DNA from: Pseudoxanthomonas sp. PXM01
Lineage (GTDB): Bacteria > Pseudomonadota > Gammaproteobacteria > Xanthomonadales > Xanthomonadaceae
Direction: 5' to 3'
Assembly: GCF_014851815.1 (NCBI RefSeq)
Contig: NZ_JACVAJ010000003.1
Location: 1 to 64,000 of the forward strand
Length of the DNA: 64,000 nt
Made by a program: the position numbers and the translations under genes. Within the stretch, counting starts at the first letter, position 1. Each line of letters begins with the position of its first letter. The notes under the pieces are model-generated. The model made no database searches. It was not told the DNA's origin and saw only the letters and a program-made list of their open reading frames with translations. Of this stretch, positions 1 to 64,000 are shown piece by piece.

Positions 1-401
1 GAACAGGTCACGGTCTGGCCACTGATTGAGCAGCCGGTCGCCGAGTTGATCGTCAGGCCCGCCGGCACCGCATCGGTCACCGTCGCGATGGCCGTCGTCG
101 GCGCCGTGCCGTTGTTGGTCACCGTGATCACATAGTTGTAGGCCGTGCCCACCACCGCATTCGCAGGACCGGTCTTGGCAATCACCAGGTTCGGTGCCAC
201 CACACTGACCGTCACGCTTGCCGTGTTGTTGGACAGGTTCGTGTCCACCACGCCGGCGGGGACCGTCACGCTGGCGTTGTTGACGACCTGGGTTTGCGCC
301 AGCACCGGTGCCGCGAACGCGCCATAGAGAGCCAACGCTCCAAAAGCGAGGACAGAGCGGCTCTTCTGGGCCAAACGACGGAAGTGAGTGGAGACGTACA
401 C
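1..401 (-). CDS. DUF11-repeat surface/secreted protein, N-terminal part (runs off the window)
   Basis: Translation from a GTG at 399-401 gives an N-terminus with basic residues, a hydrophobic core (VLAFGALALYGAFA) and an APVLAQ cleavage region, so a Sec signal peptide. The mature part has the DUF11 pattern: NLSNNTASVTV, then NLVIAKTGPANAVVGTAYNY, then YVITVTNNGTAP and VTDAVPAGL. DUF11 modules are beta-sandwich repeats typical of very large cell-surface proteins. The start is supported by a Shine-Dalgarno-like AAGGGA seven or so bases upstream and by the signal peptide; an ATG start in this frame is absent. The reading frame is open to base 1, so the C-terminus and repeat number are unknown. 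Adhesion is a family-level guess, not shown here. Confidence 0.8.
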   Translation of the reverse strand, partial: MYVSTHFRRLAQKSRSVLAFGALALYGAFAAPVLAQTQVVNNASVTVPAGVVDTNLSNNTASVTVSVVAPNLVIAKTGPANAVVGTAYNYVITVTNNGTAPTTAIATVTDAVPAGLTINSATGCSISGQTVTC

Positions 402-547
402 GGTGGTCCCTTACGGCTGGATCGGGAGAACGGCCAGCCGGGACTGCCTCCCCCAAGGCTGTCTTGAAAGTCGCATTGCCCTTCGGCGGCTCGATCGGCC
501 TGCCTGAACGGACATACGACACACATCGCACTTCACTTCGTAAAGCG
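402..547 (-). other. Long 5' leader of the DUF11 gene
   Basis: The predicted promoter places the transcription start near 570, leaving about 169 transcribed bases before the GTG at 401. No open reading frame of convincing quality lies here on either strand. The RNA could form a small hairpin from GCCT/AGGC arms around 440-455. I compared it by eye with the cyclic di-GMP-I riboswitch consensus and it does not match well, so no RNA family is assigned. Confidence 0.4.
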
Positions 548-575
548 GACATCTCTCACAGAGAAGTGAGATGTC
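548..575. repeat. Inverted repeat at the start of the DUF11 transcript
   Basis: GACATCTC (548-555) and GAGATGTC (568-575) are exact reverse complements separated by 12 bases. The element lies just downstream of the -10 box on the minus strand and spans the expected transcription start, so it could be an operator or a 5'-end hairpin that stabilises the mRNA. Confidence 0.5.
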
Positions 576-576
576 T

Positions 577-605
577 ATTACACATTTACTTTAAATTAAC
601 GTCAA
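577..605 (-). promoter_or_regulatory. Sigma-70-type promoter for the DUF11 gene
   Basis: On the minus strand TTGACG (605-600) is followed after exactly 17 bases by TGTAAT (582-577), a near-consensus pair in an AT-rich island that stands out in this GC-rich DNA. Just upstream on the minus strand is the perfect palindrome TTGACGTCAA (610-619), which shares the ACGTCAA core with the -35 region and may be a regulator site. The remaining sequence, 620-813, holds no recognisable gene; a GTCGGC/GCCGAC hairpin at 791-806 follows the end of the neighbouring GntR gene without a clear T-tract. Confidence 0.65.
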
Positions 606-813
606 CTCATTGACGTCAATAGGTAAGCGCGTGAACTTCATCACAGAAGTGCATCAGGACGGCGTCAGAATGCCGCCGGGGCCGACAGAAGGCTTTTCCT
701 GACGGATCAGCGGAGCTTTTTTGCAGGCAATACAAAACTCGCCCCGCCGGTCCGGATCAGGACTGGCAGGGGGCGGAAAACTCAGGAACGGTCGGCCAGG
801 GCCGACAGGCGGC

Positions 814-1563
814 TCAGTCGCTCTGCAGCTCGGCGACGAAGTCGTAGGCGTCGCCGCGGTAGTACGAGCGGGTGGATTCGACCACCCGGCCGTCCTCTAG
901 GAAGGCGCGGCGTTCGACCAGCAGGCCCGGGGCGCCGACGGGCAGTTCGAGGTGGCGGGCCGCCTCTTCGTCTAGGGCTACGGCGCGCAGGCGCTGGAGG
1001 GCCCGGCGAGGCCGATGGCCGTAAGCATCCAGTGCCTCATATAAAGAAGTGGTCACGCTCTCCGGATCAGGCAGGAGGGCATACGGCACCAGCGTCCGCT
1101 CGATCGCGATCGGCGAACCATCCACGTGCCGTAGCCGATACATGCGGACCACGCCACTGCCTGGCGACAGGTTGAGCGCCATCGATTCTTCCGGCGTCAC
1201 TTCGCCGACCGAGCGCTCGAGGAACTTCACCTGCGGATTCAGCCCGCGCTCGCGCAGGTCGTCGGTGAAGCTGGTCAGGCGGGAGAACTGGCGCAGGATA
1301 CGTTCGGCGACGAAGGTACCAGCGCCCTGGCGTTGCACGAGCAGACCACTTTCGATCAATCCTGCCAGCGCCTTGCGAATGGTCACCCGCGACAGGTCCA
1401 GCAGTTGGGCCAGGTCGCGCTCGCTCGGCAGCGCCTGCCCGGGCCGCAGCACACCGGCATCCATCAGGTTCTGCAACGCGCGACGCAGGCGCAGGTAGGC
1501 CACGGCCCGGGTGGACTCACCGGTCTGCAGCCGCTGGTATTCCTCGAGCAGGTTCGTTTGCAT
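814..1563 (-). CDS. GntR-family (HutC/UTRA) transcriptional regulator
   Basis: A 249-residue DNA-binding regulator. Residues about 15-80 form a GntR winged helix (LPSERDLAQLLDLSRVTIRK, then GLLVQRQGAGTFVAE); residues about 95-240 are a UTRA ligand domain (LERSVGEVTPEE, VVRMYRLRHVDGSPIAIERT, ERRAFLEDGRVVESTRSYYR). UTRA domains usually bind sugars, amino sugars or other small metabolites. The ATG at 1563 (MQTNLLEEYQ) is preferred to one at 1602 because the longer version would translate the operator repeats. It is divergent from zwf with a symmetric repeat array between them, so autoregulation and control of zwf-pgl are likely. HutC-type regulators of N-acetylglucosamine genes in xanthomonads are plausible relatives; the ligand is unknown. 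Confidence 0.88.
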   Translation of the reverse strand: MQTNLLEEYQRLQTGESTRAVAYLRLRRALQNLMDAGVLRPGQALPSERDLAQLLDLSRVTIRKALAGLIESGLLVQRQGAGTFVAERILRQFSRLTSFTDDLRERGLNPQVKFLERSVGEVTPEESMALNLSPGSGVVRMYRLRHVDGSPIAIERTLVPYALLPDPESVTTSLYEALDAYGHRPRRALQRLRAVALDEEAARHLELPVGAPGLLVERRAFLEDGRVVESTRSYYRGDAYDFVAELQSD

Positions 1564-1574
1564 GTGAATCACGA

Positions 1575-1650
1575 TACCAGTGCCGTACCAATACCGCAAC
1601 AATCCTTTTACAAAGCGGACCTGTTGGCATCCCGTGGTACCCCGGTGGTA
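1575..1650. promoter_or_regulatory. Symmetric operator array between gntR and zwf
   Basis: TACCA occurs at 1575-1579 and 1586-1590, and its complement TGGTA at 1635-1639 and 1646-1650. Each pair has an 11-base period (one helical turn) and the two pairs are arranged around a single dyad centre at 1612.5. A second dyad pairs GCAACAAT (1596-1603) with ATTGTTGC (1650-1657). The array fills the 122-base divergent region and is the obvious binding site for the adjacent GntR protein. Confidence 0.6.
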
Positions 1651-1685
1651 TTGTTGCCTCTCACTTCAGCTGCACCGAGACGCCC

Positions 1686-3164
1686 GTGACCGCGAAGACC
1701 CTGCCCGTCGACACCTTCGATCTCGTCATCTTCGGCGGCACCGGCGATCTGGCGCTGCGCAAGCTGCTGCCGGGCCTGCTGCGCCGCTATGCCGACGGCC
1801 AGATCCCCGAGGACAGCCGCATCATCGGCGTGGCCCGCGACAAGCAGGGCGACGCCGAATACCAGGCCAAGGTCGGTGAGGCTCTCGCCCGCATCGCCGC
1901 CAGCGACGAGACGCTGAAGGCCAAGCTGCCCGCCTTCCTGCAGAAGCTCGGCTACCTCGCGCTGGACGCGACCAAGGACGAAGGCTGGGACGAGTTCGCC
2001 ACCCGCCTGCAGTCCACCGGCGATCGCATTCGCGTGTTCTACCTGTCGACCAGCCCCACCCTGTTCGTCGCCATCTGCGATCGCCTGCGCGCGCATGGCC
2101 TGAACACCGGCAACGCCCGCGTCGTCATCGAGAAGCCGATCGGCCACGACTCGGCCAGCGCCGCGGTCATCAACGACGCCGTCGGCAGCGCCTTCGCGGA
2201 GAACCAGATCTTCCGCATCGACCACTACCTGGGCAAAGAGACCGTCCAGAACCTGTTGGCCCTGCGCTTCGCCAACATCCTGTTCGAGCCGCTGTGGAAC
2301 GCCAGCCGCATCGACCACGTGCAGATCACCGTGGCCGAGACCGTCGGCCTGGAGAAGCGCGCCGGCTATTACGACACCTCCGGCGCCCTGCGCGACATGG
2401 TGCAGAACCACCTGCTGCAGCTGCTCTGCATGGTGGCGATGGAACCCCCGGCCGCGCTGCAGGCCGATGCCGTGCGCGACGAGAAGCTGAAGGTGCTGCG
2501 CTCGCTCAAGCCGATGCGCGGCGAAGACGTCGCCCACCTGTCCGTGCGCGGCCAGTACCGCGCCGGCGCCAGCAGCGGCGCCGCGGTGCCGGGTTACCTG
2601 GAAGAACTGGGCAAGCCCGATTCGCGCACCGAGACTTTCGTGGCCCTGAAGGCCGAAGTCGACAACTGGCGCTGGGCCGGCGTGCCGTTCTACCTGCGCA
2701 CCGGCAAGCGCCTGTCCGAGCGCGTGTCCGAGATCGTCATCGCCTTCAAGCAGATCCCGCATTCCATCTTCGAGGACAGCGCCGGCCCGGTGATGGGCAA
2801 CAAGCTGGTGCTGCGCCTGCAGCCGGACGAAGGCGTCAAGCTGTGGCTGATGATCAAGGACCCGGGCCCCGGCGGCCTGCGCCTGCAGCATGTGCCGCTG
2901 GACATGAGCTTCGCCGAGGCCTTCGGCGTGCACCAGCCGGAAGCCTACGAGCGCCTGCTGATGGACGTGGTGCGCGGCAACCAGACGCTCTTCATGCGCC
3001 GTGATGAAGTCGAAGCCGCATGGGCGTGGATCGATCCGATCCTCGCCGCCTGGGAAACCCAGCGCGACGCACCCAAGCCGTACACGGCCGGCTCATGGGG
3101 TCCCAGCGCCGCCGTGGCCCTGGTCGAACGCGACGGCCGCACCTGGCACGAAGACACCGTCTGA
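1686..3164 (+). CDS. zwf: Glucose-6-phosphate 1-dehydrogenase
   Basis: A 492-residue cytosolic enzyme that oxidises glucose 6-phosphate to 6-phosphogluconolactone, making NADPH for the pentose phosphate and Entner-Doudoroff routes. The N-terminal nucleotide-binding motif is IFGGTGDLALRKLLP. The catalytic signature is FRIDHYLGKETVQNLL near residue 180, with the substrate-binding EKPIGHD before it. The C-terminal domain carries VPFYLRTGKRL. Length matches the family. The start is a GTG at 1686 directly after the GntR operator array, with no better ATG. pgl follows 87 bases downstream on the same strand, so the two enzymes acting in sequence are probably co-transcribed. Confidence 0.97.
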   Translation: MTAKTLPVDTFDLVIFGGTGDLALRKLLPGLLRRYADGQIPEDSRIIGVARDKQGDAEYQAKVGEALARIAASDETLKAKLPAFLQKLGYLALDATKDEGWDEFATRLQSTGDRIRVFYLSTSPTLFVAICDRLRAHGLNTGNARVVIEKPIGHDSASAAVINDAVGSAFAENQIFRIDHYLGKETVQNLLALRFANILFEPLWNASRIDHVQITVAETVGLEKRAGYYDTSGALRDMVQNHLLQLLCMVAMEPPAALQADAVRDEKLKVLRSLKPMRGEDVAHLSVRGQYRAGASSGAAVPGYLEELGKPDSRTETFVALKAEVDNWRWAGVPFYLRTGKRLSERVSEIVIAFKQIPHSIFEDSAGPVMGNKLVLRLQPDEGVKLWLMIKDPGPGGLRLQHVPLDMSFAEAFGVHQPEAYERLLMDVVRGNQTLFMRRDEVEAAWAWIDPILAAWETQRDAPKPYTAGSWGPSAAVALVERDGRTWHEDTV

Positions 3165-3251
3165 TGCGCCCGGCCCCTCACCCGCGGGGCCTTCTCCCGG
3201 CGCACCGCCGGCCTGTCTTCCCCCGGGAAGCCCCCACTCCCGAGACCCGCC

Positions 3252-3965
3252 ATGCCCCCCACCGATCTCTCGCTGCAGATCCAACTGCACCCGTTCCCCG
3301 ATGGCGACGCCGTCGCCGCCGCGCTGGCCCAGGCCGTGGCCGACGACCTGCGCACGGCACTGGCCCTGCACGGCCACGCCAGCGTGGCGCTGTCGGGCGG
3401 CACCACCCCGCGCCGCTTCCTGCAGGCGCTGTCGCAGCAGCCGCTGGACTGGGCGAACGTCACCGTCACCCTGGTCGACGAGCGCTGGGTTGCCGACGAC
3501 CATGAGCGCTCTAATGCGCGACTGGTGAAGGAGCACCTGCTGCAGCACGAAGCCGCCGCAGCCCGCTTCGTCCCGCTCTATCGCCCCACCGCCACGCCGG
3601 ACGACGCCCTGGCCGACGTCGCGGCCGCACTGCCGTCCACACTGGATGTCGCCGTGCTGGGCATGGGCGGCGACGGGCACACCGCCTCGTTCTTCCCGGG
3701 CGGCGACCGCCTGGCCGAGGCGATGGATCCAGCGACCCCTGCCACCGTGCTGCCGATGCGTGCGCCTGGCGCCGGCGAGCCCCGCATCACCCTGACCCTG
3801 CCCGTCCTGCGCGATGCCGGCCATCTCTACCTGCACATCGAAGGCGGCGAGAAGCGGCAGGTGCTCCAGCAGGCCCTGTCGGGACACGGCGCCGGGGCGC
3901 AGTACCCGATGCACCACGTACTGCAGGCCCTGCGCGCCCCGCTGCAGGTCTACCTGACCGCGTGA
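3252..3965 (+). CDS. pgl: 6-phosphogluconolactonase
   Basis: A 237-residue DevB/SOL-family lactonase that hydrolyses the product of the upstream Zwf to 6-phosphogluconate. Visible family motifs are VALSGGTTPRRFLQAL near residue 50, VTLVDERWV near 75, and AVLGMGGDGHTASFFPG near 135, the sugar-phosphate isomerase-like fold. A PRITLTLPVL motif follows. Length is normal. The gene sits 87 bases after zwf with only a short GC-rich spacer, so it should share the zwf transcript and its GntR control. The upstream sequence lacks a strong Shine-Dalgarno motif, but the ATG at 3252 is the first start that gives a full-length enzyme. Confidence 0.96.
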   Translation: MPPTDLSLQIQLHPFPDGDAVAAALAQAVADDLRTALALHGHASVALSGGTTPRRFLQALSQQPLDWANVTVTLVDERWVADDHERSNARLVKEHLLQHEAAAARFVPLYRPTATPDDALADVAAALPSTLDVAVLGMGGDGHTASFFPGGDRLAEAMDPATPATVLPMRAPGAGEPRITLTLPVLRDAGHLYLHIEGGEKRQVLQQALSGHGAGAQYPMHHVLQALRAPLQVYLTA

Positions 3966-3982
3966 GCCGCCGCAGGCCGGTG

Positions 3983-4013
3983 TTGAGGCAAAACCGGCTG
4001 CCCTGCTTATAAT
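3983..4013 (+). promoter_or_regulatory. Probable promoter for the cytochrome c gene
   Basis: A perfect TATAAT box lies at 4008-4013, with TTGAGG at 3983-3988 as the best -35 match. Spacing is 19 bases, longer than ideal. It lies between the pgl stop (3965) and the cytochrome start (4101), implying a leader of about 80 bases. Confidence 0.45.
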
Positions 4014-4100
4014 GCGGTCTTGTCTGCGGCGCCACGGTGCCCGCCGACCCCCGTTTTCGTAGCCATGCGCGGCCCCCGGCCGTGCTGCCAAAGGTGGAAA

Positions 4101-4619
4101 GTGCGTAACTACGACCTCGAATTCCTCAAGCATTTCTCGATGGTGATCGGCTTCCTGATGCTGGTCACCGCGGGCCTGATCGTCGGCGCCTACTTCCTGC
4201 ACGACAGCCTGCCGCCGGAAGTGAACCCGAAGACCGTGCAGATCACCGAGGCGCGCATCGCGCCGGCCGGTGCGGTCTATGCCGGCGAAACCGGCGCCGC
4301 CGCGCAGGCCGCTGCCGCGGCCGCCGCGGCCGCCGCCGCTGCTTCCCAGGTCGCCTACGGCGGCACGCTGGATGGCGGCGAGATCTACAAGAACCTCTGC
4401 GGCGCCTGCCACACCAACGGCGTGGGCAAGGCCCCGATGCTGACGGCCGCCGGCATGGGCGCACGTGCCAGCAAGGGTGTGGACACGCTGTACAAGCACG
4501 CCATCGAGGGCTTCACCGGTCCGGACGGCGGCATCATGCCCCCGAAGGGCGGCAACCCGGCCATCACCGAGGAACAGATCCACGCCACGGTCGACTGGAT
4601 GCTGGCCAACAGCAAGTAA
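4101..4619 (+). CDS. Membrane-anchored c-type cytochrome (cytochrome c5 family)
   Basis: A 172-residue electron carrier. Residues about 11-35 form one transmembrane anchor (MVIGFLMLVTAGLIVGAYFL) placing the rest in the periplasm. An alanine-rich linker of about 17 near-continuous alanines (residues 68-85) leads to a cytochrome c domain with the haem motif CGACH and a likely axial methionine in GGIMPPKGG. The GTG at 4101 is chosen because AAGGTGGA lies just upstream; a longer reading from a TTG at 4020 would begin almost on the -10 box. The single-haem domain resembles small respiratory cytochromes that donate electrons to terminal oxidases. It ends at a strong terminator. Confidence 0.9.
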   Translation: MRNYDLEFLKHFSMVIGFLMLVTAGLIVGAYFLHDSLPPEVNPKTVQITEARIAPAGAVYAGETGAAAQAAAAAAAAAAAASQVAYGGTLDGGEIYKNLCGACHTNGVGKAPMLTAAGMGARASKGVDTLYKHAIEGFTGPDGGIMPPKGGNPAITEEQIHATVDWMLANSK

Positions 4620-4638
4620 GGCGCACCGCCTTCCAGAG

Positions 4639-4664
4639 AACGCCGCCTCCGGGCGGCGTTTTTG
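4639..4664 (+). terminator. Rho-independent terminator after the cytochrome gene
   Basis: AACGCCGCC (4639-4647) pairs perfectly with GGCGGCGTT (4652-4660) across a 4-base loop and runs into TTTTTGTTT, 20 bases after the stop codon. Confidence 0.85.
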
Positions 4665-4696
4665 TTTGTGCGGTCCATAAGCGCATGTCGGAGATG

Positions 4697-4882
4697 CCCC
4701 TTCTCCCCCGCCACGGGGGAGAAGGGGGCCGAAGGCCGGATGAGGGGGCGAACGAAATCCCATTCCCACGGTCGAAGGCTGCCCCCGTAACGTTCGAGAC
4801 ATCACGATCGCGATGATGCGGGGGCGCCGTCGCCCCTCACCCACCCTCCGGGCACCTTCTCCCCGCACGCGGGGGGAGGGGA
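4697..4882. repeat. Inverted pair of C-rich hairpin repeats
   Basis: The first unit has a perfect 14-base stem, CCCCTTCTCCCCCG (4697-4710) and CGGGGGAGAAGGGG (4714-4727), followed by GGCCGAAGGCCGGATGAGGG. A second copy in the opposite orientation lies at about 4829-4882 (CGCCCCTCACCC, then TTCTCCCCGCACGCGGGG). This head-to-head BIME-like layout recurs at 26248-26421. The pair occupies the 334-base gap between the cytochrome and nuclease genes, which holds no other gene. Confidence 0.75.
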
Positions 4883-4953
4883 ACACGCGGGCACCGCATC
4901 GCCCGTCACCCAATCCGTTTACCCTTGCCGCCTCGCTTCCCGGTCGCCTCCCG

Positions 4954-6678
4954 ATGACGTCTGCCCGCTCGCTGCTTACCCTCGCCCTGCTCGCCTCCCT
5001 CGCGCTGCCCGCCTGCGCGGCCACGCCGAAGGAGCGTGTCATTCCCATCGGCCAGGTGCAGGGCGAAGGCAAACGCAGCGCGCTCGACGGCCAGACCGTC
5101 ACCATCGAAGGTGTCGTCACCGGCGCATTCCTCGAAGGCCTCGGCGGCTTCTTCGTGCAGGACGCCGGCGATGGCAGTCCGAAGACCTCCGATGCCCTGT
5201 TCGTTGCGCTGGACGAAGGCGCGACGCCCCCGGCTCTCTCCGCAGGCGATCGTGTCCGCGTGCGCGGCATCGTCGGTGAGCGCAAGGCAGGTGGCGATGA
5301 CACGCTGACCGCGCTGCATGCGCCGGTGATCCAGCCCCGCGGCAAAGGCGAGGTCGCCCCGACCATACTGGCCTCGCAACCCGACGACTGGGAACGCTAC
5401 GAAGGCATGCTGGTGCGCATCGACACCCCGCTCACGCTCAGCGGCACGCACACGCTCGAACGCTTTGGCGAACTGATCACCAGCTTCGGCGGCCGCTTGT
5501 GGCAGACCAGCGAACTCGCCACGCCCGGCAGCGCGGAAGCGAAACAGCTGGCCGCCGACAACGCGCGCCGCACGTTGCTGCTCGACGACGGCAGCACGCA
5601 GCGCGACCCCTCCACCGTCTGGTACGTGAAGGACGGCCAGCCGCTGCGCACCGGCACCGTGCTGACCGGCGTGCAGGGCATCGTCGAACCACGCATGGGC
5701 GGCTGGCGCCTGCAGCTCACCGCCGCACCGACGATCGCCGCGCCAGAGCGTCCAGCCGCGCCGCAGGTCGCCGGCGATGTGCGCGTCGCCGCGTTCAACC
5801 TGGAGAACCTGTTCAACGGCGACGGCAAGGGCGGCGGCTTTCCCACTGAACGCGGCGCCAAGACACCCGAGCAGTTGAAGTCGCAGATGGCGAAGCTGGT
5901 CGCCACCATCCGCGGCCTCAACCCCGACATCGCCGCGCTGATGGAACTGGAGAACGACGGCTATGGCGCCGATTCCAGCCTGGCGCAGCTGGTCGCCGCC
6001 CTGAACACGAACGGCGGCACGTGGCGCTTCGTCGATGCGAAGCGAGGTCCGGGCCCGGACACCATCCGCGTCGGCATCATCTACCGCAGCGACAAGGTGA
6101 AGCCGACCGGCAAGCCCGCCACGCTGGAGGAAGGTCCGTTCGGCGAGCGCAGCCGCAGCCCGCTGGCGCAGGCCTTCGTGCGCGGCAATGGAAAGCCCTT
6201 CGTCGTGGTCGCCAATCACCTGAAGTCGAAGGGCTGCTCCGAAGCCACCGGCCTGGACACCGACCAGAAGGATGGCGCCGGTTGTTGGAATGCGCTGCGC
6301 CTGGATTCGTCCAAGCGCCTGGACGCGTGGCTGAAGACCGATCCCACGCGCACGCGCAGCGACCGCGTGGTGATGCTGGGCGACTTCAACGCCTACGCGA
6401 TGGAAGATCCGGTGCGCTGGCTGCGCGACGACGCCGGCTGGATCGACGCGTTCAAGCAGGCGGGCGTCGAGCAGCCTTACAGCTACGTCTACAACGGCCT
6501 GACCGGCCGCCTCGACCACGCCCTGCTCACCCCCTCGCTGGCGAAGCAGCTGCGCGGCGCGGCCGAGTGGCATATCAACGCCGATGAACAGGATGCCCAG
6601 GGCTACGCCGATGGCGACGCCAGCGTCCCGTTCCGCAGCTCCGACCATGATCCGCTGCTGCTGGGGTTCGATCTTTAA
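4954..6678 (+). CDS. Secreted endonuclease/exonuclease/phosphatase-family nuclease (ExeM-like)
   Basis: A 574-residue exported protein. The ATG at 4954 starts a signal sequence (LLTLALLASLALPACA) whose end could also serve as a lipobox. Residues about 25-240 resemble the OB-fold region of YhcR/ExeM nucleases (GEGKRSALDGQTVTIEGVVT, FFVQDAGDG). From about residue 270 the endonuclease/exonuclease/phosphatase domain runs: VAAFNLENLFNG, IAALMELENDGYG, VVANHLKSKGC, VMLGDFNAYAMEDP, and a final SSDHDPLLLGFDL. These are the expected metal and catalytic blocks. Homologues degrade extracellular DNA for nutrients or biofilm turnover. A longer reading from 4813 would translate the repeat and is rejected. 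The 331-base gap downstream is described separately. Confidence 0.9.
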   Translation: MTSARSLLTLALLASLALPACAATPKERVIPIGQVQGEGKRSALDGQTVTIEGVVTGAFLEGLGGFFVQDAGDGSPKTSDALFVALDEGATPPALSAGDRVRVRGIVGERKAGGDDTLTALHAPVIQPRGKGEVAPTILASQPDDWERYEGMLVRIDTPLTLSGTHTLERFGELITSFGGRLWQTSELATPGSAEAKQLAADNARRTLLLDDGSTQRDPSTVWYVKDGQPLRTGTVLTGVQGIVEPRMGGWRLQLTAAPTIAAPERPAAPQVAGDVRVAAFNLENLFNGDGKGGGFPTERGAKTPEQLKSQMAKLVATIRGLNPDIAALMELENDGYGADSSLAQLVAALNTNGGTWRFVDAKRGPGPDTIRVGIIYRSDKVKPTGKPATLEEGPFGERSRSPLAQAFVRGNGKPFVVVANHLKSKGCSEATGLDTDQKDGAGCWNALRLDSSKRLDAWLKTDPTRTRSDRVVMLGDFNAYAMEDPVRWLRDDAGWIDAFKQAGVEQPYSYVYNGLTGRLDHALLTPSLAKQLRGAAEWHINADEQDAQGYADGDASVPFRSSDHDPLLLGFDL

Positions 6679-6729
6679 GTCAGCGCCGACGACGGGCGCA
6701 GTGTTCCCTCACCCGTCCTGCAGGGCCGC

Positions 6730-6920
6730 ATCAAGGCTCAGAAGTCCGCTGGCGAAGCTTTTTTCTTCGACGTCGAAGCACTTGAGTGCCATGACGAGGC
6801 ATTGAAGTGTGTCGACAAGGCTTTCAAGTGAGATGCCGCACCTCGGAGGTGCGGACTTCGATGCTTCTTTTGTTCGATGACGAAGCCTTGGGGTGAGATG
6901 ACGAGGCTTTTCTGTTCCAT
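6730..6920. repeat. 21-nt periodic array, possible remnant heptad-repeat gene
   Basis: Units starting at 6730, 6751, 6772, 6793 and 6814 are exactly 21 bases apart and share the core GACGARGC; a perfect hairpin (CCGCACCT at 6836-6843, AGGTGCGG at 6847-6854) follows, then further units at 6858, 6879 and 6900. On the minus strand the array reads as seven-residue repeats (SLVDTLQ, CLVMALK, CFDVEEK) ending in a stop near 6709, but the frame changes at the hairpin. It therefore looks like a decayed or frameshifted coding sequence; it is also the only content of the 6679-7009 gap. Confidence 0.5.
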
Positions 6921-7009
6921 GACGAACAAAAAAGCCTCGCGCACGATGTTCCGGGCTTCCCATGTCGAAGGAAAACGCCTCGTCAGGGAACAAAAGAACA
7001 TCGACGACC

Positions 7010-7432
7010 TTACGAGCCGGATTCCGTACCTGCCTCGATGCGCGCCGCGATCGGTGAGAAGTACGCCAGCGCCAGGCACGCGCCCCAGAGCAGGTTCGAC
7101 GCATCGGTCAACATCGACTCGAGCGGCGACGACAGCGTGGGACCCGTCAACAGATACAGGGGAAAGGTGAGCCCGGTGAGCGCCAGCGACAGGGCGCGGC
7201 CCCAGCGCGTCAACAGAAAGAGGCCCACGTAGCCCGCGATCATGAGCGCCAGCGCCACGCCCCCCACCCCGATCATCAGCCCTTCGTGTTCGAACAACCA
7301 CGGCGGCGGCTCGCTGGCATAGGCATCGGCCAGCGCCTGCGAGTAACCGTCGGGCAGGAAGACCGTCGCGATCGTTGCGAGGGAAAGGATCACGGAAGCG
7401 GTCAGGAACAGGCGGAAGCGCGCGATCGTCAT
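7010..7432 (-). CDS. Four-helix membrane protein of unknown function
   Basis: A 140-residue protein with four predicted transmembrane segments: FLTASVILSLATIATVFL, then a segment after a polar loop containing MIGVGGVALALMIAGYVGLF, then ALSLALTGLTFPLYLLTG, then LLWGACLALAYFSP. The short cytoplasmic tail is IAARIEAGTESGS. I do not recognise a named family. It begins a run of small minus-strand genes separated by intergenic repeats; the next gene upstream (DUF1697) ends 33 bases before its start, so the two may be co-transcribed. No strong ribosome-binding site is visible before the ATG at 7432. Confidence 0.7.
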   Translation of the reverse strand: MTIARFRLFLTASVILSLATIATVFLPDGYSQALADAYASEPPPWLFEHEGLMIGVGGVALALMIAGYVGLFLLTRWGRALSLALTGLTFPLYLLTGPTLSSPLESMLTDASNLLWGACLALAYFSPIAARIEAGTESGS

Positions 7433-7465
7433 GGGCGAAGGTGTCGGCAGGGAAAGGGACGGACG

Positions 7466-8011
7466 TCAGGCATCGATCTTGTCCACCAGCGCCTGCAGCT
7501 TCTGCACGGTGCCCCAGTTGCGGGTGGTGGCCGCCTTGCCTGCCTTGCCCACCAGCGCTTCCCCCGCCTTGCTCTCAAGAATGCCACTGGCGCAGTGCAG
7601 GTATGCGGCGTGCGCGCCGACATGGAACTGTTCGGGCGGCGTCACCAGCGGCGCAATGCTGGAGACGGCGGACAGCGCGCTGGCGTCCGGCACGAAGGCG
7701 ATCAGCAGGCGCGAGGGATCGGGGGCCGTCTTCGCGAAGGGGTTTTCTTTCGCGATCAGCGCGAAGTCCTTCGCCGACACCACGATGACGGGTACCTCGA
7801 TACCCAGCCGCGCCACGATGGCGGCCGAGATGTCGGCAGCGAGCTTCTTCGGCGTTCCCTTGCCGGCCTTGAAGACGACATTGCCGCTGTTGAGCAGCGT
7901 GGCGACATCGGTGTAACCGAGGCTTTCCAGCAACGCGCGCAGGTCCGCCATCGCGATGCGCTTGGCCTTGCCGACGTTGATGCCACGGAGAAGGGCTATG
8001 CATATGGACAC
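7466..8011 (-). CDS. DUF1697 family protein
   Basis: A 181-residue protein with the DUF1697 layout: ALLRGINVGKAKRIAMADLR at the N-terminus, LESLGYTDVATLLNSGNVVF next, then FVPDASALSA in the middle and TRNWGTVQKLQAL at the C-terminus. Members are small soluble cytoplasmic proteins with no established biochemical role. The start is a GTG at 8011, since no in-frame ATG precedes the conserved ALLRGINVG motif. Length is usual for the family. It reads toward the membrane protein gene 33 bases downstream. Confidence 0.88.
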   Translation of the reverse strand: MSICIALLRGINVGKAKRIAMADLRALLESLGYTDVATLLNSGNVVFKAGKGTPKKLAADISAAIVARLGIEVPVIVVSAKDFALIAKENPFAKTAPDPSRLLIAFVPDASALSAVSSIAPLVTPPEQFHVGAHAAYLHCASGILESKAGEALVGKAGKAATTRNWGTVQKLQALVDKIDA

Positions 8012-8116
8012 GGGGATGCCTGGTTGATTGATGTCAGCGACGGCTGATACGGCACGGATGGCCGAGTAAGTATCCGGCAGTTGAGGCCAGGGCGTTCAGA
8101 TCATGCCAAAGGATAG

Positions 8117-8362
8117 TCAGATGTCATCGCGACGATCGTCCCTGTAGCCACCCAAGAACAGCAGCGCCACACCGATGATCCCCGCGGCAGTCGGCCAGGC
8201 CACATGTAGTGCTGCATGCCGATGCAGTTGCGACAGGATCAACGCGGCGGCGACGAAGAGGCCACCGATGATGCTCAAGGGACCGATGGGTGCATTACCC
8301 ACCCGGTAGAATCGCCCATCATCGCGATTGATCCACGCCCTCAGTTTCGACAGCTTTCCCAT
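8117..8362 (-). CDS. Small two-helix membrane protein
   Basis: An 81-residue protein: a basic N-terminus (MGKLSKLRAWINRDDGRF), a first transmembrane segment (IGPLSIIGGLFVAAALIL), a short histidine-rich loop (SQLHRHAALH), a second segment (AGIIGVALLFLGG) and a charged tail ending RDDRRDDI. No family recognised. The ATG at 8362 is chosen because GAGGGG lies directly upstream; a longer start would overlap the DUF1653 gene. It ends seven bases after that gene's stop codon region, suggesting a two-gene transcript. Confidence 0.65.
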   Translation of the reverse strand: MGKLSKLRAWINRDDGRFYRVGNAPIGPLSIIGGLFVAAALILSQLHRHAALHVAWPTAAGIIGVALLFLGGYRDDRRDDI

Positions 8363-8369
8363 GCGCCCC

Positions 8370-8612
8370 TCACTGCTGTGCGTGCTTGATTGGTGCGAAG
8401 CGGCGCACGGTACGCCCATCCACCACCACGTCCTCACAGAACATCACGTACGGCCGTACCCACAGGCCGCCTTCACCGTACAGCGCGCGGTACACCACCA
8501 ACGGCTCCAGCGTCTCGCTGTGCCGCGCCACCGCGACCACTTCGTAATCGTTGCCCTTGTAGTGGCGGTAGAGGCCGGTGGCGAGGTCGGGAAGCGTGGG
8601 CAATGTGGCCAT
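8370..8612 (-). CDS. DUF1653 family protein
   Basis: An 80-residue protein carrying the DUF1653 signature: GLYRHYKGNDYEVVAVARHS, ETLEPLVVYRALYG and LWVRPYVMFCEDV. Proteins of this kind are small, soluble and of unknown role, with a beta-rich fold. The ATG at 8612 (MATLPTLPD) gives the usual family length. An inverted repeat begins only 17 bases upstream at 8629, so any promoter must lie in or beyond that repeat. Confidence 0.85.
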   Translation of the reverse strand: MATLPTLPDLATGLYRHYKGNDYEVVAVARHSETLEPLVVYRALYGEGGLWVRPYVMFCEDVVVDGRTVRRFAPIKHAQQ

Positions 8613-8628
8613 GTCGGTATCCAGATTC

Positions 8629-8735
8629 GTAGGATGGGTTGAGCCGCAGGCTATACCCATCGTGGTCTGTTTGAGAGTCAAGCAATGGGTAGACCGGCTC
8701 TTCCGTTGAACGTCGCCTCGCTCGACCCATCCTAC
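8629..8735. repeat. GTAGGATGGGTTGAGC inverted-repeat element
   Basis: GTAGGATGGGTTGAGC (8629-8644) and its near-perfect reverse complement (8720-8735, 15 of 16 bases) flank about 75 bases. The element fills the whole gap between the DUF1653 start and the end of the next gene. GTAGGATGGGTT-type repeats are widely dispersed in bacterial genomes. A shorter relative (CGTAGGAT ... ATCCTACG) lies at 9485-9541. Confidence 0.75.
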
Positions 8736-8738
8736 ACA

Positions 8739-9455
8739 TCAATCAAGAAGCTCGCGTCTATCGGCGTCCAGTTCGTTGGTCAGGCGAATGACTTCTTCCT
8801 GCAGCACTCCGATCTCGTCGGATTTCTTTGTGCTCAACTCGTTGAGCGCATGGACCAATCCGACGATTTTGTGTGCTCGCGTACCCGGCTCGGGCGACCA
8901 CGTGGTAGCGCACTTGTCGTCATGCCTCAAGACGTAGCCGATGCCATCCAGTCCCAGATTGCGCTCCGCATCCGCCTCGACAATCTCCGTCTTCAAGACC
9001 CTGTGTACGCGATCAGCCACCTCTTGATCGAGCGCGACAGGCGGACGTTGCTTGAATCGGAGCGTAGTGTCCGTTGGCGATCCGGGAACTGCCTTGACTC
9101 CTGGTGGAGGTGGTGGAGGTGGGGGATAGGAAACACCCGTTATTCCGCTGTAGCCCGACAATGCTGTGCTTGAGAGTCTGAAGCCTTCCGGCGGATCGAA
9201 TGCCGGGAAAATGTCGACGCCTATCTCTCCCGGATTCAGCACGATGGCTTCCTCCCCTGGATGGTAGATGCCCTCCGGACACGGCTGAAGTCGAGCGTTG
9301 TACAACGCCTCTTTCTGAGCCCGGACACGGTCGAAGTTCTCCCGCTTCTCAGCGAGATGATCAGAAACAACAGGCGTCACGACAACAGCACCTATCACGA
9401 GCGCAGCAGGGACAACCATCAGAGCAACGTTTCTGCCGCTGAACTTTGTCTTCAC
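8739..9455 (-). CDS. Membrane-anchored protein with polyproline linker, unknown function
   Basis: A 238-residue protein with one N-terminal transmembrane segment (VALMVVPAALVIGAVVVTPVV), a charged helix (SDHLAEKRENFDRVRAQKEA), a middle region with a run of eight prolines (YPPPPPPPPGVK) and a C-terminal helix likely to form a coiled coil (ELSTKKSDEIGVLQEEVIRL). No domain recognised. The start is a GTG at 9455, with GAGGG about 14 bases upstream. Base composition is visibly less GC-rich than the neighbouring housekeeping genes, which with the flanking repeats hints at acquisition. Confidence 0.65.
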   Translation of the reverse strand: MKTKFSGRNVALMVVPAALVIGAVVVTPVVSDHLAEKRENFDRVRAQKEALYNARLQPCPEGIYHPGEEAIVLNPGEIGVDIFPAFDPPEGFRLSSTALSGYSGITGVSYPPPPPPPPGVKAVPGSPTDTTLRFKQRPPVALDQEVADRVHRVLKTEIVEADAERNLGLDGIGYVLRHDDKCATTWSPEPGTRAHKIVGLVHALNELSTKKSDEIGVLQEEVIRLTNELDADRRELLD

Positions 9456-9484
9456 GATGCGATGCCCTCACTGGCGGGTCATTT

Positions 9485-9541
9485 CGTAGGATCAGGTGAA
9501 GAGTAGAGTGATGAGTATCGCTACACTCAATCCATCCTACG
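9485..9541. repeat. Short GTAGGAT inverted-repeat element
   Basis: CGTAGGAT (9485-9492) and ATCCTACG (9534-9541) form an exact inverted repeat with a 41-base interior. It appears to be a degenerate relative of the 8629-8735 element and lies between two minus-strand genes. Confidence 0.6.
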
Positions 9542-9564
9542 TGTTTGGCTCGACCACGTAACGC

Positions 9565-10032
9565 TTACGGCACGATCTCGAACCATGCCTCCAGGCCCTT
9601 GTCCCCGTCGCCGTCGCTGGCCTGCCCGCTGCAGGTGGCCCGATGCAGGTTGTCATAGTCGTTGTGCACCACGCAGTACAGCTGCCGCGGTGTGCCAGGG
9701 TGATCGACGGTGACATACAGCTGTTTGACGCCTTCACCACAACGCATGTAGCGCGCTGTGGCGTGCCGGGTCCTGGTGCCGATCCTTGATTCGAGGCGGA
9801 TCTCGGTGGCGGTGGAGGCCACGATCTTCATCGTGCCCGAATAAGGCGCGCGATCCTTCGGCGTCAGCCCGACGATGCGGTAGTCGCCCTGCAAGCTCTC
9901 CACTGTCCTGGCCTCAGTTCCCACGCTCGCAGTACAGAAGGCACGCTCTTCCAGCGGCCGGTGTGCCGCAGGTGAACGCGGCGGTTCTACGACGCCCTGC
10001 GCAAACACCACAAGCATGAGCCATGTCTTCAT
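9565..10032 (-). CDS. Secreted protein of unknown function
   Basis: A 155-residue protein with a short, weak export signal (MKTWLMLVVFAQGVVEPP). The mature part contains four cysteines (AFCTAS, RYMRCGEG, QLYCVVHN, RATCSGQ) that could form two disulfides, and an acidic DGDGDKG loop near the C-terminus. No family recognised. The ATG at 10032 is chosen over a start at 10107 because GAGGAAGG lies seven bases upstream and because the longer form would hide the hydrophobic leader. Confidence 0.6.
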   Translation of the reverse strand: MKTWLMLVVFAQGVVEPPRSPAAHRPLEERAFCTASVGTEARTVESLQGDYRIVGLTPKDRAPYSGTMKIVASTATEIRLESRIGTRTRHATARYMRCGEGVKQLYVTVDHPGTPRQLYCVVHNDYDNLHRATCSGQASDGDGDKGLEAWFEIVP

Positions 10033-10161
10033 GGATTCGCCTTCCTCGATGCGGAGTTCTTGCGATGGGTTGAGCCAAGGACGCCTCCCAAACGATACCA
10101 ACTGCAAAACGACGGCTATCGCTTCGCGACCCCCGTGCTACGTACTGCTTGCACGGTAGTA

Positions 10162-10656
10162 TCACTGCCGTTGCTCGGCCACCGAACATGGCGGAGCGAG
10201 AGGCCAGTCCCGTGTGATCGCGCGCGGCCCTAGCGGGAATGCATCCGTTAGCGTCTTCCTGCCCCGCAGCAGTGCTTCCAGCTCGTCAGCTTCACGCCTG
10301 TCGAACTGTCCCATGAAGATTCGGATAACGGTCGCAGTGGTGACCTCAAATCGCTCGGAATCACTCGGAAGGAATCCAATGTAGTCAAGCCCCGGCGACA
10401 TGCTGATACCACAGCACCAACCCGTCCGGTAGTAAATCGCACGCGCCACCGTCTTTCCTCGCACGTTGGCGATCACCCTGATCTTTCCAACAGCGTAACG
10501 AGTGCCATCGACCTCGCCAACCTCGAGGCTGATGACCCGAAACACGAAGACATTGGGCGCTTTCCTGGCCATCTCGGAGGTAAGTTCCTCCCCGCATTCG
10601 CACGCCATCGCCACCGGTGCAACGAGCATCATCAAGAAGAGCAGCAGCCATTTCAT
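10162..10656 (-). CDS. Secreted TIMP/NTR-like protein
   Basis: A 164-residue protein with a clear signal peptide (WLLLFLMMLVAPVAMA) followed immediately by CECGEE. A Cys-X-Cys at the mature N-terminus, then a beta-strand region (NVFVFRVISLEVGEVDG, YAVGKIRVIANVRGK) and CCGISMSPGLDYIGFLPS, is the layout of the netrin/TIMP OB-fold. In animals such domains inhibit metalloproteases; bacterial versions are uncharacterised. The ATG at 10656 has AGGGGAAAC upstream. Alternative: an unrelated cysteine-rich exported protein. Fold assignment is by eye only. Confidence 0.6.
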   Translation of the reverse strand: MKWLLLFLMMLVAPVAMACECGEELTSEMARKAPNVFVFRVISLEVGEVDGTRYAVGKIRVIANVRGKTVARAIYYRTGWCCGISMSPGLDYIGFLPSDSERFEVTTATVIRIFMGQFDRREADELEALLRGRKTLTDAFPLGPRAITRDWPLAPPCSVAEQRQ

Positions 10657-10716
10657 TACGAGTTTCCCCTGGAATTCCTGAGACAGGATTCCGCGTCCGC
10701 AGGACGGGTTGAGCGC

Positions 10717-11217
10717 TTACTTCGTGCAGCGATGGGATGCAAAGCTAACAAGCCGTTCCAGCAGTGAACGGCCTTCCTCCCACTCGATATTCTGTATGAC
10801 CCATCGGCCATCCTTGAATCTCAACGCAACCGCGTCCGTCCAAACAAGGTCGTCATACACCAGTGTCGCTCGCACCATCGCTTGGTCCCCCGAAACCAGC
10901 GCATCCGTCGATCTCAGCGTTTTCGCTTTGTCCGGCCAAAGAAAGAACGGACTCTGATCTAGCATGTAAGGCTTGACGTCTGGAGGCACCAGCGCAGCAC
11001 AGGCTCGCTCATAGCCCTTCTGCGCTTCGAGTGCCGCGTAAAGCTCTTTGCCAAGAAGCACTTGAATCGGCGCATATCCCCGCCCAATCTCGGCTGGGGA
11101 AGGCCTGATCGCCCATCGATAGAAGTCCTTCACGACTTGGTCTGGAGATTCACGACAGAGTCCAATAGGGCTAACGATGCTCAGCAATGCGAGCAGGCAC
11201 TTGAACACGTTCTTCAA
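10717..11217 (-). CDS. DUF3828-like secreted protein
   Basis: A 166-residue protein with a signal peptide (CLLALLSIVSPIGLC). The mature part, SPDQVVKDFYRWAI at its start, LYAALEAQKGYERACAALVP in the middle and a final FKDGRWVIQNIEWEEG, resembles DUF3828 proteins, a cystatin/NTF2-like fold found in periplasmic proteins. The start is a TTG at 11217 with AAGGAG seven bases upstream; the nearby ATG is out of frame and stops at once. Function unknown. It is the last of the run of small minus-strand genes before ggt. Confidence 0.65.
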   Translation of the reverse strand: MKNVFKCLLALLSIVSPIGLCRESPDQVVKDFYRWAIRPSPAEIGRGYAPIQVLLGKELYAALEAQKGYERACAALVPPDVKPYMLDQSPFFLWPDKAKTLRSTDALVSGDQAMVRATLVYDDLVWTDAVALRFKDGRWVIQNIEWEEGRSLLERLVSFASHRCTK

Positions 11218-11266
11218 CGCATTGCTCCTTCTCCGACATTACAGAGGACGCTGGCTCGACCAGCCC

Positions 11267-11353
11267 CATAGGTTGGGGTGAGCCTGCGAACCCCAACACA
11301 CTGACCCTGCACCGCTGCGATGTTGGGGTTCACTCCGTTCACTCCAACCTATG
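11267..11353. repeat. CATAGGTTGGGGTGAGC inverted-repeat element
   Basis: CATAGGTTGGGGTGAGC (from 11267) and the reverse complement of CATAGGTTGGAGTGAAC (ending at 11353) are the outer arms, with an inner GGGGTT/AACCCC pair. The element lies between the end of ggt and the start of the DUF3828 gene. Confidence 0.7.
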
Positions 11354-11373
11354 ACAGCCTTCGCGCGCCGCCC

Positions 11374-13140
11374 TCAATACCCCGCCGCCTGCCCATCCTT
11401 GCGGCTCTCGCTGGCACCGTAGTACACACCGGTCTCCGGATCGCGCTGGATGGCCTGGTAACCGCCATACGGACCCAGCGCCCATTCGACGTGATGGCCC
11501 TTGTCCATCAGTGCGCGCACGGTTTCGTACGGGAAGCCGGATTCCAGCTGCACCACGCCGCCGTCGCTCATGACGGTGGCGCTGCCGACCGGTTCGGTGG
11601 AACCGTCGTGCTGCACGCGCGGCGCGTCGCCGGCTTCCTGCAGCGTCATGCCGAAGTCGACCAGGTTCATCACGATCTGCACGTGGCCCTGCGGCTGCAT
11701 CGCGCCGCCCATCACGCCGAAGCTGACCCACGGCTTGCCGTCCTTGGTGATGAAGGCCGGGATGATGGTCTGGAACGGACGCTTGCCCGGCGCGTAGCAG
11801 TTCGGATGCGGCGTGGCGCCGTCGCAGTCCTTCAGCACGAACATCTCGCCACGGTCCTGCAGGATGAAGCCCAAGCCGGTCGGCGTCATGCCGCTGCCCA
11901 TGCCGCGGTAGTTGGACTGGATCAGCGAGACCATCATGCCGTCCTTGTCGGCGACGGTCATGTAGATGGTGTCGCCCTCTTCCAGTTCCTTCGGCGTGCC
12001 CGGCTGCACTTCGCGCAGCACCTTGTCGGGCGAGATCAGCTTGGCGCGCTCGCGCGCGTACGGCTTGGAGATCATGCGCGCGACGGGCAACGGCTGGAAG
12101 GCGGGGTCGGCGTACCAGCGCGCGCGGTCGGCGAAGGCCAGCTTCTTGGCCTCCACCAGCAGGTGCACGTGTTCGGGGCTGCCATAGGGGATCCTGCTGA
12201 AGTCGTAGCCTTCCAGTACGTTGAGCATCTGCAGCGCGGCGATGCCCTGCCCGTTCGGCGGCAGTTCCCACACGTCGTAGCCGCGGTAGTTGGTGCTGAC
12301 CGGCGTGACCCATTCGCCATGGTGCGCAGCCATGTCCTCGTACGAGAGGAAGCCGCCGTTCGCCTTGAAGTAGGCATCGATGGTGCGCGCGATATCGCCC
12401 TTGTAGAACGCGTCGCGGCCGCCATCGGCGATTTTCTGCAGCGTGTCGGCCAGGTAAGGGTTCTTCCACATCTCGCCGGTGCGCGGCGCACGGCCGTCGA
12501 TCGTGAACTGCTCGGTGAAGCCTGGGAACTTCGACAGCCGCGGCACCGAGCGCTGCCAGTAATACGCGATCGTCTGGTGCACCGGATGGCCGTCGCGCGC
12601 GTAGCGGATGGTCGGCGCCAGCACGTCGCGCATCGGCAGCTTGCCGAAACGCTCGTGCAGAGCGAACCAGCCATCGACGGCGCCGGGCACGCTGACCGGC
12701 AACGGCCCGTGCGCGGGAATGTCGGCGATGCCCTGCTGTTTGAAATGGTCCAGCGTCAGCGACTTCGGCGAACGGCCCGAGCCGTTGTAGCCGTGCAGCT
12801 TCTTCGTCTTCGGATCCCAGACGATGGCGAACAGGTCGCCGCCGATGCCGTTGCCGGTGGGTTCCATCAGGCCCAGCGCCGCGTTGGCGGCGATGGCCGC
12901 GTCCATCGCGGTGCCGCCCTGCTTCATCACGTCCAGCGCGATCTGGGTGGCGAGCGGATGCGAGGTGGCCGCCATCGCGTGTGGCGCGATGACATCGGAG
13001 CGGGTGGCGAAGGCGCGACCGGTGATGCGGTCGGCGGCGGAAGCGGGGATACCGGCGGCGGCGGTCAACGCCGTCGCTAGGCACAGCGAAGCAAGGGTGC
13101 GCATCATGGACGGAGGATGGCGCACGGTGCGCGCCTTCAT
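11374..13140 (-). CDS. ggt: Gamma-glutamyltransferase (glutathione hydrolase) proenzyme
   Basis: A 588-residue periplasmic Ntn-hydrolase precursor that removes or transfers the gamma-glutamyl group of glutathione and related compounds. A signal peptide (TLASLCLATALTAAAGIPAS) precedes the large subunit, with ATSHPLATQIALDVMKQGG and GNGIGGDLFAIV as family blocks. The self-cleavage site and catalytic threonine lie in EEGDTIYMTVADKDGMMVS near residue 395, and the small subunit carries NYRGMGSGMTPTG and GVMGGAMQPQGHVQI. An alternative ATG at 13107 would shorten the leader; neither start has a clear ribosome-binding site. The TPR-like gene ends 17 bases upstream, so both may share a transcript. Confidence 0.95.
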   Translation of the reverse strand: MKARTVRHPPSMMRTLASLCLATALTAAAGIPASAADRITGRAFATRSDVIAPHAMAATSHPLATQIALDVMKQGGTAMDAAIAANAALGLMEPTGNGIGGDLFAIVWDPKTKKLHGYNGSGRSPKSLTLDHFKQQGIADIPAHGPLPVSVPGAVDGWFALHERFGKLPMRDVLAPTIRYARDGHPVHQTIAYYWQRSVPRLSKFPGFTEQFTIDGRAPRTGEMWKNPYLADTLQKIADGGRDAFYKGDIARTIDAYFKANGGFLSYEDMAAHHGEWVTPVSTNYRGYDVWELPPNGQGIAALQMLNVLEGYDFSRIPYGSPEHVHLLVEAKKLAFADRARWYADPAFQPLPVARMISKPYARERAKLISPDKVLREVQPGTPKELEEGDTIYMTVADKDGMMVSLIQSNYRGMGSGMTPTGLGFILQDRGEMFVLKDCDGATPHPNCYAPGKRPFQTIIPAFITKDGKPWVSFGVMGGAMQPQGHVQIVMNLVDFGMTLQEAGDAPRVQHDGSTEPVGSATVMSDGGVVQLESGFPYETVRALMDKGHHVEWALGPYGGYQAIQRDPETGVYYGASESRKDGQAAGY

Positions 13141-13156
13141 CCGCCGATCTTACGCG

Positions 13157-13789
13157 TTACGGCCAGACCGGCGGATTGGCCTGCCAGGCGCCGAGCACTT
13201 CGGCCAGCGTGTCGCGATCTTCCTGTCGCCAGCCGGGCAGCAGCGTGGCGTAGTTGCGCGCATCGGTCCACAGCAGGGGCTCGGTGCGCACGGCCGCGCC
13301 GTACCATTGCACCGCGTCTTCCTTGCGGCCCTGCTTCCACAGTGCCAGCGCGAGGGTGGGCGGCACCCACGAGGGGCCGCGGACCGCGCTGACCAGCGGC
13401 GTCCACTGCTGCAACGCCGCCTCGTGTTCGCCCAGGCGATACAGGTCCCAGCCGTAGTTCCAGCTGATCGAACGCCACAGGTTGCCGCCGGACTGCGTGC
13501 TGCTCAGGGCCTGCTGGTACAGCTGCCGTCCCAGGTCGGCACGGCCATCGTTCAGCGCGATGTGCCCCAGTTGCGCAGTGGCTTCGACCATCTTGCGGCC
13601 ACGCTCGCGCGCCTTCACCAGCTGGTCCACCAGCGCAGCCCCTTCCACGCCGGTGATGGCGACCACCGGCACGGCCGCGCGGTCCTCGTCGAAATAGAAT
13701 TCCTTCGGCTTCGGCACCGACTGTGCCTGCGCGGAAAAGACCGCCGATGCCAGCACGATGGCCAGCAGTGTGCACTTGCCTGCTTTCAC
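13157..13789 (-). CDS. Secreted TPR-like protein of unknown function
   Basis: A 210-residue protein with a signal peptide (CTLLAIVLASAVFSAQAQ). The mature region is helical with TPR/Sel1-like pairs: GHIALNDGRADLGRQLYQQA, SWNYGWDLYRLGEHEAALQQ and ALALWKQGRKEDAVQWYGAA, followed by NPPVWP at the C-terminus. Such repeats mediate protein binding in the periplasm. No specific function can be assigned. It is divergent from the indolepyruvate oxidoreductase gene and reads toward ggt. Confidence 0.75.
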   Translation of the reverse strand: MKAGKCTLLAIVLASAVFSAQAQSVPKPKEFYFDEDRAAVPVVAITGVEGAALVDQLVKARERGRKMVEATAQLGHIALNDGRADLGRQLYQQALSSTQSGGNLWRSISWNYGWDLYRLGEHEAALQQWTPLVSAVRGPSWVPPTLALALWKQGRKEDAVQWYGAAVRTEPLLWTDARNYATLLPGWRQEDRDTLAEVLGAWQANPPVWP

Positions 13790-13944
13790 TACGTTTCCCC
13801 CGGACTACAACAGCCCCCCGGCGCATCCTAACCGCTGCAACGCACAACGACGCAGTGATGCGCGTCACAGAAAATGCCGCTGTTACAATGCGCGCCTTCA
13901 CGCCCGAGGGGTTATCGGGCCTCGCCAGCCGCTTTGGGCCCGCC

Positions 13945-16900
13945 ATGACCAGCACCGCCGAACTCACCTCGCCCTCGTCCGCCAATACGCCGCAGATCGG
14001 GGTGATCGACAGCGACTACACGCTGGAACACAAGTACACGCGCACCGACGGCCGCATCTACCTGAGTGGCGTGCAGGCGCTGGTGCGGTTGCCGTTGATG
14101 CAGCGGCTGCGCGACCAGGCCGCCGGTCTGAACACCGCGGGCTTCATCAGTGGCTACCGCGGCTCGCCGCTGGGCGGCTTCGACCTGGAGCTGTGGCGCG
14201 CACGCAAGCATCTCGAGTCCGCCGGCGTGAAGTTCACCCCGGGCCTCAACGAGGACCTGGGCGCGACCATGGTGTGGGGCACGCAGCAGACCAACCTGTT
14301 CCCCGGCGCCACCGTCGATGGCGTGTACTCGATGTGGTACGGCAAGGGCCCCGGCGTGGACCGCTGCGGCGACGTGTTCAAGCACGGCAACGCCGCAGGC
14401 ACTTCGAAGTTCGGCGGCGTGCTCGCGCTGGCGGCGGACGACCACAACTGCCGCAGCTCGACGCTGCCGCACGGCTCGGAAGACGAATTCGTCAGCGCGA
14501 TGATGCCGGTGCTGAACCCGGCCGGCGTGCAGGACATCCTCGACCTGGGTCTGGTCGGCTGGGCGATGAGCCGTTACACGGGCCGCTGGATCGGCTTCAA
14601 GACGATCGCCGAGACCGTGGAGTCGTCGGCCTCGGTGCAGGTGGATCCGTTCGCGCGCGAGATCATCCTGCCGGAAGACTTCGCGATGCCGGCGGGCGGC
14701 TTGAACATCCGCTGGCCGAATCCGCCGCTCGACCAGGAGATGCGCCTGCACAAGTACGCGGTCGCCGCGGCGCAGGCGTTCGCACGGGCGAACAAGGTGG
14801 ACCGCATCGTGCTGGATTCGCCGCGCGCGCGCCTCGGCATCGTCACCACCGGCAAGAGCTACCTGGACGTGCTGCAGGCGCTGGAATACCTGGGCCTGGA
14901 CGAGCAGGCCTGCGCCGACATCGGTATCCGCGTCTACAAGGTCGGCATGACCTGGCCGCTGGAACCGGTCGGCATCACCGAGTTCGCCAAGGGGCTGGAA
15001 GACATCGTCGTGGTGGAGGAGAAGCGCGCCTTCATCGAGCGGCAGATGAAGGAGTATTTCTACAACTGGCCCGCCAGCGCGGGCACGCGCCCGTCCATCG
15101 TCGGCAAGTACGACGAGGGCGGCGAGTGGATCCTGCCGTCCACCGGCGAGCTGACCCCGGCGACGATCGCCGGCGTGATCGGCCGCCGCATCCAGCGCTT
15201 CTTCACCACGGAATCCATCGAACAGCGCCTGCGCTGGATGGAAGAGAAGGAAGCCGAGATGGCGCTGCCGCGCGCCAACTTCCCGCGCGTGCCGCACTAC
15301 TGCAGCGGCTGCCCGCACAACACCTCGACGGTGGTGCCGGAAGGTTCGCGCGCACTCGGCGGCATCGGCTGCCACTACATGGTGACGTGGATGGACCGCG
15401 ACACCGACACCTTCACCCACATGGGCGGCGAAGGCGTGACGTGGTCGGGCCAGGCGCCGTTCACCGAGACCGAGCACGTCTTCCAGAACCTGGGCGACGG
15501 CACGTTCTTCCACTCCGGTTCGCTGGCGGTGCGCCAGTCGGTCGCCACCGGGGTGAACATCACCTACAAGATCCTCTACAACGACGCGGTGGCGATGACC
15601 GGCGGCCAGCCGGTGGACGGCACGCTGTCGGTGCCGCAGATCGCACACATGATGCGCGCCGAGGGCGTGGACACGATCGTCCTGGTCAGTGACGACATCC
15701 GCAAGTGGAGCAAGCGCGAGCTGTTCCCAAGCGGCGTGGAGTTCTTCGACCGTGCCGAACTGGACGACGTGCAGCGCCGCCTGCGCGAAGTGAAGGGCGT
15801 CTCCATCCTGATCTACGACCAGGTCTGCGCCACCGAGAAGCGCCGCCGCCGCAAGCGCGGCAAGCTGCCGGACCCGGCCAAGCGCACGATGGTCAACACG
15901 CTGGTCTGCGAAGGCTGCGGCGACTGCGGCGTGAAGAGCTTCTGCGTGTCGGTACTGCCGAAGGAAACCGAATTCGGTCGCAAGCGCGAGATCGACCAGT
16001 CGAACTGCAACAAGGACTTCCGCTGCGTCGACGGCTTCTGCCCCAGCTTCGTCACCGTGCACGGCGGCACGCCGCGCAAGGGCAAGAAGGCCAACGCCGC
16101 CGACCTGCTCGCCGCGCTGCCGGCGCCTGCATTCAAGTCGGACCTCAATGAACCCTGGAACATCCTGATCACCGGCGTCGGCGGCACCGGCGTGGTGACC
16201 ATCGGCGCGCTGCTCGGCATGGCCGGCCATCTGGAAGGCAAGGGCGCCAGCGTGCTCGACCAGACCGGCCTGGCGCAGAAGGGCGGCGCGGTGACCACGC
16301 ACATCCGCATCGCACGCACGCCGGAAGACATCCACGCCGTGCGCATCGCCGCCGGCGAAGCCGACCTGGTGCTGGGCTGCGACATGGTGGTGGTCAACGA
16401 CTACTGGGTGCTGTCGAAGGTGCGCGGCGAACGTTCGCAGGTAGTGCTGAACACCTACGAGGCGATGCCGGGCACGTTCACCACCCATCCGGACATGCAG
16501 TTCCCCGCCACCGACATCGTGGCCGGCGTGAAGGTCGCCCTGGGCGGCCGCGACCCGCTGCTGGTCGATGCCACGCAGATCGCGACCGCGCTGATCGGCG
16601 ACGCCATCGGCAGCAACCTCTTCATGCTGGGCTATGCCTGGCAGCAGGGCCTGGTACCGATCTCGTTCGACGCGATCATGCGTGCGGTCGAGCTCAATGG
16701 CGCCGCCATCGAGATGAACAAGACCGCCTTCGCCTGGGGCCGACTGGCCGTGGTGAATCCGCAGGCGGTGCAGGAAGCCGCCGGCCTGATCCGCAATACG
16801 CAGACCGAGAGCGAACGCACGCCGCGTGCCCTGCAGGTGCTGCCGCCGGGCGAGTGGGAAAGCACCGAATGGGGTGCCAACGCGGCACCGCGCAATCCCG

Positions 16901-17652
16901 GCAACGAGAGCGAGCTGCGCGGCCTGCCGGAAGACGGCGCGGGCGACGCGGACGTCGCCTTCCTGCCGCTGGACGACCTGCGCCTGTCGCGTTCGCTGGA
17001 CGAGTTGATCGCACGCCGCACCACGTTCCTGACCGAGTACCAGGACGCCGCCTACGCCCGCCGCTACACCGATCTGGTGACGCAGGTGCGCAGCGCCGAG
17101 AACACCCGGGCGCCCGGTTCGACCGCGCTGACCGAGGCGGTGGCCCGCTACTTCTTCAAGCTGATGGCGTACAAGGACGAGTACGAAGTCGCGCGCCTGT
17201 ACACCAGCGGCGAGTTCCAGCGGCGCCTGCAACAGCAGTTCGACGGCGACTACGAGGTGCACTTCCACCTCGCGCCGCCGCTGTTCGCCAAGAAGGACGC
17301 GCACGGCCGCCTGATGAAGAAGGAATACGGTCCGTGGGTGTTCAAGGCGTTCGGCCTGCTGGCGAAGCTGCGCTTCCTGCGCGGCGGCACCTTCGACGTG
17401 TTCGGCTACACCGACGAGCGCAAGGGGGAGCGCCAGCTGATCGCGGACTACGAGAAGACCATCGGCGAGCTGCTGGCCGCGCTGGATGCCGGCAAGCTGG
17501 GCCTGGCCGTGGAGATCGCGAGCATCCCCGAGCACATCCGCGGCTACGGCCACGTCAAGGAAAAGCACCAGCACGCCGCCAAGGCGCGTGAAGCGGAGCT
17601 GCTGGGCTTGTGGCGCAATCCGAAGGCGCTGCACATCGTGCAGGCGGCGTAA
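13945..17652 (+). CDS. Fused indolepyruvate:ferredoxin oxidoreductase family protein
   Basis: A 1235-residue cytosolic thiamine-diphosphate enzyme fusing the IorA and IorB functions; related enzymes decarboxylate aryl- or branched-chain 2-oxo acids to acyl-CoA with ferredoxin as acceptor. The N-terminal pyrimidine-binding region has GFISGYRGSPLGGFDLEL; the ThDP region has GIGCHYMVTWM and MGGEGVTW. Iron-sulfur cysteines follow (CEGCGDCGVKSFC, FRCVDGFCPSF), then the gamma-type domain (TGVGGTGVVTIGALLG, DQTGLAQKGGAVTTHIRIAR) and a C-terminal region ending in HIRGYGHVKEKH. The ATG at 13945 is preferred because a TACAAT -10 box lies at 13884-13889, so starts further upstream would precede transcription. 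Length fits the bacterial fused family. Confidence 0.94.
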   Translation: MTSTAELTSPSSANTPQIGVIDSDYTLEHKYTRTDGRIYLSGVQALVRLPLMQRLRDQAAGLNTAGFISGYRGSPLGGFDLELWRARKHLESAGVKFTPGLNEDLGATMVWGTQQTNLFPGATVDGVYSMWYGKGPGVDRCGDVFKHGNAAGTSKFGGVLALAADDHNCRSSTLPHGSEDEFVSAMMPVLNPAGVQDILDLGLVGWAMSRYTGRWIGFKTIAETVESSASVQVDPFAREIILPEDFAMPAGGLNIRWPNPPLDQEMRLHKYAVAAAQAFARANKVDRIVLDSPRARLGIVTTGKSYLDVLQALEYLGLDEQACADIGIRVYKVGMTWPLEPVGITEFAKGLEDIVVVEEKRAFIERQMKEYFYNWPASAGTRPSIVGKYDEGGEWILPSTGELTPATIAGVIGRRIQRFFTTESIEQRLRWMEEKEAEMALPRANFPRVPHYCSGCPHNTSTVVPEGSRALGGIGCHYMVTWMDRDTDTFTHMGGEGVTWSGQAPFTETEHVFQNLGDGTFFHSGSLAVRQSVATGVNITYKILYNDAVAMTGGQPVDGTLSVPQIAHMMRAEGVDTIVLVSDDIRKWSKRELFPSGVEFFDRAELDDVQRRLREVKGVSILIYDQVCATEKRRRRKRGKLPDPAKRTMVNTLVCEGCGDCGVKSFCVSVLPKETEFGRKREIDQSNCNKDFRCVDGFCPSFVTVHGGTPRKGKKANAADLLAALPAPAFKSDLNEPWNILITGVGGTGVVTIGALLGMAGHLEGKGASVLDQTGLAQKGGAVTTHIRIARTPEDIHAVRIAAGEADLVLGCDMVVVNDYWVLSKVRGERSQVVLNTYEAMPGTFTTHPDMQFPATDIVAGVKVALGGRDPLLVDATQIATALIGDAIGSNLFMLGYAWQQGLVPISFDAIMRAVELNGAAIEMNKTAFAWGRLAVVNPQAVQEAAGLIRNTQTESERTPRALQVLPPGEWESTEWGANAAPRNPGNESELRGLPEDGAGDADVAFLPLDDLRLSRSLDELIARRTTFLTEYQDAAYARRYTDLVTQVRSAENTRAPGSTALTEAVARYFFKLMAYKDEYEVARLYTSGEFQRRLQQQFDGDYEVHFHLAPPLFAKKDAHGRLMKKEYGPWVFKAFGLLAKLRFLRGGTFDVFGYTDERKGERQLIADYEKTIGELLAALDAGKLGLAVEIASIPEHIRGYGHVKEKHQHAAKAREAELLGLWRNPKALHIVQAA

Positions 17653-17663
17653 GCAGACAGAAG

Positions 17664-17686
17664 ACCCCGCTCCGGCGGGGTTTTTC
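17664..17686 (+). terminator. Rho-independent terminator after the oxidoreductase
   Basis: ACCCCGC (17664-17670) pairs with GCGGGGT (17675-17681) across TCCG, followed by a T-tract. It lies 12 bases after the stop and 12 bases before the convergent QueC-like gene's stop, so it may serve both. Confidence 0.8.
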
Positions 17687-17697
17687 CTGTGTGCGGG

Positions 17698-18525
17698 CTA
17701 GGAGCGCGCGCCTCTTAACCCGAGCGTGGCCAGTGCGCTGCGCAACGGCGGCTTCAGCGGCAACGCCAGTGTCCGGTAGACGAAGGACAGCGCGCGGCGC
17801 GTCCGCGGCACGCGCCACGCGAGGCCTTCCTCGATCGTGTACACGCATGGCGCACAAGCGCCGCAGGGTCGGCCACGCAACGGACGATGGCAGAACCACG
17901 TCATGTCCATCAGCGCGCTCCAGCCTTCGCGCGCGGCCTCGTCCTGCATCGCGCGCTTGTCGATCGGGAACAGCGGGAAGCTGAAGTGGCGGAACAAGGT
18001 GTACTCCGGCGTGCCCGCATGGCGCACGGACAGCCGGAAGCTGCGGTAGGTGCCGGCCTGTTCGAACGCCTCCACCTTCGACGACAGCAGTGCCTGCACC
18101 TTGTCGTCCACGTGCACGCTCAGCTCGATGCCGTCGATGCCGTGCTGTATGCAGAATTGCGGAAGCCAGGCGTACTGGCTGCCGATGTACATGTGCCGTC
18201 GCACCCTGCGCAATGCGTCTGCAATGTCGGCATCGTGATCCAGTTCCGCAACGCGGAACCGCCGCAGCGGCCGCAGCAGGTCGCGCGTATGCGGATGCCG
18301 GGCATGCAATGCCTCGGTGATCCGCTGCAGGCTCTGCAGTTCCGTGGCCGTGGAGGGCCGCGTCGGATCCTCCAGGTAATAGGGCGTCACCACCAGCCGG
18401 TGCTTCAGCAGCAGACGAAGCAGCTGGAACGTCGAATCCCAACCGCTGGTCCACAACAGGCGTACGCCTTCGTCGACGACGGGCGATGCGCGTTCGAGCA
18501 GGGACACGTGGTGTAGCGACGTCAT
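17698..18525 (-). CDS. QueC-like PP-loop ATPase with zinc site, specific function unknown
   Basis: A 275-residue cytosolic protein. Residues 23-36 carry an adenylating PP-loop, LLWTSGWDSTFQLL, in which SGWDS replaces the usual SGGxDS. Near the C-terminus C212, C221, C224 and C227 form C-X8-CGAC-APC, the same spacing as the zinc site of QueC (7-cyano-7-deazaguanine synthase). An aromatic-rich middle (HMYIGSQYAWLPQFCIQHGI) and a basic C-terminal extension of about 48 residues are not typical of QueC. PP-loop enzymes activate carboxylates or nucleobases with ATP to form amides, nitriles or thio-compounds. The gene is divergent from a diiron-oxygenase/VOC pair, not next to queuosine genes, so a specialised role is more likely than queuosine synthesis. 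Confidence 0.7.
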   Translation of the reverse strand: MTSLHHVSLLERASPVVDEGVRLLWTSGWDSTFQLLRLLLKHRLVVTPYYLEDPTRPSTATELQSLQRITEALHARHPHTRDLLRPLRRFRVAELDHDADIADALRRVRRHMYIGSQYAWLPQFCIQHGIDGIELSVHVDDKVQALLSSKVEAFEQAGTYRSFRLSVRHAGTPEYTLFRHFSFPLFPIDKRAMQDEAAREGWSALMDMTWFCHRPLRGRPCGACAPCVYTIEEGLAWRVPRTRRALSFVYRTLALPLKPPLRSALATLGLRGARS

Positions 18526-18731
18526 GGCCGGATGCTAGCAAGCGCACGCGCAGGTGGCCGCAGCTTCTCTTCACATTGCTTCGCATTGCATTAATCGCGC
18601 AGCGGCACGTCCTGTTCATTCCCTCTTTGCACGCGCTGCTCACGCCTGCGCTCACCATCATCCGGAGGAACGGCGCGCTCGTGCGCATGAGTGCTGGTGA
18701 TGCGTCGCGCCCCATCCGCAGGAGTCCATCG

Positions 18732-19454
18732 ATGCATGCGCAGCCCATGAACCGGGAGCAATTCTGGCGTTTCGCCGACGCCGCCAAGGAATCCACCGAA
18801 GCGCTGGCCGCCCAGCGCATGAAGATCCTGCCGGAGCTCGATGTCGAGGCGCTGCGCGGCTTCTGCATCCAGTACCGCTTCTTCACCATCGACTACATCA
18901 GCGACCTCGCACTGCTGGTCGCACGCCTGCCGTTCGGCGGCCTGCGCAGCCTGCTCGGCCAGATCCTGACCGAGGAGCTGGGCGAAGGCGATCCTGCACG
19001 CGCGCATCCGACGGTGTACGACCGCTTCCTCACCAGCATCGGCGTGGACCGCCAGGACCTGTCGAACGTGCTGCCCGCCAACGAGCGCATCCTGCAGGGA
19101 CTGACGCGCGACATGACCCGCCACCCCGTCGCCTACGGCGTGGGCCTGCGCGGAATGGGAGGCGAATGCCTTTGCCAGACCTACCTGTCGGTGATGTTCG
19201 AGCACATGCGCACGCACCCCTACCTGCAGGCGAACGCCGACACGATCGACTGGGAGTTCTGGACCATCCACACCGGCGAGGAGGACATCATCCACGGCGA
19301 GCTGACCCGCGCCGCCATCGACGAATACCTGCGCGACGACCCCAGCGTGCTGCCCGAGCTGGCACGCGGCTACGAGCGCAGCATCACCGCCTGGAACCTG
19401 TTCTGGCAGAACATCCTGGACGCGTATGCACCGCCGCTGGAGGTCGCGTCGTGA
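18732..19454 (+). CDS. Haem-oxygenase-like diiron (HDO) family redox protein
   Basis: A 240-residue all-helical protein of the iron-containing redox enzyme (TenA/haem-oxygenase-like) superfamily. The helix signature TEELGEGDPARAHPTVYDRF supplies E82 and H92, ten residues apart as in known HDO enzymes. E145 (MGGECLC) and H180, E184/D185 and H188 (IHTGEEDIIHGEL) are candidates for the remaining metal ligands. Relatives oxidise amino acids or fatty acids with a diiron centre in natural-product routes; this substrate is unknown. The ATG at 18732 has AGGAGT six bases upstream. The VOC gene starts on its stop codon (GTGA overlap), indicating translational coupling. Confidence 0.78.
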   Translation: MHAQPMNREQFWRFADAAKESTEALAAQRMKILPELDVEALRGFCIQYRFFTIDYISDLALLVARLPFGGLRSLLGQILTEELGEGDPARAHPTVYDRFLTSIGVDRQDLSNVLPANERILQGLTRDMTRHPVAYGVGLRGMGGECLCQTYLSVMFEHMRTHPYLQANADTIDWEFWTIHTGEEDIIHGELTRAAIDEYLRDDPSVLPELARGYERSITAWNLFWQNILDAYAPPLEVAS

Positions 19455-19885
19455 ACGCGGTGGCAGAGGCATCGATCGCCCAGTTCCATCTCGCGTTCCC
19501 GGTCCGCGACCTGGACGAGGCGCGCGGGTTCTATGGCGGCGTGATGGGCTGCACGATGGGCCGCCGCGATACCTCGTACCAGGACTTCGATTTCTTCGGT
19601 CACCACCTGGTCGCGCACATCGGCGCCGACGGCCGGCCGCTGCACAACGGACGCTTCGACGGCGAGGCGGTACCGGTACCGCATTTCGGCATGAACCTGG
19701 ACCGTGCTGCGTGGGAGGCGCTGGCCATGCGGCTCAAGGCCGCCGGCATTCCGTTCCATGAGGAGCCGCACCTGCGCCTGAAGGGCAAGCCCGGCCAGCA
19801 CGTCACCATGTTCCTGTTCGACCCCTCCGGCAACGCGCTCGAATTCAAGTCTTTCGACGATCCCGAGCAGACCTTCATTCCCTGA
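19451..19885 (+). CDS. VOC (glyoxalase/extradiol dioxygenase) family protein
   Basis: A 144-residue single-domain VOC protein with two beta-alpha-beta-beta-beta modules. The N-terminal motif AQFHLAFPVRDLDEARGFYG supplies a metal-binding histidine; HFGMNLD in the second module supplies another and ALEFKSF a glutamate, giving the two-His-one-carboxylate set used by glyoxalases and dioxygenases. DPSGNALE is the family C-terminal block. The GTG at 19451 overlaps the preceding TGA by four bases, so it is co-translated with the diiron protein. Substrate unknown; the coupling suggests action on the product of the upstream enzyme. Confidence 0.88.
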   Translation: MNAVAEASIAQFHLAFPVRDLDEARGFYGGVMGCTMGRRDTSYQDFDFFGHHLVAHIGADGRPLHNGRFDGEAVPVPHFGMNLDRAAWEALAMRLKAAGIPFHEEPHLRLKGKPGQHVTMFLFDPSGNALEFKSFDDPEQTFIP

Positions 19886-19888
19886 GCG

Positions 19889-20488
19889 TCAGCCGCCGCG
19901 TCGCCAGACCAGGCAGCGGTTGTTCGCCGGCATCGCGTTGTCCTTGATCAGCACCAAGCCGATGCCCCGCGCCAGCGCATCGACGGCCTCGAAATCGCGG
20001 ATGCCGGACGCGGGATCGCGATCCTTCAGCCACTGCTCGAAAGCGCGGTTGCTGTCGCTGGTGAAGTCGCCGTCGTAGTTGAAGGGGCCGTAGACGATCA
20101 GCAGGCCGTTCTTCGCAAGCACCTCGCCGACGCCGGCGAAGAATGCCTCGACCTGGGGCCAGCCCATGATGTGCAGGCTATTGGCGGTGAACACCGCATC
20201 GAAGGTCGCGTCAGGCCACGGGCCGTCGACATCGAGTTCGATCGTGGGCGGCGTGTTCGGCAACGCCATGTCGTCGAGCCAGGCCGTGATGCCCGGGAGA
20301 TTATCGGCGCGATCGCTGGTTTGCCAAGTCAGCCACGGCATCGCCGCCGCGAAGTGCACGGCATGCTGGCCGGTGCCGCTGCCGACCTCGAGCACGCGGC
20401 GCGTGTCGCCTAGATGGCGCTGCAGGACGTCGAGGATCGGTCCCTGGTTGCGTTCGCACGAGGGCGCGAATGGTTTCTCCGCCGCCAT
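19889..20488 (-). CDS. DUF938 family SAM-dependent methyltransferase
   Basis: A 199-residue class I methyltransferase-like protein. The SAM-binding glycine loop is RRVLEVGSGTGQHAVHFA near residue 35, the acidic loop follows strand 2 (WQTSDRADN), and motif IV-like TANSLHIMGWPQVEAFFAGV is characteristic of DUF938. A second family motif is LLIVYGPFNYDGDFTSDSNR. The substrate is not known for this family. Its ATG overlaps the stop codon of the upstream NYN-domain gene (TGATG at 20486-20490), so the two are translated together. It converges on the VOC gene, with only three bases between stops. Confidence 0.88.
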   Translation of the reverse strand: MAAEKPFAPSCERNQGPILDVLQRHLGDTRRVLEVGSGTGQHAVHFAAAMPWLTWQTSDRADNLPGITAWLDDMALPNTPPTIELDVDGPWPDATFDAVFTANSLHIMGWPQVEAFFAGVGEVLAKNGLLIVYGPFNYDGDFTSDSNRAFEQWLKDRDPASGIRDFEAVDALARGIGLVLIKDNAMPANNRCLVWRRGG

Positions 20489-21324
20489 CAGCCGGCAGAA
20501 CGCACGTAGATGCGCTTCAGGCCATTGTCGCCGCCGCGCTCCTCGACGGTGAAGTGGCGCGGATGCGCCTTCAGCAGGTCGCTGAGTTTCTTGTGCCCGT
20601 ACAGCCGGGTGTCGAAATCGGGGCGCACTTTGTTGAGGTAACTGCCGACGCTGCCGAGGAAGGCCCAGCCCTGGTCATCGCTGGCCTCTTCGATGGCCTG
20701 ACGGATCAGCCGCAGCGGCAACGATTCGTGCCTGCCTGCCTCCACCACGGGTGCGGCGGTCGGTTCCGCCTGCGCGGCAGGCTTCTTCGCGGCCGGCTTG
20801 GCCGCCTTCTTCGCGGGTTTCGGTGGCGACGGCGGCGCAGGCGGTGCCGGTACTTCGCTGCGCAACACCTCGACGTAGATGAACTTGTCGCAGGCCTGCA
20901 CGAAGGCGTCCGGCGTCTTGCGCTCGCCGAAACCGTACACGGTCAGCCCTTCCTCGCGCAGGCGCTGCGCCAGGCGGGTGAAGTCGCTGTCGCTGGAGAC
21001 CAGGCAGACGCCGTCGAACCGGCGTGTGTACATCAGGTCCATCGCATCGATGATCAGCGAGCTGTCGGTGGCGTTCTTGCCGCTGGTGTAGGCGAACTGC
21101 TGCACCGGGTTGATCGAATGCTTCAGCAGCGCCTGCTTCCACTGGGTCATGCGCGTGCTGGTGAAGTCGCCGTAGATGCGCTTGACGCTGGCGACGCCGT
21201 ACTTGGCGGTTTCCGCCAGCAGGCCTTCGATGACGGCGGGCTGCGCGTTGTCGGCGTCGATCAGCACGGCCAGCCGCGGCTGTTCGTCGTCGTTTTCGGG
21301 CCGGGCGACCGGACGGGATTTCAT
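20488..21324 (-). CDS. NYN-domain nuclease-like protein with C-terminal OST-HTH/LOTUS domain
   Basis: A 278-residue protein. Residues about 18-165 form a NYN (PIN-like) domain: LAVLIDADNAQPAVIEGLL, IYGDFTSTRMTQWKQAL, TDSSLIIDAMDLMYTRRFDG and VCLVSSDSDFTRLAQRLREE carry the acidic residues expected of a metal-dependent RNase. A lysine/alanine/proline-rich linker (SPPKPAKKAAKPAAKKPA) joins it to a LOTUS winged helix (LRLIRQAIEEASDDQGWAFL, GSVGSYLNKVRPDFD, LYGHKKLSDLLKAHP) that typically binds RNA. The ATG at 21324 has AGGA nine bases upstream; another ATG at 21333 is possible. RNA cleavage or surveillance is inferred from the domains. Confidence 0.85.
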   Translation of the reverse strand: MKSRPVARPENDDEQPRLAVLIDADNAQPAVIEGLLAETAKYGVASVKRIYGDFTSTRMTQWKQALLKHSINPVQQFAYTSGKNATDSSLIIDAMDLMYTRRFDGVCLVSSDSDFTRLAQRLREEGLTVYGFGERKTPDAFVQACDKFIYVEVLRSEVPAPPAPPSPPKPAKKAAKPAAKKPAAQAEPTAAPVVEAGRHESLPLRLIRQAIEEASDDQGWAFLGSVGSYLNKVRPDFDTRLYGHKKLSDLLKAHPRHFTVEERGGDNGLKRIYVRSAG

Positions 21325-21448
21325 GTGCGCCATTCCTGTGCAGGATCGGGTGCATTGTGCACCACGTCGCCGCGGCATGACCGGCGTCACTTGACGTTGC
21401 CGCGTGTGCCGACGACAGTCCGGAGGCTTCCGCTCCAGGACCCGATCG

Positions 21449-23077
21449 ATGCAACGACGCGACTTCCTCGCCCTCGGTGGCCTCACCCTCGCGGGGCTCG
21501 CACTGCCCGGCACGCGCGTCATCGCCGCCGAAGCCCTGCTGGAACCCGGTGACGTGGCGAAGAAGAAGCGCCTGGCCGATGCCGCGCTGGCAGCGGCGAC
21601 CGCCGCGGGCGCGACCTACTGCGACGTGCGCATCGGGCGCTACCTGCGGCAGTCGCTGATCACCCGCGAGGACAAGGTGCAGAACGTGGTGAACACGGAG
21701 TCCTCCGGCATCGGCGTGCGCGTGATCGCGCAGGGCGCCTGGGGCTTCGCCGCGACCAACGACCAGACGCCGGACGGCGTCGCGGCCGCCGCGCGGCAGG
21801 CCGTTGCCATCGCCCGCGCCAATGCGCGCATCCAGGGCAAGCCGGTGCAGCTCGCGCCACTGACCGGCACCGGCGAGGTGGCGTGGAAGACGCCGATCGT
21901 CAAGAACGCGATGGCGGTGCCGGTGAAGGACAAGGTCGACCTGCTGCTGGGCGCCAACGCCACCGCGCTGTCGGCCGGCGCCAGCTTCGCGGCCTCGCGC
22001 ATGTTCGTCATCAACGAGCAGAAGTACTTCGCCAGCACCGACGGCTCCTACATCGACCAGGACGTGCACCGCATCTGGGTGCCCTTCACCGTGACCGTGG
22101 TGGACAAGGCGACCGGCAGGTTCAAGACGCGCGACGGCCTGTCCGCGCCGATGGGCATGGGCTACGAATACCTGGACGCCAACCCGGCCGACAAGATCGC
22201 GCTGCCCGGTGGCGTGGTGGCGTACGGCGCCTCGTACGACCTGCGCGACGACATCGTAGCCGCGGCGAAACAGGCGCGGGCCAAGCTGACCGCGCCGTCG
22301 GTGAAACCCGGCAAGTACGACCTGGTGCTGGACCCGTCCAACCTGTTCCTGACCATCCACGAGAACGTCGGCCATCCGCTGGAGCTCGACCGTGTGCTCG
22401 GCTATGAAGCCAACTACGCCGGCACCAGCTTCGCCACACTGGACAAGCGCGAGCAGCGCTTCCAGTGGGGCAGCCCGATCGTGACCTTCACCGCCGACAA
22501 GACCGAGCCGCACAGCCTCGGCGCGGTCGGCTACGACGACGAAGGCGTCAAGACTCGGCGCTGGGACCTGGTGAAGGACGGCGTGCTGGTCAATTACCAG
22601 GCCACGCGGGACGAGGTCCATATCTTGGGCGAGGACGCCTCGCACGGCTGCAGCTATGCGGACTCGTGGAGCAGCGTGCAGTTCCAGCGCATGGCCAATG
22701 TCTCGCTGGCGCCGGGCAAGACGCCGCTGACCGTGGCAGAGATGGTCAAGGACGTGGAGAACGGCATCTACATCCATGGCCGTGGTTCGTATTCCATCGA
22801 CCAGCAGCGCTACAACGCCCAGTTCGGCGGCCAGCTGTATTTCGAGATCAGGAACGGCCAGGTGACGCGACAGATCGAGGACGCCGCCTACCAGATCCGC
22901 ACGCCGGAGTTCTGGAACGCCTGCACCGCCATCTGCGACGCGCGCGACTTCCGCCTCGGCGGTTCGTTCTTCGACGGCAAGGGCCAGCCCAGCCAGGTCT
23001 CTGCGGTCTCGCACGGCTCGGCGACCACGCGCTTCAACGGCATCAACATCATCAACACGGCCCGCAGCCTGGGTTGA
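21449..23077 (+). CDS. Tat-exported TldD-family metalloprotease (copy 1)
   Basis: A 542-residue protein. It starts with a twin-arginine signal, MQRRDFLALGGLTLAGLALP, supported by AGGA eight bases before the ATG. The TldD domain has GATYCDVRIGRYLRQSLITR, the zinc motif HENVGHPLELDRV (HExxxH) near residue 305, a later conserved cysteine (ASHGCSYADSW) and QRMANVSLAPGK. TldD normally works in a complex with TldE to degrade unfolded or modified peptides. The next gene is a close paralogue and the third a TldE-type partner, so this is a duplicated TldD plus TldE set. Export makes the site of action periplasmic, unlike the cytosolic E. coli TldD. Confidence 0.92.
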   Translation: MQRRDFLALGGLTLAGLALPGTRVIAAEALLEPGDVAKKKRLADAALAAATAAGATYCDVRIGRYLRQSLITREDKVQNVVNTESSGIGVRVIAQGAWGFAATNDQTPDGVAAAARQAVAIARANARIQGKPVQLAPLTGTGEVAWKTPIVKNAMAVPVKDKVDLLLGANATALSAGASFAASRMFVINEQKYFASTDGSYIDQDVHRIWVPFTVTVVDKATGRFKTRDGLSAPMGMGYEYLDANPADKIALPGGVVAYGASYDLRDDIVAAAKQARAKLTAPSVKPGKYDLVLDPSNLFLTIHENVGHPLELDRVLGYEANYAGTSFATLDKREQRFQWGSPIVTFTADKTEPHSLGAVGYDDEGVKTRRWDLVKDGVLVNYQATRDEVHILGEDASHGCSYADSWSSVQFQRMANVSLAPGKTPLTVAEMVKDVENGIYIHGRGSYSIDQQRYNAQFGGQLYFEIRNGQVTRQIEDAAYQIRTPEFWNACTAICDARDFRLGGSFFDGKGQPSQVSAVSHGSATTRFNGINIINTARSLG

Positions 23078-23248
23078 TCGCGCGATCCGGGCATCGCGAC
23101 GCGGTGTGTATGCCGAAAGTCATTTGACGCTGTCTCCACCGCGGCGCAAGAATCGGGGACGACCCGCGCGGTGGACATGGCGCGGGCCACAACGCGTCCG
23201 TCGCAGTCCCCCGCCTGCCCCGCGCAGGCCCAATGGTGGAGAACAGCC

Positions 23249-24883
23249 TTGCAACGTCGTGACTTCCTGGCCCTGACCGGCCTCACCGTGGGCGGCCTGA
23301 TGGTGCCGTCCTACTTCGGCAAGGCGATCGCCGCCGAGCAACTCCAGTCCACCCTCGATGTCGCGTTCAAGAAGCGCCTCGCCGACGCCGCGCTGGCCGC
23401 CGCCAAGCAGGCCGGCGCCACGTACTGCGACGTGCGCATCGGCCGCTACCTGCGCCAGTTCGTGATCACCCGCGAAGACAAGGTGCAGAACGTGGTGAAC
23501 ACCGAGTCCACCGGCGCCGGCATCCGCGTGATCGCCAACGGCGCCTGGGGCTTCGCCGCCACCAACACGCTGACCGCCGAGGGCGTGGCCGCCGCCGCGC
23601 GCCAGGCCGCCGCGATCGCCACCGCCAACAGCAAGACCCAGACCGCGCCGGTGCAGCTGGCCAAGGCGCCGGGCTTCGGCGAGGTGTCGTGGAAGACGCC
23701 GATCAAGAAGAACGCGATGGAAGTTCCGATCAAGGACAAGGTCGACCTGCTGCTGGGCGTCAACGCGGCGGCGATCAACGCCGGCGCCGACTTCGTCAAC
23801 TCGATGATGTTCGTGGTCAACGAGCAGAAATACTTCGCCAGCACCGACGGCTCCTACATCGACCAGGACGTGCACCGCATCTGGGTGCCGATGACGGTCA
23901 CCGCCATCGACAAGGCCAGCGGCAAGTTCCGCACCCGCGACGGCCTGTCCTCGCCGGTCGGCATGGGCTATGAGTACCTCGACGGCGACGCCTCGCAGAA
24001 GTACGCCACGCCGAACGGCGTGATCAACTACGGCCTGTCGTACGACATGAAGGAGGACGCCATCGCGTCCGCCAAGCAGGCGCGCGCCAAGCTGACCGCC
24101 CCGTCGGTGAAGCCCGGCAAGTACGACCTGGTGCTGGACCCGTCGCATACCTGGCTGACCATCCACGAGAACGTCGGCCACCCGCTCGAACTGGACCGCG
24201 TGCTCGGCTACGAGGCCAACTACGCCGGCACCAGCTTCGCCACGCTGGACAAGCGCAAGGACGCGTTCCAGTACGGCAGCGGCATCGTCAACCTGTTCGC
24301 GGACAAGGTGCAGACCGGCAGCCTGGGCGCGGTCGGTTACGACGACGAGGGCGTCAAGACCAAGCGCTGGGACCTGGTGAAGGAAGGCAAGCTGGTCGAC
24401 TACCAGACCATCCGCGACCAGGCCCACATCCTGGGCAAGGACGAATCCGACGGCTGCTGCTACGCCGACTCGTGGAGCAGCGTGCAGTTCCAGCGCATGG
24501 CCAACGTCTCGCTGGCCCCGGGCAAGACCAAGCTGTCGGTGGCCGACATGATCAAGGACGTCGAGAACGGCATCTACATCATCGGCGACGGCTCGTTCTC
24601 GATCGACCAGCAGCGCTACAACGCGCAGTTCGGCGGCCAGCTGTTCTACGAGATCAAGAACGGCAAGATCACCCAGCAGCTCGAGGACGTGGCCTACCAG
24701 ATCCGCACGCCGGAATTCTGGAACGCCTGCACCGCGATCTGCGACGAGAGCGACTACCGCCTGGGCGGTTCGTTCTTCGACGGCAAGGGCCAGCCCGGCC
24801 AGGTATCCGCGGTGTCGCACGGGTCGTCCACCGCGCGCTTCAACGGCATGAACGTCATCAACACCGCCCGCTCGCTCGGCTGA
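23249..24883 (+). CDS. Tat-exported TldD-family metalloprotease (copy 2)
   Basis: A 544-residue paralogue of the preceding gene, alignable along its whole length. The start is a TTG at 23249, chosen because GGTGGAGA lies seven bases upstream and because it gives MQRRDFLALTGLTVGGLMVP, matching the twin-arginine signal of copy 1; an ATG at 23174 would place about 25 unrelated residues in front. The zinc motif HENVGHPLELDRV, the cysteine motif ESDGCCYADSW and the C-terminal ARFNGMNVINTARSLG are retained, so both copies look active. The 171-base gap before it carries the same GTCAnTTGACGnTG element seen before copy 1. The TldE-like gene starts 23 bases downstream. Confidence 0.92.
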   Translation: MQRRDFLALTGLTVGGLMVPSYFGKAIAAEQLQSTLDVAFKKRLADAALAAAKQAGATYCDVRIGRYLRQFVITREDKVQNVVNTESTGAGIRVIANGAWGFAATNTLTAEGVAAAARQAAAIATANSKTQTAPVQLAKAPGFGEVSWKTPIKKNAMEVPIKDKVDLLLGVNAAAINAGADFVNSMMFVVNEQKYFASTDGSYIDQDVHRIWVPMTVTAIDKASGKFRTRDGLSSPVGMGYEYLDGDASQKYATPNGVINYGLSYDMKEDAIASAKQARAKLTAPSVKPGKYDLVLDPSHTWLTIHENVGHPLELDRVLGYEANYAGTSFATLDKRKDAFQYGSGIVNLFADKVQTGSLGAVGYDDEGVKTKRWDLVKEGKLVDYQTIRDQAHILGKDESDGCCYADSWSSVQFQRMANVSLAPGKTKLSVADMIKDVENGIYIIGDGSFSIDQQRYNAQFGGQLFYEIKNGKITQQLEDVAYQIRTPEFWNACTAICDESDYRLGGSFFDGKGQPGQVSAVSHGSSTARFNGMNVINTARSLG

Positions 24884-24906
24884 CCGGCGCAAGGAGACCC
24901 TAGAAC

Positions 24907-26241
24907 ATGAGCATCCTCACCGAAGCGCAGGCCAAGGCCATCCTGGACAAGGTCCTTGCGCTGTCCAAGGCGGACGAGTGCACCGCATCCCTCACCGGCT
25001 CGATCGAAGGCAACATCCGTTTCGCGCTGAATAACGTCTCCACCAGCGGCATCGTCAGCAACACCGACCTCGCCGTGCAGGTCGCGTTCGGCAAGCGCAC
25101 CGGCGTGGCGACGATCAACGAGTTCGACGACGCCTCACTGGAACGTGTCGTGCGACGCGCCGAAGACCTCGCCCGCCTGGCCCCGGAGAATCCGGAGTTC
25201 ATGCCGGCCGTCGAGAAGCAGGCCTACAAGGCGTCACCGACCTTCAGCGACTCCACCGCCGCCATCACGCCGGAGTTCCGCGCGCAGGTGGCCGCCGATT
25301 CGATCGGCCCGTGCAAGGCCGAGAAGCTGATCGCCGCCGGCTTCCTGGAAGACGGCCAGAGCTTCGTCGCCTTCGCCAACAGCAAGGGCAACTTCGGCTA
25401 CCAGAAGGCCACCGCGTTCAACTACACCTGCACGGTACGCACCGAGGATGGTCGCGGTTCCGGCTGGGTCGGCCGCAACCTGAAGGATGCCAGCGCATTC
25501 AAGGCCGACAGCGACATCCGCACCGCGATGCGCAAGGCCAGCGAATCGGCCGAGGCCAAGGCGCTGGAACCGGGCAAGTACACGGTCATCCTGGAACCGG
25601 CCGCGGCCGCCGGCCTGATCTCCTTCATGATGAACTTCTTCGACGCGCGCCAGGCCGACGAAGGCCGCAGCTTCCTGTCCAAGAAGGGCGGCGGCAACAA
25701 GCTGGGCGAACAGGTCTACGACCCGCGCGTGAACATCAGCGCCGACCCGTGGCACCCGGGCGCCGAAGTGATGCCGTGGGACAACGAAGGCCTGCCACGC
25801 GAGAAGATGGCCATCGTCGAGAACGGCAAGGTGGTCAACCTGGAGTACTCGCGCTTCTGGGCGCAGAAGCAGGGCAAGCGCGCGATCGGTTCGCCGGGCA
25901 ACCTGCTGTTCGCCGGCGGCACCAAGTCCACCGCCGAGCTGGTCGCCGGCACGCAGAAGGGCATCCTGGTCACGCGCACCTGGTACATCCGCATGGTCGA
26001 TCCGCAGACCGTGCTGCTGACCGGCCTGACCCGCGATGGCACCTTCTACATCGAGAACGGCCAGATCAAGCACCCGGTGAAGAATTTCCGCTTCAACGAA
26101 TCGCCGGTGATCATGCTCAACAACATCGAGGAACTCGGCAGGCCCGTCCGCGTGGCCGGCGACGAGTCCAGCTTCGTGATGATGATCCCGCCGATGAAGC
26201 TTCGCGACTTCACCTTCACCTCGCTGTCGGACGCGGTGTAA
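24907..26241 (+). CDS. TldE/PmbA-family partner protein
   Basis: A 444-residue protein of the TldD/PmbA superfamily lacking the HExxxH zinc motif, as expected of the TldE/PmbA subunit. Family blocks include EGNIRFALNNVSTSGIVSNT at the N-terminus, LEPAAAAGLISFMMNFFDAR in the middle, and RTWYIRMVDPQTVLLTGLTR and DGTFYIENGQIKHPVKNFRF toward the C-terminus. No signal peptide is visible (MSILTEAQAKAILDKVL is an amphipathic helix). It follows copy 2 by 23 bases with AAGGAGA upstream, so it is co-expressed with the exported TldD proteins. Confidence 0.9.
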   Translation: MSILTEAQAKAILDKVLALSKADECTASLTGSIEGNIRFALNNVSTSGIVSNTDLAVQVAFGKRTGVATINEFDDASLERVVRRAEDLARLAPENPEFMPAVEKQAYKASPTFSDSTAAITPEFRAQVAADSIGPCKAEKLIAAGFLEDGQSFVAFANSKGNFGYQKATAFNYTCTVRTEDGRGSGWVGRNLKDASAFKADSDIRTAMRKASESAEAKALEPGKYTVILEPAAAAGLISFMMNFFDARQADEGRSFLSKKGGGNKLGEQVYDPRVNISADPWHPGAEVMPWDNEGLPREKMAIVENGKVVNLEYSRFWAQKQGKRAIGSPGNLLFAGGTKSTAELVAGTQKGILVTRTWYIRMVDPQTVLLTGLTRDGTFYIENGQIKHPVKNFRFNESPVIMLNNIEELGRPVRVAGDESSFVMMIPPMKLRDFTFTSLSDAV

Positions 26242-26247
26242 GTGTTC

Positions 26248-26421
26248 TGCCCCCTCCCCCGCCTGCGGGGGAGGGCTGGGGTGGGGGCCCGACGAAGCCG
26301 CCTGCGTTCCGCGCCACGGATCGCACCGACGCCCGCTCTTTCTCTCGACGCCTTTCGATGAAACCCCTTCTGCCCTTGCCCCCATCCCAGCCTTCCCCCG
26401 CACGCGGGGGAAGGGGCGGTC
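26248..26421. repeat. Inverted pair of C-rich hairpin repeats (second occurrence)
   Basis: CCCCCTCCCCCGCCTGCGGG (from 26249) continues into GGAGGGCTGGGGTGGGGG, and an opposite-strand copy at about 26372-26421 reads CCCTTGCCCCCATCCCAGCC, then TTCCCCCGCACGCGGGGGAA. Each copy contains its own hairpin and the two face each other, as at 4697-4882. They fill the gap between the TldE-like and DUF4159 genes and could modulate expression across the block. Confidence 0.75.
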
Positions 26422-26431
26422 TGCTGGCGCC

Positions 26432-27136
26432 GTGACCCGGAACGAGTTCCTCCGCCTGATGACCGGCGGCCTGGCCGGCGCGCTGCTGGCCGGTGCGCCG
26501 CGCAACGCGCGTGCGGCGGGCAACTACGACTTCTGGTTCACCCGCCTGAAGTACGACTCCGGCGACTGGGACGTGGATGCGCGCATGCCGTCCAACGTCA
26601 TCACTTCGCTGATCGACTACACCAGCCTGCGCGTCGACCCGAAGGAACACGTGCTGGCCCTGTCCGACCCACGCATGCTGGCCGCGCCGTTCTGCTACCT
26701 GGCCGGGCACAAGCTGGTGGACTTCAATCCCGCCGAGCGGCGCAACTTCGAGCGCTATGTGCGCAACGGCGGCTTCATCTTCGTCGACGACTGCAACCAC
26801 GACATCGACGGTCTGTTCGCCAAGTCGTTCGAAGCGCAGATGGCGGCGATCTTCGGCGCGAAGGCGATGAAGAAGCTGCCGAACACGCACGGCATCTATT
26901 CCTCGTTCTTCAAATTCGACGGGCCGCCGGCCACCAGCTTCGAACTCAACGGCTGGGGCGACGACCTCGTGCACGAATACCTGCATGGCATCGAGATCAA
27001 CGGCCGCCTCGGCGTGCTCTACAGCAACAAGGACTACGGCTGCGAGTGGGACTACGACTGGCGCAACAAGCGCTTCCTGGCCGAGGACAACACCAAGTTC
27101 GCGGTCAACCTCGTGATCTACGCGCTGACGACATGA
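26432..27136 (+). CDS. DUF4159 domain protein, exported
   Basis: A 234-residue protein with an N-terminal export signal (LMTGGLAGALLAGAPRNARA). The mature part is a DUF4159 domain: FWFTRLKYDSGDWDVDARMP, LSDPRMLAAPFCYLAGHKLV, RYVRNGGFIFVDDCNHDI, and GIEINGRLGVLYSNKDYGCE followed by WDYDWRNKRF. DUF4159 resembles a glutamine-amidotransferase-like fold and often accompanies MoxR/DUF58/BatA gene sets, as it does here. The start is a GTG at 26432. No catalytic role is established. It links the TldD/TldE genes to the MoxR block on the same strand. Confidence 0.85.
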   Translation: MTRNEFLRLMTGGLAGALLAGAPRNARAAGNYDFWFTRLKYDSGDWDVDARMPSNVITSLIDYTSLRVDPKEHVLALSDPRMLAAPFCYLAGHKLVDFNPAERRNFERYVRNGGFIFVDDCNHDIDGLFAKSFEAQMAAIFGAKAMKKLPNTHGIYSSFFKFDGPPATSFELNGWGDDLVHEYLHGIEINGRLGVLYSNKDYGCEWDYDWRNKRFLAEDNTKFAVNLVIYALTT

Positions 27137-27147
27137 TCTCTCTTCTC

Positions 27148-27222
27148 CGTAGAGCGGAGCTTGCTCCGCTGCTCTTCCGGCTAGCACCATCGATACCGCA
27201 GCGGAGCAAGCTCCGCTCTACG
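27148..27222. repeat. Perfect 25-base inverted repeat upstream of moxR
   Basis: CGTAGAGCGGAGCTTGCTCC (start of the left arm, 27148-27172) is matched base for base by the reverse complement at 27198-27222, 25 of 25 bases, with a 25-base interior. Each arm also contains its own GCGGAGC/GCTCCGC palindrome. It ends 18 bases before the moxR start codon. Confidence 0.85.
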
Positions 27223-27239
27223 ACCTCCACGGAAACCGC

Positions 27240-28232
27240 ATGAACGCCATCACCGAATCCGACCTCCAGCAGCAGCTCGCGAAGCTGGGCGACCTCCGCG
27301 CCGCCATCGGCCAGGCCATCGTCGGCCAGCAGGACGTGGTGGAGCAGTTGCTGATCGGCCTGCTTGCCGGCGGCCACTGTCTGCTGGAAGGCGTACCCGG
27401 CCTGGGCAAGACGCTGCTGGTACGGTCACTGGGCCAGGCGTTGCACCTGCAGTTCCGCCGTGTGCAGTTCACGCCCGACCTGATGCCCAGCGACATCCTC
27501 GGCACCGAGCTGCTGGAAGAGGACCACGGCACCGGCCACCGCCATTTCCGCTTCCAGCCCGGCCCGATCTTCACCAATCTGCTGCTGGCCGACGAACTGA
27601 ACCGCACGCCGCCGAAGACGCAGGCCGCGCTGCTGGAGGCGATGCAGGAACGCACCGTCAGCTACGCCGGCACCACGCATGAACTGCCGTCGCCGTTCTT
27701 CGTGTTGGCCACGCAGAACCCGCTGGAGCAGGCCGGCACGTATCCGCTGCCGGAAGCGCAGCTCGACCGCTTCCTGCTGCACATCCGCGTCGACTATCCG
27801 ACCGAGCAGGAAGAACACGACATCCTGACGCAGACCACCGGCCGTGCCGGCGGCGACGTGCCACGCGTGATGGAAGGCGAGGCCGTGCTGGCACTGCAGA
27901 AGCACGTGCGCGACGTGCACGTCAGCGACGACCTGCTGCGCTGGATCACCCGGCTGGTGCGCGCCAGCCGGCCCGGCGACGGCGTGCCCGAGGAGATCCG
28001 CAAGTACGTGCGCTGGGGCGCGGGCCCGCGCGCCGGCCAGTCGCTGGTGCTGGCGGCGAAGGCACGCGCGTTGCTGCACGGCCGTCTGGCGGCGACGCGC
28101 GAGGATATCCTCGCGCTGGCCAAGCCGGTGATGCGCCATCGCCTGCTGCTGTCGTTCGCTGCCGAGGCCGAGCACGTCAGTGCGGACGACGTGATCGCCG
28201 CGCTGCTGCGCGGCGTGCCGTTCGCCGCCTGA
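27240..28232 (+). CDS. MoxR-family AAA+ ATPase
   Basis: A 330-residue cytosolic AAA+ ATPase. Walker A is EGVPGLGKTLLVRSLG near residue 50; Walker B is LLLADELNRTPPKTQAALLE near 118; sensor and arginine-finger regions follow (FFVLATQNPLEQAGTYPLPE, AQLDRFLLHIRVDYP). The C-terminal lid includes RLVRASRPGDG and GPRAGQSLVLAAKARALL. MoxR proteins act as chaperones that mature or assemble partner proteins, usually with DUF58 and von Willebrand/BatA-type neighbours, which are present here. The GTG start of the DUF58 gene lies 13 bases downstream. Confidence 0.95.
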   Translation: MNAITESDLQQQLAKLGDLRAAIGQAIVGQQDVVEQLLIGLLAGGHCLLEGVPGLGKTLLVRSLGQALHLQFRRVQFTPDLMPSDILGTELLEEDHGTGHRHFRFQPGPIFTNLLLADELNRTPPKTQAALLEAMQERTVSYAGTTHELPSPFFVLATQNPLEQAGTYPLPEAQLDRFLLHIRVDYPTEQEEHDILTQTTGRAGGDVPRVMEGEAVLALQKHVRDVHVSDDLLRWITRLVRASRPGDGVPEEIRKYVRWGAGPRAGQSLVLAAKARALLHGRLAATREDILALAKPVMRHRLLLSFAAEAEHVSADDVIAALLRGVPFAA

Positions 28233-28245
28233 CCGTTCACACGCC

Positions 28246-29136
28246 GTGGCGCACGACCTGATCCCCGCCGACGTCCGCAGCCGGTTGAAGGACCTGCGGC
28301 TGACCGCGCGCCGCGCCATCGGCGCGCAGGGGATCGGCGTGCACCACAGCCGCAGCCGCGGCGCCGGACTGGAGTTCGCCCAGTACCGCGCCTACGAACC
28401 CGGCGACGAACTGCGGCAGATCGACTGGAAGCTGTACGCGCGCTCGGACCGCTTCTTTGTCCGCGAGGCCGAACGCGAGAGTCCGCTGACGGTGTGGATC
28501 GTGCTCGATGCAACTGCGTCAATGACGCAGCGCGATGGCGAACGCGGCACCCGCTTCGATGCGGCGCGGCGGTTGACCGCCTGCATCGCCGAACTGGCGC
28601 TGCGGCAGGGCGACCGCTTCGGCCTGCTGGTGCTGCATGGCGATGGCGTGCGGCTGGTGTCGCCCGGCAACGGCGCGCGCCAGCGCGATCAGCTGCTGTT
28701 GGCACTGCGTGGACTGACAGCAGGCGGCATGTTTCCCGCCGCCGAGAAGCTCTCTCCGGTCTGGGAACGCATCGGCGCCGGCGACCTGGTGCTGGCGTTG
28801 AGCGACGGGTTCGACGAGGCGATGGTCGCGTTGATCGAACGCCTGGCCTCGGCACGCCGCGAAGTGTTGGCGATCCAGCTGCTCACCGCCGAGGAACGCG
28901 ACTTTCCGTTCACCGGCGGCCATCGCTTCCGCGATCCGGAGACCGGTGAGGAGCTGCTCGGCGACGCCGTCGCGCTGCGCGCCGATTACCTGCAACGTTT
29001 CGCCGAGGCGCAACGCCTGCTCGATGCGCGACTGGATGCCAGCGGCATCCGCCACGCGCGCTACTACACCGACCAGCCGCTGGATCTGCCGCTGCGGCGG
29101 CTGTTCGGTGCGCGCGACGCGGCGGAGTACGCATGA
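28246..29136 (+). CDS. DUF58 domain protein
   Basis: A 296-residue cytosolic protein. The DUF58 core is HHSRSRGAGLEFAQYRAYEP followed by GDELRQIDWKLYARSDRFFV, and the region from about residue 80 has a von Willebrand A-like fold (LTVWIVLDATASM, RQGDRFGLLVLHGD, LVLALSDGFDEAMVALIERL), in which DxTxS stands in for a metal-binding DxSxS. Such proteins partner MoxR ATPases. The GTG at 28246 is the likely start. Its stop overlaps the next start by four bases (ATGA), coupling translation to the BatA-like gene. Confidence 0.92.
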   Translation: MAHDLIPADVRSRLKDLRLTARRAIGAQGIGVHHSRSRGAGLEFAQYRAYEPGDELRQIDWKLYARSDRFFVREAERESPLTVWIVLDATASMTQRDGERGTRFDAARRLTACIAELALRQGDRFGLLVLHGDGVRLVSPGNGARQRDQLLLALRGLTAGGMFPAAEKLSPVWERIGAGDLVLALSDGFDEAMVALIERLASARREVLAIQLLTAEERDFPFTGGHRFRDPETGEELLGDAVALRADYLQRFAEAQRLLDARLDASGIRHARYYTDQPLDLPLRRLFGARDAAEYA

Positions 29137-30299
29137 ATCTGGCTCTGCTGTTGCCCGCCGGGTTGGCCGCGCTCGCCGCCGCGCTGCTGCCGCTGCTGCT
29201 GCATCTCGCGCGCCGCCACGAGCAGACACCGACCGACTTCGCCGCGCTGCGCTGGCTGCGGCAGAAGCCGAAGCCGCGCCACCGCATCCGCTTCGACGAA
29301 TGGCCGCTGCTGCTGCTTCGCCTGCTGCTGCTGGCGCTGATCGCGCTGTGGCTGGCGAAGCCGGTGCTGTCCGGCGCGGACGACGCACGCCCGTGGATCG
29401 TCGCCGTGCCCGGCGTCGATGCCGCGACGGTGCGCGAGCAGGCGGGCGACACGCACGCACGACTGCACTGGCTGGCGACCGATTTCCCGTCACTGGACGT
29501 ACCCTCGCCTGCGGACGCCCCTGCCATCGGCAGCCTGCTGCGTCAGCTGGATGCCGAGCTGCCGTCGGGAATCCCATTGACCGTCGTCGTGCCGGCAACG
29601 CTGCAGGGTGCGGATGCCGAACGCCCGGTACTGTCCCGCGCGGTGTCATGGACGGTGGTCGACGGCGCGATGGCGTCGGTGTCTTCTCCTGTGCCGCCGC
29701 CACCCGCGCTCGTCGTCCGCCACGCCGCGGGCAACGACATGGGCCTGCGCTACCTGCGCGCCGCCGCCTTGGCATGGCAAACGGCTTCGTCGTCGTCGTC
29801 GTCGACCCAGCAGGTCGGCACCCAGGACCAGCCCCTGCCTGCCACGACGACAGCGTCGGTATGGCTGGTGCCGGGGCCGGTGCCGGCGCAGGTCATGCAG
29901 TGGATCGAGTCCGGCGGCACGATCCTGTTGGCCAACGACAGCACGCTCGACGGCTTCGCGCCGACCTCGACGCCATGGCGCGACGACGACGGCACCACGC
30001 TGGTCGAGGCAGGCACGCGCGGCGAAGGCCGCGTGCTGCGCTTCACCCGTCCGCTGCGCCCGGACGTAATGCCGGCGCTGGTCGAAGCCGATTTCCCGCA
30101 ACACCTGCGTGCGCTGTTCGACACACCCGCAGTATTGCCTGCCCGCGTACTTGCCAAGGACTACGCCCCGATGACCGGTGGTGCGACCTATCCCGTCGCG
30201 CCGCGCGACCTGCAGCCCTGGCTCGCGCTGCTGATCGCGCTGCTGGTGCTGGTCGAGCGTTGGATGGCGACGCGACGCACACGGAACGTGGCGCCATGA
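29133..30299 (+). CDS. BatA-like membrane protein
   Basis: A 388-residue inner-membrane protein. The N-terminal BatA domain has two transmembrane segments (LLLPAGLAALAAALLPLLLH and LLLLRLLLLALIALWLAKPV) flanking ARRHEQTPTDFAALRWLRQK. A periplasmic region of about 280 residues follows, then a C-terminal segment (WLALLIALLVLVERWM) with a basic tail. Residues near 219-224 are six serines encoded by a (TCG)6 tract at 29787-29804. Overlaps at both ends (ATGA with DUF58 and with DUF4175) indicate strict co-translation. Homologues support envelope stress tolerance with MoxR. Confidence 0.85.
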   Translation: MNLALLLPAGLAALAAALLPLLLHLARRHEQTPTDFAALRWLRQKPKPRHRIRFDEWPLLLLRLLLLALIALWLAKPVLSGADDARPWIVAVPGVDAATVREQAGDTHARLHWLATDFPSLDVPSPADAPAIGSLLRQLDAELPSGIPLTVVVPATLQGADAERPVLSRAVSWTVVDGAMASVSSPVPPPPALVVRHAAGNDMGLRYLRAAALAWQTASSSSSSTQQVGTQDQPLPATTTASVWLVPGPVPAQVMQWIESGGTILLANDSTLDGFAPTSTPWRDDDGTTLVEAGTRGEGRVLRFTRPLRPDVMPALVEADFPQHLRALFDTPAVLPARVLAKDYAPMTGGATYPVAPRDLQPWLALLIALLVLVERWMATRRTRNVAP

Positions 30300-32467
30300 C
30301 CCTGTCGGCAACGGAACGTCTCGCACAGGTACGCCGGCACGCAGGGCTCGGCCAGCTGTTGCTGGGCGCGGCGATCCCGGTGGCGGTGGGCGCCGTACTG
30401 TGGCGAGTGACCTCGCCCGGCGCCGCGATCGCCATTACCGTCACGGGTATCGCACTGCTCGCGTTCCTCGCCTGGCGACGGACGCGCGCCTTCGATACGC
30501 CGTGGCTGATCCGCGAACTCGATGCACGACGCAAGGATCTCGACGACAGCGCCGACCTGCTGCTGGCGCCGCCGGCGTCTCTGACGCCATTGCAGCAGTT
30601 GCAACAGGCCCGCGTGCGCGAGCGCCTGCGCACGCAACCCGCGCCAGACCTGCGTACGCCCTGGCCGTGGGCGCGCATCGTCGCCCTGTGGATCGCCGCG
30701 GCGCTCGTGATCGCGACCACGATGCTTTGGCCCTCACGCACCGACGAACCCGGCGCGCTCACGCCTTCCGACGAACCGGTGCCGACGGCGCCCGGCATCC
30801 CGCATCTGGTCGCCCAGCGCCTGCATGTCGCACCGCCCGCCTACACCGGCATCGCCGCACACGACGAAGCCACGCTCGACGCGAAGGCGCCGGTCGGCTC
30901 GCGGCTGGCGTGGACGCTGCGCTTCGAGCCGCAACCGGTCGCCGCCGCGCTCGTCTTCCACGACGGCCAGCGCATCGCGCTGTCGCGGGACGGTGACACC
31001 TGGCAAGCGACGCATGTACTGGCGAAGTCGACGCTGTATCGCGTGGTCGCCGCCGGCACCGAAGGCCAACCGCCGACCAAGCTGCGACGGCTCGACGCGA
31101 TTCCCGATCGCGCACCGGAGGTGAAGGTGCTGGCGCCGGACCGGGGGCTCAGCCTGGTGACGGTCGGGCAGACGCGTTGGGCGCTCACGTTCGAGGCACG
31201 CGACGATTACGGCATCGCTCCGACCGCGACGCTGAAGCTGACGCTGGCACAGGGCAGCGGCGAGAACATCGCGTTCAAGGAACAGGTGATGACACTGCGC
31301 GGCACCGGTCCGGCAAAGGCGCGCCGCTTCACCGCCTCGCTGGACCTGAAGGCGCTGGGCATGGCCGTGGGCGACGATTTGATCGCGCAGCTGACCGTGC
31401 AGGACAACCGCTCGCCGTCGCCGCAGCGCGCGCAGAGTCCCGGCCTGATCCTGCGATGGCCGGCGGACCTCGGCCAGGAAAGCACCGGGCTTGAGGGACT
31501 GGTGAAGAAGGTGATGCCAGCCTACTTCCGCAGCCAGCGCCAGATCATCATCGACGCCGAAGCGCTGCAGAAGCAGAAGCGCAACCTGGCGGCCGATACA
31601 TTCGTCACCCGCTCCGACGCGATCGGCGTGGACCAGCGCATTCTGCGGCTGCGCTACGGGCAGTTCCTCGGCGAGGAAGCCGAAGGGGAGCCGCAGCCCC
31701 CGCCGACCAACGATGCCGACGACGATCATGCGGAAGGCGATGGCCACGACCATGCCGGCGAAACCGCTCAGGCCGACGATGGCCATGGTCACGGCGAAGC
31801 GACCAGCGCGACCGGCGCCAGCTTCGGTCGCGAGGCCGACGTGCTTGAGGCGTACGGCCACACGCACGACCATGCCGAAGCGGCGACCCTGCTCGACCCG
31901 GAAACACGCGCCACGCTGAAGAAGGCGCTGGACCAGATGTGGCAGTCGGAACTGCACCTGCGCCAGGGTCATCCCGACCAGGCACTGCCATTCGCCTACA
32001 AGGCGCTGGAGTACATCAAGCAGGTGCAGCAGGCCACGCGCATCTACCTGGCGCGCGTGGGACCGGAGCTGCCGCCGATCGACGAAACCCGCCGGCTCGG
32101 CGGTGACCGCAAGGGCATCGCGCCGCGCGCGCTGGGCGCGCTCGCTTCATCGAAAGACGACGATGCCGCACCGGCACGCGTCTGGGCAGCGCTGGCCAAC
32201 GACACCTCACCCGCGGACACCGCCGATCTCGATGCCTTGCAGGTCTGGCTGCGGACCAACGAGGCGCGCGTGCCGGACGCCCTGGACCTGTTCGCCGCGA
32301 TCGACGAGGTGCGCGGCAACCCCGCCTGCACGGGCTGCCGGCAGCGCCTGCGGTCGCTGCTGTGGTCGGCCTCGCCGCAACCGCCGGCGCAGGTCCCGCG
32401 CCGTGGTGCAGCGGATGCGGCCGGTCGTCGTTACCTCGACGCCTTGCGGCAGGAGCCCGCGCGATGA
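30296..32467 (+). CDS. DUF4175-like large membrane protein
   Basis: A 723-residue protein. Two N-terminal transmembrane segments (LLLGAAIPVAVGAVLWRV, AAIAITVTGIALLAFLAW) and a third near residue 125 (WARIVALWIAAALVIATTML) precede a long periplasmic part with Ig-like beta regions (HVAPPAYTGIAAHDEATLDA, WALTFEARDDYGIAPTATLK) and a helical region. A histidine/aspartate-rich stretch (DADDDHAEGDGHDHAGE, DDGHGHGEA, HTHDHAEA) near residues 475-525 could bind metal. A CTGC pair lies near the C-terminus. Start at 30296 overlaps the BatA-like stop (ATGA). A longer open frame exists upstream but lies on top of two confident genes and is an artefact. Confidence 0.8.
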   Translation: MTLSATERLAQVRRHAGLGQLLLGAAIPVAVGAVLWRVTSPGAAIAITVTGIALLAFLAWRRTRAFDTPWLIRELDARRKDLDDSADLLLAPPASLTPLQQLQQARVRERLRTQPAPDLRTPWPWARIVALWIAAALVIATTMLWPSRTDEPGALTPSDEPVPTAPGIPHLVAQRLHVAPPAYTGIAAHDEATLDAKAPVGSRLAWTLRFEPQPVAAALVFHDGQRIALSRDGDTWQATHVLAKSTLYRVVAAGTEGQPPTKLRRLDAIPDRAPEVKVLAPDRGLSLVTVGQTRWALTFEARDDYGIAPTATLKLTLAQGSGENIAFKEQVMTLRGTGPAKARRFTASLDLKALGMAVGDDLIAQLTVQDNRSPSPQRAQSPGLILRWPADLGQESTGLEGLVKKVMPAYFRSQRQIIIDAEALQKQKRNLAADTFVTRSDAIGVDQRILRLRYGQFLGEEAEGEPQPPPTNDADDDHAEGDGHDHAGETAQADDGHGHGEATSATGASFGREADVLEAYGHTHDHAEAATLLDPETRATLKKALDQMWQSELHLRQGHPDQALPFAYKALEYIKQVQQATRIYLARVGPELPPIDETRRLGGDRKGIAPRALGALASSKDDDAAPARVWAALANDTSPADTADLDALQVWLRTNEARVPDALDLFAAIDEVRGNPACTGCRQRLRSLLWSASPQPPAQVPRRGAADAAGRRYLDALRQEPAR

Positions 32468-34287
32468 CCCTCACCGCGGCGCTGCCGTCGCTGTTGGCCG
32501 GGCTGCTCGCGCTCGCGGTCGTGATGGCGTGGGTGCGGCTGGCGCTATGGCGTGGTCGTGCGCCACATGACCGACGCGGGTCACCCGTGCGCTTCGCCCT
32601 GCTTTGCCTGCTGCAACCGGTGGTCGCAGGGCTGCTCTACTTCACCCTGCTGCCGCCGCGGCAGGCGGCGACCACCGGCACGCTGGTGGTGATGACGGCG
32701 CAAGCGGATCGTGTGGCGCTCCCCGCCGACCTTCAGGGCCAACCGCGCGTGGCACTGCCGGAAGCCCCTGCGATGGCCGATGCCGAGCGCGTGCCGGACC
32801 TCGGCACCGCGCTGCGCCGGCATCCGGAGATCCACCGCATCCATGTCGTCGGCGCCGGTCTGGAAGCGCGTGACCGCGATGCCGTCGGCGATCGCGGACT
32901 CGCGTTTTCTCCGACGCCGTTGCCGCGCGGGCTGGTGCAGCTGTCGCCGGTCGCGACCGCGACACCGGGCGCGCCGTTCGACGTCAGCGGTCGCGTGCAG
33001 GGCGTGCCGAGCGCGACCGTGGTGTTGCGTGATCCTGCCGGCCAACGCATTGCGGCGTCGGTGCCTGATGCCCAGGGCGGCTTCCGCGTCACCGGACTCG
33101 CCCGCCTGCCGGGACCCGCGGTGTTCCGCCTCGAGGTGCTGGATGCGGCGCGCAGTGTCGTCGACACGGCCACGGTGCCGGTATGGACGCAGGCAGACGC
33201 GCCGCCGCGCGTCTGGGCCCTGGCCGGTGCGCCGAACGCGGAGTGGAAGTACTTGCGCCGCTGGGCTACCGATGCCGGGGTTCCGCTGCACCTGCAGGTC
33301 AGCCTGGGCGGCGGCCTGCAGCTCGGCGACGCGCCGCTGCCGATGACGGCCGACACGCTGCGCCGCTTCGACCTGGTGCTGCTGGACGCGCGCAGCGCGG
33401 CGGCGCTGGGAGACGGGCAGCGCGCGGCGCTCGCCGCCGCGGTGCGCGATGGCCTGGGCGTGCTGGTCCGCACCGACGGCGCGCTGTCGCCGGCCGTGCA
33501 GCGGATGCTGGGCCTGTCACTGGCGGGCAATGACGAAGCCGAATTCCACCTGCCGCGTCCGGCGCCTGATGACGACGCATGGCGCGCCCGCCGCGGCGCC
33601 GGTACGACCGACACGCCAGTCGACGCCGACGCCGTACCGGCAGGCCTGCCAACCCTGTCGCGTCGTGCGCTGCGCACGGCGTCGACGGATGCGATCCCGC
33701 TGTTGCGCGATGCGGATGGCACCGCGGTCGCCTGGCGGCGCGCCGAAGGCCGCGGACGGATCGGCGCGTGGACGCCGACCGATACCTATGCGCTGGTGCT
33801 GGCCGGACACCCCGATGCCCATGCCGCCCTGTGGTCGCAGGCGGTCGGCATGCTCGCGCGTACGACGGCGGAGGCGTCGCATTCCCTGGCGGACGATGCA
33901 CGCGTCGCGCAGCGGGTCGTGCTCTGCGATCTCGCCGACGAAGCCCGCGTTACCGCACCGGATGGCGACGTTACCCGGTTGCAGCGTGATTCGGCGAGCG
34001 GCGCCGCGCAGTGCGCCGGCTTCTGGCCGCGCGCCGCCGGCTGGCATCAGCTGGGCATCGGCGAGACGACGGCGCCGTTCCACGTGCGGGCAGCGGACGA
34101 CGCACCGACGCTCCACGCCATGGCCGTGCGCGAGCAGACGCAGCAGCTGGCGTCGCGACGTCCGACCGGCGCCGCCACATCCACCAAGGAAGGCACACGC
34201 TGGCCGGCATGGCCGTGGTTCCTCGGTTTCCTGGCTGCCGCCGGCCTGCTGTGGTGGCTGGAGCGTCGTCGTCCGGCCGCCGGTTAA
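32464..34287 (+). CDS. Membrane protein of the MoxR/BatA block
   Basis: A 607-residue protein with N-terminal transmembrane segments (LPSLLAGLLALAVVMAWVRL and RFALLCLLQPVVAGLLYFTL), a periplasmic region containing a carboxypeptidase-regulatory-like beta module (GVPSATVVLRDPAGQRIAAS, DAQGGFRVTGL), an amidotransferase-like stretch (LRRFDLVLLDARSAAALGDG, GLGVLVRTDGALSPAVQRML), and a C-terminal anchor (WPWFLGFLAAAGLLWWLERR). This layout matches the last membrane proteins of BatA-type gene sets. Its ATG overlaps the DUF4175 stop (ATGA). The two adjacent large proteins have a similar topology and may form one periplasmic complex. Confidence 0.75.
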   Translation: MTLTAALPSLLAGLLALAVVMAWVRLALWRGRAPHDRRGSPVRFALLCLLQPVVAGLLYFTLLPPRQAATTGTLVVMTAQADRVALPADLQGQPRVALPEAPAMADAERVPDLGTALRRHPEIHRIHVVGAGLEARDRDAVGDRGLAFSPTPLPRGLVQLSPVATATPGAPFDVSGRVQGVPSATVVLRDPAGQRIAASVPDAQGGFRVTGLARLPGPAVFRLEVLDAARSVVDTATVPVWTQADAPPRVWALAGAPNAEWKYLRRWATDAGVPLHLQVSLGGGLQLGDAPLPMTADTLRRFDLVLLDARSAAALGDGQRAALAAAVRDGLGVLVRTDGALSPAVQRMLGLSLAGNDEAEFHLPRPAPDDDAWRARRGAGTTDTPVDADAVPAGLPTLSRRALRTASTDAIPLLRDADGTAVAWRRAEGRGRIGAWTPTDTYALVLAGHPDAHAALWSQAVGMLARTTAEASHSLADDARVAQRVVLCDLADEARVTAPDGDVTRLQRDSASGAAQCAGFWPRAAGWHQLGIGETTAPFHVRAADDAPTLHAMAVREQTQQLASRRPTGAATSTKEGTRWPAWPWFLGFLAAAGLLWWLERRRPAAG

Positions 34288-34346
34288 CGAGTCCCGAATG
34301 TCCGATGCGTAATTCTTCCTTCAGTCCCCTTCTTCCGGAGTTCCGC

Positions 34347-34712
34347 ATGATCCGAACCGCGATCCCCGCCCTGCTGCTGACCCTGTCGCTGGCCGCGTGC
34401 TCCGCGCCCGATGCCGACGAGCAGACCGCCGCCGCCGAACAGTCCCAGGCTGCCGCCACCGAAGCCGCCGAACCGGCGCCCGCGGAACCGGCATCGACCG
34501 AACTCGCCGGCACCTGCGACGACACCCAGGCGCAGTGGATCATCGGCAAGACCGCGACCGAGAAGGACATCGAGCAGGCGAAGACGGACAGCAAGTCCGA
34601 GGCCGTGCGCGCGCTCAAGCCAGGCGACGCGGCGACGATGGACTTCAATCCGAACCGTCTGAACATCATCCTCGACGACAAGGGCGCGGCGGCTTCGGTC
34701 AACTGCGGCTGA
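34347..34712 (+). CDS. Lipoprotein with I78-family peptidase inhibitor domain
   Basis: A 121-residue protein with a lipobox (LLLTLSLAACS), so probably lipidated at the envelope. A low-complexity Ala/Glu/Pro linker (AAATEAAEPAPAEPASTELA) leads to an inhibitor I78 domain: IIGKTATEKDIEQAKTDS, VRALKPGDAATMDFNPNRLN and IILDDKGAAASVNCG match the family closely. C55 or so (AGTCDDT) and the final cysteine could form the usual disulfide. The ATG at 34347 has GGAG six bases upstream. I78 proteins inhibit serine proteases. The gene stands 59 bases after the MoxR block and ends at its own terminator. Confidence 0.88.
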   Translation: MIRTAIPALLLTLSLAACSAPDADEQTAAAEQSQAAATEAAEPAPAEPASTELAGTCDDTQAQWIIGKTATEKDIEQAKTDSKSEAVRALKPGDAATMDFNPNRLNIILDDKGAAASVNCG

Positions 34713-34738
34713 CCGCGTCACGACAGGTTTCGAAGACG

Positions 34739-34768
34739 AGCCGCCTGTGCCTGCACAGGCGGCTTTTT
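34739..34768 (+). terminator. Rho-independent terminator after the I78 lipoprotein gene
   Basis: AGCCGCCTGTG (34739-34749) pairs perfectly with CACAGGCGGCT (34754-34764) across CCTG, followed by TTTT. It separates the upstream block from gltBD. Confidence 0.88.
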
Positions 34769-34840
34769 CATGCGCGGTGATCGCATGCCGACACCGCCGA
34801 AAAAGTTGCCGTTGCAACCAACCACTGGCGTGGAATAGGT

Positions 34841-34862
34841 GTTGTTGCGGCATCGCAACAAC
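34841..34862. promoter_or_regulatory. Palindromic site upstream of gltB
   Basis: GTTGTTGC (34841-34848) and GCAACAAC (34855-34862) are exact inverted repeats around GGCATC, 90 bases before the gltB start. A smaller palindrome, GTTGCAAC, lies at 34811-34818. The arms share GCAACAA with the dyad upstream of zwf. It is a candidate operator for glutamate synthase control; I could not place the -35/-10 boxes with confidence. Confidence 0.5.
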
Positions 34863-34951
34863 TGTGATTTAGTCGGGTTTCCGGTGACATTTCGAAGTGC
34901 CGCTGCGTGGGCAGGGCACGGTGTCGCCGTCACTCCGGTTTGAGGCAACAC

Positions 34952-40869
<5,918 letters not shown>

Positions 40870-40872
40870 ACG

Positions 40873-40901
40873 AAAAGAGCCGGGCGATGCCCGGCTCTTT
40901 T
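40873..40901. terminator. Bidirectional terminator between gltD and the alcohol dehydrogenase gene
   Basis: AAAAGAGCCGGGC (40873-40885) and GCCCGGCTCTTTT (40889-40901) are perfect inverted repeats around a 3-base loop, with A/T tracts on both sides. It lies 4 bases after gltD and 16 bases after the convergent gene on the other strand. Confidence 0.9.
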
Positions 40902-40916
40902 CTGTGGCCTTGTCGC

Positions 40917-41969
40917 TCAGGCCTTCAGCGTCGCCATGTCGATGACGAAGCGATACTTCACGTCGCCCTTCAGCATGCGCTCGTAGGCGTCGTTGATCGC
41001 GTCCATGCGGATCGTCTCGATGTCGGACACGATGCCGTGCCTGGCGCAGAAATCGAGCATCTCCTGCGTCTCGCGGATACCGCCGATCAGCGAGCCGGCG
41101 ATCGAACGCCGCTTGAGGATCAGGTTGAACACGCCCGGCGACGGATGCGGCTGGTCCGGCGCGCCGACCAGAGCCATCGTGCCGTCGCGCTTCAGGGCGT
41201 TGAGGAACGGATCCAGGTTGTGCGGCGCGGCCACCGTATTGACGATGAAGTCGAGCGTGCTGCCCTGCGCGGCCATCTGCGCCTCGTCCTTCGATACCAC
41301 CACCTCGTCGGCACCCAGGCGCAAGGCGTCGTCGCGCTTGTTCGGCGAGGTGGTGAACAGCACCACGTGCGCGCCCATCGCCTTGGCGATCTTCACCGCC
41401 ATGTGGCCCAGGCCACCCAGGCCGACGACACCGACCTTGCTGCCCGGCCCGACCTTCCAGTGCGCCAGCGGCGAGTAGGTGGTGATGCCGGCGCACAGCA
41501 GCGGCGCCACCGCGGCAAGCTGGGCCTCGTCATGGCGGATCTGCAGCACGTACTTGGCATCAACGACGATCTGGTCGGAGTAGCCGCCGTAGGTATTCTC
41601 GCCGCCGAACAGCGGTCCGTTGTAGGTGCCGGTGAAGCCGTTCTCGCAGTACTGCTCCTCGCCTTCCTTACAGGAAGCGCAGCTGCGGCAGCTGTCGACG
41701 ATGCAGCCGACGCCGGCTAGGTCACCGACCTTGAAGTCCTTGACGTTGCCGCCGACGGCGGTGACGCGACCGACGATCTCGTGGCCGGGCACGGACGGAT
41801 ACAGGGTGTTCTGCCATTCGTTGCGCGCGGTGTGCAAGTCGGAATGGCAGACGCCGCAGTAGAGGATCTCGATGCGGACGTCGTCCGGACCGGGTTCGCG
41901 ACGCTCGAATGCGAACGCGGTCAGCGGTTGGTCGGACGACAGCGCGGCATAGCCGTAGGCCTGGCTCAT
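40917..41969 (-). CDS. Zinc-dependent NAD(P) alcohol dehydrogenase (CAD/YahK type)
   Basis: A 350-residue cytosolic medium-chain dehydrogenase. Catalytic zinc ligands appear in YCGVCHSDLH and SVPGHEIVGRV; the structural zinc site is SCRSCASCKEGEEQYC. The cofactor-binding loop GVVGLGGLGHMAVKIAKAMG is followed by a strand ending FTTSPNK, typical of NADP-preferring cinnamyl-alcohol-type enzymes that reduce a broad range of aldehydes. YNGPLFGGENTYGGYSDQIV is a subfamily marker. It is transcribed alone, convergent with gltBD. The natural substrate cannot be read from sequence. The methylglyoxal synthase gene is divergent 143 bases upstream, so reduction of reactive aldehydes is a plausible link. 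Confidence 0.93.
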   Translation of the reverse strand: MSQAYGYAALSSDQPLTAFAFERREPGPDDVRIEILYCGVCHSDLHTARNEWQNTLYPSVPGHEIVGRVTAVGGNVKDFKVGDLAGVGCIVDSCRSCASCKEGEEQYCENGFTGTYNGPLFGGENTYGGYSDQIVVDAKYVLQIRHDEAQLAAVAPLLCAGITTYSPLAHWKVGPGSKVGVVGLGGLGHMAVKIAKAMGAHVVLFTTSPNKRDDALRLGADEVVVSKDEAQMAAQGSTLDFIVNTVAAPHNLDPFLNALKRDGTMALVGAPDQPHPSPGVFNLILKRRSIAGSLIGGIRETQEMLDFCARHGIVSDIETIRMDAINDAYERMLKGDVKYRFVIDMATLKA

Positions 41970-42112
41970 GGGGGATTCTCCGGGGGATGGAACGAGGCGG
42001 AAATTCTAGACGCCGTCGATGACGGCACAACCCGTCGCTCATGGGTTTCACTGTCCCAATCGACCTCGACCCTCGCTTAGACTGTCGTTCCACCCACGAC
42101 TTACGCTCCGTC

Positions 42113-42997
42113 ATGCGCCTGGGCCTGGCCGCCAACCGCCTGCATCACCACACCGAAGACGCCGCGCTGTTCCGCTGGCTGCGCGCCTGCGAACCCGGCA
42201 TTCGCGAACTGCAGCTCGCCTTGCATGCAGTGGGCCGCACGCACGATGCGATTGCCGCCGCCGGCATGCTGCGCGGCTACGACGGCCTCAGGCGCTATCC
42301 CTACGGCCGCGATGGCGGGCTGATGAAGCTGGTGGCGGAGGTCGTCGGGCTGGAAGGGGCGGAGCGCAGCCTCGATGGCGCGATCTACTTCATCGATCCG
42401 GTCGATCCGTCGTCGATCTTCCCGGAAGCGACCGCACTGAAACGCCAGTGCGTGATCCACGGCAAGCCGTTCCTGTCGACGGTGGCGTCGGCACGCGACT
42501 GGGTGGAGATGGAACGCATCCACGCCGGTTTCGCGCCGGACCGCGGCGCGGACCGCTTCCACGCCCTGGAATCGCAGACGCTGGCGCTGATCGCGCACGA
42601 TGCGGTGAAGCCGCAGATGCTCGCCTTCGCCGACACCCATTTCGACGTGCTGTCGCGCTTCGCTCACCGCATGGCGACCGGCACCACCGGCCAGCGCCTC
42701 AATGAACTGGCCTGGAGCCGCGGCTGGCCGCAGGACACGCCATGGGTCGAGCGTTTCCAGAGTGGTCCGCTGGGCGGCGACGCGCAGATCGCAGATCGCG
42801 TGCTGGAGCATCGTTGCCAGCGCGTGATCTTCTTCGAGGACCCGCATGTCGCACGCCAGCACGAAGCCGACATCCAGCTGCTGGAGCGCGCGGTGACTAC
42901 CGTCACCGACGAAGCCGTCTGCACGACGTCACTGGCAGTGGCGAAGCGATGGTGCGAGGCGGTAAACAAGCGCCTCGCCGTTGTGGGAGCGACGTAA
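42113..42997 (+). CDS. Tandem methylglyoxal synthase-like protein
   Basis: A 294-residue protein, about twice the length of E. coli MgsA, with two MGS-like halves. The C-terminal half (about 155-290) keeps the MgsA blocks: H162/D163 and K166 in AHDAVKPQMLAF, GTTG at 190-193, GPLGGD with the catalytic D223, and FFEDPHVARQHEADI with D243 and H250. The N-terminal half (about 5-150) has the same order but degraded motifs: RYPYGRDGGLM in place of GPMGGD and YFIDPVDPSSIFPEAT. It probably converts dihydroxyacetone phosphate to methylglyoxal, with the N-half structural or regulatory. Its last residues (VGAT) and stop codon lie inside a REP-like repeat. Confidence 0.8.
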   Translation: MRLGLAANRLHHHTEDAALFRWLRACEPGIRELQLALHAVGRTHDAIAAAGMLRGYDGLRRYPYGRDGGLMKLVAEVVGLEGAERSLDGAIYFIDPVDPSSIFPEATALKRQCVIHGKPFLSTVASARDWVEMERIHAGFAPDRGADRFHALESQTLALIAHDAVKPQMLAFADTHFDVLSRFAHRMATGTTGQRLNELAWSRGWPQDTPWVERFQSGPLGGDAQIADRVLEHRCQRVIFFEDPHVARQHEADIQLLERAVTTVTDEAVCTTSLAVAKRWCEAVNKRLAVVGAT

Positions 42998-43087
42998 GTC
43001 GCGAAAGCGCGGTAACCATCGAAAGCGAAGTGGCATCGGTGACAAGGAACGGGTGAAGAAGCGTTCGCGACTTACGTCGCTCCCACA
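42982..43087. repeat. REP-like inverted pair, GGGAGCGACGTAAGTCGCGA type
   Basis: TGTGGGAGCGACGTAAGTCG (start of the left arm, 42982-43005) is exactly repeated in inverted form at 43064-43087, 24 of 24 bases, around a 58-base interior. Each arm contains the smaller palindrome GCGACGTAAGTCGC. The same family, with GTAGGAGCGACGTCAGTCGC, occurs at 46236 and 56789. This copy overlaps the 3' end of the methylglyoxal synthase gene. Confidence 0.9.
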
Positions 43088-43101
43088 GGACAGATGAGCT
43101 C

Positions 43102-44280
43102 ATGAACTCCAACGCACCCCGCCACCTGCTCAAAGACCTCTCCCTCTCCGCCATCGCCGCGGGCTTCGTCACCGTGCTGGTCGGTTTCGCCAGCTCGGCG
43201 GTGATCGTGTTCCAGGCGGCGCAGTCGCTGGGCGCAACGCCGGAAGAGATCAGTTCGTGGATGTGGGCGCTCGGCCTGGGCATGGGCCTGACCTGTATCG
43301 GCCTGTCGCTGCGCTACCGCATGCCGGTGGTGACCGCGTGGTCGACGCCGGGCGCGGCCATGCTGATCAGCAGCGCGGCCGGGTTGCCGCTGTCGGACGC
43401 CATCGGTGCGTTCCTGCTGTCGGCGCTGCTGATCGCGATCTGCGGTTTCTCGGGCTTCTTCGAGCGGATGATCAGCCGCATCCCCGTGTCGCTGGCGTCC
43501 GGGATGCTCGCGGGGGTGCTGTTGCGGTTCGGCATCGATGCGTTCGCGGCCATGAAAACCCAGCTCGGCATGGTGCTGACGATGTTCGCGGTGTACCTGC
43601 TCGCACGCCGCCTGTTGCCACGTTACGCGGTGATTCTGACGTTGCTGGTGGGCATCGCGTTCGCGGCAGGCCTTGGTCTGTTGCACGTGGAGGGGCTGTC
43701 GCTGCAGCTGGCGAAACCGATCTTCACGACGCCGACGTTCTCGTTCGCCGCCATCGTCGGCATCGCGCTGCCGCTGTTCATCGTCACGATGGCGTCGCAG
43801 AACGTGCCCGGCGTGGCGGTGATCCGCGCGTCCGGCTATGCGATTCCGATCTCGCCTGTCGTCGGCTGGACCGGCGTGACCAACCTGTTGCTGGCGCCGT
43901 TCGGTGCGTTCGCACTGAACTTGGCGGCGATCACTGCGGCGATCTGCATGGGGCGCGAAGCGCACGAGGACGCGTCGCGCCGTTACGTCGCGGCCATCGC
44001 GGCCGGCGTGTTCTATCTGCTCGTCGGCCTGTTCGGTGCGACGGTGGCCGCATTGTTCGCGGCGTTCCCGAAGGAACTGATCCTCGCCATCGCCGGCATC
44101 GCCCTGCTCGGCACCATCGGCAACAGCCTGGCCGCCGCGCTGCGCGAGGAAGCGGATCGCGAACCGGCGCTGGTGACCTTCCTCGTCACTGCATCGGGGC
44201 TGTCGCTGGGCGGCATCGGGTCGGCGTTCTGGGGGCTGGTGGCCGGCGTCGTCACTCTGCTGGTACTGCGTCGCCGCTGA
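43102..44280 (+). CDS. benE: BenE-family benzoate/xanthine-like transporter
   Basis: A 392-residue integral membrane protein with about twelve hydrophobic segments, matching BenE proteins in length and motifs: WMWALGLGMGLTCIGLSLRY, MPVVTAWSTPGAAMLISSAA, ISRIPVSLASGMLAGVLLRF and IVTMASQNVPGVAVIRASGY. BenE proteins are thought to import benzoate with protons and share the UraA/SLC26-like fold. No benzoate-degradation gene is visible nearby, so the substrate is uncertain. The ATG at 43102 lies 14 bases after a REP-like repeat. Confidence 0.92.
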   Translation: MNSNAPRHLLKDLSLSAIAAGFVTVLVGFASSAVIVFQAAQSLGATPEEISSWMWALGLGMGLTCIGLSLRYRMPVVTAWSTPGAAMLISSAAGLPLSDAIGAFLLSALLIAICGFSGFFERMISRIPVSLASGMLAGVLLRFGIDAFAAMKTQLGMVLTMFAVYLLARRLLPRYAVILTLLVGIAFAAGLGLLHVEGLSLQLAKPIFTTPTFSFAAIVGIALPLFIVTMASQNVPGVAVIRASGYAIPISPVVGWTGVTNLLLAPFGAFALNLAAITAAICMGREAHEDASRRYVAAIAAGVFYLLVGLFGATVAALFAAFPKELILAIAGIALLGTIGNSLAAALREEADREPALVTFLVTASGLSLGGIGSAFWGLVAGVVTLLVLRRR

Positions 44281-44409
44281 GCGGCATTCCTCTATGGCTC
44301 ATGCAGGTGAACGCGATGTGGAGCGTTCAGTTCCAGCGCGCGGGATTCACTTGCAGGTGATGCGGGCGTCGTCAGGATCGGCGCTCCACCCTCGCAGGAG
44401 ATTTCCCCC

Positions 44410-44868
44410 ATGCAGACCATCCGCCTCCGCCATCGCCTGTTGACCCTGGCCACGCTCGCCGCCCTGTCCGGCGCCGCGTTCGCGCAGGCGCCCTCGCCGA
44501 CGACGGGCAAGGACGCGCTGAAGGAACCGCAGGTGCGCGCACTGCTGACCGAGAAGGGCTACACCAAGGTCGATGATCTCGACTTCGAGGATGGCCAGTG
44601 GGAGACCGATGCGACCAGCGCCAACGGTGAGCGCGTCGACGTACGCATCAACCCGGCCACCGGCGATATCGTCGCCGAGAAGCTGGTGTCGAACCTGAGC
44701 GAGAACGACGTCAAGGCCAAGCTGGCCGCCGCCGGCTACTCCAAGATCCACGACGTGGATTTCGATGACGGCGTGTGGAAGGCCGAGGCCGAGCGTGCCG
44801 ACGGCAACGATGTGGAGATCCACCTGGCCGCCAACACCGGTGAGATCATCCACGTCGAGAACGACTGA
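44410..44868 (+). CDS. Exported protein with two PepSY-like domains
   Basis: A 152-residue protein with a signal peptide (LLTLATLAALSGAAFAQ). Two PepSY-type modules follow, at about 40-95 and 100-152: VRALLTEKGYTKVDDLDFED with GERVDVRINPATGDIVAEKL, and VKAKLAAAGYSKIHDVDFDD with NDVEIHLAANTGEIIHVEND. PepSY modules inhibit or regulate proteases or bind membrane partners. CGCAGGAG lies upstream of the ATG. The gene appears monocistronic and is followed by a strong hairpin shared with the convergent MFS gene. Confidence 0.87.
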   Translation: MQTIRLRHRLLTLATLAALSGAAFAQAPSPTTGKDALKEPQVRALLTEKGYTKVDDLDFEDGQWETDATSANGERVDVRINPATGDIVAEKLVSNLSENDVKAKLAAAGYSKIHDVDFDDGVWKAEAERADGNDVEIHLAANTGEIIHVEND

Positions 44869-44892
44869 TCGGTCACGCCAAGTGGCGCACCC

Positions 44893-44918
44893 GGAAGGCC
44901 GTCCTCGGACGGCCTTCC
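44893..44918. terminator. Hairpin between PepSY and MFS genes
   Basis: GGAAGGCCGTC (44893-44903) and GACGGCCTTCC (44908-44918) form a perfect 11-base stem with a CTCG loop. There is no clear T-tract on either strand, so it may terminate weakly or protect both convergent mRNAs. Confidence 0.5.
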
Positions 44919-44922
44919 TCGT

Positions 44923-46194
44923 TCAGGACGCCTGACGCGCCGGAGGCCGTGCGAAGCGCCAGCCCACCAGGAACCCGCAGGCCAGCAGAAGCGCCGCCAG
45001 GTACCAGGGCGCGCCAGGGACATGGGCAGGCGCTTCCTTGCCGATGAACAGCGCGAAGGTACCGGCGAACAGCAGTGGGCCGATGATGCCCGCCAGACTC
45101 GCGAGGCTCATCAGCGCACCCTGCATGCGCCCTTGTTCACGCTCATCCACCTCGCGCGTGATCAGCGACTGTGTTGCAGGTGTCGCCAGTGCCCACAACG
45201 CGCTGATCGGCAATCCGAGCAGGAATGCCGTGCCGACCGGCGCCCAACCGTAGACGACGAAACCGAGCGCGCCGCACGCCAGCCCGAACAGCAACGTCCT
45301 GCGTTCGCCGAGTCGTTTCACCACGCGGCCGATCAGCAGGGCGTTCACGATCACGCTCAGGACGCCGACCGCTGCGAGCACCCAGCCGACCTCCTTCGGT
45401 CCCCACTGGAAGCGGTAGCCGGCGAACAGCACGAACACGCTCGGGTACACGAAGTGCGCGAGGTTGGCGATGAAGACGACTGCGACGAGGCCATACACCT
45501 GCGGGTAGCGCCTCAGCAATACCAGCGAACCGAAGGGATTGGCGTGCTTCCAGTCGATGCGTGGGGTCCGCTTCTCCGGCGCGAGCGATTCAGGCAGCAC
45601 GAACCAGCCATAAAGGAAGTTCAGTGTCGCCAACGCGGCAGCGAACCAGAACGGGAGACGCAGGTCGATGTCGCCGAGTGCGCCACCGATCAGGGGACCG
45701 ATCACGAATCCCACGCCGAATGCCGCGCCGATCATGCCGAACGCCTGCGCGCGCCGCTCGGGCGGGGTGACGTCCGCGATGTACGCATTCGCCGTGGTGA
45801 AGCTTGCCGAGAAGACGCCCGAGAAAACCCGCGCCAGCAGGAGCAACGGCAACGTGCCGGCGACCGCCATCAGGACGAAATCGGCGCCAAGTCCCAGGCA
45901 GGAAAAGAGGATCACCGGCCTGCGTCCGAAACGGTCGGACAGCGCACCCTGCACGGGTGAGCTGATGAACTGGATGGCGTAGAAGACGGTACCGAAGACC
46001 CCGACCCAGATCGCTGCGCGCGCCGCGTCACCGCCCGTGAACTGCTTCACCAGATCCGGCAGCACCGGAATGATCACGCCGAACGACAGGATGTCGATCA
46101 GCACCGTGATGAAGATGAAGACCAGGGCGGCGCGACGGCCGGCGTGTGCGGGAGCTTCGGCGTTCACGGAAGGAACCGGCGAAAAGGTGCGCAA
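44923..46194 (-). CDS. TetA-like MFS efflux transporter (TCR/Tet family)
   Basis: A 423-residue twelve-helix major facilitator. The first helix carries FIFITVLIDILSFGVIIPVL, as in TetA(A/B)-type pumps; motif A is GALSDRFGRRPVIL after helix 2; AQAFGMIGAAFGVGFVIGPL is the motif C region typical of drug antiporters. The central loop has ESLAPEKRTPRIDWKHANPF. Related chromosomal proteins export tetracyclines or other compounds, but no TetR-type repressor is adjacent, so an intrinsic housekeeping or multidrug role is as likely. The short upstream gap leads into a REP-like element at 46236. Confidence 0.92.
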   Translation of the reverse strand: MRTFSPVPSVNAEAPAHAGRRAALVFIFITVLIDILSFGVIIPVLPDLVKQFTGGDAARAAIWVGVFGTVFYAIQFISSPVQGALSDRFGRRPVILFSCLGLGADFVLMAVAGTLPLLLLARVFSGVFSASFTTANAYIADVTPPERRAQAFGMIGAAFGVGFVIGPLIGGALGDIDLRLPFWFAAALATLNFLYGWFVLPESLAPEKRTPRIDWKHANPFGSLVLLRRYPQVYGLVAVVFIANLAHFVYPSVFVLFAGYRFQWGPKEVGWVLAAVGVLSVIVNALLIGRVVKRLGERRTLLFGLACGALGFVVYGWAPVGTAFLLGLPISALWALATPATQSLITREVDEREQGRMQGALMSLASLAGIIGPLLFAGTFALFIGKEAPAHVPGAPWYLAALLLACGFLVGWRFARPPARQAS

Positions 46195-46235
46195 GTGTAG
46201 GGCATCGCCGACGCGTCCGGCGCCCTGCCAACCCC

Positions 46236-46370
46236 TGTAGGAGCGACGTCAGTCGCCACCGCGGACCAGGGCGGTCCGTGCTGTTCGATGGTCACCGCCA
46301 GGATGCACTTCGACACATCCGGCACCACGTACGGGGCGAGCCTGCGGTCGCGACTGACGTCGCTCCTACA
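46236..46370. repeat. REP-like inverted pair, GTAGGAGCGACGTCAGTCGC type
   Basis: TGTAGGAGCGACGTCAGTCG (from 46236) has its inverted partner ending at 46370. The arms match except near the inner end (CGCCACC against CGCGACC). The right arm supplies the TAG stop codon (46366-46368) of the mutarotase gene. Same family as 42982 and 56789. Confidence 0.9.
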
Positions 46371-47232
46371 GTGTGCTCACCGAGATCACCTGGCTCAGCC
46401 GGTGACGCTGGCCCGGTTCCAGCTCGATGGCATCGTCGCTGGCGTTCGCCGCCTCCAGGCAGACGAACGCCCGCCAGCCGTCGTCGGGCATGTCGGCGAT
46501 GGCGGCCGCACCGGCCTCACCCGGATTCCACACCACCAGCGAACGGCTGCCGAAGGTGTCCAGGCGGATACGGCGACCACCGGCGGGATCGAGCAGATCG
46601 AAGCGGTGCCCGGTGCCGGCATAGATACGGTCGCTGCGGCCGGGATCGCGCGGATCGTGCAGCGACCACTCGCCGGACTGCACATGCGTGCCACCGTCGT
46701 ACTTGTCGTCGTAGCGCAGCCCATCCAGGCCGGTGACCCGTACCTGCGCCGCGTCGGCGACACGGAAGTAGGTGTGCAGGGCCTGTGTCAGCCGGTAGGC
46801 CGCATCGCCACGATGCAGCGTGTCGATGCTTTGTCGCAGTTCGCGACCCACATGGATCGACATGTGCAGTTCCAGTGGCACGCCATCGCGCAGCGGAAGC
46901 GCCAGCTTCAGCACGGCAGTGCCATCCGCTTCGCGCTTCACCTCGGTCAGCGGCCACCGCGAGATGCGTGCATGGCCGTGCTGGATGGCATCGTCCAGCT
47001 GCCCCTGCTTGCCGAAGTACGGCCAGCAGACCGGCACGCCGCCGCGGATCGCCTTCGGTGGCCGCGACGTCGTCGGCGACACCCACAGCAGGTCGTCGAA
47101 GCCGGCCGGCACGAACGACAGCAGCTGGCCGCCGTGCAGGCTGATGCGCGCGACGGAGAACGGCGTCTCCACGCGCAGCACGTCGATGTCCTGCCAGGTT
47201 TCGCGGACGACGCCTTCGGGGAGCGCGTTCAT
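46366..47232 (-). CDS. D-hexose-6-phosphate mutarotase (YeaD-type aldose-1-epimerase)
   Basis: A 288-residue cytosolic enzyme interconverting the alpha and beta forms of hexose 6-phosphates. Family motifs are ISLHGGQLLSFVPAGFDDLL, PKAIRGGVPVCWPYFGKQG, HGHARISRWPL and LTQALHTYFRVADAAQV, with the C-terminal LVVWNPGEAGAAAIADMPDD. The conserved His and Glu/Asp positions of the beta-sandwich epimerase fold appear present. Its start overlaps the stop of the transglycosylase gene (ATGA at 47229-47232), so the two are co-translated although functionally distinct. The gene ends inside a REP-like repeat that provides its stop codon. Confidence 0.92.
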   Translation of the reverse strand: MNALPEGVVRETWQDIDVLRVETPFSVARISLHGGQLLSFVPAGFDDLLWVSPTTSRPPKAIRGGVPVCWPYFGKQGQLDDAIQHGHARISRWPLTEVKREADGTAVLKLALPLRDGVPLELHMSIHVGRELRQSIDTLHRGDAAYRLTQALHTYFRVADAAQVRVTGLDGLRYDDKYDGGTHVQSGEWSLHDPRDPGRSDRIYAGTGHRFDLLDPAGGRRIRLDTFGSRSLVVWNPGEAGAAAIADMPDDGWRAFVCLEAANASDDAIELEPGQRHRLSQVISVSTL

Positions 47233-48509
47233 GGTTTGACCGCCGCAGGTGGCGCGACCGGCGGCCCTTCCGCCTTGAGCGCCGCGAGGATCTTGGTGCC
47301 TGCGCGGCCGTCCGCCGGCAGCAGGCCCAGGCGCTGCTGTTCAACCACGATGGCCCGCCGTGTCTGCGTACCGATCATGCCGTCGGCGGTGCCGATGGCA
47401 TGGCCACGGGCGAGCAGCAGGGTTTGCAGTTCGCGTCGCTGCGGACGCCCGATCCCGGGATCGTCGGTCGGCCAGGCCGTGACCAGCCCCGTGCCGCCAC
47501 GCAGGCGGTCCGCCAGCAGCGCGATGGCCAGGGCGTAGCTCTCGGCGGCGTTGTAGGAATAGATCGCGTCGTAGTTCTTGAACACCACAAAGGCCGGGCC
47601 ATTGACGCCGGTCGGCACCAGCACCGCGGCGTTGCGGTCGTCGGCCGGCAACGGTTGGCCGTCGACGCGGGCGATGCCTTGTGCCACCCATTGGGTCAGC
47701 GGTTTGCGGCTGGTGCGCCCGACCTGGGCGATGTCGAAGCCGGCGGGCAGCTTCACCTCGTAGCCCCACGGTTCGCCGGTACTCCAGCCGGACTTCACCA
47801 GGTAGTTGGCGGTCGATGCGAGCGCATCGGGAATGCTGTCGATCAGGTTGCGTCGCCCATCGCCATCGAAGTCGACCGCGATGCGCTGGTAGGTGCTGGG
47901 CATGAACTGGGTATGCCCGAACGCGCCGGCCCAGGAGCCGTTCAAGCCATCCACCCGCACGTCGCCCGCCTGCAACAGCTTCAGCGTGGTCAGGAACTCG
48001 CCGCGGAAGAACGCCTGCCGCCGGCCGAAACACGACAGCGTGGACAGCGACACCAGCAGCGGCCGCTTGCCGAACACGCGGCCGTAATCGCTCTCCACGC
48101 CCCAGACCGCGACGACGGTGGCGGGATCCACGGCATAGGCCTGCGACACCCGACCCAGCAGCTCGGCATGCGTGGTCAGCATCGCCTGCCCATCGCTGAC
48201 GCGCTGGTCGTCGACCAGCGCCGCCAGGTAGTCCCAAAGCGGCGTGGTGAATTCCGGCTGCGCATCCAGCAGGTCCAGCACGCTCATGTCGGCGACCAGG
48301 TCCTTCGTGTAGGTATCGAACGTGGTCGCGGTGATGCCCTGCTTCTCGGCGACGCTGCGCAGGCTGGCCATGCAGGCGATGAAAACCGGGTCGGCAGCGG
48401 GAGCAGTAGCTGGCGGCGCGACGGGCGATGGCACCGCGGGCAGGGTCTGTGCCACGACAGGAGTTGCAGCCATCAACGTAAGCCAGAGAATGGATGCGCG
48501 CGAGATCAT
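47229..48509 (-). CDS. MltB-type lytic murein transglycosylase with peptidoglycan-binding domain
   Basis: A 426-residue periplasmic muramidase. After a signal peptide (ISRASILWLTLMAATPVVAQ) and a proline/alanine linker, the SLT_2 domain carries the catalytic glutamate in VVAVWGVESDYGRVFGKRP, then FRGEFLTTLKLLQAGD and SWAGAFGHTQFMPSTYQRIA. A C-terminal PG_binding_1 domain (RRELQTLLLARGHAIGTADG, MIGTQTRRAIVVEQQRLGLL) targets the wall. It cleaves glycan strands to 1,6-anhydromuramyl ends. The ATG at 48509 has GGGAGG five bases upstream; an earlier in-frame ATG would add an unrelated leader. A hydrophilic linker rather than a lipobox suggests a soluble form. Confidence 0.92.
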   Translation of the reverse strand: MISRASILWLTLMAATPVVAQTLPAVPSPVAPPATAPAADPVFIACMASLRSVAEKQGITATTFDTYTKDLVADMSVLDLLDAQPEFTTPLWDYLAALVDDQRVSDGQAMLTTHAELLGRVSQAYAVDPATVVAVWGVESDYGRVFGKRPLLVSLSTLSCFGRRQAFFRGEFLTTLKLLQAGDVRVDGLNGSWAGAFGHTQFMPSTYQRIAVDFDGDGRRNLIDSIPDALASTANYLVKSGWSTGEPWGYEVKLPAGFDIAQVGRTSRKPLTQWVAQGIARVDGQPLPADDRNAAVLVPTGVNGPAFVVFKNYDAIYSYNAAESYALAIALLADRLRGGTGLVTAWPTDDPGIGRPQRRELQTLLLARGHAIGTADGMIGTQTRRAIVVEQQRLGLLPADGRAGTKILAALKAEGPPVAPPAAVKP

Positions 48510-48646
48510 GACGGCCTCCCTGGCCTTCGGGGGAGGGCTCACTTTGCCTCGCGACGCCATCGAAGCCAAGTCGCAGGCGGGCATCGCGCGGAATCCTTCG
48601 GGAAGACAGCGCGAGATGCGGCTCGCAAGGTCAAACCAGAACCGCC

Positions 48647-49309
48647 TCAGTCAGCCGGACACGATGAAGGCTGGAACAGCACGTCCTCCGGCCAGACCAG
48701 AGCGGCCGTCCCAGTGGATGACGAAACCCGCTGCGCCCAGCAGTAGAAGCTTTCCAGCCCAATCTCCTGTCTGCGCTCGTCCAGCTTCGTGGGCGTCACG
48801 ATGTCGTAGAACTCGACGACACCCTGGCCATTCCTGAAGTACTGCATGCCGTACACCTGGGCCTGGTCGGTGAGGCGACGATTCCTGTCGACCAACGATG
48901 CCAGTTGCCTGCCGTCGGCTTCGTCTGCCAGGACAGCCTGCTTCATCTGCTGGGCGGCCGATGCCTGGTACTGCGGATCCATGTCGGCATGCTGGGTCAG
49001 CAGCCACGCCGCCTTCGCCGCCTCCTCGCCGATGGCCGAACGCTTCGGCCAGCCACACGAGCCGACGACACCCCGCATGAATTTGGCGTTGTCCGCGTCG
49101 ATGTCCAGTACCTTGTCCAGTGCCACCTTCGATTCTGGTGACGCGGTCAATGCGTTGCGCGCTGCTTGGTCTCCATCGCGGCGCTGCAGCAGTTCGTGCC
49201 GCAGTGCCGCTGGCGCACAGTCGACCGGGGCGCCGGAGCCGGCGGACGCAGACACCGGCACCGTGAGCAGAAGCCAGCCTGCCGAGAGAAGTCCTTTTCT
49301 TGCACCCAT
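48647..49309 (-). CDS. Exported DUF6624-like protein
   Basis: A 220-residue protein with a signal peptide (GLLSAGWLLLTVPVSASAGS). The mature region is helical and contains AKAAWLLTQHADMDPQYQAS, ASLVDRNRRLTDQAQVYGMQ and YFRNGQGVVEFYDIVTPTKL, the pattern of DUF6624 proteins. Four cysteines (VDCAP, GSCGW, FYCWA, SSCPAD) may form disulfides. Function unknown. The ATG at 49309 is nine bases after AAGGAG; the alternative at 49318 is too close to that site. The I42 inhibitor gene ends 15 bases upstream on the same strand, so they may form an operon. Confidence 0.75.
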   Translation of the reverse strand: MGARKGLLSAGWLLLTVPVSASAGSGAPVDCAPAALRHELLQRRDGDQAARNALTASPESKVALDKVLDIDADNAKFMRGVVGSCGWPKRSAIGEEAAKAAWLLTQHADMDPQYQASAAQQMKQAVLADEADGRQLASLVDRNRRLTDQAQVYGMQYFRNGQGVVEFYDIVTPTKLDERRQEIGLESFYCWAQRVSSSTGTAALVWPEDVLFQPSSCPAD

Positions 49310-49323
49310 CGCGATCATGCTCC

Positions 49324-49746
49324 TTACTTCACCAGGACAACGTACTCCACCACCTCCACCGGCGGCACCGTCTCCCACGAGCGCCGGTACACCATCCGCA
49401 CCTTTGTCTCCCCCGCCTTGTCCGCACGGAACCACCAACGTGCCATCGAGGGCGCGCCCGGCATCGGCGGCTGGGTATCCATCGGCGGCGGCGTGGCGGG
49501 GCCGGTGGTGCGCGACAGTACCGGGGCGCCGTCCGAAGTGAACTCCCATTGGTAGCCCGTGCTCGCGTTTGCCATCAACGCGATCTCCAGCACCTGGCCC
49601 ACCCGCATCGAGACCGGTCCCTTGCCCTCGGGGCGGACCAGGCCGTCGTCCGGCGGGGCGGCCGGAGGCGGACCACTACCGGTCGCGGGGCTACTCGCAC
49701 AGGCGGACAGCAGGACGCACAGGCCGGGCAGCAGCAGTGATCGCAT
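49324..49746 (-). CDS. Chagasin-type (I42) cysteine protease inhibitor lipoprotein
   Basis: A 140-residue protein with a lipobox (LCVLLSACAS). After a Gly/Pro-rich spacer the I42 fold appears: VGQVLEIALMANASTGYQWE contains the N-x-S/T-T-G-x-x-W loop, and VYRRSWETVPPVEVVEYVVL contains the RxWE loop. These are two of the three loops that plug papain-like protease active sites. The middle loop is unusually proline-rich (PPPMDTQPPMPGAPSM). The ATG at 49746 has GGGAGGA upstream. It is divergent from queF and probably co-transcribed with the DUF6624 gene. Confidence 0.88.
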   Translation of the reverse strand: MRSLLLPGLCVLLSACASSPATGSGPPPAAPPDDGLVRPEGKGPVSMRVGQVLEIALMANASTGYQWEFTSDGAPVLSRTTGPATPPPMDTQPPMPGAPSMARWWFRADKAGETKVRMVYRRSWETVPPVEVVEYVVLVK

Positions 49747-49815
49747 GGTCGCGTCCTCCCTGGAGACGCCGCCGTTATACACCCCGGCTTTAGGGCGCGT
49801 CCGTAAAATGGCGGC

Positions 49816-50634
49816 ATGAACAACACCCCCCAGGACTCCTCGCTGGGTCGCGAGGTCGCGTATCCCGCGCACTACGACCCGACCCTGCTGTTCCCGATCC
49901 CGCGCCAGGGCGCGCGCGACGAGATCGGCATCGCCGCCGATGCCCTGCCCTTCGTCGGCCACGACCGCTGGCATGGCTATGAACTGAGCTGGCTCGACGC
50001 GCGCGGCAAGCCGCGCGTGGCGACGGCCACGCTGACGGTGCCGTGCACCTCGCCGTGCCTGATCGAATCGAAGTCGCTCAAGCTCTACCTCAACTCGCTC
50101 AACAGCACCCGCTTCAACAGCGATGCCGCCGTGCTCGAACGCATCGCCACCGACCTGTCGGCGCGCGCGGGCGCGGACGTGCAGGTGGTGTTCGGCCTGC
50201 CGCCGATGGCGGATGCGCCGGAGGGCGAATCGATCGACGGCCTGGACGTCGAGATCGACCATTACGGTCCGCCGCGCGCCGAGTTCCTGGCCGCCGATCC
50301 GGAAGAGCAGGTCGAGGAAGTACTGTCGTCCGAGCTGCTGAAATCGAACTGCCCGGTCACCGGCCAACCGGACTGGGCGACCGTCGTCATCCTCTACGCC
50401 GGTCCGCGTATCGACCGCGTCGAGCTGCTGCGTTACCTGGTGAGCTTCCGCGACCACGCCGAGTTCCACGAGCAGTGCGTCGAACGGATTTTTCACGATC
50501 TGCTGGCGCATTGCCGTCCAGCCTCGCTGTCGGTCGAAGCGCGGTACACGCGGCGTGGCGGCCTGGATATCAATCCCTGGCGCGCCACCGCCGACATGAA
50601 TGTCCCGCTCATGAAGCGCGACGTACGACAGTAA
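49816..50634 (+). CDS. queF: NADPH-dependent 7-cyano-7-deazaguanine reductase
   Basis: A 272-residue long-type QueF, which reduces the nitrile of preQ0 to the amine preQ1 in queuosine tRNA modification. The substrate site has [16 protein letters not shown]; the nucleophile C179 and general acid D186 lie in [35 protein letters not shown] is the second tunnel-fold block. Length matches the fused two-module class rather than the short YkvM class. A TAAAAT element lies at 49804-49809, very close to the start, so the leader is short or the promoter is further upstream. No other queuosine gene adjoins it. Confidence 0.95.
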
Positions 50635-50743
50635 GGTTACTCACGTAACAATAGAGCCCGTTTCACGTGCGCGCTATGGATTCTTAACAGAGCGCGTGCA
50701 ACGCTTTGCGCATCCCAACGGCCCGCCAGGAAGGGTGGTTGCA

Positions 50744-51043
50744 ATGAGCACAGAAAAGAAAGCGGATTTCTCGGACGTCACCGCCAAGGTGGACTCCACT
50801 GCTGAGAAAGCAGCGGATTTCTCCGACGTGACCGCACGCGTCGACAGTACTGCTGAAATCGTCGGCGAACAAAGCTACACCATCGAGAAGGGCGACACGC
50901 TCTCGAAGATCGCCAAGACGCACTACGGCAGTGCCAATGCGTGGAAGCAGATCTTCGAAGCCAACCGCGACGTCATCGACGATCCGGATCGCATTTTCCC
51001 GGGGCAGGTCATCAAGCTGCCGCCGAAGCCTGCCGAAGCCTGA
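50744..51043 (+). CDS. Small LysM-domain protein
   Basis: A 99-residue protein without a visible signal peptide. The N-terminal part contains two near-identical units, KADFSDVTAKVDSTAE and KAADFSDVTARVDSTAE, suggesting an internal duplication. The LysM domain follows: YTIEKGDTLSKIAKTHYGSA, NAWKQIFEANRDVIDDPDRI, FPGQVIKLP. LysM binds N-acetylglucosamine-containing polymers; short cytoplasmic-looking versions resemble the C-terminal part of YgaU/BON-LysM (potassium-binding) proteins. CAGGAAGGG lies about ten bases before the ATG. The lipoprotein gene follows after 32 bases and is probably co-transcribed. Confidence 0.85.
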   Translation: MSTEKKADFSDVTAKVDSTAEKAADFSDVTARVDSTAEIVGEQSYTIEKGDTLSKIAKTHYGSANAWKQIFEANRDVIDDPDRIFPGQVIKLPPKPAEA

Positions 51044-51075
51044 TCGCCTCCCACTTCATTACAAGGACCGAACCC

Positions 51076-51558
51076 ATGAAGCACAACCGCATCTCCTATG
51101 CCCTGGCCGCCGCGCTGGTCGGCACCGTCGCGCTGGTCGGCTGCAAGAAGAAGGAAGAACCCGTCGTCGCGCCGCCGGCCGCTGTCGAACCCGCGCCCGC
51201 GCCTGTCGAGCCTGTTCCCGCGCCGGCACCTGTCAGCGCGACCAGCGTCACCGTGGGCAACACGGCTGCAGCCGACAAGTCCGTGGCCGCTGTCGGCATG
51301 TTCGGCGTGAAGGACAAGATCATCGTGTCGGTGAAGACCGACGCTGCGACGCCGGCCAATGCCGTGATCGACGCCAAGCTGACGTTCCAGGACGGTCAGG
51401 TGGCCGGTCAGCAGACGGCCAACGTCGTCGCCGGCGGCGTCGACACCACCAACGTCGAATTCACCAAGGCGACCGACTGGCCCGCCGGCAAGTACAAGGT
51501 CGACGTGACCTTGAACGGCCAGCCGGTCGGCATCACGCAGGAAATCGAAGTCAAGTAA
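51076..51558 (+). CDS. Lipoprotein of unknown function with Ala/Pro linker
   Basis: A 160-residue protein with a lipobox (LVGTVALVGCKKKEE) and a linker of alternating Pro/Ala/Val/Glu (PAPAPVEPVPAPAPV). The remaining 100 residues look like one beta-sandwich domain: FGVKDKIIVSVKTDAATPAN, DAKLTFQDGQVAGQQTANV and WPAGKYKVDVTLNGQPVG. No named family recognised. AAGGACC lies upstream of the ATG. It follows the LysM gene and ends before a strong terminator, forming a two-gene unit likely linked to the cell wall. Confidence 0.8.
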   Translation: MKHNRISYALAAALVGTVALVGCKKKEEPVVAPPAAVEPAPAPVEPVPAPAPVSATSVTVGNTAAADKSVAAVGMFGVKDKIIVSVKTDAATPANAVIDAKLTFQDGQVAGQQTANVVAGGVDTTNVEFTKATDWPAGKYKVDVTLNGQPVGITQEIEVK

Positions 51559-54039
<2,481 letters not shown>

Positions 54040-54047
54040 TCGCGGCG

Positions 54048-54117
54048 GCGATGCCGTAACGGCATCGCTGTACGGTTTTCCCTGTCAGGAAAAACCCGCG
54101 CTCCGGCGCGGGTTTTT
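54048..54117. terminator. Two consecutive hairpins after icd, the second a terminator
   Basis: GCGATGCCG (54048-54056) pairs with CGGCATCGC (54060-54068). A second stem, ACCCGCGC (54094-54101) with GCGCGGGT (54106-54113), is flanked by AAAA and TTTTT. The second is a canonical terminator, usable from either strand. Confidence 0.85.
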
Positions 54118-54186
54118 CTTTGCGTGCGTGCCGCGCGTCAGGTTCATGCAGATACGTGGCGTGCAGCGCGCGGTTCTGTGGTTCTC

Positions 54187-54201
54187 CGCACGAATCGTGC
54201 G
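54187..54201. promoter_or_regulatory. Palindrome upstream of the GTPase/roadblock operon
   Basis: CGCACGA and TCGTGCG are exact inverted halves around a single A, 72 bases before the first gene of the operon. A regulator site is possible; no promoter boxes could be assigned. The rest of 54118-54272 holds no gene. Confidence 0.35.
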
Positions 54202-54272
54202 CGGAGGTTTGCATACCGTAGGTCGCACACCACGTCCACGCAGCGGCAGTGCTTTCTGGCAGGGGAAAGAGC

Positions 54273-54968
54273 ATGGCCAGTATTTCTGTTGCCGCACCGG
54301 AGTATCGGGAGCGGCTGGATTCCGCATCGTCGCCGGCTATCACCGGCAGCAAGCCGCTGACGCGTCGCCTGCGACAACAGTTGTGGGCGAAAAGCGGCCA
54401 CGCGCTGCTCTCGCTGGATGGACAACCGCGCCTGTTGCTCGATTTCGCGCACGATCACGGCGTACCGCTCTCGGCGAACATCGCGGCATCGCCGGCGTCA
54501 TTGGCGCATGTGCTGGGCGAAGGCTTCGGCCGCATCGTCTTTCAGGCATTGCCTGCCGAACGCTTCGAGACGCTTGCCAGGCACCAGTTCCATCAACCCT
54601 TGCGGCCGATCCTGTGGCAGATCGCACAGCACGGCGGCGACTGGCAGGACCTCGATCACCGGCTGTTCCGGCATGCGCGCATCCGCTTGCTGCGCTGGCC
54701 GGACTTCCGCCTGCTGGCACACCAGCACGACGGCTTCCGCCTGTGCTCGCTGCTGCTCAAGCGCGCATGTTCGGTGGACGAATGCCAGCAGTTGCTCGAT
54801 CTCGATGCCGCCACCGTGCTGGCCTTCGTCCGTTCGGCCTATCTGTGCGGTTACGCGATGGTGGAGACGCCCGACGCGGTCGTGGCGGACGCGCCCGCAT
54901 CACGTCCGGCCATCACCGGTTCGTTGCTGGCACGGATGTGGCGCGGCCTGCGGAGCAAGACTGCTTGA
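54273..54968 (+). CDS. Unrecognised first gene of the GTPase/roadblock operon
   Basis: A 231-residue soluble protein with no signal peptide or membrane segment. It is rich in Leu, Arg, His and Ala, with probable helices RLRQQLWAKSGHALLSLDG, SANIAASPASLAHVLGEGFG and CSLLLKRACSVDECQQLLDL. The C-terminal half (SVDECQQLLDLDAATVLAFV, then RSAYLCGYAMVET) resembles the winged-helix part of proteins that accompany MglA-type GTPases and roadblock proteins, but I do not recognise a named domain. AGGGGAAAGAGC precedes the ATG. The GTPase gene starts on its stop codon (TTGA overlap), so it is tightly coupled and probably an effector or regulator of the GTPase. Confidence 0.7.
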   Translation: MASISVAAPEYRERLDSASSPAITGSKPLTRRLRQQLWAKSGHALLSLDGQPRLLLDFAHDHGVPLSANIAASPASLAHVLGEGFGRIVFQALPAERFETLARHQFHQPLRPILWQIAQHGGDWQDLDHRLFRHARIRLLRWPDFRLLAHQHDGFRLCSLLLKRACSVDECQQLLDLDAATVLAFVRSAYLCGYAMVETPDAVVADAPASRPAITGSLLARMWRGLRSKTA

Positions 54969-55516
54969 GCCCGCGCGAGCACAAGATCGTCGTGCTCGGC
55001 GCCATGGGTGCCGGCAAGTCCACGCTGGTACGGGCGCTGGCGGGTGACCGGGTCGTCGATACCGACGTCGCCAATACCGACAGTGCCTCCGACAAGCTGT
55101 CGACCACCGTGGCGATGGACTATGCCGATATCGACCTGCCCAATGGCGACCGCCTGCGCCTGTACGGCACGCCGGGCCAGGCGCGCTTCGACTTCATCTG
55201 GCCGGTGCTGCTGCAGGGCGCCAGCGGCGTACTGGTCCTGGCCGACGCAAGCGCACGCGCCGTCGTGGACGAGCTGGATCGCTACCTGCTGGCGCTGCAC
55301 GATCACGCGCCCGACGCTCCGACGGCCATCGGACTGTCGAAACTGGATCTCGCCCCGCACGTAGACATCGACGCGCTCGCGACGCGCGCCAGCGAACTGC
55401 TGCGTGCATTGCCGGTCGTGCCGTTCGATCCGCGCTCCGACGCGTCGGTGATGCTGCTGATGGATGTGCTGATGTCGGAGATCGAAGCCTTCGACCTGGT
55501 CGCTGCGCATGGCTGA
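54965..55516 (+). CDS. Small Ras-like GTPase (COG2229/MglA-related)
   Basis: A 183-residue GTPase. The P-loop is VVLGAMGAGKSTLVRALAGD; a switch region with STTVAMDYADIDLPNGDRLR follows; the G3 motif is the altered RLYGTPGQARFDFIWP, in which the usual Asp of DxxG is replaced, as in the COG2229 family; G4 is LSKLD. Family members pair with roadblock/LC7 proteins in polarity or surface-behaviour control in other bacteria. The start is a TTG at 54965 overlapping the previous TGA, with GGAG about ten bases upstream. The next gene overlaps its end by eight bases. Confidence 0.88.
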   Translation: MSPREHKIVVLGAMGAGKSTLVRALAGDRVVDTDVANTDSASDKLSTTVAMDYADIDLPNGDRLRLYGTPGQARFDFIWPVLLQGASGVLVLADASARAVVDELDRYLLALHDHAPDAPTAIGLSKLDLAPHVDIDALATRASELLRALPVVPFDPRSDASVMLLMDVLMSEIEAFDLVAAHG

Positions 55517-55925
55517 CGGACAGCGTCATCGCGGACTCGGCGAACAGGAGCGCGCCAAGGTGGAGCGCTGCCTGCGCGAGTTCTCCGACGCAGTCGACGG
55601 TGTCCGCACCGCCGTGGTCGCCAGTGTCGATGGCTTCGCGCTGGCGCAGTCCAACCCCGCCTCGGCGAACGGCGAGCGCCTGGCGGCGATGACCAGCGCG
55701 ATGCTGGCCTTGGCCGCGGCGATCGGCCGCGAGCTGTCGCTGGGCCAGCTGGGCGTGCTGATGCTGGAATCGGAGCACGGCAAGGTGTTGATGCTGTCGT
55801 TGCGCACGGAACGCGAGCCGTTCCTGCTGATGGCCGCCTGCGACCACCGCAGCGTGATCGGCAACGTCTTGTGGAGCGCGAAGGAATGCGGCCGGAACGT
55901 CCTGGCCGAACTCGACGGGTCCTGA
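55509..55925 (+). CDS. Roadblock/LC7 domain protein 1
   Basis: A 138-residue protein with one roadblock/LC7 domain: LREFSDAVDGVRTAVVASVD, GFALAQSNP, AAMTSAMLALAAAIGRELSL and EHGKVLMLSLRTEREPFLLM. Roadblock proteins of the MglB type form dimers that bind small GTPases and act as GTPase activators or localisers. The ATG overlaps the GTPase gene by eight bases, strong evidence that they act together. No signal peptide or transmembrane segment. Confidence 0.85.
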   Translation: MADGQRHRGLGEQERAKVERCLREFSDAVDGVRTAVVASVDGFALAQSNPASANGERLAAMTSAMLALAAAIGRELSLGQLGVLMLESEHGKVLMLSLRTEREPFLLMAACDHRSVIGNVLWSAKECGRNVLAELDGS

Positions 55926-55979
55926 GCCGGCCCGTACCGAGGCATGCATGGCTCTTACTTCCAACGACAGGGGTGCGAC

Positions 55980-56339
55980 ATGGCGGGACTTGGCGATTCG
56001 TTGAACGAACTGATGACCATCGACGGCGCGCAGGCCGTCGCCCTGGTGGATTACGAGAGCGGCATGCTGCTGGGCGAGGCCGGGGGCGGCATGGACATGG
56101 AAGTGGCGGCGGCGGGCAACACCGAAGTGATCCGCGCCAAGATGAAGACCGCCGGTGCGCTGAAGCTCAACGACACCATCGAGGACATCCTGATCTCGCT
56201 GGGCAAGGCGTACCACATCATGCGTCCGGTGGCGGCCAAGCCGGGCCTGTTCTTCTACGTGGTGCTCGACCGCAACAAGTCGAACCTGGCGCTGGCGCGC
56301 CGCAAGGTGCTCGACGTGGAAAGCCAGCTCTCGATCTGA
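55980..56339 (+). CDS. Roadblock/LC7-like protein 2
   Basis: A 119-residue protein related to roadblock domains: LNELMTIDGAQAVALVDYES, GMLLGEAGGGMDMEVAAAGN, IEDILISLGKAYHIMRPVAA and FFYVVLDRNKSNLALARRKV. The ATG at 55980 has AGGGGTG upstream and is preferred to one at 55944. It follows roadblock protein 1 by 54 bases and completes a four-gene operon with the GTPase. Two different roadblock subunits suggest a heteromeric partner complex or separate activator and scaffold roles. Confidence 0.82.
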   Translation: MAGLGDSLNELMTIDGAQAVALVDYESGMLLGEAGGGMDMEVAAAGNTEVIRAKMKTAGALKLNDTIEDILISLGKAYHIMRPVAAKPGLFFYVVLDRNKSNLALARRKVLDVESQLSI

Positions 56340-56434
56340 CAGGACAAGCCAGGCGACGCACGTCACCCGGCCATCCCGCGTTGCGGCAGCGGTGCGGGAA
56401 CCGCATGCTGTGGTTCCCCGCCGAGCGCCCGACC

Positions 56435-56779
56435 ATGACCGACCACAGCATCCTGCTCTTCTCGTATGGCACGTTGCAGCTGGAAAGCGTGCAGGTGTCC
56501 TCGTTCGGCCGCCGCCTGGACGGTGAGCCCGATGCGATGACGGGCTATGCACGGACGATGGTGGAGATCACCGACCCGGAGGTGCTGGCTGCCAGCGGCG
56601 AGCGCTTCCATCCGATCGTCAGCCCCAGCGGCGATCCTGCCGACGAAGTGACCGGCACGGTCTTCCACATCAGTGCCGATGAACTCGCTGCCGCGGACCG
56701 CTATGAAGTCGCCGACTACACGCGGGTGCAAGTGCGCCTGAAGTCCGGGCGCGATGCCTGGGTGTACGTGAAGGCTTGA
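56435..56779 (+). CDS. AIG2-like gamma-glutamylcyclotransferase-fold protein
   Basis: A 114-residue protein with the GGCT/AIG2 fold: LLFSYGTLQLESVQVSSFGR holds the YGTL substrate-binding loop, and ISADELAAADRYEVADYTRV holds the DRYE motif with the likely catalytic glutamate. Related proteins cyclise gamma-glutamyl peptides or amines to 5-oxoproline; many bacterial ones are uncharacterised. The ATG at 56435 is preferred, with one at 56405 also possible. It lies 95 bases after the roadblock operon, and a REP-like element begins nine bases after its stop. Confidence 0.85.
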   Translation: MTDHSILLFSYGTLQLESVQVSSFGRRLDGEPDAMTGYARTMVEITDPEVLAASGERFHPIVSPSGDPADEVTGTVFHISADELAAADRYEVADYTRVQVRLKSGRDAWVYVKA

Positions 56780-56788
56780 CGGAGACGC

Positions 56789-56888
56789 TGTAGGAGCGAC
56801 GTCAGTCGCGACCGCACGACAAGAGCTCGCATGAACCGCGACATCCAGACGCTCGACGCTTGCGGTCGCGACTGACGTCGCTCCTACA
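56789..56888. repeat. REP-like inverted pair, perfect 28-base arms
   Basis: TGTAGGAGCGACGTCAGTCG (start of the left arm, 56789-56816) is repeated exactly in inverted form at 56861-56888, 28 of 28 bases, around a 44-base interior. Same family as 42982 and 46236, and the best-preserved copy. Confidence 0.92.
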
Positions 56889-56901
56889 AAGGAGAATCCC
56901 T

Positions 56902-57141
56902 TCAGGGCACAGGCCGCTCGGCCGACAGCAACGCGACGATCATGCCCAGGCGTCGCGCGCTCAGCCGCTGCACCGCACGCTGATGCCTCACCTTGCCCCT
57001 CGCGTCGTGCACATGGTGACGGCGCTCTTCCTGCATCTGCGCCACCTCGACGGGAGGGACCACATGGCCATGCAGGAACAACATGCCCTGGCTCATGCCA
57101 CCCAGTTGCTGCCACCACTGCTTCTTGGCTTCGGTCTGCAT
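56902..57141 (-). CDS. Small hypothetical protein
   Basis: A 79-residue basic, histidine- and glutamine-rich protein (MQTEAKKQWWQQLGGMSQGM, VAQMQEERRHHVHDARGKVR, LGMIVALLSAERPVP). No family recognised and no signal peptide. GGAG lies seven bases upstream of the ATG at 57141, which is the main support for it being real. It ends 13 bases from a REP-like element and is divergent from the LysR gene. Confidence 0.5.
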   Translation of the reverse strand: MQTEAKKQWWQQLGGMSQGMLFLHGHVVPPVEVAQMQEERRHHVHDARGKVRHQRAVQRLSARRLGMIVALLSAERPVP

Positions 57142-57250
57142 GGGACTGCTCCGCGGCGCCGGTATCCGGCTTGAAGGGTTACCAAGCTAGGCGCATCATC
57201 AGCCCTGAAAAAGCGAAAGCTCCGCAAACCTACCTTGAGGTGGATTCAAG

Positions 57251-58129
57251 ATGAGCCGGCTGCCGCTGGACCAGGTGGATGCCTTCGTTACGGCCGCGCG
57301 CCTGCGCAACCTGACGCGTGCGGCGGAGGCCATGCACCTCACCGTCAGTGCGTTGAGCCACCGCATGCGGCTGCTGGAACAGCGGCTCGGCCACAAGCTC
57401 CTGGCGCGCGGCCCGCGCGGAGTGGAACTCACGCCGGACGGCCAGCGCCTGTTCGATGCTATTTCGGGTCCGCTGGATACCATCGACCACGCACTGCGGC
57501 GCGCAACGCTGCGCAACGACCACACGGTCACGCTGAGCCTCATCCCGTCGATGGCCACGGCCTGGCTGGTGCCGCGGCTGCCCGCATTTCTCGCCGCGCA
57601 TCCGGAGTTGGGCCTCAACCTGCAGTCGAGCACGCACGTGGTCGATTTCGAACGCGAGCCGGTCGATCTGGCGCTGCGCCTCGGCGGCGGACGCTGGCCG
57701 AACGTGCATGCGGAGTTCCTGTTCCACGAATGGATCACGCCGGTGGCCAGTCCCGCGCTGGTGAAGCAGCACGGCAAGCCGGCGCCGGACCAGATGGCGA
57801 AGCTGCCGCTGCTCGGCGATCCGGCCAACCGCTGGAAGGACTGGTTCGAGCATTTCGGCGGGCAAGCGCCGGCGCGCTACGTGGCGCAGTTCGACGACAC
57901 CGAGACGCTGCACCAGGCCGCGGCGCAGGGCGTGGGCGTGGCGCTGGCGCGCTGGACGCTGGCCGAGCCGCTGGTGAAAGCGGGCCGGCTGGTCACGCTG
58001 ACGAAGAAGCGGCTGCAGGCCGACTTCGCGCATTACCTGGTCTATCCCGAGCGCAGCCTCTCGCATCCCGGCTTCCGCAAGGTGCGCGGCTGGTTGCTGG
58101 AGCAGGCCGGCATCGCGGTGGAGCGATGA
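57251..58129 (+). CDS. LysR-family transcriptional regulator
   Basis: A 292-residue regulator. The N-terminal winged helix is LDQVDAFVTAARLRNLTRAA, then EAMHLTVSALSHRMRLLEQR and GVELTPDGQRLFDAI. The effector domain (about 95-290) begins VTLSLIPSMATAWLVPRLPA and includes DLALRLGGGRWPNVHAEFLF and TLHQAAAQGVGVALARWTLA, resembling the GcvA subgroup. GAGGTGG lies eight bases before the ATG. aceK follows 30 bases downstream on the same strand, so the regulator may be co-transcribed with it; the divergent neighbour is a small unknown gene. Confidence 0.93.
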   Translation: MSRLPLDQVDAFVTAARLRNLTRAAEAMHLTVSALSHRMRLLEQRLGHKLLARGPRGVELTPDGQRLFDAISGPLDTIDHALRRATLRNDHTVTLSLIPSMATAWLVPRLPAFLAAHPELGLNLQSSTHVVDFEREPVDLALRLGGGRWPNVHAEFLFHEWITPVASPALVKQHGKPAPDQMAKLPLLGDPANRWKDWFEHFGGQAPARYVAQFDDTETLHQAAAQGVGVALARWTLAEPLVKAGRLVTLTKKRLQADFAHYLVYPERSLSHPGFRKVRGWLLEQAGIAVER

Positions 58130-58159
58130 CTCCAGCGCGCGCCGGCTAACATCGGTCGC

Positions 58160-59869
58160 ATGGTCCACGACGATGCCATCGCCCGCCTGATCCACGACGC
58201 GTTCGCGGACTACCACGCACGGTTCGCGGAGATCACGCAGCGCGCGAAACGCCGGTTCGAAACGATGGACTGGGCCGGTGCGCGTGCCGACGCGGTCGAA
58301 CGCATCGAGTTGTACGACCAGTGCATTGCCGAATGCGCGCTGCGCCTGCAATCGGCGCTCCTGGGCCAAGCCCATGACCGGACGCTGTGGATCACCGCGC
58401 GCGCCGCGTTCGAGGCGCTGGTCGCGGGACAGATCGACCGCGAGCTCTACAAGACGTTCTACAACACGCTCTGCCGCCGCTTCCTTCGTATCCGCGGCGT
58501 CGATCCCGCACTGGAATTCGTGGCGCTCGATGTCGAACCCACCGATGCGATCACCCATCCGGTCGCCCGCCACAGCTATGCCGTGTCGGAACAGCGGCCG
58601 ACCGATACCTTCGCGCGCGTGCTCGGCGACTACGGGTTCGACGTGCCCTACGCCCACCGTACCCGCTGCGCTGCGGCGATCGCGGTGCGGCTGCAGGACG
58701 ACCTGGCGCACTGGGGCGCCCATCCGGTCCGCGGCATCGAACTGCTGGACACGGTGTTCTACCGCGAGCGGCGCGCCTATCTGGTGGGGCGCGTGTTCGG
58801 TGAGCACCGGTTCTCGCCCTGCGTTATCGCGCTGGTCAACGACGGCGGCCGGCTGAAAGCGGAAGCCGTACTGACGCACCGGGGCGACGTGGCGCACCTG
58901 TTCGGGACCTCGCGCAGCTACTTCCATGCCGACCTGACGACGGTCGGCGATGCGGTGGTATTCCTGCGCTCGCTGCTGCCCGGCAAGCCGATCGACGAGA
59001 TCTACACCGTGCTCGGCCGCGCCAAGCAGGGCAAGACCGAGCGCTACCGCACGTTCTTCCACCACTTCCACGCGCATCCGGACGAACGGCTGGTCCATGC
59101 CGAGGGCACGCCCGGCATGGTGATGGCGGTGTTCACCCTGCCCAGCTATCCGCTGGTGTTCAAGGTGATCCGCGACCGCTTCGCGTATCCCAAGGCGATG
59201 ACCCGGCAGGATGTGGAGGACAAGTACGATCTGGTGTTCCACCTCGACCGCGTCGGTCGCTTGCTGGACACGCAGGCGTTCCGTTTCCTGCGCTTCCCGC
59301 GCGCACGCTTCTCGCCCGAGCTGCTGCAGGAACTGCGCGAGAGCTGCGGGCAAAGCCTCAGCGAAGATGGCGACGACCTGGTCATCCACCTCTGCTACGT
59401 GCAGCGACGCCTGCGGCCGCTGAACCTGTACCTGCGCGAGCAGAAGGCCGACGCGGCGCGCACCGCCGCGCTCGATTACGGGCAGGCGATCAAGGACATG
59501 GCGCGCAACAACATCTTTCCGGGCGACATGCTCTTGAAGAACTTCGGCGTATCACGCCATGGCCGGGTGGTGTTCTACGACTACGACGAACTGCGGCTGG
59601 TGGCCGATTGCCGGTTCCGCGACTGGCCACAGCCGACGACGTACGAAGAACAGATGGCCGATGGCCCATGGTTCCACGTGGACGCGGGCGATGTCTTCCC
59701 CGAACGCTTCCCCCAGTTCCTCGGCCTGCCCGATGCGCTGGCAAAGGCGCTGAAGGCCGCACATGGCGAGCTGTTCCGGCCCGTATGGTGGCGCGACCTC
59801 CAGTCGCATCTCGCCGCGGGCGAATACCCGGATACTGCACCGTATCCGGATGCGTTGAAGCTGGCGTGA
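58160..59869 (+). CDS. aceK: Isocitrate dehydrogenase kinase/phosphatase
   Basis: A 569-residue bifunctional enzyme that phosphorylates and dephosphorylates isocitrate dehydrogenase to divert carbon to the glyoxylate shunt. The N-terminal regulatory half has [20 protein letters not shown]. The kinase half carries the nucleotide loop [20 protein letters not shown] with the conserved lysine in FKVIRDRF, then [20 protein letters not shown] and [12 protein letters not shown] with the catalytic and metal aspartates. C-terminal [20 protein letters not shown] is a family block. Length is normal. No aceA or aceB gene is adjacent, unlike the E. coli operon. Confidence 0.96.
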
Positions 59870-59936
59870 TCGCGCGCATGCGGACGCAATGCGCATCGCG
59901 CTACCCTTGCCGCCATCCGGAGAACGCTGTCCCGTC

Positions 59937-62642
59937 ATGAGCACCTACCGCCTCGATTCCATCTTCCGGCCGCGCGCCGTCGCGGTGGTGGGCAGCCAGT
60001 CGCGGCCGCGCTCGGTCGGCCGCGCCGTGATCGAGAACCTGCTGGCGGCGGGTTTCGACGGACAGATCGGGCTGGTGAACAAGCATCCGACCCCAATGGA
60101 CGGCGTCACCATTGCGCGCCAGTTGCGCGACCTGCCGTGGACACCGGACCTGGTGGTCATCGCCACGCCGGCGGCGACCGTGCCGCATCTCGCCGCCGAG
60201 GCGGCGGAGAAAGGTGCAGCCGCCATCGTCGTGCTGACTGCGGCGATGGGCAGCGGACCGGGTTCGCCCGCGGCGCAGCTCGAAACCCTGACGCGCGAGA
60301 AGGGCCTGCGCGTGCTCGGCCCGAACTGCCTGGGCGTGATCGCGCCGCATGCGCGCCTCAACGCCAGCCTCGCCAGCCGCTTCCCGAAGGCCGGTGACCT
60401 CGCGCTGATTTCGCAATCGGGCGCCATCTCCGGCGGACTGGTCGAGTGGAGCATGAGCCAGCCGGTCGGCTTTTCGGCGGTGGTGTCGCTGGGCGATGCA
60501 TTGGACGTCGACTTCGCCGACCTGCTCGACTACTTCGCCACCGACCATCGCACGCGCGCAATCCTGCTGTACGTGGAGGCCATCCGCGATGCGCGCAAAT
60601 TCATGTCGGCCGCGCGCGCCGCGGCGCGCACCAAACCCGTCGTCGTGGTGAAGTCCGGCCATGGCGTGCCTGCCCGTTCCACGCCGGCAGGCAGCACGCA
60701 TACCCAGAATCTGGCGAAACCGAACGCGGTGTATGGCGCCGCATTCCGGCGTGCCGGCCTACTGCGCGTGCGCTCGCTGCACGAACTGTTCGCCGCCGCA
60801 CGCACCCTGGGCCAGGTCCGTCCGTTCAACGGCCGCCGCCTCGCGATCCTGACCAACGGCGGTGGCGTCGGTGCGCTGTCCGTCGACCACCTGTACGAAC
60901 AGGGCGGCACGCTGGCAACGCTATCGGACGCCACGCGCGATGTGCTGGACCGCACCCTGCCCGTGGGCTGGTCGCGGACCAATCCGGTCGACCTGCTGAC
61001 CGACATCGACGCCGACCGTTATGCGGCCACCATCGAGGCACTGCTCGCCGATCCGGAGAACGACGCCCTGCTGGCGGTCAACGTGCCGACCGTACTGTCG
61101 TCGTCGTCGGAAGCCGCGCATGCCGTGACCCGCGTGCTGTCGCAGCGGCCGGCGCACAGCGCGCGCAAGCCCGTCTTCACCGTCTGGCTGGGCAACGATC
61201 CGCAGGCCGAAGCGGTGCTCGATGCCGCGCAGATCCCGCGCTATCCGAACGAGTCCGATGCCGTCGCCGGCTTCATGCATCTGGTCCGCCACCGCGAGGT
61301 GCAGGCCGCGTTGATGGAGACGCCGCCCAGCCTGCCCGAGGATTTCAGTCCGGACGTCGCCACCGCCCGCGCGCTGGTCCACGCCGCGCTCGATGCCGGC
61401 CAGACGTGGCTGGATCCGCTCGCCACCACGCAGCTGCTGGCGGCTTACGGCATCCCGATGGCACCGGTGTGGCGCGCGGAAGACGCCGACGATGCCGCCC
61501 GTATCGCCGCCGCGTTGCTGGCCGAAGGCGCAACGGTGGCGGTGAAGATCCTGTCGCCCGACATCCCGCACAAGTCCGACGTCGACGGCGTGCGCCTCAA
61601 CCTGCCCAATGCCAACGCCGTGCGCGAAGCGGCCGCCGGCATCCTGCAGCGCGCGCGCGAACGCCGGCCGGAAGCGCGCATCGAAGGCGTGCTGGTGCAG
61701 CCCACGCTGCTGCGGCCGAAAGCGCGCGAACTGATCGCCGGTATCGCCGACGATCCGGTGTTCGGTCCGGTCATCGCGTTCGGACGTGGTGGCACCGCCG
61801 TCGAAGTGATCAACGACCAGGCCGTGGCACTGCCGCCGCTGGACCTGCGGCTGGCGCACGAACTGATCGCACGCACGCGCGTCTCGCGTGTGCTGAAGGC
61901 CTATCGCGACGTGCCGGCCGCGGACGAGCGCGCCGTCGCCCTGGTGCTGGTGAAGCTGGCGCAGCTGGCCGCCGACATCCCTGAGATCCAGCAGCTCGAC
62001 ATCAATCCGCTGCTGGCCGACCGCGACGGCGTGGTCGCGGTGGACGCGCGCATCGCCGTCGCGCGCGGCCGTGCGCTGCACAAGGGCCGCGGCCATCCAC
62101 GCTTCGCGATCTTCCCGTATCCGACCGAATGGGAGCGCACGATCCTGCTGGCCGACGGCCAGCCCGCGCTGGTGCGGCCGGTGCGACCGGAGGATGACGC
62201 GATGTTCCGCGAATTCTTCACCCACATCACCGACGAAGACCTGCGCCTGCGCTTCTTCCAGTCGGTCCGCCACTTCAGCCACGAGTTCATCGCCCGCCTC
62301 ACCCAGCTCGACTACGCGCGCTCGATCGCGCTGGTGGCCGTGCATCCCGGCACGCACGAGATGCTCGGCGCGGTGCGCCTGCACGCCGATGCCAACTACG
62401 AGAAGGGCGAGTACGGCATCCTCGTGCGTTCCGACCTGAAGGGCCACGGCATCGGCTGGAAGCTGATGCAGATCATGATCGAGTACGCGCAGTGGCAGGG
62501 CCTGAAGATCATCGAAGGCCAGGTGCTGCGCGAGAACCGCACCATGCTGGCGATGTGCGAAAGCCTGGGCTTCGCGGTGAAACTCGACCCCGACGATCCC
62601 ACGCTGATGAATGTCAGCCTGCCGGTACCGCCGGTGGCATGA
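59937..62642 (+). CDS. ADP-forming acyl-CoA synthetase-like/GNAT fusion (Pat/YfiQ-type protein acetyltransferase)
   Basis: A 901-residue protein. Residues about 1-130 are a CoA-binding Rossmann domain (IFRPRAVAVVGSQSRPRSVG), followed by succinyl-CoA-ligase-like domains (RVLGPNCLGVIAPHARLNAS, ALISQSGAISGGLVEWSMSQ), an ATP-grasp domain at about 475-700 (VAVKILSPDIPHKSDVDGVR) and a C-terminal GNAT domain at about 730-895 (VRPVRPEDDAMFREFFTHIT, GILVRSDLKGHGIGWKLMQI). In E. coli and Salmonella this architecture acetylates lysines of metabolic enzymes such as acetyl-CoA synthetase. ATG at 59937; the metallopeptidase gene overlaps its stop by four bases. Confidence 0.92.
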   Translation: MSTYRLDSIFRPRAVAVVGSQSRPRSVGRAVIENLLAAGFDGQIGLVNKHPTPMDGVTIARQLRDLPWTPDLVVIATPAATVPHLAAEAAEKGAAAIVVLTAAMGSGPGSPAAQLETLTREKGLRVLGPNCLGVIAPHARLNASLASRFPKAGDLALISQSGAISGGLVEWSMSQPVGFSAVVSLGDALDVDFADLLDYFATDHRTRAILLYVEAIRDARKFMSAARAAARTKPVVVVKSGHGVPARSTPAGSTHTQNLAKPNAVYGAAFRRAGLLRVRSLHELFAAARTLGQVRPFNGRRLAILTNGGGVGALSVDHLYEQGGTLATLSDATRDVLDRTLPVGWSRTNPVDLLTDIDADRYAATIEALLADPENDALLAVNVPTVLSSSSEAAHAVTRVLSQRPAHSARKPVFTVWLGNDPQAEAVLDAAQIPRYPNESDAVAGFMHLVRHREVQAALMETPPSLPEDFSPDVATARALVHAALDAGQTWLDPLATTQLLAAYGIPMAPVWRAEDADDAARIAAALLAEGATVAVKILSPDIPHKSDVDGVRLNLPNANAVREAAAGILQRARERRPEARIEGVLVQPTLLRPKARELIAGIADDPVFGPVIAFGRGGTAVEVINDQAVALPPLDLRLAHELIARTRVSRVLKAYRDVPAADERAVALVLVKLAQLAADIPEIQQLDINPLLADRDGVVAVDARIAVARGRALHKGRGHPRFAIFPYPTEWERTILLADGQPALVRPVRPEDDAMFREFFTHITDEDLRLRFFQSVRHFSHEFIARLTQLDYARSIALVAVHPGTHEMLGAVRLHADANYEKGEYGILVRSDLKGHGIGWKLMQIMIEYAQWQGLKIIEGQVLRENRTMLAMCESLGFAVKLDPDDPTLMNVSLPVPPVA

Positions 62643-63556
62643 CGCGGCGTAGCTTGCTCATCGCCGCAGTCCTGGCGTCCCTGGCGCTGGTCGGCGGCAT
62701 CATCGGATGGCAGCATGCGCGCCCTGCGCCTGCGCCAGTACCCGTCCCGGCACCCGCCGCGCGCATTCCCGCAACGGCCACACTGCTGCAAACGCCGCAC
62801 TATCGCATCCACAGTACCGCCGCCCCGGAGCAGACTCGACAGGTGGCGGACGCGGTCGAAAGCCTCCACGCCGCGTACATGGCCTTGTTCGCCGACAAGG
62901 TCCGCCCTTCTTCGCGACCGCTCACGCTGGTGCTGTATGCAGACCGCGACGAGTTCCAGCGCAACAACCGCAGCCGGCCCTGGGCGGAGGCGTACTACCT
63001 GCGACCTGCGTGCTACGCCTATTACGGCGGCGGCAAGGCGAACCCGCACCACTGGATGCTCCATGAGGCCGTGCACCAGTTGAACACCGAAGTCGCCGGC
63101 TGGCGCCTGCCTGCGTGGGCCAATGAAGGGGTCGCAGGCTATCTTGGCGCGAGCTGGCTGGAGGACGGTGTACTGACGCCGGGTCGCAGTGATCCCGACA
63201 CGTACCCGATCTGGTGGCTGTCGCGGATGAAGCTGACGGGAAGCCTGCAGGCGGACGTCGCCGCCGTCCGCTTCATCCCGTTGCGCGACCTGCTGGAGGG
63301 TCATGGGCCGGACATCAACCAGCACGTGAATCTCTACTACCTGCACTATTGGGGCCTGACGCACTTCCTGTTCCATTACGAGAACGGCAGGTATGCGAAC
63401 GCCTACAAACAACTGCTTTCGCTTGGCGCGTCGACGCCCGACTTCGAGCGCCTGGTGGGTCCCATCGAGGACGTCGAGAAAGCCTGGTACGCGTACCTGC
63501 TGGACGCCATCGCGACGATGCAGAAGTACGAAGCCGAGAACGGCATCGAGCGCTGA
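62639..63556 (+). CDS. Exported gluzincin-type metallopeptidase (MA clan, DUF1570-like)
   Basis: A 305-residue protein with an N-terminal signal or anchor (RSLLIAAVLASLALVGGIIG) and a proline/alanine linker. The zinc motif HEAVH lies at 142-146 (HHWMLHEAVHQLNTEV) and the third ligand is E163 in WANEGVAGYLG, the gluzincin arrangement. PLTLVLYADRDEFQRNN is typical of DUF1570-like peptidases. It should act in the periplasm. Its ATG overlaps the stop of the acyl-CoA synthetase/GNAT gene (ATGA), so the two are co-translated although one product is cytosolic and the other exported. Confidence 0.85.
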   Translation: MTRRSLLIAAVLASLALVGGIIGWQHARPAPAPVPVPAPAARIPATATLLQTPHYRIHSTAAPEQTRQVADAVESLHAAYMALFADKVRPSSRPLTLVLYADRDEFQRNNRSRPWAEAYYLRPACYAYYGGGKANPHHWMLHEAVHQLNTEVAGWRLPAWANEGVAGYLGASWLEDGVLTPGRSDPDTYPIWWLSRMKLTGSLQADVAAVRFIPLRDLLEGHGPDINQHVNLYYLHYWGLTHFLFHYENGRYANAYKQLLSLGASTPDFERLVGPIEDVEKAWYAYLLDAIATMQKYEAENGIER

Positions 63557-63566
63557 GTAGCGGCCT

Positions 63567-64000
63567 TCAGAGCTTCACCACCACCTTGCCGAAGTTCTCG
63601 CCGCGCAGCAGGCCGATCAGCGCGCGTGGTGCGTTCTCCAGTCCTTCGACCAGATCCTCGCGGTAGCGGATCTTTCCGTCCGCCAGCCAGCCACCCATCT
63701 CGCGCAGGAACTGCGGATACAGCGCGATGAAATCGTGCTGGATGAAACCGCGCACGGTCAGGTGGCGGGTCAGGATCTGGCTCATCAGCCACGGCATGCG
63801 GTCGGGTCCGGACGGCAGCGCCTTGTCGTTGTAGTGCGCGACCAGACCACAGACCGGGATGCGGGCGAAATCGTTGAGCAGCGGAACCACCGCGTCGAAC
63901 ACGGCGCCGCCGACGTTCTCGAAGTAGACGTCGATGCCTTCAGGACAGGCCGCGCGAAGCTGCTCGACGAAATCCGTCGCGCGATGGTCCAGCGCGACGT
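63567..64000 (-). CDS. NADP-dependent MDR oxidoreductase, C-terminal part (runs off the window)
   Basis: About 144 C-terminal residues of a zinc-independent medium-chain reductase like CurA or the leukotriene B4 12-hydroxydehydrogenase family, which reduce enones. Visible motifs are GIDVYFENVGGAVFDAVVPL (the end of the cofactor domain), RIPVCGLVAHYNDKALPSGP, TRHLTVRGFIQHDF and YREDLVEGLENAPRALIGLL with GENFGKVVVKL as the terminus. The frame is open to base 64000, so the N-terminus is missing. It converges on the metallopeptidase gene, with ten bases between stops. Confidence 0.9.
   Translation of the reverse strand, partial: VALDHRATDFVEQLRAACPEGIDVYFENVGGAVFDAVVPLLNDFARIPVCGLVAHYNDKALPSGPDRMPWLMSQILTRHLTVRGFIQHDFIALYPQFLREMGGWLADGKIRYREDLVEGLENAPRALIGLLRGENFGKVVVKL

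Follow-up and report, generated by a model that had tools for sequence, protein, structure and literature searches.

The PP-loop protein studied here is best set beside QueC (7-cyano-7-deazaguanine synthase, PF06508), the anti-phage QueC-like proteins Cap9 and QatC, and the N-sugar amidotransferases of the WbpG/WbuX type; the last of these are QueC-superfamily ATP enzymes of surface-sugar clusters, as are many relatives of our protein. In a 2026 survey of the Pfam family PF06508 (PMC13329287), the pocket motifs of QueC are given as YxQxHxxE, VPxRN and YPDC. The haem-oxygenase-like diiron oxidases/oxygenases (HDOs) were also reviewed in 2026 (PMC13108848): they follow a rule of three His and three carboxylate metal ligands, about a dozen are functionally validated, most of their reactions are unprecedented for diiron catalysts, and SznF, an HDO-cupin protein of N-nitrosourea formation, is set apart there from the other characterised members by its cupin.

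Here we describe a locus of Pseudoxanthomonas sp. PXM01 in which a QueC-like PP-loop gene, an HDO gene and a VOC gene lie together. The window, that is, the whole stretch of DNA that was analysed, is 64,000 nucleotides long. The component enzymes are individually of known kinds, and as a conserved set they probably make or tailor a small molecule.

Results

Architecture of the locus

The three open reading frames, their 206-base divergence and the overlap of the HDO and VOC genes, all reported in an earlier note on this DNA, are intact:

17698-18525, minus strand: ATP-dependent PP-loop enzyme of the QueC superfamily, with a zinc site (275 aa; divergent partner)
18526-18731: divergent intergenic region of 206 bases, from the PP-loop start to the HDO start
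18732-19454, plus strand: HDO (240 aa; ATG at 18732, AGGAG at 18720)
19451-19885, plus strand: VOC-superfamily metalloenzyme (144 aa; GTG start at 19451)

The HDO stop and the VOC start overlap by 4 bases, and no shared operator was seen by eye in the intergenic region in an alignment of eight rows. Crude dN/dS values between the window and another Pseudoxanthomonas locus (L008) were 0.129 for the PP-loop, 0.098 for the HDO and 0.028 for the VOC gene, which suggests purifying selection on all three. These low values, together with the recurrence of the trio in 20 named loci (L008-L027), argue that the arrangement is more than chance.

The trio is flanked by an oxidoreductase gene on one side and a gene for a DUF938 protein on the other, neither of which is a transporter. 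The oxidoreductase ORF (13723-17652) is large, has POR, TPP-enzyme and DUF6537 matches, and is near the trio in only some relatives. At 19889-21522 the DUF938 methyltransferase-like gene adjoins one for a protein with NYN and OST-HTH/LOTUS domains, and three PmbA/TldD metallopeptidase-family genes lie in a row at 21404-26241, the first two of which (557 and 570 aa) have identical domains and are similar by eye, suggesting a tandem duplication.

The PP-loop protein is related to QueC

The earlier note had described a zinc site spaced as in QueC, and this site, C212-X8-C221-X2-C224-X2-C227, is present and invariant in 69 of 69 aligned family rows, which include the window and one duplicate (L002 and L012 are the same locus) and omit three copies whose motif did not fit (two in L054, in one of which the first letter of the motif falls outside the search expression, and one in L044), an edge fragment without a match (L064) having been dropped before the counts. 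In a profile alignment to a solved QueC, the TSGWDS stretch is in register with SGGQDS, although the stretch alone scores only 2.5-8.0 bits, and the loop is therefore not shortened but a variant of the form TSGxDS. The "altered loop" (SGWDS) of the earlier note is thus present, but its alteration was overstated: the loop is barely altered and keeps the SGGxDS register. A Lys precedes the zinc site in 62 of the 69 rows, as in QueC. The differences from QueC are a His after the first zinc Cys in 64 of the 69 rows, where QueC has Tyr; the absence of VPxRN and YPDC from both the window protein and the family consensus, with YxQxHxxE aligned only in part; and a PF06508 score of 14.8 bits, below the Pfam cut-off of 22. 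The same profile is matched by 65 of the 69 rows at E<=0.1 (best 8.8e-8), and a QueC-like PHROGs family matches residues 21-231 (E 5.4e-8), while NCBIfam has no family for the window protein at E<=1.

The AlphaFold2 (AF2) model of the protein (pLDDT 92.2) has Cap9, QatC, QatC and QueC as its first four VIA rows, with YcfA and other PP-loop rows within 1 of QueC; a plain Foldseek search places TtuA first, with low TM-scores of 0.33-0.44 over the query. The protein is thus predicted to have the QueC fold, and the zinc site, the loop register and the modeled fold together uphold the relationship to QueC that had been proposed. The comparison with the WbpG/WbuX type consists of one weak Foldseek row (8wex, E 0.012), and the cysteine pattern of these enzymes (cluster 5) differs by the survey's own description (PMC13329287). 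Two other assignments were weak: a RamR-type regulator, which came from a phmmer search against the PDB (E 0.0025-0.0051, residues 140-182), was gone when the family profile was used, and DUF6074 (E 0.012 for the window protein) was matched by only 1 of the 69 rows. A known defence system is not supported, as PADLOC has no family at E<=10 for any of the three window proteins.

The family also occurs in multiple copies. Four Lysobacteraceae genomes have 3-5 PP-loop copies each, and a Flavobacteriaceae MAG (L031 7971-10736) and a Synergistales MAG (L034 1880-4324) each have three tandem family genes. Divergent paralogue pairs without HDO or VOC are found in two Lysobacteraceae genomes (L119 8724-11321, the same locus as L028, and L120 9166-10935, the same locus as L029). 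One Lysobacteraceae paralogue (L127 9221-10066) reads TGGWAST, with Ala for the invariant Asp, and is perhaps an inactive copy.

The HDO and VOC proteins retain their probable metal ligands

The identities given to the other two proteins by the earlier note hold. The HDO scores 56 bits against Pfam Haem_oxygenas_2 (PF14518; cut-off 28.9), and its probable 3His/3carboxylate ligands, E82, H92, E145, H180, D185 and H188, are invariant in 32 of 32 rows of an alignment that leaves out the weak match L116. These residues were assigned by aligning the protein with BesC and 4-aminobenzoate synthase and using the ligand positions of known HDOs. With a complete ligand set by sequence, the protein is probably a diiron enzyme; it has the fold and six alignable metal ligands in common with BesC, HrmI, CADD, FlcD and UndA, at 12-19% identity in the structural rows. 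The VOC protein scores 35.4 bits against Pfam Glyoxalase (PF00903; cut-off 20.6), and its probable metal triad H13, H78 and E131 (His-His-Glu) aligns with identical residues in 3rri, which are presumably metal ligands there.

In two genomes (G483 and G529), the HDO and VOC are joined in one 439-aa ORF and the PP-loop protein has no match. Both domains were confirmed in the G483 fusion, and a fused relative (L112) carries PF00903, so that its second domain is a VOC domain and not a cupin as in SznF.

Relatives of both proteins occur on plasmids. VOC relatives are common there (96 records, with 49-54% identity among the 30 matches listed), and the three neighbourhoods viewed name no substrate; stand-alone relatives of ~52% identity on a Pseudomonas aeruginosa plasmid (L128 5013-6423) and an Azospirillum plasmid (L129 4996-6426) are divergent from a LysR-type regulator gene. 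HDO relatives are on three plasmids, and no VOC gene is annotated beside the HDO on the two that were viewed, for which the gene table is incomplete. One of the HDO relatives (43%), on a Rhizobium plasmid (L095 2935-10807), lies close to a TfuA-like gene and a pair of YcaO-like genes, a hint of a peptide-modifying cluster. The PP-loop protein had no match in the plasmid search.

The three genes co-occur in Lysobacteraceae

The PP-loop, HDO and VOC genes are together in the window and in all 20 named loci, and in none of 38 other PP-loop loci (two of them short). Among 149 genomes of the family, the PP-loop protein has matches in 26, the HDO in 22 and the VOC protein in 35 (VOC at E<=1e-20), and the trio is side by side in 17, with identities of at least 57% (PP-loop), 68% (HDO) and 80% (VOC); 11 of these 17 genomes are also in the set of named loci. 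Where the PP-loop identity is at least 57%, a line that was set after the data had been seen, all 17 genomes have the HDO and VOC genes next to the PP-loop gene. In a tree made by a quick method, a single clade (SH-aLRT 100) unites the trio PP-loop proteins with a 51%-identical protein of G468, which is without HDO and VOC. HDO is missing from 9 of the 26 PP-loop genomes. At E<=1e-50 the HDO is found in 19 of the 149 genomes, 17 of which also have the PP-loop gene, and the five HDO genomes outside the trio set consist of three weak matches (E 2e-10 to 8e-4) and the two fusions. A search of 398 genomes of the phylum found the HDO only in the window genome and in one of the same genus (G284), and gave seven PP-loop matches, the three weakest of which span only 45-52 residues; the HDO was in none of 31 non-trio PP-loop genomes. 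Co-occurrence, on which the earlier note had staked its idea of a shared pathway, is thus strong, and these neighbourhood counts support the coupling of the three genes.

A fourth gene and a possible pathway

The trio of the earlier note stands, but a fourth gene was missed: in 15 of the 20 named loci, a gene for a class-III aminotransferase comes after the VOC gene. The five named loci without it are all of Pseudoxanthomonas, and another Pseudoxanthomonas locus (L017) has it. At E<=1e-150, the aminotransferase is in 14 of the 149 genomes, in one copy each and always adjoining the HDO-VOC genes; 12 of these have the PP-loop gene and two have the HDO-VOC fusion, where the aminotransferase gene is convergent. 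At the same threshold it is absent from the window genome and five other sampled genomes of its genus. Two example aminotransferases score 745.5 and 729 bits against NF004718 ("hypothetical protein"; cut-off 472), and among solved relatives taurine:2-oxoglutarate aminotransferase is closest (E 4.3e-112). The linkage and the fusion point to joint action of the HDO and VOC proteins, with the aminotransferase belonging to the same set.

We suggest, with a probability of about 0.42, that the PP-loop protein, the HDO and the VOC protein, joined in relatives by the aminotransferase, form one metabolic module acting on an amino-acid-type substrate. The gene linkage, the fusion, the predicted folds and the intact active-site residues are what was observed, and the order of steps, the substrate class and the product are inferred from them. 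The HDO would oxidise a small substrate of the amino-acid type with O2 at its diiron centre, by N-oxygenation, desaturation or C-C cleavage, and the VOC enzyme would then rearrange or further oxidise the intermediate; the fusion in two relatives suggests that the two enzymes act on the same intermediate. In many relatives, the aminotransferase may supply or remove the amino group of the substrate or product. By analogy with QueC-family enzymes, the PP-loop protein may adenylate a carboxylate with ATP and couple it with an amine or with ammonia, so that an amide-type product results. SznF, with its HDO and cupin (PMC13108848), and predicted oxygenase-cupin operons that carry PLP enzymes and ligases (PMC2922099) offer analogies for such a module.

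The same genes might instead break down or detoxify a compound from the habitat, either an amine or something like an amino acid, with the PP-loop protein activating the substrate. We consider this unlikely, though it has some points in its favor. Catabolic pathways often include class-III aminotransferases and VOC enzymes, the solved chain closest to the aminotransferase is a taurine-using enzyme, and occurrence is patchy, as the HDO counts in the family show. Against it, the genes that flank the trio in the window include no transporter, and ATP-consuming enzymes that activate carboxylates are less typical of catabolism.

PP-loop relatives in surface-glycan clusters

Outside the trio, 15 of 38 loci have a gene for a TupA-like ATP-grasp protein no more than 2 kb from the PP-loop gene, nine of these 15 being of Flavobacterium and not independent, and a RimK ATP-grasp gene with one for a PF05618 protein is found in four of the 38, all Saccharibacteria. 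These counts are descriptive, because the six neighbour profiles used (TupA, sugar-transfer ATP-grasp, GT2, GT4, RimK and PF05618) were made from neighbours in the same loci; none of the six matched in 14 of the 38 loci (two of them only 3.6 kb long). In an evenly drawn set of 395 Bacteroidota genomes, 10 carry the PP-loop family, and glycosyltransferase or ATP-grasp genes are present in seven of nine stretches around it (TupA-like in four, sugar-transfer ATP-grasp in two), or in six of eight when a stretch already seen (L145, which is L063) is set aside. Control stretches from the same genomes had such genes in 0 of 9, four of these controls (L156-L159) being 2.9-10.3 kb long instead of 20 kb, and at the tenth carrier (L030, G542) none of the six profiles matched. 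A TupA-like domain of a capsule enzyme makes an amide of glucuronic acid (PMC11800379), and with such neighbours the PP-loop family thus appears often to accompany amide ligation in surface-glycan clusters. One stretch (L151 10746-16862) has two PP-loop genes beside five tandem ORFs that match the sugar-transfer ATP-grasp profile, one of them Pfam-confirmed.

This context raises an alternative for the trio itself, in which the product is a substituent of a surface polysaccharide: an unusual amino acid or amine would come from the HDO, VOC protein and aminotransferase, and the PP-loop protein would couple it to a sugar acid or would amidate such an acid. The TupA-like neighbours and the difference between the Bacteroidota stretches and their controls speak for it, as does a Lysobacteraceae paralogue (L126 4372-10017) near Wzc-like and asparagine-synthase-like genes in an apparent exopolysaccharide cluster. 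However, none of the six glycan and ATP-grasp profiles matched at any of the 22 trio places, many loci outside the trio also match none, and the Flavobacterium share of the TupA loci adds little independent weight; we therefore hold a role in polysaccharide assembly to be rather improbable.

Linkage and substrate

Another possibility is that the PP-loop gene has nothing in common with the HDO-VOC(-aminotransferase) operon beyond a promoter region. Two genomes do have HDO-VOC and aminotransferase genes without a PP-loop gene, and the PP-loop family is found without HDO, but all 17 genomes, which span PP-loop identities of 57-100%, keep the linkage, and it is kept amid differing flanking ORFs. 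In mechanical ORF calls, 7 of the 22 trio places have an ORF that clusters with the window oxidoreductase no more than 1 kb away, an eighth has one at a distance of 4.3 kb, and five loci (L013, L014, L021, L022 and L027) have a different common flanking ORF, 40-131 bases away. Incidental adjacency is thus quite unlikely.

The PP-loop gene is not the organism's QueC, since a separate full-length QueC is encoded elsewhere in the window genome (G000:C5:700207-700833), where a PTPS homologue is also present. We searched for QueC (PF06508) and PTPS in the 31 non-trio PP-loop carrier genomes, a set that includes several MAGs, which are perhaps incomplete, and does not extend to the carrier loci L049 (same assembly as L038), L059, L061, L062 and L063. 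A PF06508 match at E<=1e-20 was found in nine and none in 22, of which 19 have weaker, mostly partial matches that include the PP-loop family itself. Seven genomes (G556, G558, G564, G567, G568, G569 and G570) have neither QueC at this threshold nor PTPS. With QueC missing at this threshold from 22 carriers and PTPS as well from seven of them, queuosine-base chemistry is unlikely, and the suggestion of the earlier note that the genes alter a nucleobase is disfavored; as the MAGs may be incomplete and the search covered two enzymes of the pathway, the missing enzymes disfavor a deazaguanine substrate and no more. The argument from the missing VPxRN and YPDC is weakened because QatC also lacks the QueC motifs. 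A reading in which 7-carboxy-7-deazaguanine is the substrate of the PP-loop protein, as it is for QueC or Cap9, and the product is a nucleobase-containing metabolite or a protein conjugate, is very unlikely. In its favor are the nearest folds, Cap9, QatC and QueC, and the fact that the base could be made in the window genome; the counts above and the missing motifs stand against it. The QatC and Cap9 defence systems have a partner protein with an N-terminal glycine, and no Met-Gly start was seen on the HDO or VOC proteins of the 20 named loci, where the starts are uncertain.

Discussion

In a literature search that left subscription journals mostly outside, we found no description of the HDO-VOC pair or fusion, of the four-gene module or of this QueC-like branch. 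By its motifs, the PP-loop family fits none of the clusters detailed in the 2026 PF06508 survey, which leaves its small clusters undescribed (PMC13329287).

A bolder version of the module reading, which we regard as doubtful when taken as a whole, is that a lineage with the QueC fold, the PP-loop family, gave up 7-deazaguanine chemistry, became a carboxylate-amine ligase for surface glycans and small metabolites, and was recruited in Lysobacteraceae to the HDO-VOC-aminotransferase module, possibly for an N-oxygenated or N-N-bonded product. If this were true, an adenylating ligase, a diiron N-oxygenase and a small metal enzyme would cooperate, in parallel to the predicted oxygenase-cupin-ligase operons.

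Because the HDO is tied to the VOC protein by an operon and by fusion, its substrate and the second step can be sought together. The PP-loop protein is a little-known relative of QueC, itself a tRNA-base enzyme, and seems to have shifted to another substrate; its family makes it testable whether the QueC fold became a general amide ligase.
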